Shown piece after piece: positions 1-64,000 of a stretch of 64,000 nt of DNA. A program made the translations under genes and the position numbers. The stretch's first letter is position 1. Each line of letters starts with the position of its first letter. The stretch is from Uliginosibacterium gangwonense. Its GTDB lineage: Bacteria > Pseudomonadota > Gammaproteobacteria > Burkholderiales > Rhodocyclaceae. A model generated the notes under the pieces. That model saw nothing but the letters and a program-made list of their open reading frames with translations. It was not told the origin of the DNA and searched no databases. The DNA is taken from assembly GCA_005239635.1 (NCBI GenBank), contig SBBQ01000068.1, positions 1 to 64,000 of the forward strand, read 5' to 3'.

Positions 1-1568
1 CCGAGCAGCTTAAAAAAGATGCAAAAGGGCAAGACAAATCGACGTGGCTCGATTTGCGTGCGTACAACTTGCCCGGCGTACAAGTAGTAGACGACTACAC
101 GCTACGCATTACCCTGCGCAATAAATATCCGCAGTTTCAGTACTGGCTCACCATGCCGTTTTTTGCGCCCATGCCTTGGGAGGCGGATAAGTTTCATAGC
201 CAAGCCGGCATGGCTGAGCGCAATCTCACGCTTGATTGGTACCCCATTGGCACCGGGCCATACATGCTGACGGAGAACAACCCGAATGCGCGCATGGTGC
301 TCACGCGTAACCCTAACTATCACGGCGACACTTACCCGTGTGAGGGCGAAGCGGCAGACCGTGCAGCGGGTTTGCTGGCGGACTGTGGCAAGGCCTTGCC
401 CTTTATTGACCAAGCTATTTTCACCCGCGAGAAAGAGCAGATTCCCTATTGGAATAAATTTCTGCAAGGTTATTACGATGCCTCGGGCATTAGCTCAGAT
501 TCCTTTGATCAAGCAGTGCAATTCGGCAGTGGTGGCGAGGTTATGCTTACCGATGAAATGCGCGCACAGGGCATACGTCTCAGCACCTCGGTTGCCACCT
601 CCACCTTCTACATGGGCTTTAATTGGTTAGACCCCGTGGTGGGGGGGGGTGAGCCGACCACGGCCATTGCTAATCGCAAATTGCGCCAAGCAATTAGCGT
701 GGCGATTGATCAAGAAGAATTTATTTCCATCTTTCAAAATGGGCGGGGCGTTGCTGCGCAGTCTGCAATTCCACCGGGTATTTTTGGCTACTTGCCCACG
801 CAAGCGGGTATGAACCCAGTGGTGTACGACTGGGTGGATGGCAAGCCACAGCGCAAACCGATTGAAGAAGCCAAGCGTTTGTTGGCAGAGGCTGGCTGGC
901 CGGATGGACGCAATGCCAAAACGGGTGAGCCCTTGGTTTTGTATCTCGATACCACAGATGGCGGCTTAGGCAGCAAGTCACGTATTGACTGGTACACCCG
1001 ACAGTTCCAAAAAATGGGCGCGCAGCTCGTGGTGCGCAGTACGGACTTCAACCGCTTCCAAGACAAAATTCGCAAAGGTGCGGTGCAGCTTTTCTTCTTT
1101 GGTTGGAATGCTGATTATCCAGACCCTGAGAACTTCTATTTCTTGTTGGATGGTCAGCAAACCCGCGTGAAGCATGGTGGTGAGAACTCGGCGAATTACA
1201 GCAACCCAGAGTTTGATCGCCTGTTCGCACAAATGAAGGCCATGGAGAACGGCCCTGCGCGGCAAGATATCATCAACCGCATGAATGCCATTCTGTGGCA
1301 AGACGCACCGTGGATGTGGGGCTTTCATCCCAAGAGCTATGTTCTGCAACACGCTTGGTTGTTTAATCGTAAGCCCAGCAATGTCGGCAACAACGGGCTC
1401 AAATATCAGCGGCTCGACGTAGCGCTGCGTGAGCAGCAACGGGCGCGTTGGAACAAACCGGTGGTATGGCCACTTGTTGCAGGTGCGCTGCTATTGATCG
1501 CACTCGTGTGGCCGGCCATTCGACACTGGCGCCGTAGCGAGCAGGCGCGCGGTGCAACCTCCAATTAA
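1..1568 (+). CDS. ABC transporter substrate-binding protein, family 5 (5' end cut by window)
   Basis: The frame is open from base 3, so the start lies left of the window. The protein looks like the C-terminal two thirds of a DppA/OppA-type solute-binding protein that delivers peptides (or a similar ligand) to an ABC importer. Typical segments are GTGPYMLTENNPNARMVLTRNPNYHG early and an ADYPDPENFYF motif late. Unusually, after the binding domain comes one hydrophobic helix (VVWPLVAGALLLIALVWPAI) and a basic tail (HWRRSEQAR), so the protein is probably tethered to the inner membrane by its C-terminus. A G9 tract at 641-649 lies in frame (codes Gly-Gly-Gly). Partner permease genes are not in the window. 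Family sure; substrate unknown. Confidence 0.85.
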   Translation, partial: EQLKKDAKGQDKSTWLDLRAYNLPGVQVVDDYTLRITLRNKYPQFQYWLTMPFFAPMPWEADKFHSQAGMAERNLTLDWYPIGTGPYMLTENNPNARMVLTRNPNYHGDTYPCEGEAADRAAGLLADCGKALPFIDQAIFTREKEQIPYWNKFLQGYYDASGISSDSFDQAVQFGSGGEVMLTDEMRAQGIRLSTSVATSTFYMGFNWLDPVVGGGEPTTAIANRKLRQAISVAIDQEEFISIFQNGRGVAAQSAIPPGIFGYLPTQAGMNPVVYDWVDGKPQRKPIEEAKRLLAEAGWPDGRNAKTGEPLVLYLDTTDGGLGSKSRIDWYTRQFQKMGAQLVVRSTDFNRFQDKIRKGAVQLFFFGWNADYPDPENFYFLLDGQQTRVKHGGENSANYSNPEFDRLFAQMKAMENGPARQDIINRMNAILWQDAPWMWGFHPKSYVLQHAWLFNRKPSNVGNNGLKYQRLDVALREQQRARWNKPVVWPLVAGALLLIALVWPAIRHWRRSEQARGATSN

Positions 1569-1578
1569 GTGTGCTGCG

Positions 1579-1611
1579 GCTTTGCCAATCCCCCCCCATC
1601 ATTGGCAAAGC
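1579..1611. terminator. Hairpin made of an inverted pair of the dispersed motif
   Basis: GCTTTGCCAAT (1579-1589) and ATTGGCAAAGC (1601-1611) are perfect inverted arms of 11 bp around an 11-nt C-rich loop with a C8 run. It starts 10 bases after the stop of the solute-binding protein and ends 40 bases before yaeQ, the place of a terminator, although no T-run follows. Paired uptake sequences acting as terminators are well known in Neisseria and Haemophilus. Confidence 0.6.
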
Positions 1612-1651
1612 GAGCAATGCAGCCCCTGAACTCGATTTAAAACACTGAACC

Positions 1652-2185
1652 ATGGCACTGAAATCCACCATCTATAAGGCCAACGTCAATATTTCGGACA
1701 TGGACCGGCACTACTATGCCGAGCATGCGCTCACGCTTGCGCGGCATCCTTCCGAAACGGATGAGCGCATGATGGTGCGCCTACTCGCTTTTGTGCTGAA
1801 CGCCGATGAGGCTTTGGTGTTTGGCAAAGGCTTGAGTGCAGACGACGAGCCAGATTTGTGGCGGCGCGATTTAACTGGCGTGATTGAAGAGTGGATTGAA
1901 GTCGGCCTGCCAGACGAACGACGCTTGCGTAAAGCAAGTGGCCGCGCACAGTCAGTCAAAGTCTATTGCTATGGCCGCACGGCGGATATTTGGTGGCAAC
2001 AAAACGTACGCGAATTGGCAAAGGTGCCGCGGCTGCAGGTGTGGCAACTCGGTGAGGGCTGCACCGTTGCCTTAGCGGCGCGTGCGCAACGCACCATGCA
2101 ATGGCAAGTCACCATTCAGGACGGTGAGTTGTGGTTGTCAGACGGTGAGGGCGAGGCAGTGCACGTGGTGCCGAGTGCATTGTGA
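1652..2185 (+). CDS. yaeQ: YaeQ family protein
   Basis: 177 residues, the usual length of the family. The start MALKSTIYKANVNISDMDRHYY and the block ARHPSETDERMMVRLLAFVLNADEALVFGKGLS are characteristic, as is IEVGLPDERRLRKASGRA in the middle. YaeQ is a small soluble cytoplasmic protein with a PD-(D/E)XK-like fold; E. coli YaeQ was reported to suppress an rfaH haemolysin defect, but its biochemical role is unsettled. It stands alone, framed by two hairpins (1579-1611 and 2275-2300). No good Shine-Dalgarno sequence precedes the ATG. One copy of the dispersed motif lies at 2014. Confidence 0.9.
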   Translation: MALKSTIYKANVNISDMDRHYYAEHALTLARHPSETDERMMVRLLAFVLNADEALVFGKGLSADDEPDLWRRDLTGVIEEWIEVGLPDERRLRKASGRAQSVKVYCYGRTADIWWQQNVRELAKVPRLQVWQLGEGCTVALAARAQRTMQWQVTIQDGELWLSDGEGEAVHVVPSAL

Positions 2186-2274
2186 TCGAACACTTAATAC
2201 AGCGTTGTTGGGCGAACAGTGGGTACGCTGAAAGGGCCTGTCCTCATAGGCATGCTGCGTGAAGGCCACAAAGG

Positions 2275-2300
2275 AAAAACCCCGCCGAAGCGGGGTTTTT
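2275..2300. terminator. Bidirectional rho-independent terminator between yaeQ and nrdJ
   Basis: AAAAACCCCGC (2275-2285), loop CGAA, GCGGGGTTTTT (2290-2300). The GC-rich stem is flanked by A5 and T5, so it can terminate convergent transcription from yaeQ (+) and nrdJ (-). Confidence 0.9.
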
Positions 2301-2328
2301 CCCTGGTGCACCTGCCTGTGAAGCCGGT

Positions 2329-5259
2329 TTAGCCACAACTACCAACTGCGCCGCACGCAGTACAGAAGTCACAGCCATCTTTCTTGATCACGGCGTTATT
2401 GCCGCATTCGTTGCACAGCCCGCCTTGCATGAGCCGTGGTTCGTTGTCGTTACGTGGCGCTTCGAGAATGCCCATCTCACGCACTGGGTAGCCTTCATCG
2501 GTCAGAATGCCGAGCATGGCGTAGCGGTGAATGATGAGCCGCGCGATATAAGCCACGGTACTGGGGTAGTTTTGTTGGCGACGGGTGCCCGGCACAAAGG
2601 CCATAAAGTCACCCAGCGGCTCGGGGTAGTTGAGTAGCTTGCGTAACTTCATGCCGATCCACGCCGGATCCATGACGCGCATATCGAGCGACAAGATGCG
2701 GGTGAGGCCATCGAGCGCACGTGGGTAGTTGCCGGACAGCCACACTGAGTACGGACGCGTTTCGCCACCGGGCAGCGTAATTTCTTTCAGGCCCAGCACA
2801 AACTCTTCGCTGGTGGCCGGATTGCTAATATCTACCGTCCAAGACAGCGTGCCGTCGCTACCGGTTTTAGGTTCTTGCACGGCAAACATGTTGTTGAGTA
2901 CAACGTTGTCGTTTTCGCTGGCAAGGTCGTCATGTAAGGCACCGAGTTTTTCGCAGCGGTAACGCACGACTTGTGCAAATGCGGCAACGACACCGGGTGC
3001 GCGTTTGAGTTCGCCATGCGGCGGCAGCGGTAATTCAAACGCATCACCCACGGTTTTTGCCAATACATCGAGCTTGAGTTTGAGCCAGCCCGGGTCGTTG
3101 GCGCGCATGTCCATCGACAATGTTTTAGCGACTGCGCCTAAACCACGCGGTTGGTCTGCGCCATTCACCCACACTTCAAACGGTTTGACGTGCAAGCGGC
3201 CGTCATTGCTGTCGTTTTCAACGTGGCCTACAAACAGTGCAAATTCACCTTGCGGCGTTTTGAGCATGTAGGTCCAGCTCGGGTTGCCGTCCGGCATGTC
3301 GGGGCGGCCCGGCCAACGCAATGAGGCCAATACAGGCGCGGGCAACTGGTGACCAATGGAAAGACGCTTGTTGGCTTCGCTAATAAAAACGTCGTGCGGT
3401 TGTTTTTTGTCGTCTGCGGGTTTGCTCGGCTCCACAGACAGCACCGCGCCCAAAACAGAATTGGGGCGGTAGGTTGCCAAGCCTTTAAGACCCGCTTTCC
3501 ACGCAGCGAGGTAGAGGTCCTCGAATTCTGCGTAGGGGTAGTCTTCCGGCACGTTCACCGTTTTTGAAATGGCGGTGTCGATGTAGGGCGCAACCGCAGC
3601 CACCATGTCTTTGTGTGCCTGCGCAGAAATTTCCAGCGCGGTTACAAAGTAGGCGGGCAGATTGGCAACGTCGCCACCAAGATGTTTGTACAAACGCCAA
3701 GCATAGTCTTCAACGGCATATTCTTTGAAAGTGCCGTCGGCCATGCGCTTTTTGCGCGAGTAGGTGTACGAGAACGGCGGTTCAATACCGTTGCTGGCGT
3801 TGTCGGCAAAAGCCAAGCTAATGGTACCGGTGGGTGCAATCGACAGCAGGTGCGAGTTGCGAATGCCGTGCTTGCGAATCTGCTCTTTAATATGCACAGG
3901 CAGGCGCGAAGCAAAGTTGCCGCCCGCCAAATACAGGTCTGCATTAAACAGCGGAAACACACCGCGCTCTTTTGCCAATTCAACCGAGGCTAAATAAGCG
4001 GCATCACGCATCACTTCAGAAATGCGGGAGGCCATGAGCCGCGCTTCTTGCGTGTCGTAACGTTGGCGCAGCATGATGAGCGCATCGCCCAAACCGGTAA
4101 AGCCAAGGCCCACGCGACGCTTGTTGGCAGCTTCTTGCTGTTGCTGCGTAAGCGGCCAGTTGGTGGCATCCAAGACGTTGTCGAGCATGCGCACCGATAC
4201 CGCTACAGTGTCTTCAAAGGCGGCGAAGTCGAACTCGGCGCGCTCAGTAAACGGCTGGCGCACAAAACGTGTGAGGTTAATTGAGCCCAAGTCACAGCAA
4301 CCATACGGCGGCAGCGGTTGCTCCGCGCACGGGTTGGTGGCTTCAATCGTCTCGCAGTAATACAGGTTGTTGTCGCGGTTAATGCGATCTAAAAACAGAA
4401 TGCCCGGCTCGGCGTGGTCGTAGGTGGAGCGCATGATCTGATCCCACAGATCACGTGCGCGAATTTTGCGGTACACCCACACACCACCTTCGCCATCACG
4501 TTGGCTATCGCGCTGGGCTTCTCGTTGATACGCACCTGCGGCCTTAAACTCGGCAGACGGTTCTGCCTTATGCACCAACTCCACCTCGCCGTCGCATTCA
4601 ACTGCCTGCATAAAGGCATCGGTAACGCCCACAGAAATGTTGAAGTTAGACAGATCACCTTTGTCCTTGGCGTGAATAAAGGCTTCAATATCAGGATGGT
4701 CGCAGCGCAGCACACCCATTTGGGCGCCACGACGTGAGCCTGCCGATTCCACCGTTTCACAAGAGCGGTCGAACACACGCATGTACGACACCGGGCCAGA
4801 TGCACGGCTTTGCGTGCCCTTAACGTGCGCGCCAATGGGGCGAATGCTAGAGAAGTCGTAGCCCACACCGCCACCGCGACGCATCGTCTCGGCGGCCTCA
4901 GCCAAGGCCGTATAAATACCCGGGCGGCCATCGCTAAACTCGGTAATCGAATCGCCCACCGGCTGCACAAAGCAATTGATCAGTGTGGCGGCCAGCGTTG
5001 TGCCTGCCGCAGAGTTAATGCGACCCGCCGGCACAAAGCCCAGTTCCTGCGCTTGCAGAAAGCGCGCTTCCCATTGGTCGCGCTTGTGCTCAGATTCCAC
5101 CGTGGCGAGTGCACGCGCCACGCGACGGCGCACTTCAGCGACGGAGGTTTCATTCCCCTTGGCGTACTTCTCAACCAGAACTTCGCCGGAAATTTCCTGC
5201 GCGGGCAGGACGGCGATTTTTTCTTCCTGGGAGAGGGGAACGAGGTCGATTTGTTGCAT
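2329..5259 (-). CDS. nrdJ: Adenosylcobalamin-dependent ribonucleotide reductase (class II)
   Basis: Reduces ribonucleotides to deoxyribonucleotides with a B12-derived thiyl radical. The 976-residue protein shows the reductase core ([20 protein letters not shown], the substrate site [35 protein letters not shown]), then two related repeats near residues 660-740 and 830-920 (both containing an LSMDMR/LSLDMR...DPxW pattern, as in TSCPD-domain tails), and a C-terminal zinc-ribbon-like segment CNECGN...[14 protein letters not shown] that probably carries the re-reducing cysteines. I place the start at the ATG of MQQIDLVPL because AAGGAG lies just upstream; the frame is open 29 codons further. Three copies of the dispersed motif are inside. 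Regulation: a LexA-like box lies about 195 bp upstream. Confidence 0.95.
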
Positions 5260-5454
5260 CTGAGGCTCCTTGTTGAACATCAGCATACCCCTCAAAAACT
5301 TGCTCCGAAAGCATTGACAGCCTCTTAGGTAGAGGTTCAGCCCCATGCTGTGGGCGATCCGAGCGCAAATGGCGCGGAAAGCCGCGTGTTACCGTTCAAG
5401 AATTGCTCAAACCCTGTTGCTGAGAGCATCTATAAATAATGCTGCATTGCGAAA

Positions 5455-5470
5455 CTGTAATTATGTACAG
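5455..5470. promoter_or_regulatory. LexA (SOS)-like box in the nrdJ upstream region
   Basis: CTGTAATTATGTACAG is an exact CTGT-N8-ACAG and continues as TACAGTA, matching the gamma/betaproteobacterial LexA consensus. On the minus strand it contains CATAAT, a possible -10. It lies in the 337-bp gap 5260-5596 between nrdJ (-) and the small remnant at 5597 (+). I see no cobalamin riboswitch in this gap, nor any other conserved element. Confidence 0.5.
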
Positions 5471-5596
5471 TATAAGTGCAGGGCTAAACCAAGGCAAGTC
5501 GAGTCTGTTTTACCTAAAAACGCGCTTTTCAACGGGAGCAGAAAGAACGCGCCATCAGCTGTTGAGTGAGATTGGTTTCAGTGGGAGGATTAAAAG

Positions 5597-5918
5597 ATGA
5601 CAAATAAATTCTTGGGCGTGTTCGAGTGGTACGAGGCCATTGGCAAATGGCTTGTTGAGAATGCACCGGAGCCGTGGGAGAAGATCGTCATCGACTTTGA
5701 AATAGAGGAGATAGATGACGTATTTCGAATACTGCATCGTTTACTTTCCTCTAGGCTCATCAAAGACTGAAAAACAATTCTTTATCCACGATACAAATTT
5801 CTTTGATTGTTTTTATCAATTGGCTCGCTTCACCAGTACTCCCGAAAATGGGCTGTGCAGAAAAAGTAAATTCACGCTGAACAAAGATGGACGTTACGAA
5901 ACAGATTTCGAATACTGA
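5597..5918 (+). pseudogene. Frameshifted small protein, possibly an immunity protein (DUF600/YezG-like)
   Basis: A good ribosome site (GGGAGG) precedes ATG 5597, which reads MTNKFLGVFEWYEAIGKWLV and ENAPEPWEKIVIDFEIEEID before running out at 5770. The next frame from 5715 reads MTYFEYCIVYFPLGSSKTEK and continues to a stop at 5918. Joined near 5712-5716 by one base change in length, they make one coherent protein of about 106 residues, with the EPWEK...EYxxxYF pattern I associate with DUF600-type immunity proteins of polymorphic toxins. No toxin gene is adjacent. Alternatively the 57-residue first frame is an independent small gene. AT-richer than its neighbours. Confidence 0.45.
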
Positions 5919-6015
5919 ACCATGCGAACGTATTCAGGCCTCTCAGGAGTAGATTGGGCCTAACGCGATAAGTGCAGTTCGCAGAAGGTCGCGCCGACCT
6001 CACGCGAATGCGCGA

Positions 6016-7602
6016 TCAAAGGTCTTGCGTGTCGTGACGGGTGCGGGTGACTTCGACGGAGAAGAGGTCAAACGAGCGACCAATTGGCAAACGATTGAGT
6101 ACGCGTAGTTGCGCCGGCTTTTGGCGCACGGTGACGGAGAAGGTGAGGCCGCTGCTCAAGCGGCCGGGTTCTGCAGCCAAGGCCAAGCGGTTGTTGAGTT
6201 GTGGTGAGCGTGGCAGTAGAAATGCCGGCAGCGGTAGGTGACCGCCAACTATGTGGGCCGGAATGAGCAAGGGCATGGGCTCGGCCGACAAAACTTCAAC
6301 TCCAATTTCAAGCGAGCGACGCATGCCGGTGTGCATGCGTTGCAACACGCCGAGCAAAACGTTGTTGCCGCTATGCGGACGCAAGCCGATTAACTGGCCC
6401 GGATACAGTTGGCCAGAATCACCCGAGATATAACGCAAGCCATAGCCGAGTGCGCTTTCGTTAAGAATGGTCCATTCACTAATGCTGCTCATGGCCTCAA
6501 ATTCGCGGGCCATTGCCAATTCAGTATCCGAAGTATCAGCGTTGCGACGGCTGGCGTGAATGGTGGCCCAAGTGCTGCCAAAGCCGATCATGGCATCGGT
6601 GCGCGGCAAGAACATGCTGCGCGTGTGACGACGTGAGGGTGGCTGCCCCCAGCTGGTGGCGAGGTAGGCCAACAGGTCTTGATAGCCCGGTCGCTCTGCT
6701 GCTTTGGGTAAGCCCACCTTAATGGGCGGCACGCCTGCGGCGAGCGCGGCCATTTGGCCGCTGAGTCGAGTCAAGATAGGTGTGCAGTTCAGCAGCCAAT
6801 CACCATGGTGTGACGCTTCAACGGCGCGACGTGCAGATTGCGCAGCCATGGGGCGGCGAGAATCGACCATAAAGTGGCCATCACCTAAGGCACGCAAGGC
6901 ATTGCCTTGCGCGGGGGTGAGTTCGGCCATGGCGGCGTGACGTTGAATGTAAAACTGTACGTGGTCAAACATGCCCGGCGCTAAACGCGAGGGCTCTGCT
7001 AACGCTAGCAGAAGTGCGCGCACATAGGTTTGGCGCGGTGCTTCACCGAGTTCGCTTTGTTGAATTGATTCAATACCGGCGGCACACAAGGTGAGATACA
7101 ACGAGTGCAGGGCGAGCCATGCATCACTGGGCGGACGTGCGCCCACGCGATACGCCAAGGTAATGCGGCGATAGCAGGTTTGCAGTGCTTGCACCAAACG
7201 TTTGCGTGTCTCGCCACCGTAGGTCACACCAATCCAACGCATGGGCGATCGCTCTGCCAACATCACATCATTTTGCGCGAGCTCGGACAACAATTTGTCG
7301 GCTGCGGCGTAGGCGCGATCGTGAATGTGGGAGAGTGGAACGGTGGGGTGGTGCAGCAGTTTTTCGATGGAGGCGAGAACAGGAACTGAAAATTCGTTGA
7401 TGAGGTCCGCCATGTTTTCGAGGCGGCGGTGGCTCATATCGGGCAGGCGCATGTGCTCGGCTAAGCCTGCAATGCGCAGCGCGCTATCTGCGGGTTTGGC
7501 GTGTACCGGCAGGCTTTCAAGCCAGCCACGTAACGCGTCGCCATCCATGCGTGTACTTACGAATGCAGCGCCGAGCGGTGGCCGAAGAAAACGACGACTC
7601 AT
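6016..7602 (-). CDS. Uncharacterised protein with PilZ-like C-terminal region
   Basis: 528 residues, soluble, no signal peptide or membrane helix. I cannot name the N-terminal 350 residues, which are helical and contain MADLINEFSVPVLASIEKLLHH. The last 150 residues (WTILNESALGYGLRYISGDSG, then YPGQLIGLRPHSG, VLLGVLQRMHTG, LEIGVEVLSAEPMPL) have the alternating strand and glycine pattern of the PilZ-like barrel in many betaproteobacterial c-di-GMP-linked proteins. A classical RxxxR motif is not obvious. It stands alone, with 245 bp of featureless sequence upstream. A role in c-di-GMP signalling is only suggested. Two dispersed motifs are inside (6083, 6513). Confidence 0.5.
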   Translation of the reverse strand: MSRRFLRPPLGAAFVSTRMDGDALRGWLESLPVHAKPADSALRIAGLAEHMRLPDMSHRRLENMADLINEFSVPVLASIEKLLHHPTVPLSHIHDRAYAAADKLLSELAQNDVMLAERSPMRWIGVTYGGETRKRLVQALQTCYRRITLAYRVGARPPSDAWLALHSLYLTLCAAGIESIQQSELGEAPRQTYVRALLLALAEPSRLAPGMFDHVQFYIQRHAAMAELTPAQGNALRALGDGHFMVDSRRPMAAQSARRAVEASHHGDWLLNCTPILTRLSGQMAALAAGVPPIKVGLPKAAERPGYQDLLAYLATSWGQPPSRRHTRSMFLPRTDAMIGFGSTWATIHASRRNADTSDTELAMAREFEAMSSISEWTILNESALGYGLRYISGDSGQLYPGQLIGLRPHSGNNVLLGVLQRMHTGMRRSLEIGVEVLSAEPMPLLIPAHIVGGHLPLPAFLLPRSPQLNNRLALAAEPGRLSSGLTFSVTVRQKPAQLRVLNRLPIGRSFDLFSVEVTRTRHDTQDL

Positions 7603-7847
7603 GCGCCATTTCCTCGTTGAAAGGCGCAGTACGCGACCAACTGGGCTTCGTGTTCCTGCGGGATCATCCTGCTCTCGTATTCGTCAGCTGCTGCAATTTA
7701 TTATTGGGCGCCGTCGTCACACCGAGCGGCACTCTATTATACGAACGGATTAGTGAGCTTGTGTGCCTTGTAGTACATCGTACCCGTGCTTTATTTTGCA
7801 AATAACGCTCAAAACCAGCTCAGAATCGAGAAAAATCATGGTTTGCT

Positions 7848-8675
7848 TCATGGAGCAATACAGTCACGGTAAGCGTGCCATGTGGCGTGACCAATAATCG
7901 GCATGGTGAAAATGAGCCCCACGTAAAACGTGGCGAAGCCAATTACGGTGAGCAGCACAATTAAACTGGCCCACAGCATCATGGTGGGTAGGCTGCGCAC
8001 CATGCAGCCAAAGCTCACGAGCATAGCGGTAATGGCGTCAGTGTCTCGATCAAGCATGAGCGGAATGGAAACTACGCTGGCGGCAAACACCAATGAGGCA
8101 AAGGTGAGGCCAACGCAGAAATACACGGTTAGAAATTCGAGATTTTCTGCGCTGAGGAGTTGTGCGAGAAATCCTTCAAGCGTGGGCATGTCGTTCGAGT
8201 AGAACAACGCAAACGTGACCAGAGATGCGCGAGCCCACAGCAGCATGAGTACAGCCAGCACCGCCGCAAAAACACCAATGTTGCCGAATTTTCCGTTCAA
8301 GGAAAGGATAGTGGGAATCAAGCCGCTGTCGGCTTGTTCGTGACGACGGCTCACGTCATACAAGCCCAAGGCAAGGAAGGGGCCGAGCAACAAAAAGCTG
8401 GTGGTGAGTGTGGAGACGTATTGGTAGGCATAGTTAAACACCATGCCCAAAATAAAGCCGGCAATGGCAAAACAGCAACCGTAAAACAAGCTTTGACCGG
8501 GGTTGTAGCGGAAATCAGACCAGCCTTGTGCCAACCAGCGAAATGGTGCGCTCATGGGCACTTCGCGGATGCGCGAATAGATGCTGTCGTTCGGTTGATC
8601 GACGGCATAGGCAGCAGCATCGTGTTCTGCGGGCGAACGGTTCTGGAGTTCGTCCGGTTGAATCTCCGTCATCAT
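7848..8675 (-). CDS. DUF2189 family integral membrane protein
   Basis: 275 residues with a hydrophilic N-terminus and about six membrane helices. The segment APFRWLAQGWSDFRYNPGQS followed by FYGCCFAIAGFILG, and FLLLGPFLALGLYDVSRRHE later, is typical of the DUF2189 family of alphaproteobacteria and betaproteobacteria. Function unknown. The purine-rich GGGGGGAG sits directly before two successive ATGs; the second (8672) is the better spaced, but I keep the first. Monocistronic as far as can be seen. Confidence 0.8.
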   Translation of the reverse strand: MMTEIQPDELQNRSPAEHDAAAYAVDQPNDSIYSRIREVPMSAPFRWLAQGWSDFRYNPGQSLFYGCCFAIAGFILGMVFNYAYQYVSTLTTSFLLLGPFLALGLYDVSRRHEQADSGLIPTILSLNGKFGNIGVFAAVLAVLMLLWARASLVTFALFYSNDMPTLEGFLAQLLSAENLEFLTVYFCVGLTFASLVFAASVVSIPLMLDRDTDAITAMLVSFGCMVRSLPTMMLWASLIVLLTVIGFATFYVGLIFTMPIIGHATWHAYRDCIAP

Positions 8676-8868
8676 GCTCCCCCCTGGGACCGTTGCTTGC
8701 GCGTTGCGCTAACGGCCAGTGACTGCGGTACATGCGTGTGCACCGTTCTTGCGGCGAGTATGGCACCGGATTTGATGTGGCGCAAATTGTTTGCGGGCTG
8801 ATGCACACGCACCAAAAATTTAGCGTGTGTGCTGCTGCAAAAAAAGGGCGTGGAAGTGTGGGGCAGGG

Positions 8869-9078
8869 TTAAGCGGGAATATCGGGTGTGAGCATGCGCT
8901 CAAGCAAGAGAATGCGATCTTTTAACAGCAGCTTGCGTTTCTTGAGGCGACGCAGCATCAGCTCGTCGGCAGGCGGGGAAGCCTGCAAGCGGGCGATCAC
9001 CTCATCCAAGTCGCGGTGTTCGCTTTGTAATTGATGCAAGCGTACGCGCAAATCGTTATCGGGGAGCGGTGTATCCAT
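8869..9078 (-). CDS. DUF465 (YdcH-like) small protein
   Basis: 69 residues. The pattern LHQLQSEHRDLDEVIARL...LMLRRLKKRKLLLKDRILLLERM is the DUF465 signature: two helices forming a short coiled coil, very common in proteobacteria and of unknown function. The 286 bp upstream (9079-9365), shared with the divergent DUF3567 gene, contain no other feature I can support. Confidence 0.85.
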   Translation of the reverse strand: MDTPLPDNDLRVRLHQLQSEHRDLDEVIARLQASPPADELMLRRLKKRKLLLKDRILLLERMLTPDIPA

Positions 9079-9365
9079 AACTGCTTGATTCAGGCTGCGT
9101 CGTGAAGATGTTCATGGTAAGTCGCAACGCATATAAACACAATCTTCTCAAAGACAGCCTATAAAGAATGAAAGCACATTTTTTGCTGAATTTTGCTGTG
9201 TAGCGTGCTGAGTGGAGGTCAGACCCTTGGATGGTATTAAAACGGTATGTCGAGCTAAGCGAGGGGATCAATATATTTGTATTAGGGACTTGAACTGAAT
9301 AGTTTTGACTCAATCTAATCATTACGGCACGCCAATGGGCAGGCCGCAATTCATAGGAGGTCATC

Positions 9366-9596
9366 ATGGTCATCGTGTTCGATAGTCCTCAAGTGCATGT
9401 GGTTGAATATCCTGGGGTCGAAGGCCTAGAGGTCGTGGACAAACGCAGCGCTCGTATTATGTATATGCGTGAAGGCGTGGCGGATCAGTTTCGTGAACAG
9501 CTGGCCCAGGCCATTGAAACTGAAGATGATGACGTGATGGATGATTTGCTAGATCAGTACACAAGCATGTTGTTGCAGCCGGCGGTTTATCACTAA
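9366..9596 (+). CDS. DUF3567 family protein
   Basis: 76 residues starting MVIVFDSPQVHVVEYPG and containing KRSARIMYMREGVADQF, the hallmark of DUF3567, a small acidic protein family found almost only in betaproteobacteria. Strong ribosome site AGGAGG seven bases before the ATG. It ends just before a strong terminator (9642), so it is a one-gene transcript. Function unknown, useful as a lineage marker. Confidence 0.85.
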   Translation: MVIVFDSPQVHVVEYPGVEGLEVVDKRSARIMYMREGVADQFREQLAQAIETEDDDVMDDLLDQYTSMLLQPAVYH

Positions 9597-9641
9597 CTTG
9601 GATTGCTTGGATAATTGATTGTTGTTTGGGTGATGATTGGC

Positions 9642-9666
9642 AAAAGGCCGCGCATAGCGGCCTTTT
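9642..9666 (+). terminator. Rho-independent terminator after the DUF3567 gene
   Basis: AAAAGGCCGC, loop GCATA, GCGGCCTTTT, followed by another T. Its left arm overlaps a copy of the dispersed motif (ATTGGCAAA, 9636-9644). Confidence 0.85.
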
Positions 9667-9760
9667 TCTTGTGGGGCCGTTTATTGGGCGGTGCTGCAAT
9701 ACTTGCGATGCGCGCGAGCTTGCAGTACAAGGTAGGCGTTTTTTGAATGAGTACAAGTAC

Positions 9761-10312
9761 ATGAGTAAGGCTTTTACGCGCGAATCTGAAGGCGATGAAG
9801 ATGAAGATCAGCCCGAAGGTGGGGCAGGGTTGCCGCCGGGTGCGCGCAATTACATTACGACCCGGGGCCACTTGGTGCTGCGAACAGAGTTGGAGTCTTT
9901 GGTAAAAGTTGAACGCCCGAAGATGGTGGAGGTGGTGTCTTGGGCGGCAGGGAATGGTGACCGTTCGGAAAACGGTGACTACATTTATGGCAAAAAACGA
10001 TTGCGCGAGATTGATCGTCGCATCCGTTTTTTAATGAAACGACTGGAGATTGCTGAAGTTGTGGACCCTGCTGCGCAAGAAAATACCGACCAGGTTTTCT
10101 TTGGCGCCACCGTTGAGTTGGCGGATGAGCAGGGCGAGATACAGTGCTTTCAGATTGTGGGCATCGATGAGGCGGATGCGAGTGCCGGACGGATTTCTTG
10201 GATTGCACCGCTGTCGCGCGCGATTTTAAAAGCACGCGAAGGCGACCAGATTCGCTTTCAAAGCCCGGCCGGTATGCGTGTGCTCGAAGTGGTGGGCATT
10301 CGTTACGAGTAG
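9761..10312 (+). CDS. greB: Transcription elongation factor GreB
   Basis: 183 residues. GreB enters the secondary channel of RNA polymerase and stimulates cleavage of backtracked RNA. The N-terminal coiled coil carries the acidic tip (SWAAGNGDRSENGDYIYGKKRLREIDRRIRFL) and the C-terminal domain has FGATVELAD...ISWIAPLSRAILKAREGD, the FKBP-like part. YIYGKKRLREIDRRI is the GreB rather than GreA form. A short acidic N-terminal extension precedes the coil. I start at ATG 9761 (MSKAFTRES); the frame extends 45 codons upstream through the preceding terminator, which cannot be coding. Confidence 0.93.
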   Translation: MSKAFTRESEGDEDEDQPEGGAGLPPGARNYITTRGHLVLRTELESLVKVERPKMVEVVSWAAGNGDRSENGDYIYGKKRLREIDRRIRFLMKRLEIAEVVDPAAQENTDQVFFGATVELADEQGEIQCFQIVGIDEADASAGRISWIAPLSRAILKAREGDQIRFQSPAGMRVLEVVGIRYE

Positions 10313-10325
10313 TGCATTGTTGAAA

Positions 10326-12122
10326 CTAGGTAGGCTCGTGTGCGTTACTAGTTTGTGGTTCTGGGTCTCCCAACCATACTTCAATGCTCATCTCACCACT
10401 TTGACCTTGATGCGCTTGAATGCTGCCGTGATGTCGTTCGGTAATACGCCTTGCTAATGCCAGATTAATGCCCGTATTGAACTGCCCGTGTCGTCCCTTT
10501 AAGGTTTGAAACGGCTCAAACAATTTGTCTAAGGTGGTGAGTACCGGCGGGCGCGGCAAAACAATACGGAAACCGTTTCGTGCGCTGAGCGTTTGAAGCG
10601 TCAGTTGATTATGCTCACCCACGCCCATTTTCCACGCAAAGTCGAACAGGTGGTCGAGCAGTAGTTGGCAATGCTGGCGATCTGCATAAACCGGCAATAT
10701 GCTTGGGGCCGCGAGTGTGAGTGCTGACTCGTGTTGGCCGCGCTGATTGGTTTGCCGCAGGCTATCTTGTGCCAAGGTAATTAAGTCGAGTGGGCTGGCT
10801 TTTAAGGGTGCGCGCGAGAGGTCGAGTAAGGCCAACAAGTCGTCGATCAGCGTTTCCATATTGCCGCTCGCGCGTTGAATACGTACTAGCGCTTCTTTGC
10901 CAAAGTCGCTGAGTTTGGCTGATTCGTCATCGCGAATGATGCTGGCGAATCCGTGAATGGCGCGCAGCGGCGCGCGTAGATCATGCGAAATGGCATATGA
11001 AAGTTCGACCAGTTCGCGTGCATTACGACGCGTTTCTGCGGTACGCTCTTCAACACGTTGCTCCAGTTCAGCGTTCGTTTGTTCGAGCTGCGCACGCTGT
11101 TGGGCTTGGGTGCGAGCATCTCGATCTAACAACACCAATACCGCCGCTAGTAGCCCGATCAGTAGCGTATCGGCAAGCAATACACGCCACACTTCTCGTT
11201 GCCAACGCGACAAAATCTGTGTTTCCGGAATGCCCACCGTAACAATAAGTGGGTAATTAAGCAGTCTCTGAAAAGCGGTGAGACGAACCACTTCGTCAGC
11301 GGCTTGAGCGTTTGTAAAGCTGCCATCTTTTTGACGCGCAAATTTAAGAAAGACGGGCGAGGTGGCGAGGTTGCCACTCAGCTCGGTTTGACGGAAGGGG
11401 TGGCGAATCAGCAGTTCGTGATCTTCACGAATGATTTCGACAATACTGCCTTCTGGTAAGCCCAAGTCACGATAAAACCCTTCGAAATAAGCTTGGTTGA
11501 GTAGCGCTGCTACTGCACCTGCAATGTGGCCTTGGTTGTCGCGCAGAATGCGACTTATGGGTATTTGCCAATGGTCACTGACTGGGTCGGCCTGGGGGGA
11601 ACCGATGTTGAGATCACCTCCTGGACGCTCAGTGATTGGTGCGATTACGGGCGGGTGTGTGCGTACAAACTCAGGATCCTGGCTCCACGCAAGCGCTTCG
11701 CCGCGTGGGTTGCTAATCATGAGGGTGCGCGTTTGCATCAGGCGCATCGAGGCAGATTGCACCATGCTGTTGAGAACACGTGGCGATACTGTGGCGAGAC
11801 CACCGCGCGCTTCAACGCTGTCACACAATAATTCCAGAGTGCTATCAATTTCACCGAATGTGCGGGCCACGTGCTCTTCAAGTGCGCGAGATAAGCCGAT
11901 GGCCTCGCGCCGTGCAGCGTCAAGGGTTTCTTGTCGCTCAACCCGTAGCAACCAAATAGACCCACCAATTAAGGTGGCTGCAATGAGGCAGCCTAGCAGC
12001 AGCAAGCGGCGACGAAAGCGCACGAGGCTGTCCAAAGGGCTAGCATCGACCTGAATGGGCGATGTTTTGCCCGTGAAGCGGATTAGATGTGTAAAACCCG
12101 ATAGTTTCATTGCCTGTGCCAC
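10326..12122 (-). CDS. Membrane sensor histidine kinase with Cache-like sensor and degenerate ATPase domain
   Basis: 598 residues. A helix near residues 35-58, a periplasmic region of about 260 residues with a double-Cache layout (ISNPRGEALAWS..., VAALLNQAYFEGFYRDLGLP), a second helix near 315-335, a coiled coil, then a HisKA domain with the phospho-acceptor in SYAISHDLRAPLRAIHGFAS. The C-terminal ATPase domain is odd: at the N-box it reads DHLFDFAWKM, without the usual Asn, and I find no DxGxG box before DKLFEPFQTLKG. It may be a weak kinase, a phosphatase or a non-catalytic partner. No response regulator gene adjoins it. Confidence 0.8.
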   Translation of the reverse strand: MAQAMKLSGFTHLIRFTGKTSPIQVDASPLDSLVRFRRRLLLLGCLIAATLIGGSIWLLRVERQETLDAARREAIGLSRALEEHVARTFGEIDSTLELLCDSVEARGGLATVSPRVLNSMVQSASMRLMQTRTLMISNPRGEALAWSQDPEFVRTHPPVIAPITERPGGDLNIGSPQADPVSDHWQIPISRILRDNQGHIAGAVAALLNQAYFEGFYRDLGLPEGSIVEIIREDHELLIRHPFRQTELSGNLATSPVFLKFARQKDGSFTNAQAADEVVRLTAFQRLLNYPLIVTVGIPETQILSRWQREVWRVLLADTLLIGLLAAVLVLLDRDARTQAQQRAQLEQTNAELEQRVEERTAETRRNARELVELSYAISHDLRAPLRAIHGFASIIRDDESAKLSDFGKEALVRIQRASGNMETLIDDLLALLDLSRAPLKASPLDLITLAQDSLRQTNQRGQHESALTLAAPSILPVYADRQHCQLLLDHLFDFAWKMGVGEHNQLTLQTLSARNGFRIVLPRPPVLTTLDKLFEPFQTLKGRHGQFNTGINLALARRITERHHGSIQAHQGQSGEMSIEVWLGDPEPQTSNAHEPT

Positions 12123-12211
12123 GTCCGTGTGCCTTCAATAGGTACTTTGCTGGCGCGCTATATTGCGTGCTTCATCTGTTTCAAATAATAGATAAGTTTG
12201 CAGGGTTACCC

Positions 12212-12238
12212 CTTGAAAAAACTTGGACAGCCCTTATA
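12212..12238 (+). promoter_or_regulatory. Probable heat-shock (sigma-32) promoter of htpG
   Basis: CTTGAAA at 12212-12218 and CCCTTATA at 12231-12238, 12 bases apart, resemble the sigma-32 pattern (CTTGAAA / CCCCATNT). It lies 36 bp before the htpG start, and htpG is a classical heat-shock gene. Confidence 0.55.
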
Positions 12239-12273
12239 CCTAAATGGTTTTCGAAATTCGGAGATTTTATGCA

Positions 12274-14193
12274 ATGAGTACGAGTACTGATTCGGTAAAT
12301 ACAGCCGCAGCGGGGCAAACCCATGCGTTTCAGGCAGAGGTTAAGCAGCTACTGCAATTGATGATTCACTCGCTGTATTCAAACCGTGAAATTTTTCTAC
12401 GCGAGTTGATTTCGAATGCCGCTGATGCATGCGACAAATTGCGCTTTGAGTCGCTTGATCAGCCGAACCTAATTGAGGGCGGCGGCAATTTTAAGATTGG
12501 CATTGCATACGATGCCACGCAGCACACGCTGACGGTGAGCGACAACGGCATTGGTATGACCGAAAGTGAAGCGATTGCGCACTTAGGCACCATTGCCAAA
12601 AGCGGCACGAAAGAGTTTTTTGCGCGATTAACGGGCGACAAACAAAAGGATGCAAACCTGATTGGCCAGTTTGGCGTGGGGTTTTATGCCTCGTTTATCG
12701 TGGCAGATCAGGTTACCGTGGTATCGCGTCGAGCTGGGCAAACTGAGGCGGTGCAATGGCAAAGTAAGGGAGATGGTGAATACACCATTTCTAGCGCCGA
12801 ACGCACTGAGCGCGGTACCGACGTGATATTGCATTTGCGCGACGAACACCATGATCTGTTGAATGGTTGGAAGTTGCGCGAGTTAGTGCGTCGCTACTCT
12901 GATCACATCGTGCAGCCGATCGTGATGAAGAAAGAGGCGTTCAAAGATGGCGAGAGTGAGCAGCAAGCTGAACTTGAAACGGTGAATCAGGCCAGTGCCT
13001 TGTGGGCACGTCCGCGCAATGAACTGACGGACGATGACTACAAAATGTTCTACAAGCATGTCGCGCATGATTATGAAGAGCCTTTGGCTTGGCTGCATGC
13101 GCGCGTTGAAGGGCGGCAAGAATACACGCAGCTGCTGTATATCCCGGCGCATGCACCGTTCGATATGTGGGACCGCCAATCGAGCCATGGTATTAAGTTA
13201 TACGTACGCCGCGTATTTATCATGGACGATGCCGAGCGCCTATTGCCAATGTATTTACGCTTTGTGCGAGGTGTGGTGGATTCGGCTGATTTGCCATTGA
13301 ACGTGTCACGCGAAATCCTGCAAGAAAGCCGGGATATCGACACGATACGTGCGGGTTGTACGAAGAAAGTGTTGGGACTGTTGGAGGAGATGGTTCGTGA
13401 CAAACCAGACGACTACACTCGCTTTTGGGAGCAGTTTGGCCAGGTTTTAAAAGAAGGCGTGGGTGAAGACCAAGCCAATCGTGAGCGTATTGCGGGACTA
13501 CTACGTTTTGCGTCGACACATACGGATAGCGACGTTCAGAGCGTATCAATGGCTGATTACATTAGCCGAATGAAGCCAGGGCAGGACAAGATTTACTACG
13601 TGACCGCCGACGGATTTAACGCAGCTCGAAATAGCCCTCACCTTGAAATCTTCCGCAAAAAAGGCATTGAGGTTTTGCTGCTGAGTGACCGCGTGGATGA
13701 ATGGGTGGTGGGTCACCTATCTGAGTTTGAGGGCAAGGCCTTGGTGTCGGTGAGTAAGGGTGGGCTGGATTTAGGCGAGTTGCAAGACGAGGCGGAAAAA
13801 GCCGAGCAGGCGCAGCAGGACGAAGCCTGCAAGGCGTTAATAGAGCGCATCCAAGCCAGTCTTGGCGAACGTGTAAAGGCGGTGCGGGTGACTCACAGGC
13901 TGACTGAATCACCTGCCTGCTTGGTAGCCGATGAGCATGATATTGGCGCGAATTTAGCGCGATTGCTAAAGGCGGCGGGGCAGACTGCACCGAATATGTG
14001 CCCTATTCTTGAGATCAACCCCAGTCATCCGGTTGTGGAACAACTGGGGCGCCAAGCGGGTGCGTTGTTTGACGATTGGGTTGCCGTGCTGTTTGATCAA
14101 GCTTTGCTAGCAGAAGGGGGAACGCTGGAAGACCCCGCAGGATTTGTAAAGCGTATGAACCAACTATTGCTGGGCATGGGGGCGGTGACTTAA
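12274..14193 (+). CDS. htpG: Molecular chaperone HtpG (bacterial Hsp90)
   Basis: 639 residues, normal length. ATP-dependent dimeric chaperone of the cytoplasm. The N-terminal GHKL ATPase shows [38 protein letters not shown], and [15 protein letters not shown]; the middle domain has [11 protein letters not shown] and [11 protein letters not shown]; the C-terminal dimerisation domain ends [12 protein letters not shown]. The start is the ATG of MSTSTDSVN; ten upstream codons in the same frame overlap the promoter region and are unlikely to be translated. Monocistronic, followed by a long hairpin. Confidence 0.97.
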
Positions 14194-14251
14194 AACGACA
14201 GCGTTTTATCGCTTGTTCAGGTGCCTAATAGACTTGGTTTAAGCGAACCTC

Positions 14252-14300
14252 AATGCACAACGGCTGCAAGGGCATTTTGCCTTTGCAGCCGTTGTGCATT
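14252..14300. terminator. Long hairpin (22-bp stem) between convergent htpG and 14382 gene
   Basis: The arms 14252-14273 and 14279-14300 pair over 22 bp with a single G-T wobble and a 5-nt loop. AATGCACAACGG forms the outer half. There is no T-run, so it may be a bidirectional terminator or an RNA-stabilising element. Confidence 0.6.
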
Positions 14301-14381
14301 ATGGGTATGTTATCGGCTTGGCATCCGTGATAATTCGATCAACACGCGGCTGTTGTGTGGAATATGGCACTCGGCTATTGA

Positions 14382-14858
14382 TTAATCGTTGCGGCTGGGC
14401 TTCTTGCCTTCATGCTTGGGGCGGTGTTGTTTCATGCAATCATGGAATGCAGCGCCATCCTGACCGTTGCATTGCTGATATGCACTCTCCATTTCGTGCA
14501 TGCGTTTTTCACACTTAGCTTTGTCGGGGGCTTTGCTGCAATCCGGTTTCGGCATTTTGTCGTGAATGCATTGCTGCCGCTGATCGGCCGGCGCATCTTT
14601 ACAGGCTGCCTTTGCAGCATGAATGGCCTGACGCATCTCGGCACGTTTGCCGTGATGGGCTTTGTCACAGTCGTGTGTGGGTGCAGTGGGTGGTGTTGGA
14701 GCGTTTGTGCTCGGCGCAACTTTAGGAGCTTCTGTTTTGCCTGTTACGGTTGTTGCGGCATCAGTAGCCGATGCTGTCATGGCAAACCCCGTAGTCAGCA
14801 AACCAGCTAAAAGTAAGCCAACAGATTTTGATCGGGCATTCGATGGAGCTAACTTCAT
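14382..14858 (-). CDS. Exported cysteine- and histidine-rich protein, unknown function
   Basis: 158 residues. Residues 1-32 are a signal peptide (KSVGLLLAGLLTTGFAMTASA). A Pro/Thr/Ala linker follows, then a charged helical region with seven cysteines, six of them in pairs spaced 8-10 residues (CKDAPADQRQQC, CSKAPDKAKC, CNGQDGAAFHDC), and several histidines. This recalls the paired-Cys helical hairpins of PsiF-like periplasmic proteins, but I cannot assign it. Disulphides or metal binding are plausible. Convergent with htpG; the 148 bp to the next gene are AT-rich and otherwise empty. Confidence 0.65.
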   Translation of the reverse strand: MKLAPSNARSKSVGLLLAGLLTTGFAMTASATDAATTVTGKTEAPKVAPSTNAPTPPTAPTHDCDKAHHGKRAEMRQAIHAAKAACKDAPADQRQQCIHDKMPKPDCSKAPDKAKCEKRMHEMESAYQQCNGQDGAAFHDCMKQHRPKHEGKKPSRND

Positions 14859-15046
14859 GGCAGGAATCCTTGCAAGTAATAAATGCGAGTTGCCAGCTTA
14901 GAAGGACTAGATGCGGAAAGTGTGTGCAGAATGTGCTGAAGTGTTACGGCATGTTATGGGGCGGAATGTCTGTATGTAGTGAAGAAACATAATGCTCGGA
15001 CAAATTATTGAATGAGGATCGGGATGTGTCGAAGAGAAAGTTCTCA

Positions 15047-16282
15047 ATGAAAATAGGCATTACGTTTCGTCGAGTTTTTGACTCTTCATTAAGAAACGCA
15101 CAGTACTTTGAAGGCAGAAGATTTGCTTTTGCTATCGTTGCCATCGTCGGCTTCCCTGCCTACTATTTTGTTTGGCATGACCTTATCCCTCAGCCCTATG
15201 AGAATCTCCCTTTAAGGTTGTTAGGTAGTTTGCTCTTTCTCCCTGTGGCTTTTGCTAAGTACTGGCCTCGGAGTTGGCGAAAATATCTCCCTGCATATTG
15301 GTACGTGGTATTGCTCTTCGCACTTCCATTCTTTTTCTCATTTATGTTGCTTAAAAACAATTCTTCCGAAGTCTGGGTGGAATCGATGCTTGTTGCAATA
15401 TTTGTGATGGTGGTTGTTTTAGATTGGTTCATGCTTATCGTTCATTTTATTCTTGGTATTGCGTTGGGGTGGCTGGCGTATGTACAGACAACACATGTAC
15501 CAACAGTGCCACAAGACATGCTTCCACATTTGCCTGTGGTTATTTTTGCAGTACTAATTGGAACGGTTGCAAACTATGCGACTGAGGTGGTGCGTTTGGA
15601 GCAAGAGAGGGCAATGATGGCTACTGCTGGTTACATTGCACATGAACTTCGTACGCCACTTCTAGGCATCAAAAGTGGGGCGCTGGGGCTAATTAAGTTT
15701 TTGCCTGAACTCATTTCTGGCTACTTAAGAGCGAAAGAGGCTGGTCTTGATGTTAAGCCTATACGAGAAGTGCACCTTGCGGATCTCAGGAAGGTGCTAG
15801 CTAGAATTGAATCAGAAGCTGATTATTCAAATGCAATTATTGAAATTCTCATTGCCAATGTCAGGCTAGATTCAATCAGATTGGATGATTGGCATAACTG
15901 CAGTATGCAAGATTGTATTAATGAAGCTGTCAGACGTTATCCGTTTGCGCAAGGGGAGCGTGAAAAGCTATCAATTGCCCCAGAGCTCGACTTTCAATTC
16001 AAGGGATCGAGGCTACTCATGGTGCATGTTCTTTTTAATTTAATTAAGAATGCACTGCGTCACATCCGTTATGCACAAAAAGGACAAATCACTATTTCAT
16101 ACATTAAGGGTCAAGTCAGTAATAAGCTTATATTCCGCGACTCAGGGCCGGGAATTGACCCTGAGGTTTTGCCCCATATATTCAAACGATTCTATTCTTC
16201 ATCTGCTGAAAGCAGCATGATAGGATCAGGGATTGGCTTGGCATTTTGCAAAGATGTGCTTGGCGCATTTGGGGGGGCATAA
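15047..16282 (+). CDS. lqsS: Quorum-sensing sensor kinase, LqsS/CqsS type (C-terminus frameshifted)
   Basis: Membrane sensor of alpha-hydroxyketone signals. From ATG 15047 (alternative TTG 15008) there are about six membrane helices in residues 25-180, then HisKA with GYIAHELRTPLLGIKSGA (His199), N-box NLIKNALRHI, G1 DSGPGI and G2 GSGIGLAFCKDVLGAFGG. As written, the frame ends at 16282 right after a G7 run. The next frame continues IICHSVKGVYTEFELTIPKL to a TGA at 16347 that overlaps the lqsR ATG by ATGA. So the ancestral gene ended at 16347 and an indel in the G-run removed the last strand of the ATPase domain. Legionella LqsS and Janthinobacterium JqsS are the nearest described types. Confidence 0.85.
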   Translation: MKIGITFRRVFDSSLRNAQYFEGRRFAFAIVAIVGFPAYYFVWHDLIPQPYENLPLRLLGSLLFLPVAFAKYWPRSWRKYLPAYWYVVLLFALPFFFSFMLLKNNSSEVWVESMLVAIFVMVVVLDWFMLIVHFILGIALGWLAYVQTTHVPTVPQDMLPHLPVVIFAVLIGTVANYATEVVRLEQERAMMATAGYIAHELRTPLLGIKSGALGLIKFLPELISGYLRAKEAGLDVKPIREVHLADLRKVLARIESEADYSNAIIEILIANVRLDSIRLDDWHNCSMQDCINEAVRRYPFAQGEREKLSIAPELDFQFKGSRLLMVHVLFNLIKNALRHIRYAQKGQITISYIKGQVSNKLIFRDSGPGIDPEVLPHIFKRFYSSSAESSMIGSGIGLAFCKDVLGAFGGA

Positions 16283-16347
16283 TTTGCCACTCAGTCAAAG
16301 GCGTATATACAGAATTTGAGTTAACAATTCCAAAGCTAGAATTATGA
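16271..16347 (+). other. Poly-G tract (G7) and out-of-frame true C-terminus of the sensor kinase
   Basis: G run at 16271-16277. With seven Gs the protein ends FGGA-stop; with five or eight Gs it reads through 23 more codons (GIICHSVKGVYTEFELTIPK...) to 16347. The ATGA overlap with the next gene and the family-like sequence GxIxCxSxxGxYTEF show that the longer frame is the original. Either phase variation, a fixed mutation or a sequencing error. Confidence 0.8.
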
Positions 16348-17363
16348 CCAAATATCAGATTCAGCCGTTCTATTACCCTACAACAGTCATCTTTGTTGAT
16401 GACAGTGCTGATTTTTTAGCTAATTTGTGTCTGCAGTTAAATAGCAACTTGGCTTTTCGTAGGTTCCATTCTCCGCATGATGCGTTGATAGCTATAAATG
16501 GCTCTTGTGTCAGCTCTACTTCAATAGATGATTTCTTCTCCCTGTACAATTCACGAGAAGACGATTTAATGGGACAGCATGTTATCAACGTCAGTTTGGG
16601 GCGAATACATCGAGAGGTTCACAACGACCAACGCTTTGAACAGGTTTCCGTTGTTGTTGTGGATTACGATATGCCGGATATGAACGGACTCGAATTCTGT
16701 AGGGGGATACACAATCCAAATATCAAGAAAATATTATTAACGGGGGTGGCAGATGAAAAAATTGCGGTACAGGCTTTCAACGAAGGAATAATCAATAGCT
16801 TTATCAGGAAGCACGATGTCGATGCGGTCGGCATTCTTGGTAATGCAATCCGTGAAATGCAAAACCAATATTTTGGACAGCTTGAACAGAAACTATCTGA
16901 TGCTTTGTCTGTTGGGTCCCATCTTTTCTTGAGCGACTCAAAATTCGCACAGCGCGTTAGAGAAATTAAGGTTTCTTTAGGAATTGTTGAACATTACATA
17001 GTTTGTGAGCCTGAGGGCTTGTTAATGCTCGATGGAGAAGGGCGGTCGTATTTGTTAATGGTAAGGACAGCTGAACAATATCGGGCTGACTATGAGATAG
17101 CATATGATCAGAATGCGCCGCTGGACATTCTGAATCAATTGAGACGAGGGGTTGCATTACCCTATTTTGAACGCGATCAAGATAACTTCTCTCCATCCTA
17201 TACCGAAAATTTGCCCAAAATGTTTGCGGCAGAGGAGTTTGAGGGAAAGCACTGGTATATGTATTCGGTTATTGATAGACCAGCCGCGTTTAATTTGAAG
17301 TATGTGACGAGTTACAACGATTTTCTTACGCGGCTGGATGATCAGGTCAAAGCACTAAATTAG
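16344..17363 (+). CDS. lqsR: Response regulator, LqsR type
   Basis: 339 residues, almost exactly the length of Legionella LqsR. The receiver domain is extended: TVIFVDDSADFLANL near residues 14-28 gives the acidic pocket, a long insert follows, then VVVVDYDMPDMNGLEFC with the phospho-acceptor Asp107, KKILLTGVADEKIAVQAFNEG and FIRKH. The remaining 170 residues show no helix-turn-helix or known output domain I can recognise, as in LqsR. Its start overlaps the restored stop of lqsS (ATGA), so the two are coupled; its stop overlaps the stop of the synthase gene on the other strand by two or three bases. Confidence 0.88.
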   Translation: MTKYQIQPFYYPTTVIFVDDSADFLANLCLQLNSNLAFRRFHSPHDALIAINGSCVSSTSIDDFFSLYNSREDDLMGQHVINVSLGRIHREVHNDQRFEQVSVVVVDYDMPDMNGLEFCRGIHNPNIKKILLTGVADEKIAVQAFNEGIINSFIRKHDVDAVGILGNAIREMQNQYFGQLEQKLSDALSVGSHLFLSDSKFAQRVREIKVSLGIVEHYIVCEPEGLLMLDGEGRSYLLMVRTAEQYRADYEIAYDQNAPLDILNQLRRGVALPYFERDQDNFSPSYTENLPKMFAAEEFEGKHWYMYSVIDRPAAFNLKYVTSYNDFLTRLDDQVKALN

Positions 17364-18628
17364 GCAACGTTCACTGCGGGTGTCACTCTCGTTGCATATC
17401 TACTTCGTCTTGTAGACGCCCAGTTTTGCATGCCGACTTCTCCTCTAATTTCTCTACATACACTGATTATTTTCTCAACAGAGTAATCATCAAGATTGGC
17501 GTTTAGTGAGAACCGCATGAGCGCCCGATTTTTTGCAGTGGCGGGGGCGCAAAAAACAGAGCCGAATACCCCTCTTTTTTCTAAGGCATTTCTTAGGATG
17601 ATGGTTTGTTGTTCTGTGCCCGACTCTAAAGAAATAATCTGAGATAGGCTGCCGTTGAGGTTGTAGCCAAGATCATCAAGACTTTCTCGAACCTTTTTTG
17701 AAATCTGCTGTAACTTGCTTCTTCTCCAATCTTCCTTTTGTATAACGTCGAGAGTTGCCTGCAGGCCGGCAATTTCATAAGGAAGTAGTGTCGAGCTGAA
17801 AATGGCTGGGTTTGCCTCGAATTTGAAGTAGTCGCTAAATTCAAGATTGCATGCGATGATGCCGGCCCTGCCTGCAAAAGCCTTTGCTAAACTGGCTGTT
17901 CGAAAATGCACTTTGCTGGTTAGATTTAACTCAACGACCAATCCAGCTCCGGCAGGCCCGTGTGTTCCCAGCGAATGGGACTCATCAACGACTAGAATAC
18001 ATCCTTCTTTTTCGCAGATATTTGCGATATCAACGAGCGGTGCGATGCTTCCATTTGTGCTGTACACCGAATCGATAACGACAACCCCAGGCCCTTTTCT
18101 AAGTATTTGTCGTTCTAGGTGTTCAGGATCGTTGTGAAAAATTGAGACTGCACTTGCCCCAGCGCTTCTAATTCCCTCCCACAGCGATGTGTGGGCCAAA
18201 ACATCAATATAGACGGGTGTATGTTCACTTGCGATGGACTGAATAAGACCGGTATTTGCGCACCACCCCGATTGACTAATAATGCTTGATTCGCTTTGCA
18301 TGAAGTTTGCAAACGACTTCTCAAGTGCTAATTGTTTATTGTCTCCATGTAAAAAAATGCCGGACATTAATGTGCCACTCCCATTCCTTTCGATCGAATC
18401 GGCGATGGCATATTTGATCTTGGGGTGTTGGGCTATAGAGAGGTAATCATTGCTGCTCAGAAGTGTGGAGTATTGATCAGGAGTGCGGCCGCGCATGATA
18501 TGTCCGCCATCCCACGTATTCATGACCCGCTCTCGGTAGTAACGATCTATACGGTTTTGAAGAAAGGCCGGGTTTTTGGGTGACAGAAATGCCTGGCGGC
18601 TACGAATCGGGGTGACGTTGTTTTCCAT
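17360..18628 (-). CDS. lqsA: Alpha-hydroxyketone autoinducer synthase (CqsA/LqsA/JqsA family)
   Basis: PLP enzyme of the 2-oxoamine synthase family (relatives: BioF, KBL), 422 residues. It joins an acyl-CoA with an amino-acid-derived substrate to make a CAI-1/LAI-1-like signal. LSSNDYLSIAQHP is the family start motif; VVDESHSLGTHGPAGAGL (Asp215, His218) and TASLAKAFAGRAG (PLP lysine Lys249) match CqsA rather than BioF. GGAG precedes the ATG by seven bases. Convergent with lqsS-lqsR and overlapping at the stops. The true BioF of this organism lies at 28604, which supports a distinct role for this paralogue. The AT-richer composition suggests transfer of the whole block. Confidence 0.88.
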   Translation of the reverse strand: MENNVTPIRSRQAFLSPKNPAFLQNRIDRYYRERVMNTWDGGHIMRGRTPDQYSTLLSSNDYLSIAQHPKIKYAIADSIERNGSGTLMSGIFLHGDNKQLALEKSFANFMQSESSIISQSGWCANTGLIQSIASEHTPVYIDVLAHTSLWEGIRSAGASAVSIFHNDPEHLERQILRKGPGVVVIDSVYSTNGSIAPLVDIANICEKEGCILVVDESHSLGTHGPAGAGLVVELNLTSKVHFRTASLAKAFAGRAGIIACNLEFSDYFKFEANPAIFSSTLLPYEIAGLQATLDVIQKEDWRRSKLQQISKKVRESLDDLGYNLNGSLSQIISLESGTEQQTIILRNALEKRGVFGSVFCAPATAKNRALMRFSLNANLDDYSVEKIISVCREIRGEVGMQNWASTRRSRYATRVTPAVNVA

Positions 18629-19146
18629 GATGATCTCCGTACATTGGCAAAAAGTGTGTTGCGGTGGTGTTGTCAGGGTTTCGATGGTTTGGGGGTAAGA
18701 ACGATTTTTACGGGGGGCCGGTTTGAAAAATGTCTATGGCATTGACTGGGGGCGCTGCGTGGTGCTGTCGGTGCGGATGCGTTCGACAGTGCGGTGTGCT
18801 AATTGGCAATCCAATGGTGCAGATACTGGTCTGCATATTCATCACGGTTTCATGGGTTTAGACCCGATAGAGACCTGCTTGAAACCTTAATTTTCGGTTT
18901 GAACATGTCCAAGTTTCTTACATTTGTCTATTCTCCTGAAGGGGTGTCGTAACCCTGCAACAGATTTGCCCTTTGTTGTTACAAGGTTTTTGTGGCGCGG
19001 ATCGAGGCTTTACGGGTGGCGGCTGCGCCGCTAGGGGCGACGAGAGGGCGTTTACTCGGTATAATCAACGCTTTAGCCGGTAGGTGGAGAGCAAGTTTGA
19101 GTGCTCTGCCGACGGTATGCCCTTTCCTGTACGAGCATTCCCTTAC
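18629..19146. other. 518-bp divergent intergenic region of lqsA and purL
   Basis: Contains two dispersed motifs (18643, 18802) and a perfect TATAAT at 19060-19065 with only a poor -35, which is the likely purL promoter. A GGGTTT-AG-ACCC-type small inverted repeat lies near 18855. No gene, RNA or riboswitch recognised. Confidence 0.5.
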
Positions 19147-22100
19147 ATGTCCCACTTCATCAAATTGCGTGGTGATGCAGCGTATTCAGCTGCGCGCCTT
19201 GCCAGACTGACTGCTGAAGCACGTAAAGCAGTATCGAATCTCAAAAATCTGTCAGCTGAACAATGGTATTTCGTCGAGTGTGCAGAGCCCTTGGCTGAGC
19301 CAGAGCTGTCTCGACTCAAAGATTTACTACAGGCCTACCCAGTAAGTGCAGAACAACCCGCTGGCGAATTGTTTTTGGTTACGCCACGCGTTGGGACGAT
19401 TTCACCGTGGTCGTCAAAGGCAACTGATATTGCCCGCAACTGTGGATTTGCCGGAGTTAAGCGCATTGAGCGCGGTGTGGCATACAACGTTGCGCTCTCA
19501 CGTGGTTTAACGGGGCCAGGTAAGTTGGATGAGGCGGCGCGTGCGGCGTTGCTGGCATTGCTACATGACCGCATGACGGAATCTGTTTTGACTGCAGTGG
19601 ATGAAGCCGATGCTTTGTTCGCGCATGTTGCGCCACAACCTTTACGTACAGTCGACGTGTTGGCCGGCGGTCGCGACGCATTGGCAAAGGCTAATGGCGA
19701 GTGGGGTTTGGCGCTGTCAGATGACGAAATTGATTATCTGAAGGATGCTTTTACAAAGCTGGGTCGCAACCCCAGCGATGTTGAGCTGATGATGTTCGCG
19801 CAGGCGAATTCAGAGCACTGCCGCCATAAAATTTTTAATGCCAGCTGGACGATTGATGGTGTCGAACAATCGCATTCATTGTTCGGCATGATTCGCGAAA
19901 CGCATAAGGCGCATCCTGAAGGCACTGTGGTTGCGTACTCCGACAACGCCTCGGTGATCGAAACTTCAACAAATGAACCGGCGCAGCGTTTTTATCCGGA
20001 TGCACAGGGGCAGTGGTCATTCCACCCACAGCTGACGCACATTCTGGCGAAGGTTGAAACGCATAATCACCCCACCGCAATTTCACCTTTTGCCGGTGCT
20101 GCCACGGGTTCAGGGGGTGAAATTCGTGATGAAGGCGCAACTGGCCGCGGTTCTCGTCCTAAGGCTGGCCTGGGTGGTTTCTCTGTATCCAATTTGCGCA
20201 TTCCCGGATTTGAACAACCGTGGGAACAAGCCTACGGCAAGCCAGAACGCATTGCGTCTGCGCTGCAGATCATGATCGACGGGCCGCTGGGTTCCGCTGC
20301 GTTTAATAATGAATTTGGCCGCCCGTGTTTGAACGGTTATTTCCGCACCTACGAACAATCGTTCATGGGTGAAGTACGTGGCTATCACAAGCCCATCATG
20401 ATCGCCGGCGGTTTGGGCAATATTGCCGACCGCCACAGCTTTAAAGAAAAGTTTACGCCAGGCACATTACTCATCGTATTAGGTGGGCCGGCGATGCTCA
20501 TCGGCTTGGGTGGCGGTGCCGCATCGTCGATGACGACGGGCACCAATACTGCGGACCTTGACTTCGCTTCAGTGCAACGCGGCAACCCAGAAATTCAGCG
20601 CCGCGCACAAGAGGTGATCGACCAATGTTGGCAAATGGACGACAACAATCCGATCCTCGCCATTCATGACGTCGGCGCCGGTGGCCTGTCGAACGCCATG
20701 CCAGAGTTGGCTGATTCAGCGAGCTTGGGTGCGCGTTTTGAGTTGCGTGAAATTCCGAGCGAAGAGCCGGGCATGAGCCCAGCTGAACTGTGGTGTAACG
20801 AATCGCAAGAGCGGTATGTGTTGGCGATTGCGCCAGATCGCTTGCCGGAATTCCGCGCCATGTGTGAGCGCGAGCGCTGCCCCTATGCCGTGTTAGGCAC
20901 AGCCTCTGATGACGGCCAACTGGTGGTGAATGACCAGCATTTTGCCAATCACGCGGTTGATATGCCGATGGATGTGTTGTTGGGCAAGCCACCCAAAATG
21001 CATCGCAATGTGTCACGTCGTGGTGTGCATGTGCCGCCGCTCGATACCACGCATACTGAGCTCACAGATGCGGCTTACCGCGTGTTGCGCATGCCCGCGG
21101 TGGCAAGCAAATCGTTCTTGATCACCATTGGCGACCGTACCGTTGGCGGCATGACTGCGCGTGATCAGTTTGTCGGTCCGTGGCAAGTCCCCGTGGCGGA
21201 CTGTGCAGTCACCACGCTCGACTTTAGTGGCTACCGTGGCGAAGCGTTTGCCATGGGCGAACGTACACCCCTGGCTTTGCTTGATGGCCCGGCGTCGGGC
21301 CGCATGGCCATCGGTGAGGCGATTACCAATATTGCTGCAACCGATGTGCCTTCAATGAAGCACATCAAGCTGTCTGCAAACTGGATGGCGGCAGCCGGCC
21401 ACAAGGGTGAAGACGCTGCACTATTCGATACCGTAAGCGCAGTTGGCTTAGAGTTCTGCCCGCAACTTGGCATCAGCATTCCGGTGGGCAAAGATTCTTT
21501 GTCGATGAAAACGCGCTGGCAAGATGAAAAGTCGGGCGAACAAAAAGAAGTCATCGCGCCGTTGTCGCTCATCATCACCGCCTTTGCGCCGATTAATGAT
21601 GTGCGTAAAACACTCACGCCACAACTCGTGGTTGAGCAAGGCGTCGACACCGAATTGCTGTTGATCGATTTGGGTCGCCTGAGAAATCGTTTGGGCGGCT
21701 CAGTGTTTGCGCAAGCGTATAACGCGGTGGGCGAACACGCGCCGGATGCAGAGGTTGATTTACTCGCTAAATTCTTGCCGGCGATTCGCCAATTGGCAAA
21801 TGACAATTTAGTGTTGGCCTACCACGATCGTTCTGACGGCGGCTTGTTTGCCACCGTGTGTGAAATGGCATTTGCAGGCAAGGTGGGTGTATCACTTAAC
21901 CTCGACACCGTGGCATGGGACCCGTTGTTGGCCGATGTGGATTCGCTTAACAAGCGCCCAGATAGCGTGAAGGGCCGCATGAACGACAAGGTGTTTGCGG
22001 CCTTGTTTGCTGAAGAGTTGGGTGCAGTTATTCAGATTCGCGCAACAGATCGTGCGCGTGTGATGGACATGCTGCGCGATGCCGGTTTGTCGGGCGTTAC

Positions 22101-23136
22101 GCATGCCATCGGCAGTCCGAATGACCGTGATGAAATCCGAATTTGGAATGCAGCCAAAGTTATTTTCAGCGAGCCGCGCAGCAAACTGTTGCAAGCCTGG
22201 AGCGAAACATCGAGCCGAATCGCCGCACTGCGTGACGATGCAGACTGTGTGAAAGAAGAGTTTTCTGCCCTGGCCGATAGCAGTGACACCGGCCTGTTTG
22301 CACAGCTGACTTTCAACATGGCTGATGACGTCGCTGCACCGTATGTTGGCAAAGGGGCACGCCCCAAAGTGGCGATTCTGCGCGAGCAGGGCGTGAATGG
22401 TCAGGTCGAAATGGCGGCGGCATTTGAACGTGCAGGCTTTGCACCTTTTGATGTGCACATGTCTGACTTAATGTCTGGCCGTATTCGTCTTGATGACTTT
22501 AAGGGACTGGCAGCCTGTGGCGGTTTCTCATACGGCGATGTTTTGGGCGCAGGTAGCGGTTGGGCGAAATCGATTTTGTTTAACCCCGCACTGCGCGACC
22601 ACTTTGCAGAATTCTTTGCACGCAGCGACACCTTTGGTTTGGGTGTATGCAATGGCTGTCAGATGATGAGCCAGCTCAAAGACATTATTCCGGGTGCAAC
22701 GCATTGGCCACGTTTTGTGCGCAATCGCTGCGAACAATATGAGGCACGCTTTGTGACTGTTGAAGTGCAGCAAAGTAACTCAATTCTGCTCGCCGGCATG
22801 GCGGGTAGTCGCATGCCGATTGTAGTGTCGCATGGCGAAGGTCGTGCCGATTTTGCCAATGCCGAGATGATGAGTAACGCCAAAGTGGCGCTGCGCTATG
22901 TTGACCACGCCGGCAATATCGCGACGCGTTACCCGATCAATCCGAATGGTTCGCCCGACGGCATTACGGGTCTCACCACCGAGGATGGTCGCTTCACCAT
23001 CATGATGCCGCATCCGGAACGCGTGTTCCGTAGTGTGCAAATGAGCTATCGCCCGAACTTGGCTGATGGCCAAGTGTGGGGTGAAGATTCACCGTGGATG
23101 CGCCTGTTCCGCAATGCGCGCGTTTGGGTGGGCTAA
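19147..23136 (+). CDS. purL: Phosphoribosylformylglycinamidine synthase (PurL, large type)
   Basis: Fourth step of purine synthesis: FGAR + glutamine + ATP to FGAM. About 1329 residues, the single-chain form of proteobacteria. The synthetase halves show [71 protein letters not shown] and [18 protein letters not shown]; the C-terminal glutaminase has [12 protein letters not shown] (nucleophile Cys) and the His-Glu pair in HPERVF. The start is uncertain: family homology favours the ATG of MSHFIKLRG (19147), although no ribosome site precedes it, while GTG 19084 in frame has GGTGGAG near it. Four dispersed motifs are inside. Confidence 0.95.
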
Positions 23137-23182
23137 GTAAAGGTCGGTAGCCTGAGTTAGGCTGACTAACTCAGTCGAGGTG

Positions 23183-23220
23183 CAAACAAAACAGGCCGCA
23201 TATGCGGCCTGTTTTGTTTG
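23183..23220. terminator. Perfect 38-bp palindromic bidirectional terminator
   Basis: CAAACAAAACAGGCCGCAT followed by its exact reverse complement. GC-rich centre with T-rich outer arms on both strands; serves purL (+) and the PPIase gene (-). Confidence 0.88.
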
Positions 23221-23279
23221 TGACTGCTTTGTCGCTGCTTGGTGTTGTCGCTAGCTTGCTTCGTAGCTGGCTTGGTTCG

Positions 23280-24101
23280 TTACTGAACCTTAGCCTTTTG
23301 GCGAAGCTCCAAAATGTGACGTTCAACAGCGACTTGCTGCGCGCGTTGAATCAGTTGCGGCTTGGCTTCTTCGAAGCTCGGTGTTTTGAGCGTGCGAATG
23401 TCTTCCATCCAGATCACATGCCAGCCAAAATCACTCTTCACTGGGGTGGAGGTGTATTTGCCTTTTTCCAGATGTGTCATTGCATCCGCAAACGGTTTTA
23501 CAAACGTGGCCGGCACGGCCCAACCCAAATCACCGCCGCGTGCCTTTGAACCCGGGTCTTCAGACAGTTCAGCAAGCTTTTCGAATTTTTCGCCCTTGCC
23601 CATGCGTGCGATAACGTCCTTTGCCGCATCTTCTGTCTTTAGCAGAATGTGGCGAACCTTGTATTCCTTATCACCCACGGCGGCTTTTGTCGCTTCGTAG
23701 TCACGACGCAAATCTGCGTCGTTGATCTTGAGCTTGCCCATGAAGTCTTGCAGGTATGCGCGTGCCAGAATGGTATCGCGCGCCATGTCCATGGCTTGCT
23801 GTACTTCGGGGCGCTTGTCTGTACCGGCGCTACGCGCTGCCTGCGAAATAGTTTCCATACGAATGATCTGCTCGCGCACGAGGCCACGCAGTTGGTCGCT
23901 ATCAGGCGCGCCTTGAGACACTTGTTCACGCACCATCATGTCAGTGCGCAAAGCAGAAATCGTTTTGCCATTTACAACAATATTGCCGGACTTAGTGCCT
24001 GCGGCAGGTTGCGCTGTTTCTGCCATTACCGCGCCGGCGCTGCAGGCGAGCAACAGAGCCAAGGTCGTGCGGGAAAGCTGAATGAGCGGCTTGGAAATCA
24101 T
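23280..24101 (-). CDS. Periplasmic peptidyl-prolyl isomerase, parvulin (PpiC/SurA) type
   Basis: 273 residues. A signal peptide (TTLALLLACSAGAVMAE) directs export. A helical chaperone-like region follows, then a parvulin domain: VRHILLKTEDAAKDVIARM, FEKLAELSEDPGSKARGGDLGW, KGKYTSTPVKSDFGWHVIWMED. These proteins help outer-membrane and secreted proteins fold. It lies downstream of bolA on the same strand, separated by 293 bp that hold a small tandem repeat (24334-24375), so it may have its own promoter. Confidence 0.92.
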   Translation of the reverse strand: MISKPLIQLSRTTLALLLACSAGAVMAETAQPAAGTKSGNIVVNGKTISALRTDMMVREQVSQGAPDSDQLRGLVREQIIRMETISQAARSAGTDKRPEVQQAMDMARDTILARAYLQDFMGKLKINDADLRRDYEATKAAVGDKEYKVRHILLKTEDAAKDVIARMGKGEKFEKLAELSEDPGSKARGGDLGWAVPATFVKPFADAMTHLEKGKYTSTPVKSDFGWHVIWMEDIRTLKTPSFEEAKPQLIQRAQQVAVERHILELRQKAKVQ

Positions 24102-24333
24102 CTGGTTGTCCTTAAGAGGAAAGCGAGTAAAGCGGCATGTTAGCCGAATGTTTAGATTGTTGCTTAAACGTGTTTAGGTGTTGATGTAACAAAATATAGC
24201 CAAAAACCTAACAATTTATGTGTGGCTAATGTCTGCGCTAGCGCGGGTTGCTGGCACGCCAGATTGTGTATTGTGATGACGGATATCTGACAACAAGATG
24301 ACACGAGAGTTCAGGGTGCGCAGGCTGCGATAT

Positions 24334-24375
24334 GTCAGTAAAAATGCGTCAGTAAAAGTGCGTCGGCAAAAGTAA
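24334..24375. repeat. Three imperfect 14-bp tandem repeats
   Basis: GTCAGTAAAAATGC, GTCAGTAAAAGTGC, GTCGGCAAAAGTAA in direct succession, in the gap between bolA and the PPIase gene. The rest of the 293-bp gap (24102-24394) shows nothing recognisable. Confidence 0.7.
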
Positions 24376-24394
24376 GTTGGTTGTATTTCGAGGT

Positions 24395-24655
24395 TCATTC
24401 CGGTGGGGTGCGTGCATCAATACTTAGCGCGTGAATTTTTGTTCTCATTAATTCGCCCAGTGCAGCATAAATGAGACGATGGCGTGCAACAGTGTTTAAG
24501 CCCACGAATGCAGCCGATACGATATGCATGCGATAGTGGCCACCACCACCTGCTGCACCTGCGTGTCCTGCGTGTAGGGCTGATTCGTCTTCAATGTCGA
24601 GTTGGAGCGGCTGCAGTTCGGTAAGCCGTTGGCGGATTAAATCGACCGTGCTCAT
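24395..24655 (-). CDS. bolA: BolA family protein
   Basis: 86 residues. Small cytoplasmic protein that partners monothiol glutaredoxins in iron-sulfur handling. [25 protein letters not shown] near the N-terminus and [40 protein letters not shown] are the BolA core, with the conserved FxGxxxVxRHRxVY-type loop. Ends in a short PPE tail. Start overlaps the yciI stop by four bases (ATGA type), showing a tight operon. Confidence 0.93.
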
Positions 24656-24954
24656 TCCGGAAAGACTTTGCGAAAGGGTTTAACGGTAACCGAGGCGTAA
24701 ACACCGGTGGCGATGTACGGGTCGGCATCAGCCCAAGCTTGTGCGTCTGCCAAGCTCGCAAATTCAGCCACAATCACGCTGCCACTAAATCCTGCTGGGC
24801 CTGGGTCGGCTGAATCAATCGCTGGGCAGGGGCCGGCCAAAACCATACGGCCTTCAGCTTGCAATGCGCGCAAACGTTCAAGGTGGGCGGGGCGTGCAGC
24901 AAGACGTTTTTCAAGCGAATTGGCAACGTCTTGCCCAATAATTGCGTACAGCAT
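24652..24954 (-). CDS. YciI family protein
   Basis: 100 residues of the YciI fold (dimeric ferredoxin-like). [42 protein letters not shown] with the conserved His24 and the later [22 protein letters not shown] are typical. Biochemical function unknown for most members. Coupled to yciB (one-base overlap upstream) and bolA (four-base overlap downstream). This yciB-yciI-bolA-ppiC order is common in betaproteobacteria. Confidence 0.93.
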
Positions 24955-25607
24955 TACGACTTCTCCTGCTCATTGTTCGGGGTGCTCGTGCCTGCATCCT
25001 GCGTGGCTTCAACTGGCATGAGGCGCGACATCCATGCCGCTTGCGCCACAATAAAAACCAGCATGAGTGCAGTAAATCCATAAAGCTTAAATTCGACCCA
25101 AGCGGATTCTGAATAATTGAAGGCCACGTACAAATTGACGCAGCCCATAAAAAGAAAGAACAGGGCCCAGACCAAGTTCAGTTTGTCCCATGCTGGCTCA
25201 GGCAGTTCAACCTGAGCTTGCATCATGGTACGAATACCATTTTTGCCAAATACATAGCGGCCAACGAGCAAGCCCGCGCCAAACAGCCAATAGAGCACGG
25301 TTGGTTTCCACTTAATGAAAGTGGAGTCGTGAAAAATGAGTGTGGCGCCGCCAAAGAAGGTAATCACCCCCAGACTGGCCCATAGCATGGTGTCGACCTT
25401 CTTGCCGCGCAACAGTAGCCAAAGCACTTGGCCAATGGTGGCAACAATGGCGACCGCGGTAGCGATAAGAATGGGTGCTTGGCTTGGCGCTATGCCTGTG
25501 CCCAGCCATTGCTGCGCTAATTGCGTTGCTGCTTCGCTATTTCCGCCGGAAATTTTGTATGCGATGAAAAACAGGATGACCGGGAGCAGGTCGAACAGAA
25601 GTTTCAT
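24954..25607 (-). CDS. yciB: Inner membrane protein YciB (septation protein A family)
   Basis: 217 residues with about five membrane helices ([62 protein letters not shown]). [16 protein letters not shown] is the family signature. YciB is linked to cell-envelope synthesis and septation in enterobacteria and Shigella. The protein has a longer C-terminal tail than the approximately 180-residue E. coli form ([20 protein letters not shown]). First gene of the yciB-yciI-bolA cluster. Confidence 0.93.
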
Positions 25608-25737
25608 GTTGAGCGTGTTGAGCGATATGCCAAAGTGAACAGTAACTGCTGCGAGTGATTATGCCTGATCCGCCTTGGCTGTGTGTGTTCGCTCATAAGC
25701 TGCGAGCGTCACCATGTGGTGCATTCTGCTATATCCG

Positions 25738-26196
25738 CTAGGTTGAAGTATCAAAGCGCACAGAGGCGGAGTTAATGCAATAACGCAGCCCCGTGGGAGG
25801 CGGGCCATCTTCAAACACATGTCCTAGGTGTGCGCCACATTGTTTGCATAGCACCTCGGTGCGAACCATGTAGTGACTGCGGTCGACGGCTTCTTCCACA
25901 TTCTCTTCGATTAAGGCGCGATTAAACGAAGGCCAGCCGCAACCGGCATTGAATTTGTCGCTCGACGAGAAGAGGGGCGAATCGCAACAAATGCAGCGGT
26001 AGGTGCCAGCCAAAAAAGTATCCCAATACTCGCCGGTAAAGGCGCGTTCGGTGCCTTTCTCTTGCGTGACTTGAAATTGAATTGGCGTGAGGCGTTGCTT
26101 TAACTGGCGTATATCAAGTTTGATTGCGCGCTCGACTGCTGGGGTCGTGGTCGCAAGCTCTTGACTGTTGCGCTTATCGTTGGGGTCTTGTGTCAT
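25738..26196 (-). CDS. msrB: Peptide-methionine (R)-S-oxide reductase MsrB
   Basis: 152 residues. Repairs oxidised methionine in proteins. [33 protein letters not shown] opens the fold; two CxxC pairs (CICC and CKQC) bind zinc; [11 protein letters not shown] and the catalytic cysteine in [11 protein letters not shown] are present. No signal peptide, so cytoplasmic. An N-terminal extension of about 25 residues is unusual but unremarkable. 130 bp before yciB, same strand. Confidence 0.95.
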
Positions 26197-26285
26197 GCCT
26201 GTCTCCGGCTGGCATTATTGTGTGTATTTGGAACGCTGAATGGGCAACAGGTTCCCGCGTATGCCGACGCGTGTGCTTATTGTGC

Positions 26286-26993
26286 CTATGAAGTCAGGTG
26301 ATGTGTCCAACCAGATAAAGAATTTGTTGCAGCCTGAGAAGCTTGGAAGCTATGTGGCGTGGCAGCATAAGGCAATACCCCCAGTAGGCGCATGGGCAAC
26401 AGCGACTGCAAGGTTGATAAATTTTCAGCAAACGCAGGCATGTCTGGTGCGAGGGTATTCGCCACCCAGCCGCATAACTTCAAGCCTCGCGCAGCAATGG
26501 ATTCTGCCGTTAGCAGCGCGTGATTCAAACACCCTAAGCGCATGCCCACCACCATGATGACGGGCAAGTTGAGTGCTTGCGCCAGCATGGCGGTATCGGG
26601 TGCATCGGCGCAATTGCCAAGCGGTACGTGAAATCCGCCAACACCTTCTACCACCACAAGATCGGCGTGCTCGCAGGCGTGGGTTACGCAGCGAAGAATG
26701 GGTTCAAGTTCGATGGCCTGTTGCGTGTGCGCGGCGGCGATATGCGGCGCGATCGCCTCATCAAATAAATACGGCGTGAGTTGTTCGCGCGGGAGTTGAA
26801 TCGTGCTGGCTGCGCGCAGTTGTTCAACATCTTCATTGCGTAGCGCACCGTCAATTAACTCAGTGCCAGCAGCAATGGGCTTAACGCCGAGGCAACGGGA
26901 GTGCGTTACTGCGGCTGCGCGCAACAACGCACAGCATGTGTGTGTTTTGCCAATACCGGTATCGGTGCCGGTGACGAAGCAAGCGAGGGTCAT
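26286..26993 (-). CDS. bioD: Dethiobiotin synthetase
   Basis: 235 residues. Closes the ureido ring of dethiobiotin from DAPA, CO2 and ATP. P-loop FVTGTDTGIGKTHTCCALL at the N-terminus, KPIAAGTELIDG, VVEGVGGFHVPLG and LPVIMVVGMRLGCLNHALLT are diagnostic. I start at ATG 26993, seven bases after the bioC stop; a TTG six codons upstream is in frame but unlikely. Last gene of the biotin operon. One dispersed motif at 26947. Confidence 0.94.
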   Translation of the reverse strand: MTLACFVTGTDTGIGKTHTCCALLRAAAVTHSRCLGVKPIAAGTELIDGALRNEDVEQLRAASTIQLPREQLTPYLFDEAIAPHIAAAHTQQAIELEPILRCVTHACEHADLVVVEGVGGFHVPLGNCADAPDTAMLAQALNLPVIMVVGMRLGCLNHALLTAESIAARGLKLCGWVANTLAPDMPAFAENLSTLQSLLPMRLLGVLPYAATPHSFQASQAATNSLSGWTHHLTS

Positions 26994-27000
26994 GGTTGAA

Positions 27001-27807
27001 TCATGCCTCAAGTTTGCGTATGCGGGCCAGCAACAGGTCGTAGGTAACGGGTAAGCCGTCGGGTTCGCGTTGCGCTTCGTACTGACGCTCTACCTGTTGC
27101 CAGGCGGTACGCCCCAACATACGTCGGCGCTGTTGCGGACCACTGCTGTTGGCGCCAATGCCTTTCAGATCGTTCAAGATGGCGCGCAAATTAGGTCGGT
27201 GCACCACATACGGACTTTGATGCAACACTTCAATGGCGAGTCCAGCTTGCAGCGCGGCTTGCTGCACGTCTAGCAGATTTGCAAATTCGCGCACATGCGA
27301 AAACTGATCTAAACCCTGAAACGCTTTTCGCAATTGGCAAAGGGTGTCCGGCCCAAGTGTGGCGATCAAGGCTTGCCCATTCGGTTGCAATACACGCGCT
27401 ATTTCACGCATAAACACATGAGGGTTGCACCACTGCAAGGCGAGGCTCGACCATGCAAGTTGTACGCTGTTGTCGGCTAGTGGCAACGATTGCATGTCGG
27501 CGCAAATTGCCAGTGCATGTTGGTTTCGCTGCTGTGCTTGCTGCAACATGGCCGGTGCAAAGTCGAGTGCGATGATGGGGGCGGCGAGTTGGCAGTGTTG
27601 GAGCCACTGCAATGCTTGGCCTGTACCGCAGCCTAAATCGAGTAGCGCACCGTTCGATGCGGGCAGTTTTTCCTGCAAGTAACAGCGCAAGTGTTGGGCG
27701 ATATGGCGCTGAACCGCTGCTGCGGTGTCATAGCGATGTGCTGCGCGATCAAATGCGCGGCGCACACGCATACGTTCGAGTTGTGGACCAAGTTGGGTAC
27801 TACTCAT
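27001..27807 (-). CDS. bioC: Malonyl-ACP O-methyltransferase BioC
   Basis: 268 residues. Methylates malonyl-ACP so that it can prime pimelate synthesis by the fatty-acid machinery. RVRRAFDRAAHRYDTAAAVQRHIAQHL is the BioC N-terminus; LLDLGCGTGQALQWL is the SAM motif I; SSLALQWCNPHVFMREIARVLQPNG follows. Overlaps bioH by four bases. Works with BioH, which removes the methyl group when pimeloyl-ACP is complete. One dispersed motif inside. Confidence 0.95.
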   Translation of the reverse strand: MSSTQLGPQLERMRVRRAFDRAAHRYDTAAAVQRHIAQHLRCYLQEKLPASNGALLDLGCGTGQALQWLQHCQLAAPIIALDFAPAMLQQAQQRNQHALAICADMQSLPLADNSVQLAWSSLALQWCNPHVFMREIARVLQPNGQALIATLGPDTLCQLRKAFQGLDQFSHVREFANLLDVQQAALQAGLAIEVLHQSPYVVHRPNLRAILNDLKGIGANSSGPQQRRRMLGRTAWQQVERQYEAQREPDGLPVTYDLLLARIRKLEA

Positions 27808-28607
27808 GCTGGTGAGGCGGAATGCGTCGATAAAAACGCATTATCCTCCAGCCAGGCTTGCACGTGGCTTGCACAAGCTATGGTGTGCGAAATTATCGGG
27901 GCATGACCACAACCCGCTAGCCGACAAACTGTGGCGTGTTGGAGCTGGTTTTGCCAAGCAGGCAAGGCGGCAGAAGGCATAAGCTGGTCTTGCTCGCCGT
28001 GAAGGATGAGGCAGGGTTGCGTGATCTGAGTCAACAAGGGTCGCAGATCAAGCCATTGCAGCAGTTGCAGGCCGATGGCGCGTGCAAGGCTGGGGTCTGC
28101 AAGCGTAAGTAACTCCCGACCGAGCTCGCGCGCATCAGGCTGCGTGCCTATGGCCTGCAACGTGCAAAAGCGTTTAAGTAATGCGTCAGGGTTGTTTTGC
28201 AAAGCTTGTTGAAACGCCAACAAGGTTTCAAGCGGCATGCCATTTTGCCAATCGCCTGCTTGCGCAAACTTGGGGGTGCTCGCCACCAGCACGAAGCCCG
28301 AGACCTTATGTGGGTGACGCTGCGCGATGTTCAAAACAAGTTGTCCGCCCAGTGACCAACCCGCTACCAGCGACGCATCAGGTAGTTGTGCGGCGAGTTT
28401 ATCCGCCATGTCGTTTAAGCATTGTGTTGCCAATGCGACGGACGAAATATCTTGCGTCTCAACTGGTGACCACGGCAGTGCGTGTGTTTGAATTACAACA
28501 CTCGGTATGTGTTGCTGAAAGTGTTGCTGTAGTGCCAGCCAACTGGCTGGCTGCATTGCCCAACCAGGAAGGCAGTGCAGCGTAGCGGTGGTGTGTGTGT
28601 TGCTCAT
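27804..28607 (-). CDS. bioH: Pimeloyl-ACP methyl ester esterase BioH
   Basis: 267-residue alpha/beta hydrolase. The nucleophile is Ser85 in VAGWSLGGQLVL; the acid and base are expected near ILHGEQDQLMP and GCGHAPIISH. In this operon it is the gatekeeper that frees pimeloyl-ACP for BioF. The start overlaps bioF by four bases and the end overlaps bioC by four, so translation is coupled. Two dispersed motifs inside (28245, 28427). Confidence 0.93.
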   Translation of the reverse strand: MSNTHTTATLHCLPGWAMQPASWLALQQHFQQHIPSVVIQTHALPWSPVETQDISSVALATQCLNDMADKLAAQLPDASLVAGWSLGGQLVLNIAQRHPHKVSGFVLVASTPKFAQAGDWQNGMPLETLLAFQQALQNNPDALLKRFCTLQAIGTQPDARELGRELLTLADPSLARAIGLQLLQWLDLRPLLTQITQPCLILHGEQDQLMPSAALPAWQNQLQHATVCRLAGCGHAPIISHTIACASHVQAWLEDNAFLSTHSASPA

Positions 28608-29791
28608 TGCAAATCACGCAGCGCGTCGATCAAGGTTTGAACTTGTGCGGGCGAGTGAGCAGCAGACAGTGAAACACGCAAACGTGCGGTGCCTATGGGT
28701 ACGGTGGGTGGGCGAATGGCAGGCGCCCAAATGCCGCGTTCCCACAAAGCATTGGCAACGCGCACCGCCTCGGCGTTGTCACCTAACACGATGGGCTGTA
28801 TCGCGGTATCAGAAGGTAGCAATTGCCATTGAGCAGTCGTTGTTGTTCTCGTTTCAGCGCCAGCAGAAACGGATAAAGCCTTACGCAGCGTTGTAATGTG
28901 CGCACGCAATTGCGCGCGCAGTGCGTCGCCCTGTTCGATGAGCGGTAAGCAGGCGAGTACGCATGCCGCCAGCATGGGCGGGGCGGCCGTGGTGAAGATT
29001 CCACTGCGTGCAGTTTGCAGCAAATATTGAATGAGCGTTTCGTGCCCGGCGACAAAAGCACCATGCACGCCAGCGGCTTTGCCAAGCGTGCCCATGTACA
29101 GAATGCGTTCGTCTTGCAGGCCCAGGTGGGCGAGGCTGCCGCGCCCTTGCGGACCGAGCACACCAAAGCCGTGTGCATCATCCACGATGAGCAGCGCATC
29201 GTATTGTTTTGCCAATGCCAGCAACTCTTCCAAGGGCGCTAAATCGCCATCCATGCTAAACACGGCATCGGTGACAATGAAGCGGTGTCGAGCAGGCGTG
29301 TCGGCGAGCAGGCGTGTTAGTGCATCGAGGTCTTTGTGCGGATATCGTTTTACTTCAGCACGACAAAGCTGTTGCGCGTCGATGAGTGAGGCGTGATTGA
29401 GTTTGTCGGCGAAAACAACGTCGCCCCGATTCGCAAGTGCGGTGACGATGCCGAGATTGGCCATGTAGCCGGTTGTAAATCCAAGCGCAGCGGGCATGTC
29501 GACAAAACGAGCCAATGCCTGTTCCATCTCGGCGTGCACATCAAAATGCCCGCTCACTAAATGCGAAGCACCGGCACCCACACCCCATTGCTGCACTGCC
29601 TGTTGTGCAGCGGCGATCAGTTGTGGGTGGTTTGCCAATCCTAAATAGTCATTGGCTGCAAAATTAATGAGGGTGCGGCTATCGACCTTCACCTCCGGCG
29701 CGCAGGGCGATTGCAACGTACGACGCTTACGCAAACGCGATTCGGCATTGAGTTGCGCGAGTTCAGTTTGTAGGTCGTGCAGCAGCTTCAT
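28604..29791 (-). CDS. bioF: 8-amino-7-oxononanoate synthase BioF
   Basis: 395 residues, PLP-dependent. Condenses pimeloyl-ACP with alanine. LINFAANDYLGLANHPQL, GASHLVSGHFDVHAEME, VDDAHGFGVLGPQGRG and the PLP lysine Lys238 in MGTLGKAAGVHGAF are present. It is the genuine BioF; the related enzyme at 17360 is the signal synthase. Overlaps bioA and bioH by four bases each. Three dispersed motifs inside. Confidence 0.96.
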   Translation of the reverse strand: MKLLHDLQTELAQLNAESRLRKRRTLQSPCAPEVKVDSRTLINFAANDYLGLANHPQLIAAAQQAVQQWGVGAGASHLVSGHFDVHAEMEQALARFVDMPAALGFTTGYMANLGIVTALANRGDVVFADKLNHASLIDAQQLCRAEVKRYPHKDLDALTRLLADTPARHRFIVTDAVFSMDGDLAPLEELLALAKQYDALLIVDDAHGFGVLGPQGRGSLAHLGLQDERILYMGTLGKAAGVHGAFVAGHETLIQYLLQTARSGIFTTAAPPMLAACVLACLPLIEQGDALRAQLRAHITTLRKALSVSAGAETRTTTTAQWQLLPSDTAIQPIVLGDNAEAVRVANALWERGIWAPAIRPPTVPIGTARLRVSLSAAHSPAQVQTLIDALRDLQ

Positions 29792-31149
29792 ACGCTGCCC
29801 TTTAATGTTTGGTCGAGCGTGAGCAAAGTACGTTCGTACAGCAAGGCGATTTCGCCGTCATCCAAAATATAGGGCGGCATGAAATACACGGTACAGCCTT
29901 GCTCGGTGGTAATGGGACGCAACAAGATTTCATTGCGCAAGCCATTGGCAAAGAAGCGTCGCGCAAAATCCTTGGGCGCATTGGCAATGTCAAACGCCAA
30001 GATCATGCCGCGTTGACGCATATTGCTCACCGATGGGTGTGAGGTAAGCGAAGCTGCACATTGCAACATGTGCGATGCGCGTGTCACATTGGTTTGCAGC
30101 ACATGGTCTTGCTCAAAAATATCCAGCGTGGCGAGTGCGGCTCGACACGCGAGTGCATTACCGGTGTAGGAGTGCGAATGCAAGAAACCACGCGCAACAT
30201 CGTCAGCATAAAAAGCGCGATAAATTTCGTCAGTGGTGAGCACCGCAGACAAGGGCAAATAGCCACCGCTAATGCCTTTGGAAAGGCATAAAAAATCCGG
30301 CTGAATCTGCGCTTGTTCGTACGCAAAAAAAGTGCCCGTGCGCCCACAGCCGACGGCAATTTCATCAGCGATTAAGTGCACTTCGTACTGGTAGCACAGC
30401 GCGCGCGCACGTTTGAGATACAGCGGGTCATACATCACCATGCCGGCTGCGCATTGCACCAGCGGTTCAATAATCATTGCGGCTGTTTGCTCATGGTGCT
30501 CAGCGAGCCAAGCCTCAAGTGCGTGCGCTGCACGTTCGGCTATATCCGCCGCAGTTTGTTGTGTGTTGGCGTTGCGCGAGTCCGGAGCGGGAACCGTTTC
30601 ACCCGGCGTGATGAGCGGGGCATAAGCTTCGCGAAAGAGAGCGATGTCGGTAACGGCAAGTGCGCCGGCCGTTTCTCCGTGGTAGCTGCCGGCTAAGGAC
30701 ACAAATCGCGTTTTGTTTGGACGGCCGTTGTTGCGCCAATAATGCATGCTCATCTTGAGCGCGATTTCAGTGGCGGATGCACCGTCTGACGCATAAAAAC
30801 AGTGCCCGAGTGCTGCCGCGCTTGGGCAGGCTTGAGCCGTCAGTGCCGCCAAGCGTTCTGACAGTTCAACCACAGGGCGCTGGGTAAACCCTGCCAGCAT
30901 CACATGTTCGAGTTGCCCGAGCTGGTCTGTAATGGCCGCGTTGATACGCGGGTTGCTGTGTCCAAACAGATTGACCCACCAAGAACTCACGCCATCAAGA
31001 TAACGATTGCCATCAAAGTCGTAGAGCCAAGCGCCTTTGCCATGCGAGATCGGAACGAGTGGCAGCGCTGCATGCTGATGGTGCTTCATCTGCGTGCAGG
31101 GGTGCCATACGGCCGCTAAGCTGCGAGAGAGCCAGTCCTGATTGCGCAT
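29788..31149 (-). CDS. bioA: Adenosylmethionine-8-amino-7-oxononanoate aminotransferase BioA
   Basis: 453 residues, class III aminotransferase. Makes 7,8-diaminopelargonate using SAM as amino donor. WHPCTQMKHH, DGVSSWWVNLFGHSNPRIN, YASDGASATEIALKM and the PLP lysine Lys291 in LSKGISGGYLPLSAVLTT mark BioA. First gene of the bioA-F-H-C-D operon. I looked for a BirA operator (TTGTAAACC and its inverse) in the 180 bp upstream and saw none. Two dispersed motifs only 36 bp apart (29944, 29980). Confidence 0.96.
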   Translation of the reverse strand: MRNQDWLSRSLAAVWHPCTQMKHHQHAALPLVPISHGKGAWLYDFDGNRYLDGVSSWWVNLFGHSNPRINAAITDQLGQLEHVMLAGFTQRPVVELSERLAALTAQACPSAAALGHCFYASDGASATEIALKMSMHYWRNNGRPNKTRFVSLAGSYHGETAGALAVTDIALFREAYAPLITPGETVPAPDSRNANTQQTAADIAERAAHALEAWLAEHHEQTAAMIIEPLVQCAAGMVMYDPLYLKRARALCYQYEVHLIADEIAVGCGRTGTFFAYEQAQIQPDFLCLSKGISGGYLPLSAVLTTDEIYRAFYADDVARGFLHSHSYTGNALACRAALATLDIFEQDHVLQTNVTRASHMLQCAASLTSHPSVSNMRQRGMILAFDIANAPKDFARRFFANGLRNEILLRPITTEQGCTVYFMPPYILDDGEIALLYERTLLTLDQTLKGSV

Positions 31150-31329
31150 GTAAATGTATTGTCAGAAGTATGCAGATCGTCAAACGAGGTCGGCATAGGT
31201 TTGGCAATGATGGTGGTAAAGGGCGTATTATCGCCGAGATTGCAGTGCTTCATTCATGCGTCTGGCGTCAGTTCATGTCCGCCCCCATCCTGAACTAAAC
31301 CGTACTAAATCCTAAAGCGTGTTCTTGCT

Positions 31330-32115
31330 GTGACTCAATTCGCTTTATTTCAGCCTTTACATGACCCGCTGTTTTATTTGCTGGCGATACCTGCTGTCGT
31401 TTTGGTGGGCTTGTCCAAAACCGGTTTAGGCAACGGGGTCGGGGCCTTTTTGGTGCCGCTCTTGTCACTAGCACTGCCGCCACAACAAGCTGCAGCCATT
31501 ATGTTGCCGATTCTGTGTCTGATGGATGTAATCGGTTTGCGCGCCTTCTGGAAAAAATGGGATTGGCAAACGGTTCGTCTCATTATTCCGGCGGGTATGT
31601 GCGGCATTGTGCTGGGCGCATTATTGATGGGCCTTTTGCCAACTGAATGGTTGCGCCTACTGATTGGCTTGCTGGCAATTGTGTTTGGTATTAATCAGTG
31701 GGTCGGATATACGCGCAATTTGCCGCCACGCGCTACCAGTACTCCACGTGCGCTGTTTTGGTCTGCAACCTCGGGCATGACCAGTACCTTGGCGCATGCA
31801 GGTGGCCCCCCGTTGATGATGTATTTACTGCCCTTGCGTATGCCACGGCACACATTTGTGGCCACCTCTGTGGTGTTTTTCTTTGCCTTGAATTTAGGCA
31901 AGCTCGTGCCTTATGCGTTGATGGGACAAATGAACGCAGTGAATCTATCAACCTCACTCATGCTGGCACCCTTTGCGCCACTGGGGATTTTGTTAGGCAT
32001 TTACTTACTCAAGCGCATGAGCGACCGTTTTTTCTATTACTTCACCATCGTGATGTTGGTGTGTACGGGCGGCAAGCTGACGTACGATTCTGTGCTGAAA
32101 CTATTTTTTGCCTAA
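31330..32115 (+). CDS. TauE/SafE family sulfite/organosulfonate exporter-like permease (copy 1)
   Basis: 261 residues, about eight membrane helices. FYLLAIPAVVLVGLSKTGLGNGVGAFLVPLLSLALPPQQAAAIMLPILCLMD and the repeat half TSGMTSTLAHAGGPPLMMYLLPLRM give the duplicated TauE/SafE fold. Members move sulfite, sulfonates or other anions. GTG start with a weak ribosome site. Divergent from bioA. Its neighbours (MBL dioxygenase-like protein, second TauE, YeeE/YedE pair) suggest a sulfur role. Confidence 0.85.
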   Translation: MTQFALFQPLHDPLFYLLAIPAVVLVGLSKTGLGNGVGAFLVPLLSLALPPQQAAAIMLPILCLMDVIGLRAFWKKWDWQTVRLIIPAGMCGIVLGALLMGLLPTEWLRLLIGLLAIVFGINQWVGYTRNLPPRATSTPRALFWSATSGMTSTLAHAGGPPLMMYLLPLRMPRHTFVATSVVFFFALNLGKLVPYALMGQMNAVNLSTSLMLAPFAPLGILLGIYLLKRMSDRFFYYFTIVMLVCTGGKLTYDSVLKLFFA

Positions 32116-32138
32116 TTTTGTTCGAATGCTAATTACGT

Positions 32139-32918
32139 ATGCTGTTGCTCATTTCCCCCGCCAAGTCACTCGATTTTGAATCGCCTCATCCCAAGTGCCG
32201 CGCCACCCAAGCGCGGTTTTTAGATGACTCTGCCGCGCTAGTAGATGTGCTGCGTGAATACAGCCCGCACAAGCTGGCGAGCTTGATGAGCATTTCTGAT
32301 GCGCTGGCGGCATTAAACTTTGACCGCTTTGCCAATTGGCAAAGACCGATTCGTGCGGCGATGGGTCGCCCGGCGGTGTTTGCCTTTGATGGTGATGTTT
32401 ATGATGGCTTGCAGGCGCGATTGATGGCCGAAGAAGAAGTGCACTACGCACAAACTCAGCTACGAATCTTGTCTGGTTTGTATGGGGTGCTGCGCCCATT
32501 GGATTTGATTTTGCCGTACCGCCTTGAAATGGGCACGCGACTCAAAAATCCACAGGGTAAAGACTTATATGCTTGGTGGGGTACTAAGGTCACAGACATG
32601 TTGCGTACTGATTTGCGACACTCTGCAGGTGAGCGCGTTGTCGTGAATTGCGCAAGCGAAGAATATTTTAAGGTGGTTAAGCCCGAGGCATTAAAAGCAC
32701 GTGTCGTTACGCCGGTGTTCCAAGAGTGGAAAAACGGCCAATGGAAGATCGTAAGTTTTTTTGCCAAACGGGCGCGTGGCTTAATGGCACGTTTTGCCAT
32801 TGAACAGCGCATTGAGGTGGCTGAAGATTTAAAAGCATTCGAGCTCGATGGTTATCGATTTGATGCAACGGCATCGCAGGGCGACGAATGGTACTTTCGT
32901 CGCAAGCAGGTGGTGTGA
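32139..32918 (+). CDS. yaaA: Peroxide stress protein YaaA (DUF328)
   Basis: 259 residues. YaaA lowers intracellular free iron during hydrogen peroxide stress in E. coli; a DNA-binding fold has been described. MLLLISPAKSLDFESP, SDALAALNFDRFANWQ, LSGLYGVLRPLDLILPYRLEMGTRL and VVNCASEEYFKVVKP are the classic blocks. 23 bp after the TauE gene, so probably cotranscribed. It contains the fused palindromic double motif at 32327-32344, in the codons for ALA-FANWQR. Confidence 0.94.
   Translation: MLLLISPAKSLDFESPHPKCRATQARFLDDSAALVDVLREYSPHKLASLMSISDALAALNFDRFANWQRPIRAAMGRPAVFAFDGDVYDGLQARLMAEEEVHYAQTQLRILSGLYGVLRPLDLILPYRLEMGTRLKNPQGKDLYAWWGTKVTDMLRTDLRHSAGERVVVNCASEEYFKVVKPEALKARVVTPVFQEWKNGQWKIVSFFAKRARGLMARFAIEQRIEVAEDLKAFELDGYRFDATASQGDEWYFRRKQVV
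32327..32344. repeat. Fused inverted pair of the dispersed motif: 18-bp perfect palindrome
   Basis: CTTTGCCAATTGGCAAAG. Two copies of the 9-mer overlap by two bases head to head, inside yaaA. Confidence 0.95.
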
Positions 32919-32945
32919 TGTAGCGTTGCAGTATAAGGAGGGCGT

Positions 32946-33824
32946 GTGAGTACACAGATGCAGGTTGAGGGATTCTTCGATAAGGCGACTAACACCATCA
33001 GTTATTTGGTGGTTGATGCAGTATCGCAGACCGCTGCGATCATCGACAGCGTGTTGGATTACGACCCCAAATCTGGCCGCACTCGCCATGATTCCGCGCA
33101 ACGCATCGTTGATGCAGTTCGTCAGCAAAACTTAACGGTAGCGTGGATTCTTGAAACACACGTGCATGCAGACCATCTTTCCGCTGCGCCTTGGCTGCGA
33201 GAGCAAGTCGGTGGGCGCTTAGGTATCGGCGAGCATATCCTCACGGTGCAAAACGTGTTTGGCAAACTGTTTAATGCAGGGCCAGATTTTCCGCGAGATG
33301 GTAGCCAGTTCGATGCGTTATTTAAAGATGGCGACACGTTTGTTATCGGAAGTTTGCAGGTGCAGGTGATGCACACGCCCGGGCATACGCCAGCTTGCTT
33401 GAGCTATGTAATCAGTGACGGAGCAGAGGCTGCAGCCTTTGTCGGCGACACCCTGTTTATGCCTGACTACGGTACGGCACGATGCGATTTTCCGGGTGGA
33501 GATGCGCATGTGCTGTATCGCTCGATTCGCCGTTTGTTGCGACTTCCAGCTCAAACCAAATTGTATTTGTGCCACGACTATATGCCCGGTGGCCGCGCCC
33601 CTGTTTGGCAAACGACAGTCGAGGCACAGCGTGAGCAAAATATTCATGTGCATGATGGTGTGAGCGAAGCAGACTTTGTTGCCATGCGCACTGCGCGTGA
33701 CGCCACACTGGATATGCCCGTTTTAATGTTGCCTTCGGTGCAGGTCAATATGCGCGGGGGTGCCTTGCCACCCGCTGAAAATAACGGTGTGGCCTACCTC
33801 AAAATCCCCCTCAATGCGATTTAA
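32946..33824 (+). CDS. MBL-fold hydrolase, persulfide dioxygenase/Blh-like
   Basis: 292 residues. Metallo-beta-lactamase fold with ETHVHADHLSAAPWL (HxHxDH), MHTPGHTPACLSY, FVGDTLFMPDYGTARCDFPGG and LYLCHDYMPGG. The whole pattern fits ETHE1/Blh proteins, iron enzymes that oxidise glutathione persulfide to sulfite. Next to TauE and YeeE/YedE genes it resembles the BigR-controlled sulfide detoxification operon of Xylella and Agrobacterium, but no bigR gene is here. GTG start with AAGGAG five bases before; an ATG four codons on is the alternative. Confidence 0.86.
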   Translation: MSTQMQVEGFFDKATNTISYLVVDAVSQTAAIIDSVLDYDPKSGRTRHDSAQRIVDAVRQQNLTVAWILETHVHADHLSAAPWLREQVGGRLGIGEHILTVQNVFGKLFNAGPDFPRDGSQFDALFKDGDTFVIGSLQVQVMHTPGHTPACLSYVISDGAEAAAFVGDTLFMPDYGTARCDFPGGDAHVLYRSIRRLLRLPAQTKLYLCHDYMPGGRAPVWQTTVEAQREQNIHVHDGVSEADFVAMRTARDATLDMPVLMLPSVQVNMRGGALPPAENNGVAYLKIPLNAI

Positions 33825-33827
33825 ACC

Positions 33828-34619
33828 ATGCCTGATTTGATGGCTGTTTTATGCTTAGGCATATTGGTGGGCAGCGTACTCGGCCTCACGGGCGCGGGGG
33901 GTGGCGTGTTGGCTGTGCCAGCGTTAGTGTTAGGTTTGGGTTGGTCGCTCACCGAGGCTGCACCCGTTGCATTGCTGGCGGTTGGTTTAGCAGCAGCTGT
34001 GGGCGCTTATCTTGCGCTACGCCAACAGCAGGTGCGTTACAAAGCTGCACTGCTCATGGCGCTGGCGGGTAGCGTATGTGCACCAATCGGTGTGACATTG
34101 GCAAAGCAATTGCCCTATACCGTGTTAGTGAGCATGTTTGCGACGGTCATGGTGTTAGCGGCGTTACGGCTGATTCGCTCAGCGCAAGATGTAATCGATC
34201 CGGCTGACAACGTACCTTGTCGCATGAATCCGGAAACAGGGCGGTTGCGCTGGACCCCGGTTTCCGCCACGCTACTCGCTGCCGTGGGGGGCGCAGCGGG
34301 CATTGGTGCTGGAATGTTGGGCGTGGGCGGTGGGTTTATTGTGGTGCCTGCCTTGCGGCAATGGAGCGATATTCCGCAGCATCACGTGCGTGCGACCTCG
34401 CTGATGGTTATCGCTTTAATATCAGTCGGAACAATAGCGAGCCAGTTGTGGCACGGCACGACCTTGCACGCGGGTAGCGCAGGTTTTGTGGGCGGCGCCA
34501 TCGCAGGTTTGTTTATTGGACGTGCGTTAGCCGGCCGATTACCCGAGCGAGTTTTGCAATTAGGCTTCGCGACATTGATGTTGCTTGTGGCGGCCAGCTT
34601 ATTACTACGTGTCTTTTAA
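33828..34619 (+). CDS. TauE/SafE family sulfite exporter-like permease (copy 2)
   Basis: 263 residues, about eight membrane helices. LCLGILVGSVLGLTGAGGGVLAVPALVLGLGWSLTEAAPVAL and the second half AAVGGAAGIGAGMLGVGGGFIVVPALR carry the paired glycine-rich motifs of the family. Only three bases after the dioxygenase-like gene, so the two are surely cotranscribed; a plausible job is removing the sulfite that enzyme makes. One dispersed motif at 34097. Confidence 0.88.
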   Translation: MPDLMAVLCLGILVGSVLGLTGAGGGVLAVPALVLGLGWSLTEAAPVALLAVGLAAAVGAYLALRQQQVRYKAALLMALAGSVCAPIGVTLAKQLPYTVLVSMFATVMVLAALRLIRSAQDVIDPADNVPCRMNPETGRLRWTPVSATLLAAVGGAAGIGAGMLGVGGGFIVVPALRQWSDIPQHHVRATSLMVIALISVGTIASQLWHGTTLHAGSAGFVGGAIAGLFIGRALAGRLPERVLQLGFATLMLLVAASLLLRVF

Positions 34620-34637
34620 TTGTTTTGAGGCCGCATT

Positions 34638-35072
34638 ATGTCGATCATCATTTCGCCCCAATTTAGCCCGCTTGTCTCAAGTGTGGGCGGCCTATTCATT
34701 GGTCTTGCTGCGGCCATGATGCTGTTGCTGCTGGGGCGCATTGCGGGCGTGAGTGGCATCGTTGCAGGTCTATTAAGTGGAATTCGCCAAGGCGATGCTT
34801 GGCGCCTGGCTTTTGTGGGGGGCTTGTTGGCTTCAGGCTGGATTTTTTCACTGTTGCACCCTCTGCCTAGTATTCAAATGGCCGTGTCTCCACCTTGGTT
34901 AATTTTGGCGGGTTTGCTCGTGGGGTTTGGGACACGCCTTGGCTCTGGTTGCACCAGCGGGCATGGCGTTTGCGGCATTTCACGTGGGTCGGTGCGCTCG
35001 ATTGTCGCCACGCTGTGTTTTATGGGCTCGGGTTTGGTCACGGTATTTATTGTTCGTCACGTTTTTCATTGA
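34638..35072 (+). CDS. YeeE/YedE family half-transporter (PmpA-like)
   Basis: 144 residues, four membrane helices. Carries the signature GFGTRLGSGCTSGHGVCGISRGSVRSIVAT, with the cysteines that in YeeE bind thiosulfate. It is the first half of a split YeeE/YedE; the second half follows at once (35083). Together they probably form a thiosulfate- or persulfide-type sulfur channel. Confidence 0.9.
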   Translation: MSIIISPQFSPLVSSVGGLFIGLAAAMMLLLLGRIAGVSGIVAGLLSGIRQGDAWRLAFVGGLLASGWIFSLLHPLPSIQMAVSPPWLILAGLLVGFGTRLGSGCTSGHGVCGISRGSVRSIVATLCFMGSGLVTVFIVRHVFH

Positions 35073-35082
35073 GGCACGCATC

Positions 35083-35517
35083 ATGATGAATATTGTTTCA
35101 GGGTGTGCAGGGCTAATTTTTGGTTTTGGCTTGCTGTTGAGTGGCATGGCACAGCCCGAAAAAGTACTTTCGTTTTTAGACGTGGCAGGGGTGTGGGATC
35201 CCTCTCTAGCATTCGTTATGGTGGGCGCACTTTTTGTGAGCAGCGTGGCATTTGTAGTTGCACGAAAACGCCAAACGTCATTACTCGGCTGCAGCATGCA
35301 ATTGCCAACTGCCAAGCTTGTTGATCAAAAACTGGTGCTCGGCAGCATACTGTTTGGCATCGGTTGGGGGCTGGCCGGTGTATGCCCAGGACCCTCGCTG
35401 GTCGTGGTTGGCCTAGGTGTAGAAGGCAGCGGATTGTTTGTGTTAGCGATGCTCGTTGGGATGTGGCTCTACCAGCGATTCTTTACTGCGCCATCAGGTC
35501 ATGCGGCTAATAAATAA
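35083..35517 (+). CDS. YeeE/YedE family half-transporter (PmpB-like)
   Basis: 144 residues from ATG 35083 (GAGG eight bases upstream); the frame is open further left but overlaps the previous gene. Four membrane helices and the second-half signature FGIGWGLAGVCPGPSLVVVG with its single cysteine. Last gene of the sulfur module. Confidence 0.9.
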   Translation: MMNIVSGCAGLIFGFGLLLSGMAQPEKVLSFLDVAGVWDPSLAFVMVGALFVSSVAFVVARKRQTSLLGCSMQLPTAKLVDQKLVLGSILFGIGWGLAGVCPGPSLVVVGLGVEGSGLFVLAMLVGMWLYQRFFTAPSGHAANK

Positions 35518-35576
35518 CCAAATGGGCTTGGCAAAGCTTTATTGCTAGGTAGATCTAATTGATCTTCTACTTGTAT

Positions 35577-35876
35577 TTAGTACTTCAATAGCCACCAGGC
35601 TACAGGTGCGCTGCACGCCAGCAATACGAAAATCTTTGTGTGCTTGAGTTGATTGCAAGATCTCAGCAGCAGCACTCCGCATAGTATGCCGGCCGCAATG
35701 CTGATGACTGCGACAAACAAACTCCAATTCCCCGTGACATAAGCGCTGCCAGGGTGCCGTTTTCCCGCAATGCTGATCCCTTGTTCAAGCAGTGCAATCC
35801 AGCCAAATGCATAAAAGAAGAGGCTCATGATGGCGAAGGCGATGCGTTCGCCAGTGCGGTCTGTTGGTGAATTCAT
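35577..35876 (-). CDS. Small membrane protein, unknown function
   Basis: About 99 residues from MNSPTDRTGERIAF. Three hydrophobic stretches (FAIMSLFFYAFGWIALLEQGI, SLFVAVISIAAGILCGVLLLR, KIFVLLACSAPVAWWLLKY). No family recognised. An upstream ATG at 35921 is in frame, inside a small hairpin ATAAGCCC-N5-GGGCTTAT (35912-35932). Convergent with the sulfur module. Confidence 0.55.
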   Translation of the reverse strand: MNSPTDRTGERIAFAIMSLFFYAFGWIALLEQGISIAGKRHPGSAYVTGNWSLFVAVISIAAGILCGVLLLRSCNQLKHTKIFVLLACSAPVAWWLLKY

Positions 35877-36102
35877 AGGAGCCCCATCATTTTGCAACAT
35901 TATCGAACCAAATAAGCCCATTGGGGGCTTATAAGGTAAAAGTGAGCGGCGAAATCGGCTGAAGTGGAAAATCTTTCGACACCATCATTAGCTTAAAAGC
36001 TAGATGCCGTGCGGCATTGCACAGGTTTGGCGAGATCGCGCATTACAACGATCGGCCTAGTCGATAACATGGGCTTGTATAAATGATCTCAGGCCATTTG
36101 CC

Positions 36103-37104
36103 ATGTTTAGCGTTTGTGCCGGCCGGCACGTCTCCATTATCGTTGAGTGGGATAACTCCAGTCACACTGAGCTGGGGCGCTCTCGCACCATGCTTAAAAT
36201 TGTTGCTGAGCAGACAGCTGATTATTTGAAGCGTAGCGGTGCGGCGGTTCAATTAATTTTGGCCTATGACAAGGCGGATGCGAGCGAAGCAGAAATCTTC
36301 CAAATTGTGCAATCAACTTGGGGGAATGTGCTTGCTCAGGTGGAGTTCTTGTCATTACCGCTGCCGGGTAGCAGTTATTACATTCAAAAAAACCTCGGTG
36401 CACAGTGCGCGACAGGCGACATCGTTGTGTATGTGGATTGTGATGTGTTGCCGCAACCGCATTGGTTAGAGCATTTGTTACAGCCCTTCGATAATCCCTC
36501 AGTGGGCGTTTCTCAGGGCGTTACATATGTCGAGCCGCATTCCACATGGCATACAGGCTTGGCCATGGCGTGGTTGTTTCCCTTGCAGTTGAGCAATGGG
36601 GCGCTGACGGAGCAACACAAAATTGTTGCCAACAATGTGGCGTTTCGACGTGAGGTGATTCGCCAATATCCCTATCCAGAACTTCCAACTTGGCGTGGGC
36701 AGTGCACTGAACAGAGGAAGCTGTGTGAGCAACACGGCATTGGAGTGCATTGGAGTGAACATGCTCGGGTGAATCACCCGTTCCCTTTGGGTTTGTTTGG
36801 CGTGATTGAACGTGCATTTTTAAATGGCCACGATCATGCAACACGCGATTTGTTGGCGGGAAAAACAGCGCATCCTTGGCGTACCGCTTATTGGCGCTTT
36901 GTGTCGTTATTACGTCGCGCTCGCCGGCGCAGACAGTTGATGGCGAATGAATTCCCGATGTCACGTTGGCACCAGTTTGCCTATGAAGCGACCGCGCTGT
37001 TGTATTGGGGTTGTGGCTTGTTGAGTGAATGCATGGTGCTGGCTTGTCCCAGAATGTGGCGGCGCTGTTTAAGTGACTTGCCTGCAAAGTCGCATGAGAT
37101 TTAA
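36103..37104 (+). CDS. Family 2-like glycosyltransferase
   Basis: 333 residues. HVSIIVEWDNSSHTELGRSRTML is the nucleotide-binding start of a GT-A fold, QKNLGAQCATGDIVVYVDCDVLPQPHWL holds the DxD-type metal site (DCD), and NNVAFRREVIRQYPYPE follows. One possible membrane helix near the C-terminus. Transfers a sugar in a surface polysaccharide or similar pathway; acceptor unknown. The start is uncertain since no ribosome site is seen before ATG 36103. Ten bases before the next glycosyltransferase, forming a two-gene operon. Confidence 0.78.
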   Translation: MFSVCAGRHVSIIVEWDNSSHTELGRSRTMLKIVAEQTADYLKRSGAAVQLILAYDKADASEAEIFQIVQSTWGNVLAQVEFLSLPLPGSSYYIQKNLGAQCATGDIVVYVDCDVLPQPHWLEHLLQPFDNPSVGVSQGVTYVEPHSTWHTGLAMAWLFPLQLSNGALTEQHKIVANNVAFRREVIRQYPYPELPTWRGQCTEQRKLCEQHGIGVHWSEHARVNHPFPLGLFGVIERAFLNGHDHATRDLLAGKTAHPWRTAYWRFVSLLRRARRRRQLMANEFPMSRWHQFAYEATALLYWGCGLLSECMVLACPRMWRRCLSDLPAKSHEI

Positions 37105-37114
37105 AGGTGTACGA

Positions 37115-38200
37115 ATGCGAATTTTGATGGTGACGAGCAAGCGATATTTGCCCCAGTTCTACGGTGGTGCGGAGGTCAGTATTCATTCGATGTGCCATGT
37201 GCTCAAGCAAATGGGGCACGAGGTGGCGGTGCTAGCCGAACTCATGCCCGGTAATGCACTTGCTTGGCAAAATCGACTTAAATACCTGCTCGGCGGACGT
37301 CGCAAAAACTTTCCGGCGGACCATGCATTGGGCTATCCAGTATTCCGTGGTTGGAAACCGACGGATTCGGTGAGCGAGGTTAAAGCTCGCTGGAAGCCTG
37401 ATGTGGTCTTTGCTCAGTCTGGTCGCGTAATTGCTATGGCCGAAGCTTTTGAGGCTCAGCAACTTCCGGTGTGCGTATTCCTGCGCCATGCACATTATGA
37501 CCATTTAGGCGGTTTGCCACGAACCAAGGCAGGCCGTGTCTTTATTGCCAATTCACAAGATACAGCACGACGTTATGCAGCAGATTTTGGTTTGCAGTGT
37601 TACGTGCACAGCCCGACGATTGTCGCGAATTTGTGTAAAACAGAGACAGATCGATCGCGCGTTGTGTTTGTAAATCCAATACCTGAAAAGGGCGTCGATG
37701 TCGTTTTGCAGTTGGCTAACACACGCCCAGATATCGGTTTTGATATTGTGGAATCTTGGGCTGTACCGGAGTGGAAAGTTGCGCCGGCCAAACAGCTAGC
37801 TGCAAGTTTGCCGAATGTGCGCTGGCTCAAACCAAGGCTTGATATGCGCAGCATTTATCAACACGCACGTTTGGTGATCATGCCCAGTGGTGTAGGGTGC
37901 GATAGTTGGACGGAAGCATGGGGCCGTGTTGCTTCAGAAGCGCAAGTGAGCGGTATCCCTGTGTTGGCCAGCAACTCGGGCGGATTGCCTGAAGCGGTGG
38001 GCGAGGGGGGCGTAGTCGTGCCGTGCGATGCGCCCTTTGCCGATTGGCAAAATGCATTTGGCCGCTTGGTTGATGATGCTGATTTTTATCAACAGTGTAG
38101 CGAAGCCGCCCGCAAACATGCAGCGCGCGAGGCAATTTCACCTGTACCACAGATGCAGCAGATTTTAGACTTGCTGCAATCAACGCACCACGGTCGATAA
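37115..38200 (+). CDS. Family 4 glycosyltransferase
   Basis: 361 residues from ATG 37115 (MRILMVTSKRYLPQFYGGAEVS, preceded by AAAGGTG). GT-B fold: YGGAEVSIHSMCHVLKQMGHEV at the N-terminus, VNPIPEKGVDVVLQLANTRPDIGFDIV in the middle, and EAWGRVASEAQVSGIPVLASNSGGLPEAVGEGG with the EX7E-like donor-binding motif. Partner of the preceding gene. Two dispersed motifs inside and one just after the stop (38206). Confidence 0.9.
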   Translation: MRILMVTSKRYLPQFYGGAEVSIHSMCHVLKQMGHEVAVLAELMPGNALAWQNRLKYLLGGRRKNFPADHALGYPVFRGWKPTDSVSEVKARWKPDVVFAQSGRVIAMAEAFEAQQLPVCVFLRHAHYDHLGGLPRTKAGRVFIANSQDTARRYAADFGLQCYVHSPTIVANLCKTETDRSRVVFVNPIPEKGVDVVLQLANTRPDIGFDIVESWAVPEWKVAPAKQLAASLPNVRWLKPRLDMRSIYQHARLVIMPSGVGCDSWTEAWGRVASEAQVSGIPVLASNSGGLPEAVGEGGVVVPCDAPFADWQNAFGRLVDDADFYQQCSEAARKHAAREAISPVPQMQQILDLLQSTHHGR

Positions 38201-38216
38201 CTGATTTGCCAATCTC

Positions 38217-39398
38217 TTAGTGCAGGTGCACTTGCTGGCTCGCCGCCTCTTCTGGCAGTTCTGCGTGGACCGGTTGGCCCTCTGGGTCTGGGTACATCGG
38301 CGCGCCACAATCGTCGCAGTACTCCATAGGCATGCGGTGATCAATCACCAGAATGTCATCTAGCCCACACCCACGCAACACGCGTTCAATTTCTTCTACG
38401 GTGTCGGTGTTCTCGTCTTCGGGCCCGAGCATGGCCCACACCACACCGTGCATCACGTCGTTGCTATCAGTTTGGGTAAAACCGATGCGATATTCTTCAA
38501 GTTGCTGGTCGTAAAACGGCGCAATGACTGCGCGTAAATTGTCTGGCTTGATCGACAGCGTGGCTTCTAAAAAGGCGACGGAGGCACGCAGGGAATAGGG
38601 GCGCGAAGCACGATCCGCCTCGCGACACACGTGGTGGTACGCGTTGGGCAGCAACACTTCTAACGCACAGGCAGGCAACATGGGTTGCAGAATCGCGCCG
38701 CCTTGTGTGCGCCATTGGGTAAGTACGGTTTCGCGTGCGCTACCTTGCATGTCTTCTTCTTGCCAGCGGAACATCGGCGCACCGCGTGGTGCAGCAAGTG
38801 CGCCTAGCACGTAGCGGGTGTCTGATAAGAAGTTGAGCGTCGTTTCAAGCTGCGCCGGGTCGATCGAAAGATCAAGCCCTTGTGTAAGGCAATTTGCCAA
38901 TACGCCAACGAGTTGATGCGTGTCGGTATAACTACGCGGCAACTGGTCCGGGCTAAACAGGTAATTCACCAGAGTGAGACGCGTGTCAGCCGCGAGTACA
39001 TGGGCCGAAAGCTGCGTGTGCAAATTTTGTAGGGCAGACATGGCAATGCTGCCAGCCTGGATAGAGAAGCGCGACCAAGCGAGTACGGGGGCAGCGAACA
39101 ACAATACATCATGCGGCTGGTCGTTGATCAGTATGCTCATACTTTCAGCGCCGGCCTCGATAAAGTCAGCTAGCGCGTCATAGGTGCGAGCATCGGCACG
39201 CCATAGCTGATCTAATGCGGCGTTGAGCGCATCTTCGTTGCCAGCATCGAGCAGCTTTTGCACGAGTTCAGCCAAGTCGCGTTGCCAGAACAAGGTCTCA
39301 ACGCGAGAGGCGGAAAGGGCGAGGCCGGTTGCTAAACGGGTGAGCCGTTCGGCATCGCGGGTAAGGCCGCCGCGGCGGGCGAATCGTGCGCGCTTCAT
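38217..39398 (-). CDS. DUF2863 family protein
   Basis: 393 residues from ATG 39398 (MKRARFARRGGLTRDAERL). Matches the betaproteobacterial DUF2863 family: NYLFSPDQLPRSYTDTHQLVGVLANCL and FLSDTRYVLGALAAPRGAPMFRWQE. Near the C-terminus EYCDDCGAPMYPDPEGQPVHAELPEE looks like half a zinc ribbon. Cytoplasmic, function unknown. Convergent with the glycosyltransferase pair. Confidence 0.82.
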   Translation of the reverse strand: MKRARFARRGGLTRDAERLTRLATGLALSASRVETLFWQRDLAELVQKLLDAGNEDALNAALDQLWRADARTYDALADFIEAGAESMSILINDQPHDVLLFAAPVLAWSRFSIQAGSIAMSALQNLHTQLSAHVLAADTRLTLVNYLFSPDQLPRSYTDTHQLVGVLANCLTQGLDLSIDPAQLETTLNFLSDTRYVLGALAAPRGAPMFRWQEEDMQGSARETVLTQWRTQGGAILQPMLPACALEVLLPNAYHHVCREADRASRPYSLRASVAFLEATLSIKPDNLRAVIAPFYDQQLEEYRIGFTQTDSNDVMHGVVWAMLGPEDENTDTVEEIERVLRGCGLDDILVIDHRMPMEYCDDCGAPMYPDPEGQPVHAELPEEAASQQVHLH

Positions 39399-39584
39399 GA
39401 TCAATCAAATACCAAATAGTTGAACAACGTTGCCTATGAGCGGTTGTTCATGGGTCTAATGCTGCATTTTAACAGCCCACACAGTATTTGCCCTGCAGTT
39501 TGCAGGCTTATTAAAACACCCTTGAAACTCGTGTGGATGCAGACGAACTGTGCATACCTGCGTGCTTGATGGAATAATGCAGAA

Positions 39585-41810
39585 ATGGTTTCAGTTGCAA
39601 ATTCACTTGATCACACGCAAGACGTGAGTGGCACGCTAGATGCGCTAGCCGAAGGGCTGGATGACGCTAGCCGCGCGAGTCTTGAGCACGCCTGGCAACT
39701 CATGGCGCCGTTGTACGATGAGCACCAATTGCCAACGGGCGAACCCTATCTGCAACACGGCGTGGGGCAAGCGCTGTTGGCTGCAATGTTGCGTCTCGAT
39801 CTTGAAACACGCTTGGCGGCACTGCTGTTTGCGTGGCCCGAGTTTATTAAGGGCACCGATCGTGATTGCCGCGAGCGCATTGAAAAAAACTTTCCAGGTG
39901 CAACCGCAGCGCTTGTAGAGGGCCTGCTTCGTCTAGATTTAGTGCGGCCAGTCTCACAAGATTTGGTGAACCGCGCGCAGCAAGCCAGTAGCGCCGACGA
40001 AGTGAAAGCACAGGCTGAGGTGCTGCGTAAGATGGTGTTGGCCATGGTGGACGATGTGCGCGTGGTAATTCTGCGCCTCGCCAGTCGCGTGCAGACTTTA
40101 CGTTTTTTATCCGACAAGCCGGGGCCGCTACGCGATAACGTTGCGCGTGAAGCGCAGCAACTCTATGCGCCCCTCGCCAATCGACTGGGTATTTGGCAGT
40201 TGAAGTGGGAGCTTGAAGATTTGTCGCTGCGTTTTTTAGAACCGGCGGCATACAAGTCCATTGCCAAACAATTAGATGAGAAGCGTGCAGAGCGCGAACA
40301 CTTTATTAGTGAAGCCGTGGCGCAACTGGTGCACGAATTATCTAAGCATGGGGTCGAGGCTGAGGTATATGGCCGTCCAAAGCATATCTACAGCATTTGG
40401 AACAAAATGCGCGCGAAGCACCTCGACTTCAGTGAGGTATATGACGTGCGTGCGTTGCGCGTGATCGTGGACGATGTAAAAGACTGCTACACCGCTTTGG
40501 GTGTGGTGCATCAGCTATGGACGCCGATTCCGCGTGAGTTTGACGACTACATCTCACACCCCAAGGGCAACAATTATCGCTCGTTACATACAGCAGTCTT
40601 TGCAGAAGATGGGCGTGCGCTCGAAGTACAGATTCGAACACATGAAATGCATCAGCATGCCGAGCTGGGTGTGGCCGCGCACTGGCGTTATAAAGAGAGT
40701 GGCGCATCGGTCAAGTCGTCCGGCAATTACGACGACAAAATTGCGTGGTTGCGCCAGCTTTTGTCATGGCGCGATGAAATTGCTGATAGCGAACATTGGG
40801 TCGAACAATTCAAACAGGCCGCGCTCGACGACACCATTTATGTGCTGACCCCGCAGGGCAAGGTGATTGATTTGCCACGTGGTTCGACACCGCTCGATTT
40901 TGCCTACCGTCTGCATACCGACTTGGGGCACCGTTGTCGTGGCGCCAAAGTAGATGGTCATTTGGTGACACTCAATACCGAGTTAGATACCGGGCAAAAA
41001 GTCGAGATCGTTTCGGCTAAACAGGGTGGTCCTTCGCGTGACTGGCTCAACCCACAGCAGGGCTATTTGGCAACCACTAGTGCGCGCGCTAAAGTTAAAC
41101 GCTGGTTTGCACAACTTGAAGAAGCTGAGACATTGGCAACTGGCCGCGCCTTTGTGCAACGTGAGTTGCAGCGTTTAGGTGCAACGCAAACTAACGTAGA
41201 CGATTTGGCGCACACGCTGGGTTTTGCCAATCACGAAGCTTTATATTTGGCTGCTGGCCATGAAGAAATTGGGCCACGTCAAATCGAGGTTGCGGTGCGA
41301 GGCGAGGCACCTGCAACACAACCCACACCTGAAATTGCCACGCGTCGTTCGCGTGCGGGAGCGCGCAGTGACGATGTGTTGGTGGTTGGCGTTGGCCAAC
41401 TTATGTATCAACTGGGACGTTGTTGCAAGCCTGCGCCGCCGGATCGCATTGGCGGATTTGTGACGCGAGGCCGCGGCATTTCGGTGCACCGATTGGATTG
41501 CCATAACTTCATTCGCATGCTGGCGCGTAGCCCTGAACGTGTGATTGAAGCCACGTGGGGTGCGCCGCGTGAAGAGTCTGTTTTTCCGGTGGATGTGCAA
41601 GTGCTGGCACGAGATCGGCAGGGCTTGCTACGCGATATTTCTGAGGTGTTGTCACGCGAAAAAATTAACGTGACCGCTGTGCGCACCCAATCAAAAAATG
41701 ATCAAGCCACAATGGGCTTTACGCTCGAAGTGCGCAGCGTGACGCAGCTCAATCGAGTGTTGGGGCTACTGCGTGATTTGTCTGGTGTATTTGAAACGCG
41801 GCGTGTGTAG
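39585..41810 (+). CDS. relA: (p)ppGpp synthetase RelA, monofunctional
   Basis: 741 residues. Ribosome-associated alarmone synthetase of the stringent response. The N-terminal hydrolase-like domain lacks the HD pair (HGVGQALLAAMLRLDLETRL...FAWPEF), so no hydrolysis. The synthetase domain has YGRPKHIYSIWNKM, the RelA-type EFDDYISHPKGNNYRSLHT and ALEVQIRTHEMHQHAELGVAAHWRYK. A TGS domain (DDTIYVLTPQGKVIDLPRGSTPLDFAYRLHTDLGH) and a C-terminal ACT domain (VDVQVLARDRQGLLRDISEVLS) follow. A SpoT homologue must exist elsewhere. Convergent with the lipoprotein gene, a dispersed motif at 41850 between them. Confidence 0.96.
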   Translation: MVSVANSLDHTQDVSGTLDALAEGLDDASRASLEHAWQLMAPLYDEHQLPTGEPYLQHGVGQALLAAMLRLDLETRLAALLFAWPEFIKGTDRDCRERIEKNFPGATAALVEGLLRLDLVRPVSQDLVNRAQQASSADEVKAQAEVLRKMVLAMVDDVRVVILRLASRVQTLRFLSDKPGPLRDNVAREAQQLYAPLANRLGIWQLKWELEDLSLRFLEPAAYKSIAKQLDEKRAEREHFISEAVAQLVHELSKHGVEAEVYGRPKHIYSIWNKMRAKHLDFSEVYDVRALRVIVDDVKDCYTALGVVHQLWTPIPREFDDYISHPKGNNYRSLHTAVFAEDGRALEVQIRTHEMHQHAELGVAAHWRYKESGASVKSSGNYDDKIAWLRQLLSWRDEIADSEHWVEQFKQAALDDTIYVLTPQGKVIDLPRGSTPLDFAYRLHTDLGHRCRGAKVDGHLVTLNTELDTGQKVEIVSAKQGGPSRDWLNPQQGYLATTSARAKVKRWFAQLEEAETLATGRAFVQRELQRLGATQTNVDDLAHTLGFANHEALYLAAGHEEIGPRQIEVAVRGEAPATQPTPEIATRRSRAGARSDDVLVVGVGQLMYQLGRCCKPAPPDRIGGFVTRGRGISVHRLDCHNFIRMLARSPERVIEATWGAPREESVFPVDVQVLARDRQGLLRDISEVLSREKINVTAVRTQSKNDQATMGFTLEVRSVTQLNRVLGLLRDLSGVFETRRV

Positions 41811-41873
41811 CGTGCTAGGCCGATGGGCTGTCTAGATCACTAGGCGGTTTTGCCAATCAGCACAGTAGATGTC

Positions 41874-42458
41874 TTACATGGCGATTGCCTTATCACCATC
41901 GCCCGGTAGCTTACCCCTGTGTAGCGCGTGCTTAGCACCACGCGTATCCCCAGTGTTTTCGCCACTATCGGCGGATTCTGCTTTGTCTGCGCTGTCTTTT
42001 TTCTTGTCAGACTTCTCTTTGCTGGCGGATGAGTCTTTTGATTTTTTGCCCTTTTTGTCTTCGCTGCTTGCCTCGCCTTCTGCAGCGGCAGCCTCGTCTG
42101 ACTTGGCTGAATCTTTATCCGCCTTGTCTGACTTCTTCGCGAGTTTGTCTGACTTCTCAGCAGCGAGTTCCGGTTTGACCTCAGCGATATTGTTTTCTCG
42201 CATGTAGTCATTCATTTCTTTCCAGCCGGTGAACATGGCGGCCTTGTTGGCGCGCGGGTTCATGGTGTAGCAATCTTCAATCGCACGGCCAGCATGGCGG
42301 CAGGCTGAACCGATGGCTTTGCCATCTGCTTCTTTAGCTGCGGCTTGCTTGGCGGGTGATTCAATGCCCAGTTGTTCACAACCTGCGAGCAGCACACAGG
42401 CTGCCAGCAGCAGGGCATTGAATAGATGTTGAATAGGGCGAAAACGGGTTGCAGACAT
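41874..42458 (-). CDS. Lipoprotein with long charged low-complexity tail
   Basis: 194 residues from MSATRFRPIQ (AAGG eight bases upstream). Signal peptide with lipobox LLAGC, so a lipoprotein. Residues 40-85 form a small folded part (GSACRHAGRAIEDCYTMNPRANKAAMFTGWKEMNDYMRENNI), then about 90 residues of Lys/Ser/Asp/Glu/Ala repeats (AEKSDKLAKKSDKADKDSAK). Probably disordered and perhaps cell-wall associated. No known function. Confidence 0.7.
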   Translation of the reverse strand: MSATRFRPIQHLFNALLLAACVLLAGCEQLGIESPAKQAAAKEADGKAIGSACRHAGRAIEDCYTMNPRANKAAMFTGWKEMNDYMRENNIAEVKPELAAEKSDKLAKKSDKADKDSAKSDEAAAAEGEASSEDKKGKKSKDSSASKEKSDKKKDSADKAESADSGENTGDTRGAKHALHRGKLPGDGDKAIAM

Positions 42459-42548
42459 AGTCAGGCCTTCAGGTTTCTCCCTGAATTTACGGCCTGACAG
42501 AGGGACTCTTGAGCCTGAAGGCAAAACCGCCATAGATGCTGGCTGGGG

Positions 42549-44681
42549 CTAAATATCTAGGCCCTCGGTCAAGTCTTTAAGCAGGTTGGCTTGTGCGCTT
42601 TGGCGGGCGCCGCGGCTGCCGCGTCGTAGGTAGTTGCCACTGCTATCTAGCAACCAAGCTTGTTGGTTGTCATTAAGGTAAGGGCGAATGCCTTCCTTCA
42701 TCACGCGACGTTTTAGCTTCGGGTCCAAAATGGGGAAGCACACTTCAATGCGGCGGAAGAAGTTGCGCTCCATCCAGTCTGCGCTGCCTAAGTAAATTTG
42801 TTCTTCGCCGCCGGCAAAAAAATAGAAAATGCGCGAGTGTTCTAAGAAGCGGCCGACGATAGAGCGCACACGAATATTGTCAGACATGCCGGGAACGCCT
42901 GGGCGAAGTGCACAAACGCCTCGTACGATGAGGTCGATTTCAACTCCGGCTTGGCTGGCTTCGTACAGCGCCTGAATAATCTCAGGCTCTAACAACGAAT
43001 TCATTTTGGCAATGATGCGTGCCTTGCCGCCATCGCGTGCGATTGCGGTTTCGTTCTGAATCATCGCCATCATGCACGGGTGCAGTGAGAAAGGTGCTTG
43101 TAGCAGATGCTTTAGGCGTGAGGCTTTGCCCAGCCCGGTAATCTGCTTAAACACTTCGTTGGCATCGCTGCCGATTTCTTCATTGCAGGTCATCAAGCCA
43201 AAGTCGGTGTAAAAGCGGGCAGTGCGAGCATGATAGTTGCCCGTACCCAAGTGCACGTAACGGCGGAAAGCGTGGCTGCCGTTACTGCCGGCTTCGCGGC
43301 GCACAATCATGAGCATTTTGGCGTGAGTTTTGTAGCCAAACACGCCGTACACCACGTGGGCACCAGCATGTTCGAGTTTTTGCGCCCAGTTGATATTGGC
43401 TTCTTCGTCAAAGCGCGCCATCAGCTCTACCACCACCGTGACTTCCTTGCCACTCTGCGCTGCACGTACCAATGCTTCCATGAGGGCAGAGTCTGTGCCG
43501 GTGCGATACACCGTCATTTTGATGGCAACGACATCAGGGTCGTTGGCGGCTTGTGTAACTAGGGCAATAACCGGACCGAATGATTGAAACGGGTGATGCA
43601 ACAAAATATCTTGTTTGCGAATCGCCGCAAAAATGTCGTAACCCTTGTGCAAAACTTTGGGCAGCGTGGGCGCGAAGGGTGCGTACTTCAGATCAGGCCG
43701 GTCCACCCAGTCTGGCACTTGATTGAGCCGAACCAAGTTGACGATGCCTGGCGTGCGATACAAATCTTGCCGAGTGAGGCCAAACTGTTGCAACAAAAAG
43801 TCGGACATTGCTTCAGAGCAGTTGTCCGCCACTTCGAGTCGAACTTCGTCGCCAAAATGGCGCTGGGTGAGTTCGCCTTGAATGGCCTGGCGTAGATTTT
43901 TGACTTCTTCTTCGTCAAGGAAGAGGTCTGAATTCCGCGTAACCCTAAATTGGTAGCAGCCCTGTACCCGCATGCCGGCGAATAATTCACCCACATTCAT
44001 ATGCATGACTGACGACAAAAAGACGAAGCCGTGCGGTGTGCCGGTAAGTTCTTCGGGGAGCTGAATAACGCGTGGTAGGGCGCGCGGGGCTTGCACAATC
44101 GCATAGCCTACATCGCGGCCAAATGCATCTTGCCCTTCAAGTTCAACCGCAAAATTTAAGCTTTTATTGAGCACGCGGGGGAAGGGGTGCGCGGGATCCA
44201 AACCAATCGGGGTGAGTACCGGCAGTACTTCGCGCATGAAATAGTCGTGGATCCATGCACGCTGTGCGTCGTTCCAATGGTTGCGACGTAAGAAAACGAT
44301 ACCCTCGGCTTCAAGCGCGGGCAGTATCACGTCATTCAATAGCGCGTATTGTTCAGCAATAATGGCGTGTGTTTCGGCCGAAACAAGTCGTAGCGTTTCG
44401 GCTGGTGAGCGTCCGTCTATACCCGCACTCCGGCCACCGTGGTGAATTTGCTCAACTAAGCCGCCAATGCGAACCTCAAAGAATTCGTCTAGGTTGCTGG
44501 AAACAATGCACAGAAACCGCAGCCGCTCTAATAAAGGCACTTCTGGGTTGGCGGCTTGGGCTAGTACACGCCGTTGAAAGGCGAGTAGCGACAATTCACG
44601 GTTGATATAGGCCGGGGCAGCCATCTGGCCTGAGGTGGCAGATGGATTGGCGGGAGTGGCAGGATTTTGCATGCGTTCCAT
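42549..44681 (-). CDS. ppk: Polyphosphate kinase 1
   Basis: 710 residues. Reversibly polymerises the terminal phosphate of ATP into polyphosphate. INRELSLLAFQRRVLAQA starts the N domain; KMTVYRTGTDSALMEAL, YGVFGYKTHAKMLMIVRRE (catalytic His) and YVHLGTGNYHARTARFYTDFGLMT form the catalytic core. Divergent from ppx. No copy of the dispersed motif, the longest core gene here without one. Confidence 0.96.
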   Translation of the reverse strand: MERMQNPATPANPSATSGQMAAPAYINRELSLLAFQRRVLAQAANPEVPLLERLRFLCIVSSNLDEFFEVRIGGLVEQIHHGGRSAGIDGRSPAETLRLVSAETHAIIAEQYALLNDVILPALEAEGIVFLRRNHWNDAQRAWIHDYFMREVLPVLTPIGLDPAHPFPRVLNKSLNFAVELEGQDAFGRDVGYAIVQAPRALPRVIQLPEELTGTPHGFVFLSSVMHMNVGELFAGMRVQGCYQFRVTRNSDLFLDEEEVKNLRQAIQGELTQRHFGDEVRLEVADNCSEAMSDFLLQQFGLTRQDLYRTPGIVNLVRLNQVPDWVDRPDLKYAPFAPTLPKVLHKGYDIFAAIRKQDILLHHPFQSFGPVIALVTQAANDPDVVAIKMTVYRTGTDSALMEALVRAAQSGKEVTVVVELMARFDEEANINWAQKLEHAGAHVVYGVFGYKTHAKMLMIVRREAGSNGSHAFRRYVHLGTGNYHARTARFYTDFGLMTCNEEIGSDANEVFKQITGLGKASRLKHLLQAPFSLHPCMMAMIQNETAIARDGGKARIIAKMNSLLEPEIIQALYEASQAGVEIDLIVRGVCALRPGVPGMSDNIRVRSIVGRFLEHSRIFYFFAGGEEQIYLGSADWMERNFFRRIEVCFPILDPKLKRRVMKEGIRPYLNDNQQAWLLDSSGNYLRRGSRGARQSAQANLLKDLTEGLDI

Positions 44682-45126
44682 GCTTCTATGACGGCTCAGA
44701 CTTTAAAGGGTTTAAGACTCAAGTGGCCCCAAATGCGACACAAGCGCGACCCACATGTGGCGCATGTGGGCATGCGTAAGGGGCGATATGCTTTTATGTT
44801 GATCTGTGTTGCAGTCACTGTCCAGTGACAATTGACGACGAAGTAGATTCAAAAGGCGTTTGTTGCGCCACATCAATCAGTATGTGACGACTGGGTTACC
44901 GCAGTGTTACAGCCGGGCGGATTTCATGGCACCATGATCCAAAAATGTCTGGGTTAGAGCATGTGGGCTCATATTGGTTCTAACCTGTTGCTGGGTGAGC
45001 GTGGGGGGGCAGTGAGCAAGCCTCATGCAGGATCCTGCCGACGATTGATTGGCAAAGCATACCTAGCATTGGATGCAATCAAATAATGTTTACGCGGTAA
45101 TATCGGAGCCGTAACGGGTATCCAGC
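44682..45126. other. 445-bp divergent region between ppk and ppx
   Basis: Holds three inverted elements: CCCACATG-N5-CATGTGGG (44750-44770), TCACTG-TC-CAGTGA (44815-44828) and one copy of the dispersed motif (45048). They are candidate operator sites for the polyphosphate genes. I see no clear PhoB box and no gene. Confidence 0.45.
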
Positions 45127-46626
45127 ATGAAACACGAACTCTTAGCCGCTATTGACCTTGGTTCCAACAGCTTTCGCCTGCAAATTGCCCGGGCGCAAGG
45201 CGATCAGATTTATCCATTAGATGGCTTTAAAGAAGCGGTGCGGCTAGCCGCTGGGCTAAATGATAAAAAGTTGCTCGATGCCGAATCGCAACAGCGGGGC
45301 CTAGATGCTCTACGCTTGTTCGGCGAACGGCTCAGGGGTTTTGACCCAACCCGTGTGCGTGCAGTCGCCACCAATACGCTTCGCGTCGCGAAAAATGCGA
45401 CTTCGTTTTTGCAAAAAGCTGAAGAGGCGCTCGGTTTTCCAATCGAGGTTATTGCCGGTCGTGAAGAAGCCCGCCTCATCTATATTGGTATCGCCCATAG
45501 CATTCCAAACCCAGGGAATCAGCAGCTTGCGGTGGATATCGGTGGTGGCTCAACCGAATTTATTATTGGCAAAAAGTTTCAGCCTAAAGCGCTCGAGTCG
45601 CTTTACATGGGCTGTGTGAGCTATTCCAACCTGTATTTTCCTGATGGGCAGATCGATAAACGTGGCATGAAAGCGGCCGTGTTAGCGGCGCGCCGTGAGA
45701 TCGAAATCATTGCCCACGATTATTCTGTACTCGGGTGGGACGAAGCGGTGGGGTCGAGTGGCACAGCCAAGGCCATTGCCGACATTATTCAGTTGAACGG
45801 ATTTGGTGATGGTGCCATCACCCGTGATGGTATGGAGCATTTGAAACAGGCCATGTTGCGCGCAGGTCGTTTAGATGCGCTGCAGCTAGCAGGTTTGCGG
45901 GCAGACCGCTTGCCCGTCTTGGCGGGTGGCTTGGCGATCATGATTGCTGTATTTGAAGCCTTTAATTTGCAACGCATGATCTACGCCGATGGCGCGCTGC
46001 GGCTAGGTGTGTTGTATGACCTGTTAGGGCGCTACAACCATCACGATCAGCGTGACACAACAGTTGAAGCTTTTCAGAGGCGTTATGAGGTAGAGCGTGC
46101 TCAAGCAGAGCGTGTGACGGACACAGCGCTTGCGTTGTATCAGCAGTTGCGGCCAGATGCAGATTTAAACGACGATGCTGAAGCGCATTATTTGTGTTGG
46201 GCTGCGCGGCTACATGAAATCGGCGTGTCGATTGCTCATTCTGGCTACCACAAGCACAGCGCCTATATTTTAAGTAATGCAGACATGCCCGGCTTTTCGC
46301 GCATGGACCAAGCGCGTATTACACGTTTGGTACAAGCGCATCGAGGCAAGCTGGAGCGTGTGCAGCAACTCCACATGGAAGCCAGTGATTGGCAATTGGT
46401 GTTGTGCTTGCGCCTATCCGCTTTGCTGCACCGTGCGCGCGAGCCGCAACGCAATTTAAAGCTGGATCTGCACACCACGACACAAGGGTTTGTGTTAGGT
46501 GTTGATGCAGATTGGCTTGAGGCTAACCCACTGACCTTTGCTGCGCTCAACGATGAAATTCGACAATGGAAGTCGATTGGCATTGAGTTTCGGCTCGACA
46601 TGCGGGTGGCGAGCAGAGTGGCCTGA
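45127..46626 (+). CDS. ppx: Exopolyphosphatase Ppx/GppA
   Basis: 499 residues. Releases phosphate from polyphosphate ends and/or converts pppGpp to ppGpp. ASKHA fold: AAIDLGSNSFRLQIAR, VRAVATNTLRVAKNA, VIAGREEARLIYIGIAHS, VDIGGGSTEFIIGK and VGSSGTAKAI, then an HD-like C-terminal domain (HYLCWAARLHEIGVSIAHSGYHKHSAYIL). With ppk opposite and relA 3.3 kb away, polyphosphate and alarmone metabolism cluster here. Dispersed motifs at 45565 and 46388. Confidence 0.95.
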   Translation: MKHELLAAIDLGSNSFRLQIARAQGDQIYPLDGFKEAVRLAAGLNDKKLLDAESQQRGLDALRLFGERLRGFDPTRVRAVATNTLRVAKNATSFLQKAEEALGFPIEVIAGREEARLIYIGIAHSIPNPGNQQLAVDIGGGSTEFIIGKKFQPKALESLYMGCVSYSNLYFPDGQIDKRGMKAAVLAARREIEIIAHDYSVLGWDEAVGSSGTAKAIADIIQLNGFGDGAITRDGMEHLKQAMLRAGRLDALQLAGLRADRLPVLAGGLAIMIAVFEAFNLQRMIYADGALRLGVLYDLLGRYNHHDQRDTTVEAFQRRYEVERAQAERVTDTALALYQQLRPDADLNDDAEAHYLCWAARLHEIGVSIAHSGYHKHSAYILSNADMPGFSRMDQARITRLVQAHRGKLERVQQLHMEASDWQLVLCLRLSALLHRAREPQRNLKLDLHTTTQGFVLGVDADWLEANPLTFAALNDEIRQWKSIGIEFRLDMRVASRVA

Positions 46627-46740
46627 TATGGGCGTGAATGGCAGATGTAAGTTTGTAGGCCTAGTCTGCTGCAGTATTGAAATATCATCCGGCACAGACC
46701 GGAGTGTTATTGAATAACAAGCGAATCTAGGGAGTAGATT

Positions 46741-48381
46741 ATGTCGCATCAGTCATATAACGTTGATCTTGCCAAGTGCGAAGCCAACTACACGGCTTTA
46801 TCCCCGCTTACGTTTTTAGAGCGCAGTGCCTACATTTATCCGCAGCGCATTGCGTTAATTCACGGTGCGCGCCGACAAACTTGGTTGCAAACGTATCGCC
46901 GTGCCCGCCGCCTGGCGTGGGCTTTAGTTGCACGCGGTATTCAACGCGGCGACACCGTCGCGGTGATGTTGAACAACACGCCTGAAATGTTTGAATGTCA
47001 TTTCGGTGTGCCCGTGACGGGTGCGGTATTAAATACACTCAATACCCGCCTAGACCCAGACACTGTGGCCTTTATGCTGAACCATGGGGATGCACGAGTG
47101 CTGATTACAGACCGCGAGTACAGTCATATCGTGAAGCCGGCCTTAGAAAAAATTGGCCGTAGCATTATTGTGATCGACGTTGATGACCCTGAATACACGG
47201 GTAGCGGCGAGCGCTTGGGTGAAATGGACTACGAGGCGTTTATTGGCAATGCTAGTGAGTTGTTTCCGTGGACCATGCCGGATGACGAGTGGAATGCGAT
47301 TAGCCTGAATTACACCTCAGGCACCACAGGCAACCCCAAAGGCGTGGTGTATCACCATCGCGGTGCTTACCTGAATGCACTATCAAATATCGTCAGTTGG
47401 GGCATGCCGCCTGCGTCTGTGTATTTATGGACGCTGCCCATGTTCCACTGTAATGGTTGGTGTTTCCCGTGGACCATGGCGGCCAATTCAGGCACCAATG
47501 TGTGTCTGCGTAAGGTCGACGCCAAACTCATTTTTGATGCGATTCGCGAGTACAAGGTCACGCATTACTGCGGCGCGCCGATCGTGCATGCCATGCTGGC
47601 CAACGCGCCAGAAGAGTGGCGTAAAGGCATTAACCATAAAGTTAGTGGCCTGATTGCCGCAGCGCCGCCACCTGCCGCAGTGATTGAAGGAATGGCAAAA
47701 ATTGGTTTTGATGTCACGCACGTTTATGGCCTGACTGAAACTTATGGTCCTGCTGCTGTCTGTGCAAAGCACCCAGAATGGGAGCAGATGTCGCTTGCTG
47801 ACCAAGTTACCAAAAATGGCCGTCAAGGCGTGCGCTACCACGCTGAAGAAGGCATCTCTGTGTTGGACCCTGCCACCATGCAACCTGTGGCGTGGGATAA
47901 CGATGCCATGGGCGAAATTATGTTCCGCGGTAACTTGGTGATGAAGGGTTACCTCAACAACCCCAAAGCAACAGAAGAGGCCTTTGCCGGTGGTTGGTAT
48001 CACACGGGCGACCTAGCCGTGATGCAGCATGATGGCTACGTCAAGATTAAGGACCGCAGCAAAGATGTGATCATTTCTGGCGGTGAAAATATTTCTTCAA
48101 TTGAAGTTGAAGATACGCTGTACAAACATCCGGCTGTGCTGGCTGCTGCAGTTGTTGCAGCCCCGGATGAGAAGTGGGGCGAAGTACCGTGTGCCTTTAT
48201 TGAATTGAAAGAAGGCTCGCAAACAACAGAGCATGAAATCATGCAGTTCTGCCGCGACAATATGGCGCGCTTCAAAATTCCGAAGCAGATTATTTTTGGT
48301 GCTTTGCCAAAGACTTCAACCGGCAAAATCCAGAAGTTCATCCTGCGCGAACGAGCTAAATCGACGACATCGTTCGAATAG
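46741..48381 (+). CDS. Acyl-CoA synthetase (AMP-forming), medium/long-chain type
   Basis: 546 residues, ANL superfamily. Activates a fatty or branched/sulfur-containing acid to its CoA ester. AMP-binding loop YTSGTTGNPKGVVYHHRG, VYGLTETYGPA, GWYHTGDLAVMQHDGYVKIKDRSKDVIISGGENIS and the C-terminal lysine in KTSTGKIQKFILRE. Sequence style is that of DmdB-like/long-chain ligases. GGGAG precedes the ATG. It neighbours a TetR regulator, etfBA and an acyl-CoA dehydrogenase, so probably feeds beta-oxidation. Confidence 0.92.
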   Translation: MSHQSYNVDLAKCEANYTALSPLTFLERSAYIYPQRIALIHGARRQTWLQTYRRARRLAWALVARGIQRGDTVAVMLNNTPEMFECHFGVPVTGAVLNTLNTRLDPDTVAFMLNHGDARVLITDREYSHIVKPALEKIGRSIIVIDVDDPEYTGSGERLGEMDYEAFIGNASELFPWTMPDDEWNAISLNYTSGTTGNPKGVVYHHRGAYLNALSNIVSWGMPPASVYLWTLPMFHCNGWCFPWTMAANSGTNVCLRKVDAKLIFDAIREYKVTHYCGAPIVHAMLANAPEEWRKGINHKVSGLIAAAPPPAAVIEGMAKIGFDVTHVYGLTETYGPAAVCAKHPEWEQMSLADQVTKNGRQGVRYHAEEGISVLDPATMQPVAWDNDAMGEIMFRGNLVMKGYLNNPKATEEAFAGGWYHTGDLAVMQHDGYVKIKDRSKDVIISGGENISSIEVEDTLYKHPAVLAAAVVAAPDEKWGEVPCAFIELKEGSQTTEHEIMQFCRDNMARFKIPKQIIFGALPKTSTGKIQKFILRERAKSTTSFE

Positions 48382-48425
48382 GTCCGCAAACCGATTGCAC
48401 AAATTTGCGTGGTAGCGGTCAGAGA

Positions 48426-48458
48426 GGGTGCGGTGAATGCCGCACCCTTTTATTTTTT
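48426..48458 (+). terminator. Rho-independent terminator after the acyl-CoA synthetase gene
   Basis: GGGTGCGG, loop TGAATG, CCGCACCC, then TTTTATTTTTT. Confidence 0.9.
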
Positions 48459-48488
48459 ATGAACTAGATGTAGTTCAATTGGTTGTAC

Positions 48489-49127
48489 TCACTGAGTTGC
48501 AATCAACCGGGCAATCCAATCTCGTGTTTGCTGTTCATTGGCAACGTGGCTGCCGAATGTGAGTAGGCTAATCCCAAATACATACGAGTAGAGCAATACG
48601 CTGCGATGGTGCGCTTCTTCTGGGCTCAAACCGTGTTGCTCAAATAGCTTTGCGGCACAGTGTAGGCGTACTTTATCTACCTCGGCGACTACCGCTGCAG
48701 CTAAAGCATCGCGCCTTGCCCAGTCTCGCATGGCTAGTTCAATGGCCATACCGTGCCGATTGCGTGCCGCAGAATAGACCTCGATGACGTGCACCAACTG
48801 AGCTTGTTCCTGGCCTGCAGTTGCAGAGGTTTGTTTTTGAATGTCCGAGATGCGGCCGACACGCCATTCTTCTAGTACTGCCTGATGTAGGTCTTTACGG
48901 TCGCGAAAGTGCCAATAAAAACTGCCTTTGGTAACGTGCAGTTTCTTTGCCAATACCTCAACCCTTAATCCGCCTATGCCATCCTTGGATAATATGGCGT
49001 AGGCGGCCTTTACCCACCCAGCACGGTCAAGTGTCAGCTTGGCCGTTGCAGATGTTTTAGCTGTGGCCTTGATGAGGCCTTTTGTGGTGTCCGCTGTTGC
49101 GGGCAGCTTGTTGCGCTTCTTTTCCAT
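48489..49127 (-). CDS. TetR/AcrR family transcriptional regulator
   Basis: 212 residues. The N-terminal 40 residues are basic and Ala/Thr/Lys-rich; then the HTH domain KAAYAILSKDGIGGLRVEVLAKKLHVTKGSFYWHFRDRKDLHQAVLEEW, and a helical ligand domain. Its start codon lies in the palindrome 49125-49140, and a second matching palindrome is 36 bp further upstream, indicating autoregulation. Placed between an acyl-CoA ligase and etfBA, it probably senses an acyl-CoA and controls fatty-acid oxidation. Confidence 0.9.
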   Translation of the reverse strand: MEKKRNKLPATADTTKGLIKATAKTSATAKLTLDRAGWVKAAYAILSKDGIGGLRVEVLAKKLHVTKGSFYWHFRDRKDLHQAVLEEWRVGRISDIQKQTSATAGQEQAQLVHVIEVYSAARNRHGMAIELAMRDWARRDALAAAVVAEVDKVRLHCAAKLFEQHGLSPEEAHHRSVLLYSYVFGISLLTFGSHVANEQQTRDWIARLIATQ

Positions 49128-49140
49128 ACGCTAGCGTATT
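49125..49140. promoter_or_regulatory. Operator palindrome overlapping the tetR start
   Basis: CATACG-CTAG-CGTATT; the inner ATACGCTAGCGTAT is a perfect 14-bp palindrome. Same half-sites and four-base spacer as the operator at 49175. Confidence 0.7.
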
Positions 49141-49174
49141 GACAAGGTGGTGTTGTGGCGTTAAATTTAGCTTT

Positions 49175-49196
49175 AACCATACGGGTGCGTATGGTT
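49175..49196. promoter_or_regulatory. Second operator palindrome, tetR-etfB intergenic region
   Basis: AACCATACG-GGTG-CGTATGGTT, perfect 9-bp arms and a 4-nt spacer. A possible etfB promoter lies downstream (TGTACA 49291, TATGCT 49313, 16-base spacing), so this site may act mainly on tetR. Confidence 0.75.
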
Positions 49197-49359
49197 GGGC
49201 AATTGTGTTCGTTGCATGATGTGTTGTCAATGTGGCTTTTGAGGCGCGGTTCAATTTCGCAATTCAATGCCGTTAGCATTTGGAAATGTCTGTACAGTGT
49301 TGGTACAAGCACTATGCTCAGTGTGAGCGTATAGGTGATTGTTCTATAAGGAGTAGGCA

Positions 49360-50121
49360 GTGAAGATTCTGGTGCCCGTCAAGCGTGTGATTGATTACAA
49401 CGTCAAGGTGCGCGTTAAGGCAGATGGCTCGAATGTTGAGACCGCTAACGTCAAGATGTCGATGAATCCATTTGATGAAATCGCAGTAGAAGAAGCTATT
49501 CGACTTCGCGAAGCCGGTAAGGCGAGCGAGGTTGTGGTGGTGAGCTGCGGTGTGACGGCCTGTCAAGAAACGTTGCGATCGGCAATGGCAATGGGTGCGG
49601 ATCGTGCGCTGCTGGTTGAAATGGATGCCAGCCAAGCTGAGGGATTGCAGCCTTTGGCCGTTGCAAAACTATTAAAGGTTGTGGTCGATCAAGAGCAACC
49701 GCAATTGGTAATTTGCGGCAAGCAAGCCATTGATGGTGATGCTAACCAAGTGGGCCAAATGCTTGCAGCGCTGTTAGGTTGGCCGCAAGCAACTTTTGCT
49801 TCAAAGGTGGTGTTGAGCGAAGGTTCCGCCCAAGTGACGCGTGAAGTAGATGGCGGCCTAGAAACCGTTGAGGTGAAGCTGCCTGCTGTAATGACCACAG
49901 ATTTGCGTTTGAATGAGCCGCGCTTTGCAACGCTGCCCAACATTATGAAGGCTAAGAAGAAGCCGCTCGATACGCTGACGCCGGCAGGGTTGGGTGTGGA
50001 TGTTGCACCACGTTTGCGTGTGCTGAATATTGCTGAGCCGCCAGTACGTAAAGCCGGCATCAAGGTTGCTGACGTGGCCGATCTGGTGTCACGCCTAAAG
50101 AACGAAGCAAAAGTAATTTAA
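49360..50121 (+). CDS. etfB: Electron transfer flavoprotein, beta subunit
   Basis: 253 residues, GTG start with AAGGAG upstream. Takes electrons from acyl-CoA dehydrogenases and passes them to ETF-ubiquinone oxidoreductase. [76 protein letters not shown] and [29 protein letters not shown] are standard blocks. Followed by etfA after 79 bp. Confidence 0.97.
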
Positions 50122-50200
50122 TGACGCTTGCCGCTGGTAGCGACTGAGCTTCTAGCGCAGCCATAAAACCGGACTGCTCGTGCCGCCGGGGAGACAAATA

Positions 50201-51139
50201 ATGAGTATTTTGATTGTTGCTGAACATGACCACGCCACATTAAAAAGCGCAACGCGCAATGTGCTCACGGCCGCCCAGCAAATGAGTGCAGGCCCAGTAC
50301 ATATTCTGGTAGCAGGGCACAACTGTGTTGCAGCAGCACAAACTGCAGCCGCACTGGCGGGTGTTGAAAAAGTGTTGCATGTTGATGCTGCGCATTACGC
50401 AGATCAGGCAGCTGAAAACTTAGCGCTTTTGGTAAGCGAGCTAGTGAAACAGGGCGCGTATACACATGTGTTAGCTGCGGCCTCTAGTACCGGCAAAAAT
50501 ATGTTACCGCGTGCAGCGGCACTGCTAGATGTGTCTGCTGTGAGTGAAATCACAGGCGTGAAATCCGCCGATACTTTTGTGCGGCCAATCTATGCAGGCA
50601 ATGCATTGGCAACGGTGCAGAGTGCAGATGCGATTAAGGTCATTAGTGTACGTACCAGTGCGTTTGCTGCGACTGAAAATGGCGGTGCGGCGAGCGTGGT
50701 GAATACGCCGGCAGCGGCTGATCTTGGGCTAACGCGTGTTGTGAGTCGTGAAATGGCTGTATCCGAGCGTCCAGAGTTGGGAAATGCGCGTGTCGTAATT
50801 TCCGGCGGACGCGGTCTCGGTAGTGGCGAGCAATATCGCGCAATGTTAGAGCCGCTCGCTGACAAATTAAATGGCGCACTTGGGGCGAGTCGTGCAGCGG
50901 TTGATGCTGGTTATGTGCCGAACGATTATCAAGTCGGCCAAACGGGCAAAGTGGTCGCGCCTGATTTGTATATCGCGGTGGGGATTTCCGGCGCAATTCA
51001 ACATTTGGCCGGCATGAAAGATTCCAAAGTCATCGTCGCCATTAATAAAGACCCTGATGCACCGATCTTCCAAGTCGCGGATTACGCGTTAGTGGGCGAT
51101 CTGTTTCAGCTCGTGCCCGAGCTAACACAGGCGCTTTAA
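50201..51139 (+). CDS. etfA: Electron transfer flavoprotein, alpha subunit
   Basis: 312 residues from ATG 50201 (GGGGAGA upstream); a seven-codon extension in frame is unlikely. Binds FAD: the C-terminal domain has VISGGRGLGSGEQYRAMLEPLADKL, GASRAAVDAGYVPNDYQVGQTGKVVAPDLYIAVGISGAIQHLAGMKDSKVIVAINKDPDAPIFQVADYALVGDLFQLVPEL in classic order. Forms the heterodimer with EtfB. Serves the acyl-CoA dehydrogenase two genes downstream. Confidence 0.97.
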   Translation: MSILIVAEHDHATLKSATRNVLTAAQQMSAGPVHILVAGHNCVAAAQTAAALAGVEKVLHVDAAHYADQAAENLALLVSELVKQGAYTHVLAAASSTGKNMLPRAAALLDVSAVSEITGVKSADTFVRPIYAGNALATVQSADAIKVISVRTSAFAATENGGAASVVNTPAAADLGLTRVVSREMAVSERPELGNARVVISGGRGLGSGEQYRAMLEPLADKLNGALGASRAAVDAGYVPNDYQVGQTGKVVAPDLYIAVGISGAIQHLAGMKDSKVIVAINKDPDAPIFQVADYALVGDLFQLVPELTQAL

Positions 51140-51146
51140 TGCCTGT

Positions 51147-51176
51147 TGCAGGCAAGTGTTTAAGGACTTGCCTGCA
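51147..51176 (+). terminator. Hairpin after etfA
   Basis: TGCAGGCAAGT, 8-nt loop, ACTTGCCTGCA: a perfect 11-bp stem seven bases after the etfA stop. No T-run, so a weak terminator or RNA end-stabiliser. Confidence 0.55.
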
Positions 51177-51227
51177 TCCATTCTGTGAGTGAATCAACCG
51201 CAATTACCAATACCCAGAAGAAGCATC

Positions 51228-51902
51228 ATGAACTTTCCCGCCACATTGTTTGCCGCTGAATGGTTGTGGCTGTGTTGGCTGATCTTGGCAATCGTTGTGG
51301 TGTATTGCGTACGCATGGTGTTACGTGAAGACTGGCGTTGGTTGTGTGATACCCGGCATACGCATGCCTTCCTCGGTGCATTGGTGTGTTTGGCGGTGAT
51401 GTGGGGGCTGAAAGCGGGTGTGAAGCCAGGATTAAATTTACATTTGATTGGCGCAACGCTACTTACGCTGATGGCAGATGCGCCGCTCGCGATTTTGGGT
51501 TTGTTGCTGGTGTTGGCGGGGATTACCTTAAATGGCCAAGCTGATTGGCAAAGCTATGCGCTAAATGGACTGGTGATGTGCGTTTTGCCGGTCATCAGTA
51601 GTCGCGTGTTAATGCATTGGCTTGAACGTCGTTTACCGGCGCATTTTTTTGTCTATATTTTTGTCGGCGCGTTTTTCAATGCCGCGCTGAGCATTTTGTT
51701 ACTAGGTGCAGTCACCAACGGATTGATGCTCGCCAGTGGGGCCTACACGCTCGATTTGTTGCTTGAAGAGTACACCTTGTTTTTCTTGTTGTTGGCTTTT
51801 TCAGAAGCATGGCTAACAGGCATCGTCATTACGGGCATGGTGGTGTATCGCCCGCAATGGGTAGTGAGTTTCCAAGATAGTCTTTACATAAGTAATAAAT
51901 AA
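51228..51902 (+). CDS. CbiM-like integral membrane protein (COG3235-type)
   Basis: 224 residues from ATG 51228. Six to seven membrane helices; LIGATLLTLMADAPLAILGLLLVLAGITLNGQADWQSYALNGLVMCVLPVISSRVLMHWLERRLPAHFFVYIFVGAFFNAALS resembles the S-component fold of CbiM, the cobalt-specific ECF transporter subunit. No CbiN, CbiQ or ATPase gene is nearby, so it is a solitary member. The cargo cannot be read from sequence. Dispersed motif at 51544. Confidence 0.7.
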   Translation: MNFPATLFAAEWLWLCWLILAIVVVYCVRMVLREDWRWLCDTRHTHAFLGALVCLAVMWGLKAGVKPGLNLHLIGATLLTLMADAPLAILGLLLVLAGITLNGQADWQSYALNGLVMCVLPVISSRVLMHWLERRLPAHFFVYIFVGAFFNAALSILLLGAVTNGLMLASGAYTLDLLLEEYTLFFLLLAFSEAWLTGIVITGMVVYRPQWVVSFQDSLYISNK

Positions 51903-52012
51903 GTTGCGAATACATTCAACGCCATAAATTAAGCACAGAAAAATTACACGATACTCGGCCCACGTTGAGGCAGAGGCTAACGACAAGCACGTTAAATGCA
52001 GAAGGAGTGGAG

Positions 52013-53842
52013 ATGAGTTACCGAGCACCAGTGAGCGATATGCAGTTTGTAATGAAAGAACTGGCTGGCCTAGATGAAGTCGCGGCGTTGCCCGGGTGTG
52101 AAGATGTCTCTGCTGATTTGGCGGACGCGATTTTGGAAGAAGCTGCCAAGTTCGCCGGTTCAGTGTTGGCTCCGCTCAACTGGACGGGTGATCAACAAGG
52201 TGCGCGCTGGCATGAAGGCGAAGTCACAACGGCAGAAGGTTGGAAGTCGGCCTATCAACAATTTGCAGAATCCGGCTGGACTGCGCTGGCGTGTAATCCT
52301 GAACATGGCGGCCAAGGTTTGCCGCGAATTTTGTCTGCGCCCGTAGGCGAAATGTGGAAGTCAGCCAACTTGGCTTTCTCGCTGTGCCCCATGCTAACGA
52401 TGGGTGCGATTGAAGCGCTGGAGTTGTGCGGCTCGGACGAGCTCAAAGCCATCTATCTCGACAAAATGGTGAGCGGCGAATGGACCGGCACCATGAATTT
52501 GACTGAACCCAACGCGGGTTCGGATTTAGCCTCAGTTCGTACCAAGGCAGAGCCACATGCCGACGGTAGCTACCGCATTACTGGCCAAAAGATTTTTATC
52601 ACCTACGGCGAGCATGACCTTACGCCCAATATTATTCATTTGGTGCTGGCGCGCTTGCCCGACGCACCTGAAGGCGTCAAAGGGATTTCTCTATTTGTTG
52701 TTCCCAAGTTTTTGCCAAATGCAGATGGCACACCGGGTACGCGCAATGATGTGCGCTGTGTGTCGATTGAACACAAGCTCGGCATACATGCCAGCCCGAC
52801 CTGCGTTTTAGCCTTTGGAGATCAAGGTGGAGCAACGGGTTACTTAGTAGGCGAGGCCAATCGTGGCCTTGAATACATGTTCATCATGATGAACGCAGCG
52901 CGCTTTGCCGTTGGGCAAGAAGGCATTGCCATTGCTGAGCGTGCGTATCAAAAAGCGCTGAGCTATGCGCGTGAGCGTATTCAAGGCGCTGAAGCTGGTG
53001 TAAAGAGTAGCAACCCGGGTGGAGGCAAAGTGGCCATTATTCGCCACCCAGATGTGCGCCGCATGCTCATGGTAATGAAGAGCCAAATTGAAGCGATGCG
53101 TGCAGTGGCACTTGTAGTGGCCGGCGCAGGTGATATTGCCCAACGCCACCCCGATGAAAAGACACGGCAAAGCAAACAAGCCTTTTTTGATTTGATGATT
53201 CCGGTTGTAAAAGGCTGGAGTACCGAGACGGGTATTGAAGTCGCCTCACTCGGCGTACAAGTGCATGGTGGCATGGGTTACATTGAAGAAACAGGTGCGG
53301 CGCAATACCTGCGCGATGCACGCATTACCACCATTTACGAAGGTACCACGGGCATCCAAGCCAATGACCTGATCGGACGCAAACTCGCGCGTGAGCAGGG
53401 TGTAACGCTCATGGCCGTCATCGGTGAAATGCAAGCCGTGTTAGCGCAACCACAGCAACAGTCTCAAGCGCAGCAAAACAACAACCTGCAAGCTATTCAC
53501 GCGCAACTGCAACCAGCGGTCGCAGCATTGGCAAAAGCAGGGGAATACATTGCCCGCAACTACGCGACCGATTTGAAAAACGTACTGGTGGGTGCAGTGC
53601 CATTCTTGAGACTGTTTGGCATGGTCGCCGGTGGTTGGCAACTGGCGCGTGCAGCCTTGGTGAGTGCGAACCGATTGGCAAGCGGCGAGGCCGAGGCTGG
53701 CCTAGGTGCTAAATTCTATGAAGCCAAAATCGTGACTGCGCGTTTTTATGCTGAGCACATCCTCACCGCTGCGCCAGGTTTGGCAGCAACGGTGCAGATG
53801 GGAGGCGCGGCACTCATGTTGACTGACGATCAATTCGAGTAA
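52013..53842 (+). CDS. Acyl-CoA dehydrogenase (approximately 600-residue type)
   Basis: 609 residues from ATG 52013 (AAGGAGTGGAG upstream). FAD enzyme that introduces the first double bond of beta-oxidation and hands electrons to ETF. MNLTEPNAGSDLASVRTKAE, ITGQKIFITYGEHD, EHKLGIHASPTCVLAFG, QVHGGMGYIEETGAAQYLRDARITTIYEGTTGIQANDLIGRKL (catalytic Glu in YEGTTG) and an extra C-terminal helical domain mark the long subfamily. Its proximity to etfBA, TetR and an acyl-CoA ligase gives a near-complete oxidation entry. Two dispersed motifs inside. Confidence 0.95.
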   Translation: MSYRAPVSDMQFVMKELAGLDEVAALPGCEDVSADLADAILEEAAKFAGSVLAPLNWTGDQQGARWHEGEVTTAEGWKSAYQQFAESGWTALACNPEHGGQGLPRILSAPVGEMWKSANLAFSLCPMLTMGAIEALELCGSDELKAIYLDKMVSGEWTGTMNLTEPNAGSDLASVRTKAEPHADGSYRITGQKIFITYGEHDLTPNIIHLVLARLPDAPEGVKGISLFVVPKFLPNADGTPGTRNDVRCVSIEHKLGIHASPTCVLAFGDQGGATGYLVGEANRGLEYMFIMMNAARFAVGQEGIAIAERAYQKALSYARERIQGAEAGVKSSNPGGGKVAIIRHPDVRRMLMVMKSQIEAMRAVALVVAGAGDIAQRHPDEKTRQSKQAFFDLMIPVVKGWSTETGIEVASLGVQVHGGMGYIEETGAAQYLRDARITTIYEGTTGIQANDLIGRKLAREQGVTLMAVIGEMQAVLAQPQQQSQAQQNNNLQAIHAQLQPAVAALAKAGEYIARNYATDLKNVLVGAVPFLRLFGMVAGGWQLARAALVSANRLASGEAEAGLGAKFYEAKIVTARFYAEHILTAAPGLAATVQMGGAALMLTDDQFE

Positions 53843-54067
53843 TTTGGTGCTGGCTCGACATTAAACCTTGCTGCTAATCCAAGCCGCTGTGTTGTTAATC
53901 AAGTTTCGCAAGACACTTGGCATGGGGAGTTGCGTAATCAATCGCTTGACACCCCTAAGTGCTCTGAACACACGTCCTGGCGGCGTAATAAGCCGATGGA
54001 AGTGATCGCGGTAGTATTGATTGGTACGCTGCGCGATAAAGTTCTTGAAAAATACAGACAGGTTGTA

Positions 54068-54952
54068 CTAATAGTCCGTCCCATGATCAAACGTTTTAAG
54101 CAGGCTTTCTGCCTGACGGATGGGTTCAGATTGTTGCCAAGTTAGATCTGTAATGATCGCTGGAACTTTGTCTAAGCCAAGCTCAAGATAGGCGCGTACT
54201 CGGTGGTGGCCATCAATAATGAGGTGCCGGCCATTTTCTTCTCGTGTGAGCACGATCGGTGTAATGTCGCCACCCTGTTGAATGCGCTGCTTTAGGGTGT
54301 CAATGGCGGCCGCTTCAGGTTGCCAGTCGGTTAGCATGTTCTTATGCCAATGCGACGCAATTTTATTGACTGAAACCCGTTTGCGGCCCATGAGCGGCGT
54401 ATCACATGCTTTGATGGCGGGATCCTGTTCCCAATTTGGGATAGCGCGATCTGGGTGATATTTTCTGTCGTATTGATTCGACTGCTCAAATTGATCGAGT
54501 TTTTTCCGCGCTTCGGTAAATGAGTCGGCAAGCGCTTTAAAGCATTCTCGATTCATGGCCAGACGTAAATCACGGTAATGCACGTGAATTTCATCGGTGA
54601 TGTACTCTTCCTGCAACTCAATCGTCAGATCGTTATTGAAGTAATGCGAACGATGAGGTTCTGGCGAGTTTTCAAGAAATTTCATTTGGCGAGCTTTACC
54701 GCCGGCCACCATTAATGTGGTTTTGTAACGTCCTTCTTCGTAGTCCGAGTTCTGCGCTAGGTAGTTGCGCACATCGTCTGTCGAACGATTAACGATGTCC
54801 ACGAACTCATAATATTCGGGCAGCGAAAACAACAAGCGATATTCGCGATAGTGAATATGAATGTTCTCGCATAGATCGACAAATAAGCGGCTGTTGTGCT
54901 TCTCACGATCTGGCAGATTACGCTCTGCCAGCATAACTTTTACGGCACCCAT
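54068..54952 (-). CDS. ParB-like domain protein with duplicated IHxHYR module
   Basis: 294 residues, GGGAG before the ATG. The C-terminal 90 residues are ParB/Srx-like: a DTLKQRIQQGGDITPIVLT lead and RHLIIDGHHRVRAYLELGLDKVPAII. The N-terminal part holds two related copies of about 45 residues, one with ENIHIHYREYRLLFSLPEYYEF near residue 30 and one with DEIHVHYRDLRLAMNRECFK near residue 117. I do not recognise that module. No plasmid-partition parA or parS-like site is near, so a chromosome-segregation role is doubtful; an enzyme or regulator is as likely. No dispersed motif inside. Confidence 0.65.
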   Translation of the reverse strand: MGAVKVMLAERNLPDREKHNSRLFVDLCENIHIHYREYRLLFSLPEYYEFVDIVNRSTDDVRNYLAQNSDYEEGRYKTTLMVAGGKARQMKFLENSPEPHRSHYFNNDLTIELQEEYITDEIHVHYRDLRLAMNRECFKALADSFTEARKKLDQFEQSNQYDRKYHPDRAIPNWEQDPAIKACDTPLMGRKRVSVNKIASHWHKNMLTDWQPEAAAIDTLKQRIQQGGDITPIVLTREENGRHLIIDGHHRVRAYLELGLDKVPAIITDLTWQQSEPIRQAESLLKTFDHGTDY

Positions 54953-55108
54953 TCACATCTCCCTAGTTTTTGTGTGTATACAAGCAGCAAGCACAGTGAG
55001 CGGTGCAAACCTAACTCATGACTTTGAAATATTACCGTAATCACAGTGCAACAATCCGATTGTGATTTCAACGGTAGATCGCAAAATGAAGCATTGGTGC
55101 GGTTGGCG

Positions 55109-57754
55109 CTATTCTTGTAGTGCTTTTAACTTGTATAAAAGTTCAAGCGCTTCACGCGGACTGTGCGCATCGGGGTCGATGCTGCGCACCGCTTCGAGCA
55201 GTGGATGCTCTGCAGGCGGTTCGGGTTCTGGCACCGGCGCAAACATGTCCGGCTGGTAGCTATTGCCAATCTGCCGTGCATTGGGGTGCGCTTCAAGCGC
55301 TTGCAAGCGACGCTTGGCATCGCGCACCACGCTGCTGGGCACACCAGCAAGCGCCGCTACCTGAATCCCATAACTGCGGCTCGCAGGGCCTTCTTCCACG
55401 GTATGCAAAAACACAATGCCGTGGCCGTGCTCAACGGCATCAAGATGCACATTGGCGCACTCGGCAAAGTCTTGCGCGAGTTGCGTGAGCTCAAAGTAGT
55501 GGGTGGAGAACAAACTGTAGCTACGGTTTTTTTCAATCAGGTGGCGCGCGATGGAAAAGGCCAGCGCCATGCCGTCGAAGGTGCTGGTGCCGCGCCCAAT
55601 TTCATCCATTAACACTAGGCTGTGTTCCGTCGCGCTGTGCAAAATGGCAGCGGCCTCTGTCATTTCCACCATGAAGGTGGATCGGCCAGAGGCAAGATCG
55701 TCAGACGCGCCAATGCGCGTGTGGATTGCATCTACGGGGCCGAGCCGCGCAGCACGTGCAGGCACATAACTACCGCAGTGAGCCAATAAAACAATGAGCG
55801 CCACCTGTCGCATATAGGTGGATTTGCCGCCCATGTTGGGGCCGGTAATCAGCATCATGCGGCGCGTGGCAGAAAGCCGGGCATCATTGGCAATAAAGTT
55901 GCCGTGCGCGGCATGGACTTGCCGTTCAACGACTGGATGTCGACCAGCCTCAATTTCTAAACCTGCGTGGTCTACAAACGCTGGCGCGGAATAGTCGTAG
56001 CGCACCGCCGCTTCGGCAAAAGCGCATAAGCCATCGAGTGTGGCGAGTGCGCGTGCGCAACGTTGCAAGCTCACAATGTGTGGGGCTAGCAAGTCGAGCA
56101 AGCCTTCGTATAAAAACTTTTCTCGTGTGAGCGCACGTTCTTGCGCGGACAGGGCTTTGTCTTCAAACGCCTTGAGTTCGGGCGTGATGTAGCGCTCGGC
56201 ATTTTTAAGCGTTTGCCGACGCCGATAGTCTTCCGGAATGCGGTCGGTATTAGCGTGCGTGACTTCAATATAAAAACCATGCACGCGGTTGTATTCAACC
56301 TTAAGCGTGGCAATGCCAGTGCGCTCGCGTTCGCGTGCTTCGAGTTGTAGCAAAAAGCTGCCGCAGTCTTCATGCAGGCTGCGCAGTTCATCTAAGTCGG
56401 CATCATAACCACGCGCCATAACACCGCCATCGCGTAGCGAGGTGGCGGGTTCAGCAGCCACTGCATTTGCCAATAGCGCGGCAACTTCTCCCAGCGTTGC
56501 ATGGTCGAGTTGCTGCGCAAGGTCCGCAAGCAAAGGCGCATCGCACGCTTGCAGTTGCGGCAACAGGCTGGGCAAGTTGAGCAGGCTATCGCGCAGGGCC
56601 GAGAGATCACGTGGGCGTGCAGAGCGCAGCGCAACACGTGAGCTAATGCGTTCAATGTCTGCAAAGCCACGTAAGGTGTTGCGCAGGGTATCAAGCCGCT
56701 GTGGTGCGCATTGGGGTGTGCACTGTGGTGCACTGTCATCGAGCAATGCGGCAAGCGCAACATGTCGACGCGCGGCTTCTTCGCGTTTTGCCAATGGGTG
56801 ATGTAGCGCGTGGCGTAGCCAGCGCGAACCCATGCTAGTGGCGCAGGTGTCGAGCAGTGAAAGCAGTGTTGGCGCAGGCTCGCCTCGCAGTGTCTCGGTG
56901 AGTTCTAAGTTGCGTCGCGTGGCGGCATCCATGCGCAAGGTGTCGCCGTCGTATTCCACCTGTAGCGTGGTGACGTGCTTGAGCGTTTGCCTTTGCGTGT
57001 TGTGCGCGTAATCAAACAGCGCGCCTGCCGCGGCCACTGCAAGCGGTAATTCGTCTGCGCCAAAACCAGATAAGTCGCGTGTGCCAAAGTGCGTGCACAG
57101 TGTTTTGCTGGCGCTGGTGGTGTCAAACTGCCAAGGTGCGAGTCGATGGCAGGTGGTTTTGCCAATCACTGTTTGCAGCGTGTCGTGCAAACTGCTCGCT
57201 TGCGCGCTGGTGCCGATCTCGTCCGGCATCAGCACTTCTGCCGGGCGCAGGCGCTCAAACTGCGTGGGCAGTTGCGTGGCGGGGCATTCCATTAAACGCA
57301 ATTCGCCATTGGCAAGGTTGAGCCATGCCAAACCCGCGCGAGCTTTTGCCAATGTGAGTGCAAGCAACAGACTGTCTGACTTGTCGTCGAGTAACGCAGC
57401 ATCGGTGAGGGTGCCGGGTGTGACAATGCGCGTGACCGCGCGCTCTACCGGCCCCTTCGATGTGGCGGGGTCGCCAATCTGGTCGCAAATAACAACCGAC
57501 TCACCCATTTTGACCAAACGCGCCAGATAGCCTTCAAGCGCATGAAACGGCACGCCCGCCATGGCGATGGGCTCACCAGAGGACTGCCCGCGCTTGGTGA
57601 GCGTAATGTCGAGCAGACGCGCAGCCTTAATGGCATCGTCAAAAAACAACTCGTAAAAATCACCCATGCGGTATAGCAACAGCAGGTTGGGGTACTGGAC
57701 TTTAAAGCCCAAGTACTGCTGCATCATGGGTGTGTGTTGTTTTGTGGGCTGCAT
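55109..57754 (-). CDS. mutS: DNA mismatch repair protein MutS
   Basis: 881 residues, the usual size. Recognises mismatches and recruits MutL. The mismatch-binding domain carries the FxE-type motif in [28 protein letters not shown]; the ATPase has [27 protein letters not shown], the Walker B region [28 protein letters not shown] and [14 protein letters not shown]; the C-terminal oligomerisation tail is present. It carries seven copies of the dispersed motif (55263, 55886, 56467, 56788, 57159, 57308, 57346), the densest gene in the window. Confidence 0.97.
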
Positions 57755-58057
57755 CGAAAATTATTAGATAAGTGCGTAAACCCATATTTTATCTTTGCTT
57801 TGGCTACGCGCATACCTAAACCCTGCCGCATTCTTGAATTGCTAATTTCAAGCTATCAAGAAACTCAGCGGCAGATGAAACGCCCGTTACACGTAAAATT
57901 ATTCGCGCGCAGGCAGCAACGAAATATGTACGTAGGTAATTTACGTTCGCAGGTATCAGCGTGTGTGTCGGTGCGTGTATCAGCGCGTGCGTTGCTGTAT
58001 GTTGCTGTACGTCGTTCCTGAATCGAGTTAGCTGATGGGGTCGGCGCAATCTACTCC
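57755..58057. other. 303-bp junction between mutS and the restriction-modification locus
   Basis: Contains a GT-rich low-complexity stretch (57955-58015) and no gene I can support. It may be the left border of an acquired segment, but I see no integrase, direct repeat or tRNA end. Confidence 0.4.
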
Positions 58058-60877
58058 TTAGCTCACCTTAAACACCTTCATTACCTCATCCCCAAGGTGA
58101 TTGATAACCTTCACCGCGATGCGCCCAGACTTTGGTTTGGGGAATGGGCGTGAGGTATCGCTATTGAGCGAGGCCCAAGCCTCAGCATCAATCTCAGCTT
58201 TCAGTGTGGTCTTCAAAGCGTTGTACGGATCGTTGGCGCCGAGGAAGTAGGCGTGGCGCACGAAGAAACTTTCTTCGTTGTAGTCCGTGTCGATAAACCA
58301 GCAAGCAATGCCATCTGCGCCATCGCTAATCACTTCACCGGTTTGTGGCTTAAACACATCAACACCATTCACCTTCACGCGCAGGGTGTCGCCCGATTTT
58401 TCGTCATCTCGCAGAAGCGTGATATCTGGCTCGCCAAAGATCACGAACAGGTTGCCCTTGCCCGTGTTCTTCAGGTCTTCCGCCATGTGCAGGTCGGCGT
58501 TCATGCGCGCCTTGAGCACCGGCAGTTTGCCGAGTTTGGCAAATTCCGTGGTGTGCGCCTCAAAGTTGAAAGCGCAGGCAATGAGCACATCAAAACCGGC
58601 ATCGGCCGCCTCGCGTGCCGCTTCCACCAAGTCCGCGCGTTGTACAGTGCCAAACTCCGGGCCGATAAAAATCGCGGCACGTTTTTCATTGCGCTCGGCT
58701 TCAAGATACCGCCCCTCGCCACACACCAGTTTTCCCGGCCATGCAGTGAGTGCTGTAAATATAATGCGGTCTTCCTTGTGTGCTTGTTGCACGCCCGCTG
58801 TTTTCAGGTTCTCCAAAATCATCTGCGGGAAGTTTTGCTTTGCCGCGTAGTCAGCGTCTGGCTGGCGCAGGGTGTCGATCAATTCATCGTCTTCATCCAC
58901 GCCCAAAACACGATGCGGGCTCAGGCTTTCAACCGTAAAGGGGCCAGCCACACGCACGGCTTTTTTGTTGTGGTAGGGCTTGTCGTACAGGTATTCAAAC
59001 TCCGCTTTGGCGGCGATGGAAGCGTCGATTTCTTTCTGCCGTGCAATGCGTGCTTGCCACCAATCGGCGTGCAGCTTCTTTGCCGCGTCCGACCATTTGG
59101 CCGAATTTGTGTCAGATGCCTCCCGGGGTACTTCCCACTCTTGCCAAGTTTTTTTCAACGCCGCGTTCAATTGCTCGCGCAGTGGTTCCAGCGTTTGTTG
59201 CCACTTGTCCCAGATCACGTCGATCTCAGCGTTATTGGCAATGGACTTCAGCGTGATGTGCGGCACCCGCTCATACACAAAGCCGTGGCGAATGTTGCCG
59301 TGGGTTGCTCGGCCACTGGGCGCGGTGCGCGTCACTTCGGCTTCTTTCATTTGCCCTTCACGAGAATCGGCGAGCAGATAGAACGGGTAGCGCGCACCCA
59401 TAATGCGCGCACGGGCCAGCGCCAGCGCAACGCGCGACGTGTCGATGGTGATCCAGCGGCGGCCCCATTGCTCGGCGACAGTAGCGGTGGTGCCGGAGCC
59501 ACAGGTCGGGTCAAGCACGAGGTCGCCGGGATCAGTGGACATGAGAATGCAGCGCTGAACGACAAGGGGTAATGTCTCAACAACATAATTCTTGTCAAGT
59601 GATGAGCCGGAAATTACTGTGTCCGTCCAAATATGATGAAAACTTGCAGCTATAAAATCATGCAGCCGCCTTACATAGCTCAGACTGTTTTTTGAAGCAT
59701 TGAGACGGCCAGCTTTTTGGAGCCTTTCCATCCCTTGCTGATTGGTTTTCCAACGGACCTTATGACTGGGCAAAATTTCTCTGCCATTGATCTTCACGGG
59801 AAACCAAGATGCGGCGCCTTCACCTTTATCACGCCCTATGCTCTGCGACGTAATGTTGTCGAATCTAATGATGTCTGCGGTCACCCGCTCACCCTGCGTC
59901 AATTCCGCAAGTGGTCTGATTTCGCCATCTGGATAGCGCACCTTGTTATAAGCCTCGAATGCACCCGTACCGAGCTCTTTTGCATAAAAGGGCTCCCGAA
60001 ACTTAAGTGCTTCTTTGCGCTTGCCGTACCACAGTAGGTAATCGCAAACATTCCCCAAGTAGTCCGAAGTGCTACTACTAGTTTTCAGAAATGTGATTTG
60101 ATTGATGCAATTTTCAGTGCCAAAAACCTCATCCAACACTGCCCTGACCCGATGCACGTTCTCATCGCCGATTTGCACAAAGATCGAGCCCGAGTCCGTC
60201 AACAGATCGCGCGCCACCGTCAGCCGGTCACGCAGATAGGTGAGGTAAGAGTGAATGCCGTCGCGCCAGGTATCCCGAAACGCCTTGACCTGTTCCGGCT
60301 CGCGGGTGATGTGGCTGGCATTGCCGTCCTTGACGTCGCGGCTGGTGGTTGACCACTGGAAGTTGCTGTTGAATTTGATGCCGTAGGGCGGATCGAAATA
60401 GATGCACTGCACCTTGCCGCGCAGCCCTTCGCGTTCAGCAAGGCTGGCCATGACCTGAAGGCTGTCGCCAAGGATCATGCGGTTGGTCCAGTTCTGGTCG
60501 TGCTGATAGAACTCGGTCTTGTCGGCTCCCTTGGGAATGCCATTGAAGTCGGCGAAGAGGTCGGCAGTCAGCTGCCCGGCGCCGTGCTCGCGTTCTTTCG
60601 ATTCACGCAGCAGTTCGTCGATGAGCGCCTTGGGGTGCACCTTTTCTTGAATGTAGAGCGGCGGTGCATGGACGACGAGATCGCTCCAGTCTTGCTCGTC
60701 CTTGCCGCGCCACACTAGTTGCGGGTCCAGATCGGTGTTCCTCGGGTAGCGCACCTGCTTGGGGTTTTTTTGCGCGTCGTCGAGTACCGACTGGTATTCG
60801 GCAGTGGGGATGTTCTTGCGCTTGGCGTCGTCGTGGGTGATCTGTTCGACGTTTTTGCTGGTGGGTTGTTTTGCCAT
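58058..60877 (-). CDS. Type III-like DNA methyltransferase (Mod subunit)
   Basis: 939 residues. N6-adenine methyltransferase of beta order: DPPY motif at residues 162-165 (CIYFDPPYGIKFN) precedes the SAM site VLDPTCGSGTTATVAEQWGRRWITIDTSR near 455. The central part between them is the variable target-recognition region; the last 400 residues include KPYHNKKAVRVAGPFTVESLSPHR and a PD-like region of unknown role. It starts six bases after the fic stop and is the last gene of res-fic-mod. It would methylate host DNA at an unknown site. Only one dispersed motif (59234). Confidence 0.92.
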   Translation of the reverse strand: MAKQPTSKNVEQITHDDAKRKNIPTAEYQSVLDDAQKNPKQVRYPRNTDLDPQLVWRGKDEQDWSDLVVHAPPLYIQEKVHPKALIDELLRESKEREHGAGQLTADLFADFNGIPKGADKTEFYQHDQNWTNRMILGDSLQVMASLAEREGLRGKVQCIYFDPPYGIKFNSNFQWSTTSRDVKDGNASHITREPEQVKAFRDTWRDGIHSYLTYLRDRLTVARDLLTDSGSIFVQIGDENVHRVRAVLDEVFGTENCINQITFLKTSSSTSDYLGNVCDYLLWYGKRKEALKFREPFYAKELGTGAFEAYNKVRYPDGEIRPLAELTQGERVTADIIRFDNITSQSIGRDKGEGAASWFPVKINGREILPSHKVRWKTNQQGMERLQKAGRLNASKNSLSYVRRLHDFIAASFHHIWTDTVISGSSLDKNYVVETLPLVVQRCILMSTDPGDLVLDPTCGSGTTATVAEQWGRRWITIDTSRVALALARARIMGARYPFYLLADSREGQMKEAEVTRTAPSGRATHGNIRHGFVYERVPHITLKSIANNAEIDVIWDKWQQTLEPLREQLNAALKKTWQEWEVPREASDTNSAKWSDAAKKLHADWWQARIARQKEIDASIAAKAEFEYLYDKPYHNKKAVRVAGPFTVESLSPHRVLGVDEDDELIDTLRQPDADYAAKQNFPQMILENLKTAGVQQAHKEDRIIFTALTAWPGKLVCGEGRYLEAERNEKRAAIFIGPEFGTVQRADLVEAAREAADAGFDVLIACAFNFEAHTTEFAKLGKLPVLKARMNADLHMAEDLKNTGKGNLFVIFGEPDITLLRDDEKSGDTLRVKVNGVDVFKPQTGEVISDGADGIACWFIDTDYNEESFFVRHAYFLGANDPYNALKTTLKAEIDAEAWASLNSDTSRPFPKPKSGRIAVKVINHLGDEVMKVFKVS

Positions 60878-60883
60878 TGTTTT

Positions 60884-61972
60884 TTATCTCTGCTCCGCCG
60901 GCATTGCTTCGCCGGTGAGGATGCCGTAGAGCGGCAGGTTGATGTAGTAGTTGCTGCGGCCTACCTTGCGCTTGACGAGAAAGCCACCGTCAACCAGCGC
61001 TTCTAAATATCGTGTGGCGGTGAGGCGCGTGACCTTGAGGTCATGTTCGATAAATTCGATTTTGGTGTAGGGGTGAGAGAACAGGTTGTTGATCAGGTCT
61101 TGGCTGTAAAAGCGGTAGCCTTCGCGAATTTTGTGCTTGGTTTGCATCAGCAGTGATTTGATGGCCTTGATGGTGGCGATACCATCGGTCGCGGTCTGCT
61201 CAACTGCTGTGAGCATGTAGAGCACCCATTCTTCCCATGCGTCTTGGTCTCGCACGGCTTGCAGTAGGCGGTAGTAATCGGCTTTGGTGCGCACGATGTG
61301 GCGGCTCATATACAAAACCGGAATATCGAGCAGTTTTTGCTTTACGAGGTAGAGCACGTTGACGATGCGACCGGTTCGGCCATTGCCGTCGTAAAACGGA
61401 TGGATGCTTTCAAACTGGTGGTGGATGAGGGCCATTTTGACGAGTGGGTCAGCATCAAACAGATCGTCATCGTTGATGAATTGTTCGAGGCTTGTCATGA
61501 GCGACACGATTGCATCGGGGTGTTGAGGCGGTGTGTAAACTGTGCGTCCGCCGGTTCCTTTTAGTGCGGTGCCGGGCAAGGTGCGAAAGCCTGCATTGTT
61601 TTGTTCTAGTTCAGCCTGAATTTTTAGAATGATGCTGTTGGTGAGAAGCTTTTGCTTGCGTACCGCGTCGTAGCCTATCCGCAGGGCTTGCCGGTAGTTG
61701 GCTACTTCTTTGGCGGCCGCGCTGGCCGCTGCTTCTGGAAAGGCGGCTTCACGAAACAGTTCATCGTGCGTGGTGACGATGTTTTCGATTTCTGAGCTGT
61801 CTTTTGCTTCTTGCAAGCCGAGCGTGGTAATGAGGATGCCTTGGTTTGGCATGGATGCGGCCACCCCTTTTAGTTCGGCCAAGGCGCGGCTCGCTGCGTT
61901 GAGCTGCTTCAAGATGTCCGGGCGATCAAACCGGCTTGGGCTGAGCGCTGTGAGGGGGCGGATTTCACTCAT
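60884..61972 (-). CDS. Fic family protein (probable AMPylase) with C-terminal winged helix
   Basis: 362 residues. Complete active site HPFYDGNGRTGR at 191-202, so adenylyl transfer is likely. The N-terminal SSEIEN (59-64) matches the autoinhibitory [S/T]xxxE[G/N] motif, with Glu63 as the blocking residue (SoFic-like). The C-terminus (LKVTRLTATRYLEALVDGGFLVKRKVGRSNYYIN) is a winged helix likely to bind DNA. Located between res and mod; its promoter region has three TATACAT half-sites (61977-62024), suggesting it controls itself and mod. Confidence 0.9.
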   Translation of the reverse strand: MSEIRPLTALSPSRFDRPDILKQLNAASRALAELKGVAASMPNQGILITTLGLQEAKDSSEIENIVTTHDELFREAAFPEAAASAAAKEVANYRQALRIGYDAVRKQKLLTNSIILKIQAELEQNNAGFRTLPGTALKGTGGRTVYTPPQHPDAIVSLMTSLEQFINDDDLFDADPLVKMALIHHQFESIHPFYDGNGRTGRIVNVLYLVKQKLLDIPVLYMSRHIVRTKADYYRLLQAVRDQDAWEEWVLYMLTAVEQTATDGIATIKAIKSLLMQTKHKIREGYRFYSQDLINNLFSHPYTKIEFIEHDLKVTRLTATRYLEALVDGGFLVKRKVGRSNYYINLPLYGILTGEAMPAEQR

Positions 61973-61976
61973 TGTC

Positions 61977-62024
61977 TATACATGTTGCGGTTTATATGTA
62001 TACGAATCGGCGATTTTTATACAT
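61977..62024. promoter_or_regulatory. Three TATACAT half-sites upstream of fic
   Basis: TATACAT at 61977-61983, its inverse ATGTATA at 61996-62002, TATACAT again at 62018-62024, in the AT-rich 90-bp gap between res and fic. A plausible operator array for the Fic winged-helix domain. Confidence 0.5.
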
Positions 62025-62062
62025 ATTCGCACGAGGTGCAAAGATTTTTTAGGGCATGTGCA

Positions 62063-64000
62063 TTACTTTGCCAAGGTGGCGTCAATCATGCGGCCAAATT
62101 CTGTTTCGACCTTTTTGGCGAAGTCGTCCTGCATCTGAAACACGTCGGTGAACTCGGCGAAGGCCCAACGGCCATAGGTGCCAAGGTGATTTACGCCGGG
62201 CACCCAATAGGTGTCCATGGTCGATTTCTTTTCCTTGGCATCTTCACGCCGGTAACCCTTGATTTCGACGACCAGATGCAGGAGGTCGTCCGGTCCCTTA
62301 CCGTCGTCAACCAACACGATGAAGTCAGGCAGGTATTTGCGCGTTTCGGAACCGAAGCGATAAGGTACCTCGAAGCCGAGGCCGTGGTTTTTGACGTAGG
62401 CGCGCACCTTTGGATGCGCTTCGGCCACGCGGCAAAACTCGCCTTCCCAATCGCTGTCGAGCACCACCCAGTTGATATGGCAGTGTTTGGAACTGGTTTC
62501 CCAGCGGTCGGGTTTGGAGGTGTTGAAGCGCACATGTTGGGTGGATCCGCTGGGAGTGTACGGATCAAGCAGGGCTTTGATCGGCCGTTCGCCGAGGAAG
62601 TGCCGGGTGATGGCAGCGGTGATCTTGTTGCACGCCATGTCGGCCAGTTCTTGGTACATCAGTAGTGCAGGATAGGTGCCACCTTTGCATTCCAGATGAT
62701 TGTCGAGCCATTCTTTGGTGATGCGCTTGAGCTGGCCGAAGAGGTGCAGCTTGGGTTCCTCGCCGGGGTCGCGCCATTTGGTATAGAGCAAGCGCTGGGT
62801 GAGGTGAAACAGCAAGGTGGGGGATCGAACGTTATCCAGATGTTGGAGGGTTATGTCGGCTGACTGGCCGATGATCCCCGCGTTTTGAGTTTGCGACGGG
62901 CCGACGAGGTCGGGTGTTAGGGTTAGTGTGGAATCCTCGTTGAAGTTCGCCATGAGTCGCTCTTCGGGGAGTTCAACACGGTAGCCTTCGACGCGCGGGA
63001 AGGTGATTGCGAGCGCATCGCGGTCGGGACGAATGGCCTTGACCTGCACGGTTTCGCGCGGTGGCTGTGGTTTGGGAATGACCGGCTTGGCGGTGAAGTC
63101 GAAGGGAATACCAAACACGTCGGCGTATTCGACGTTGAATTGACCTTCTTCGTTGAGCTCGTAGGACTGGCGGCGCAGTGCGCGGCCGATTACCTGTTCG
63201 CACAGCAATTGCGTGCCGAAGGCGCGAATGCCGAGGACGTGGGTGACGGTGTTGGCATCCCAGCCTTCGGTCAGCATCGAGACTGACACCACGCAGCGAA
63301 TCGAGCCGCCAAGCTGCCCCGCTTTGCCAACTGTGTTCATGACTTCGCGTAGCAGTTCCTGATCGGTGATGTTTGCACCTGCACGAGCGTCACCTGTGCG
63401 TTCAACGATTTCGCGGCGGAAGCGCTCGATCTCGTCGGCGGCCATGTCATGGAATTTGTCGTCGAGCGCGTCGCCGGCTTCAAGTTGCTCGCTATCAATT
63501 AGCAGCGTGTTAGGGCGCGGCAACGGGCTGTTGGTTACGTCGTCAAAATTTCGGAATAGCGCCAAACGACCGTTTTCGAGGGTCGATGTGCCATCGGCAT
63601 TTTTGCGATGAAAACCCGAAATGAAGTCATACACGAGCTTGGAGATGGCGGTGTTCTGGCAGACCACGATGAAACAGGGTGGTACCTTGATCCCGGCGTC
63701 TTGCCAAAGTTTGTAAGTCTTCTCGTAGTGTCCATACAGTGCCAGCAAGGCAGTTTGCAGGCGGGTCGGTAGCATGAGTGGGTCGAGTTCTTGATTTGCG
63801 CCACGACCTTTTTTGGGCATGTCCTTGCGGATGTTTTCCCATAGATTGCGGAATACCGGTAGTTCGTCGCCGGGGATGTTCTCGGCCACCGGCACACGCG
63901 GCAGTTTTACGATGCCGCATTCGATGGCGTCCATCAGCGAGAAATCGCTCATGGTCCATGGGAACAACGTGCCCTCGGCGTAACCTGAGCCACGCAGAAA
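62063..64000 (-). CDS. Type III-like restriction enzyme (Res), helicase-nuclease, C-terminal part (cut by window)
   Basis: The frame runs off the right edge, so the N-terminal helicase part is missing. Visible are the second RecA-like domain with motif V/VI-type blocks (SVSMLTEGWDANTVTHVLGIRAFGTQLLCEQVIGRALRR) and a C-terminal PD-(D/E)xK nuclease (RKYLPDFIVLVDDG...LHLVVEIKGYR). The protein would cleave unmethylated DNA after ATP-driven translocation, together with Mod. It is the promoter-proximal gene of res-fic-mod. No copy of the dispersed motif in 1.9 kb. Confidence 0.9.
   Translation of the reverse strand, partial: FLRGSGYAEGTLFPWTMSDFSLMDAIECGIVKLPRVPVAENIPGDELPVFRNLWENIRKDMPKKGRGANQELDPLMLPTRLQTALLALYGHYEKTYKLWQDAGIKVPPCFIVVCQNTAISKLVYDFISGFHRKNADGTSTLENGRLALFRNFDDVTNSPLPRPNTLLIDSEQLEAGDALDDKFHDMAADEIERFRREIVERTGDARAGANITDQELLREVMNTVGKAGQLGGSIRCVVSVSMLTEGWDANTVTHVLGIRAFGTQLLCEQVIGRALRRQSYELNEEGQFNVEYADVFGIPFDFTAKPVIPKPQPPRETVQVKAIRPDRDALAITFPRVEGYRVELPEERLMANFNEDSTLTLTPDLVGPSQTQNAGIIGQSADITLQHLDNVRSPTLLFHLTQRLLYTKWRDPGEEPKLHLFGQLKRITKEWLDNHLECKGGTYPALLMYQELADMACNKITAAITRHFLGERPIKALLDPYTPSGSTQHVRFNTSKPDRWETSSKHCHINWVVLDSDWEGEFCRVAEAHPKVRAYVKNHGLGFEVPYRFGSETRKYLPDFIVLVDDGKGPDDLLHLVVEIKGYRREDAKEKKSTMDTYWVPGVNHLGTYGRWAFAEFTDVFQMQDDFAKKVETEFGRMIDATLAK

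What the first reader, a model, noticed from the sequence alone, without database searches (positions are those of the whole stretch)
16271..16347. Poly-G frameshift switches off (or varies) the quorum-sensing kinase
A G7 run shifts the lqsS frame; the other frame encodes the expected last strand of the ATPase domain and ends with an ATGA overlap onto lqsR. Five or eight Gs would restore it. Homopolymeric G tracts are classic phase-variation switches; a population could be mixed for signal sensing. The truncation would also disturb coupling to lqsR.
Basis: partly seen in the sequence, partly recalled or inferred. Interest (0 to 1): 0.62.

Follow-up and report, generated by a model that had tools for sequence, protein, structure and literature searches.

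The report
Frameshifted quorum-sensing kinase at poly-G run
In this draft bacterial genome the gene for a quorum-sensing receptor is cut short near its end by a frame slip at a run of seven Gs, which is probably a chance recent mutation or a sequencing error rather than a built-in on/off switch, although only reads or sister strains could tell.

Summary
A G7 run at 16271-16277 is followed by TAA at 16280-16282, so the LqsS-type kinase ends about 22 residues early. The out-of-frame tail (16276-16347) encodes the family's C-terminus: it is the best of 127,874 translated stretches in the window (score 30.5, runner-up 10.2), and its stop overlaps lqsR as ATGA. In a model of an intact relative, the missing part is the last two strands (a beta-hairpin) of the ATPase domain, not one strand. 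lqsR, lqsA and the rest of lqsS look intact, so the lesion is single and recent.

None of 66 homologous matches is frameshifted (63 reach the C-terminus, 3 are cut by contig ends), and relatives spell the site with mixed Gly codons, so no tract is conserved. G7 is ordinary in this genome: 51 G/C runs of 7 or more, 37 in frame within coding sequence. No same-genus genome and no reads are available. A real chance slip (about 0.5), a consensus error (about 0.3) and an evolved phase switch (about 0.1) remain open. B. pertussis bvgS (C6/C7), H. pylori arsS and S. aureus agrA are direct precedents, so even the switch reading is a known kind.

The parts
15008..16282 (+). lqsS (AHK-type quorum-sensing histidine kinase), truncated: 424 aa from TTG 15008 (ATG possible at 15047); H box AHELRTPL, N box NLIKNALRH, G boxes DSGPGI and GSGIGLAFC present
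   Evidence: HATPase_c matched only to profile position 89 of 111, against 108-109 in intact relatives
16271..16277 (+). G7 run where the reading frame breaks
16280..16282 (+). premature TAA stop
16276..16347 (+). out-of-frame tail, still encoding the conserved C-terminus and ending in TGA that overlaps the lqsR start
   Evidence: profile score 30.5 (next 10.2); relatives; modelled as two beta strands in L032
16344..17363 (+). lqsR-type response regulator, 339 aa, intact
   Evidence: Response_reg E 2.5e-09
17360..18628 (-). lqsA-type alpha-hydroxyketone autoinducer synthase, 422 aa, intact, convergent with lqsR
   Evidence: NF005526 589.9 bits, cut-off 428

Best explanation
A recent single frameshift at an incidental G7 run near the 3' end of lqsS. 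Replication slippage at the run is the likely cause (inferred). The kinase loses the terminal beta-hairpin of its ATP-binding domain (shown by alignment and by a model of a relative) and is probably unstable or inactive (inferred). Translation of lqsS now ends about 60 bases before lqsR, so the conserved stop/start coupling is lost and LqsR probably drops (inferred). The cell would still make signal through LqsA but no longer sense it through its only LqsS. The lesion sits in a repeat, so it could revert now and then, but nothing shows that the tract was selected as a switch.
For: Single lesion: the kinase motifs, lqsR and lqsA are intact. The tail is still conserved in the other frame, so there has been little time for decay. 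No other LqsS homologue close to this one exists in the genome: the next match is E 5e-9 against 6e-279. Relatives read straight through with mixed Gly codons, and 63 of 66 homologous matches reach the C-terminus, the other 3 being cut by contig ends. The assembly's other coding G/C runs of 7 or more keep frame in 37 cases, including G8 and G9, so runs are not generally misread.
Against: No reads or sister genomes: the same sequence could be a consensus error. One contig (C53, 46,490 bases) is a perfect palindrome, which points to assembly artefacts. A second run (G10, L123) also seems to break an ORF, as both error and genome-wide slippage would predict.
Confidence: 0.5

Rival explanations
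1. Sequencing or assembly error: the living cell has an intact lqsS and the consensus miscounts the G run.
For: All relatives are intact; the conserved tail and the ATGA overlap are perfectly kept; draft of 81 contigs with one perfectly palindromic contig; a second possible break at a G10 run.
Against: 37 other G/C runs of 7 or more keep frame in coding sequence, including G8 and G9, and the A7/T7 runs inside window genes are all in open frames; completeness is 99.95%.
Confidence: 0.3
2. Evolved phase variation: slipped-strand mispairing at the tract switches LqsS on and off, giving mixed signal-sensing and signal-blind cells.
For: The lesion sits in a G homopolymer; same layout as the phase-variable kinases bvgS (C6/C7, PMC1891110) and arsS (C15 to C14 at nt 1261 of 1347, early stop, PMC12838425); poly(A) reversion in the quorum-sensing regulator agrA (PMC6686034).
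Against: The tract is absent in relatives; 7 is short; such runs are common here and in frame in most genes; no polymorphism could be seen.
Confidence: 0.12
3. Programmed frameshifting or transcriptional slippage at the G run makes both a short and a full-length kinase from one DNA sequence.
For: The run could be slippery; the tail and the lqsR overlap are kept.
Against: No close relative has the run; no downstream structure stands out (z -0.67); by inspection, a slip into the tail frame gives poor tRNA re-pairing except on one Gly codon.
Confidence: 0.05

Closest known systems
Bordetella pertussis bvgS C6/C7 phase switch (PMC1891110)
   Same: Sensor kinase of a Betaproteobacterium truncated by a one-base difference in a short C/G run (6 against 7); master regulator of a phenotype.
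   Different: bvgS variation was seen between strains and within a culture; here there is one genome and no variation data. bvgS is not quorum sensing.
Helicobacter pylori arsS poly-C tract (PMC12838425)
   Same: Histidine kinase with a C/G tract close to the 3' end; a one-base change gives a few altered residues and an early stop.
   Different: The tract is 14-15 long and H. pylori is rich in such tracts; here G7 in a genome without such a signature.
Staphylococcus aureus agrA/agr phase variants (PMC6686034)
   Same: A quorum-sensing regulator is switched off by a homopolymer change, and some strains revert.
   Different: Poly(A) in a response regulator; reversion was measured there (0.12% in one isolate), not here.
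lqs/jqs loci of Legionella and Janthinobacterium (PMC3566124, PMC10653808)
   Same: Synthase, kinase and response regulator in one cluster.
   Different: No lqsS frameshift or phase variation came up in the literature searches made here; the local kinase is truncated.

Membership tests
Lqs/Jqs alpha-hydroxyketone quorum-sensing locus | LqsA/CqsA-type autoinducer synthase above the curated cut-off | tested here: met
   NF005526 589.9 bits against 428
Lqs/Jqs alpha-hydroxyketone quorum-sensing locus | membrane kinase of the LqsS type next to an LqsR-type regulator | tested here: met
   50-59% identity to Betaproteobacterial homologues over the shared length; adjacent lqsR
Lqs/Jqs alpha-hydroxyketone quorum-sensing locus | complete kinase catalytic domain | tested here: not met
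   HATPase_c ends at profile position 89 of 111; terminal hairpin lost
Homopolymer phase-variable gene (bvgS/arsS type) | coding homopolymer whose length sets the frame | tested here: met
   G7 with the conserved tail in another frame
Homopolymer phase-variable gene (bvgS/arsS type) | two or more tract lengths in one population or between strains | not testable with these tools
   no reads; no same-genus genome held
Homopolymer phase-variable gene (bvgS/arsS type) | tract kept by selection in related genes | tested here: not met
   13 of 13 relatives parsed have at most three Gs in a row at the site; in the wider set one of 38 has an in-frame G6
Programmed ribosomal frameshift gene | conserved slippery site with downstream stimulatory structure | tested here: not met
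   site not conserved; downstream fold z -0.67

The most novel reading that the evidence does not exclude
The G7 run is a true contingency switch of an alpha-hydroxyketone quorum-sensing receptor: a clonal population would hold signal-blind signal producers and signal-sensing cells, with lqsR dose switched at the same time through translational coupling.
Probability: 0.1. Interest if true: 0.55.

Novelty: new member of a known kind. Interest (0 to 1): 0.22.

Why it matters
If real, it is a natural loss, perhaps reversible, of signal sensing in a strain that keeps the signal synthase, which would be a test case for signal-blind cells in Lqs-type quorum sensing outside Legionella. If it is an error, it warns against calling the kinase a pseudogene from this draft.

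Tried and rejected
Same-genus comparison: none held. Genome-wide phase-variation signature: rejected, most runs keep frame. General decay of the locus: rejected, lqsR and lqsA are intact. Truncated relatives and G517: all three cut by contig ends, not frameshifts (for G517; contig coordinates for the other two). Programmed frameshift structure: none. Promoter scan of the locus: no more sites than shuffles. A literature search for a phase-variable LqsS gave one paper that holds both terms once each, judged from the hit list and not read.

Full report
Where it is. The window is the first 64 kb of contig C20 of an unnamed Burkholderiales-like draft genome (2.45 Mb, 81 contigs, completeness 99.95%). 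The nearest named kinases are from Variovorax. At 15008-18628 lies an Lqs-type locus: lqsS and lqsR on the + strand and a convergent lqsA on the - strand. LqsA passes the curated cut-off for alpha-hydroxyketone autoinducer synthases (589.9 bits against 428). The closest other LqsS-like match in the genome is only E 5e-9, against 6e-279 for itself, so this is the only candidate receptor of the type.

The observation. G7 lies at 16271-16277; the frame reads ...AFGGA and stops at TAA 16280-16282. In the relatives the protein goes on about 20 residues after FGG. I built a position-specific profile of the 21 columns after FGG from 14 relatives and scored every 21-codon stretch of both strands of the window. 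The stretch starting at 16276 scores 30.5, the best of 127,874; the next is 10.2. That frame ends with TGA at 16345-16347, overlapping the lqsR ATG at 16344. The 4-base overlap is conserved in 11 of 13 relatives examined. HATPase_c is matched to position 89 of 111 in the window protein and to 108-109 in three relatives. An AlphaFold2 model of the Variovorax JS1663 homologue (mean pLDDT 77; 75-89 over the C-terminal blocks) has two strands, 404-410 and 414-421, after FGG at 401-403. The loss is therefore a whole beta-hairpin.

Is it more than a chance run? The run itself is ordinary. The genome has 51 distinct G/C runs of 7 or more. With a codon-usage model trained on the window's long ORFs, 37 of them have the same coding frame on both sides, including G8 and G9 runs; the rest are intergenic, tRNA-like, near ORF ends, ambiguous or broken. 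lqsS is the only one for which homology shows a broken gene. A G10 run in a repeat-rich RTX-type hydrolase ORF (L123) is a second candidate. In the window, the other homopolymers (A7, T7, G6) that fall inside long ORFs leave them open. The assembly is thus not generally unreliable at runs, but it is not clean either: contig C53 (46,490 bases) is identical to its own reverse complement over its full length.

Relatives. Among 399 family, 399 order and 369 class genomes searched, 66 matches to homologous kinases were listed besides the window's. 63 reach the last profile positions and 3 stop at contig ends (L204 checked, the other two by their contig coordinates). None is frameshifted. The glycine pair is spelled GGC, GGT or GGA in the family relatives, with at most three Gs in a row. 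In a wider set of 38, one distant homologue (L205) has a G6 in frame. The tract is therefore not an inherited device. No genome of the same genus is held, so strain variation cannot be tested.

Mechanism. Shown: a single frame break, a retained tail, an intact remainder of the locus, and a lost stop/start overlap. Inferred: slippage as the cause, loss of kinase function, lower LqsR through lost coupling (no strong ribosome-binding site is evident before the lqsR ATG, by inspection), continued signal synthesis. A programmed frameshift is unlikely: the site is not conserved, there is no structure downstream (z -0.67), and re-pairing is poor by inspection.

Known parallels. B. pertussis bvgS, a sensor kinase, is truncated when a C6 run becomes C7 (PMC1891110). 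[quoted passage not shown] H. pylori arsS has a C15 to C14 change at nt 1261 of 1347 with an early stop (PMC12838425). S. aureus agrA poly(A) variants revert in some strains (PMC6686034). Lqs-type loci are known in Betaproteobacteria (PMC3566124; PMC10653808). The finding would be a new member of a known kind if real.

Verdict. The switch interpretation is possible but unsupported beyond the presence of the run. Probabilities: real incidental frameshift 0.5, consensus error 0.3, phase variation 0.12, decoding slippage 0.05. Intact copies of the gene exist in relatives; I list no mends.

Noticed in passing
G000:C53 (L189, L190, L191, L192): The whole 46,490-base contig equals its own reverse complement with no mismatch: a perfect palindrome, probably an assembly or amplification artefact that doubles 23 kb of the genome.
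   Followed up: yes
L123:1471-3006 (- strand), C11:43282-43291: G10 run near the end of an ORF with hydrolase-like sequence and RTX-like repeats; the ORF ends 9 codons after the run, in mid-repeat, so this may be a second homopolymer frameshift.
   Followed up: partly
window 15000-18700; L032 and L033 about 3000-6000: The lqs locus is an island of low G+C (0.41-0.47 against 0.53 for the window); the lqs loci of two Variovorax genomes are also low (0.48-0.56 against 0.64-0.70), and full-length homologues occur in only 12 of 399 family genomes, which suggests horizontal spread.
   Followed up: partly
window 641-649: A G9 run lies in frame inside an ABC-type substrate-binding protein ORF: a useful internal control for read errors and a potential slip site.
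   Followed up: no
L205 (G043): A distant LqsS homologue has an in-frame G6 run (TGG GGG GCG) at the same place in the protein.
   Followed up: no
C10:276-284 and C10:5118-5126 (L116, L119): Two nearly identical G9 runs in a context (GGTGCCGGGGGGGGGACTCGAACCCCC) that looks like the 3' half of a tRNA gene on the other strand.
   Followed up: no
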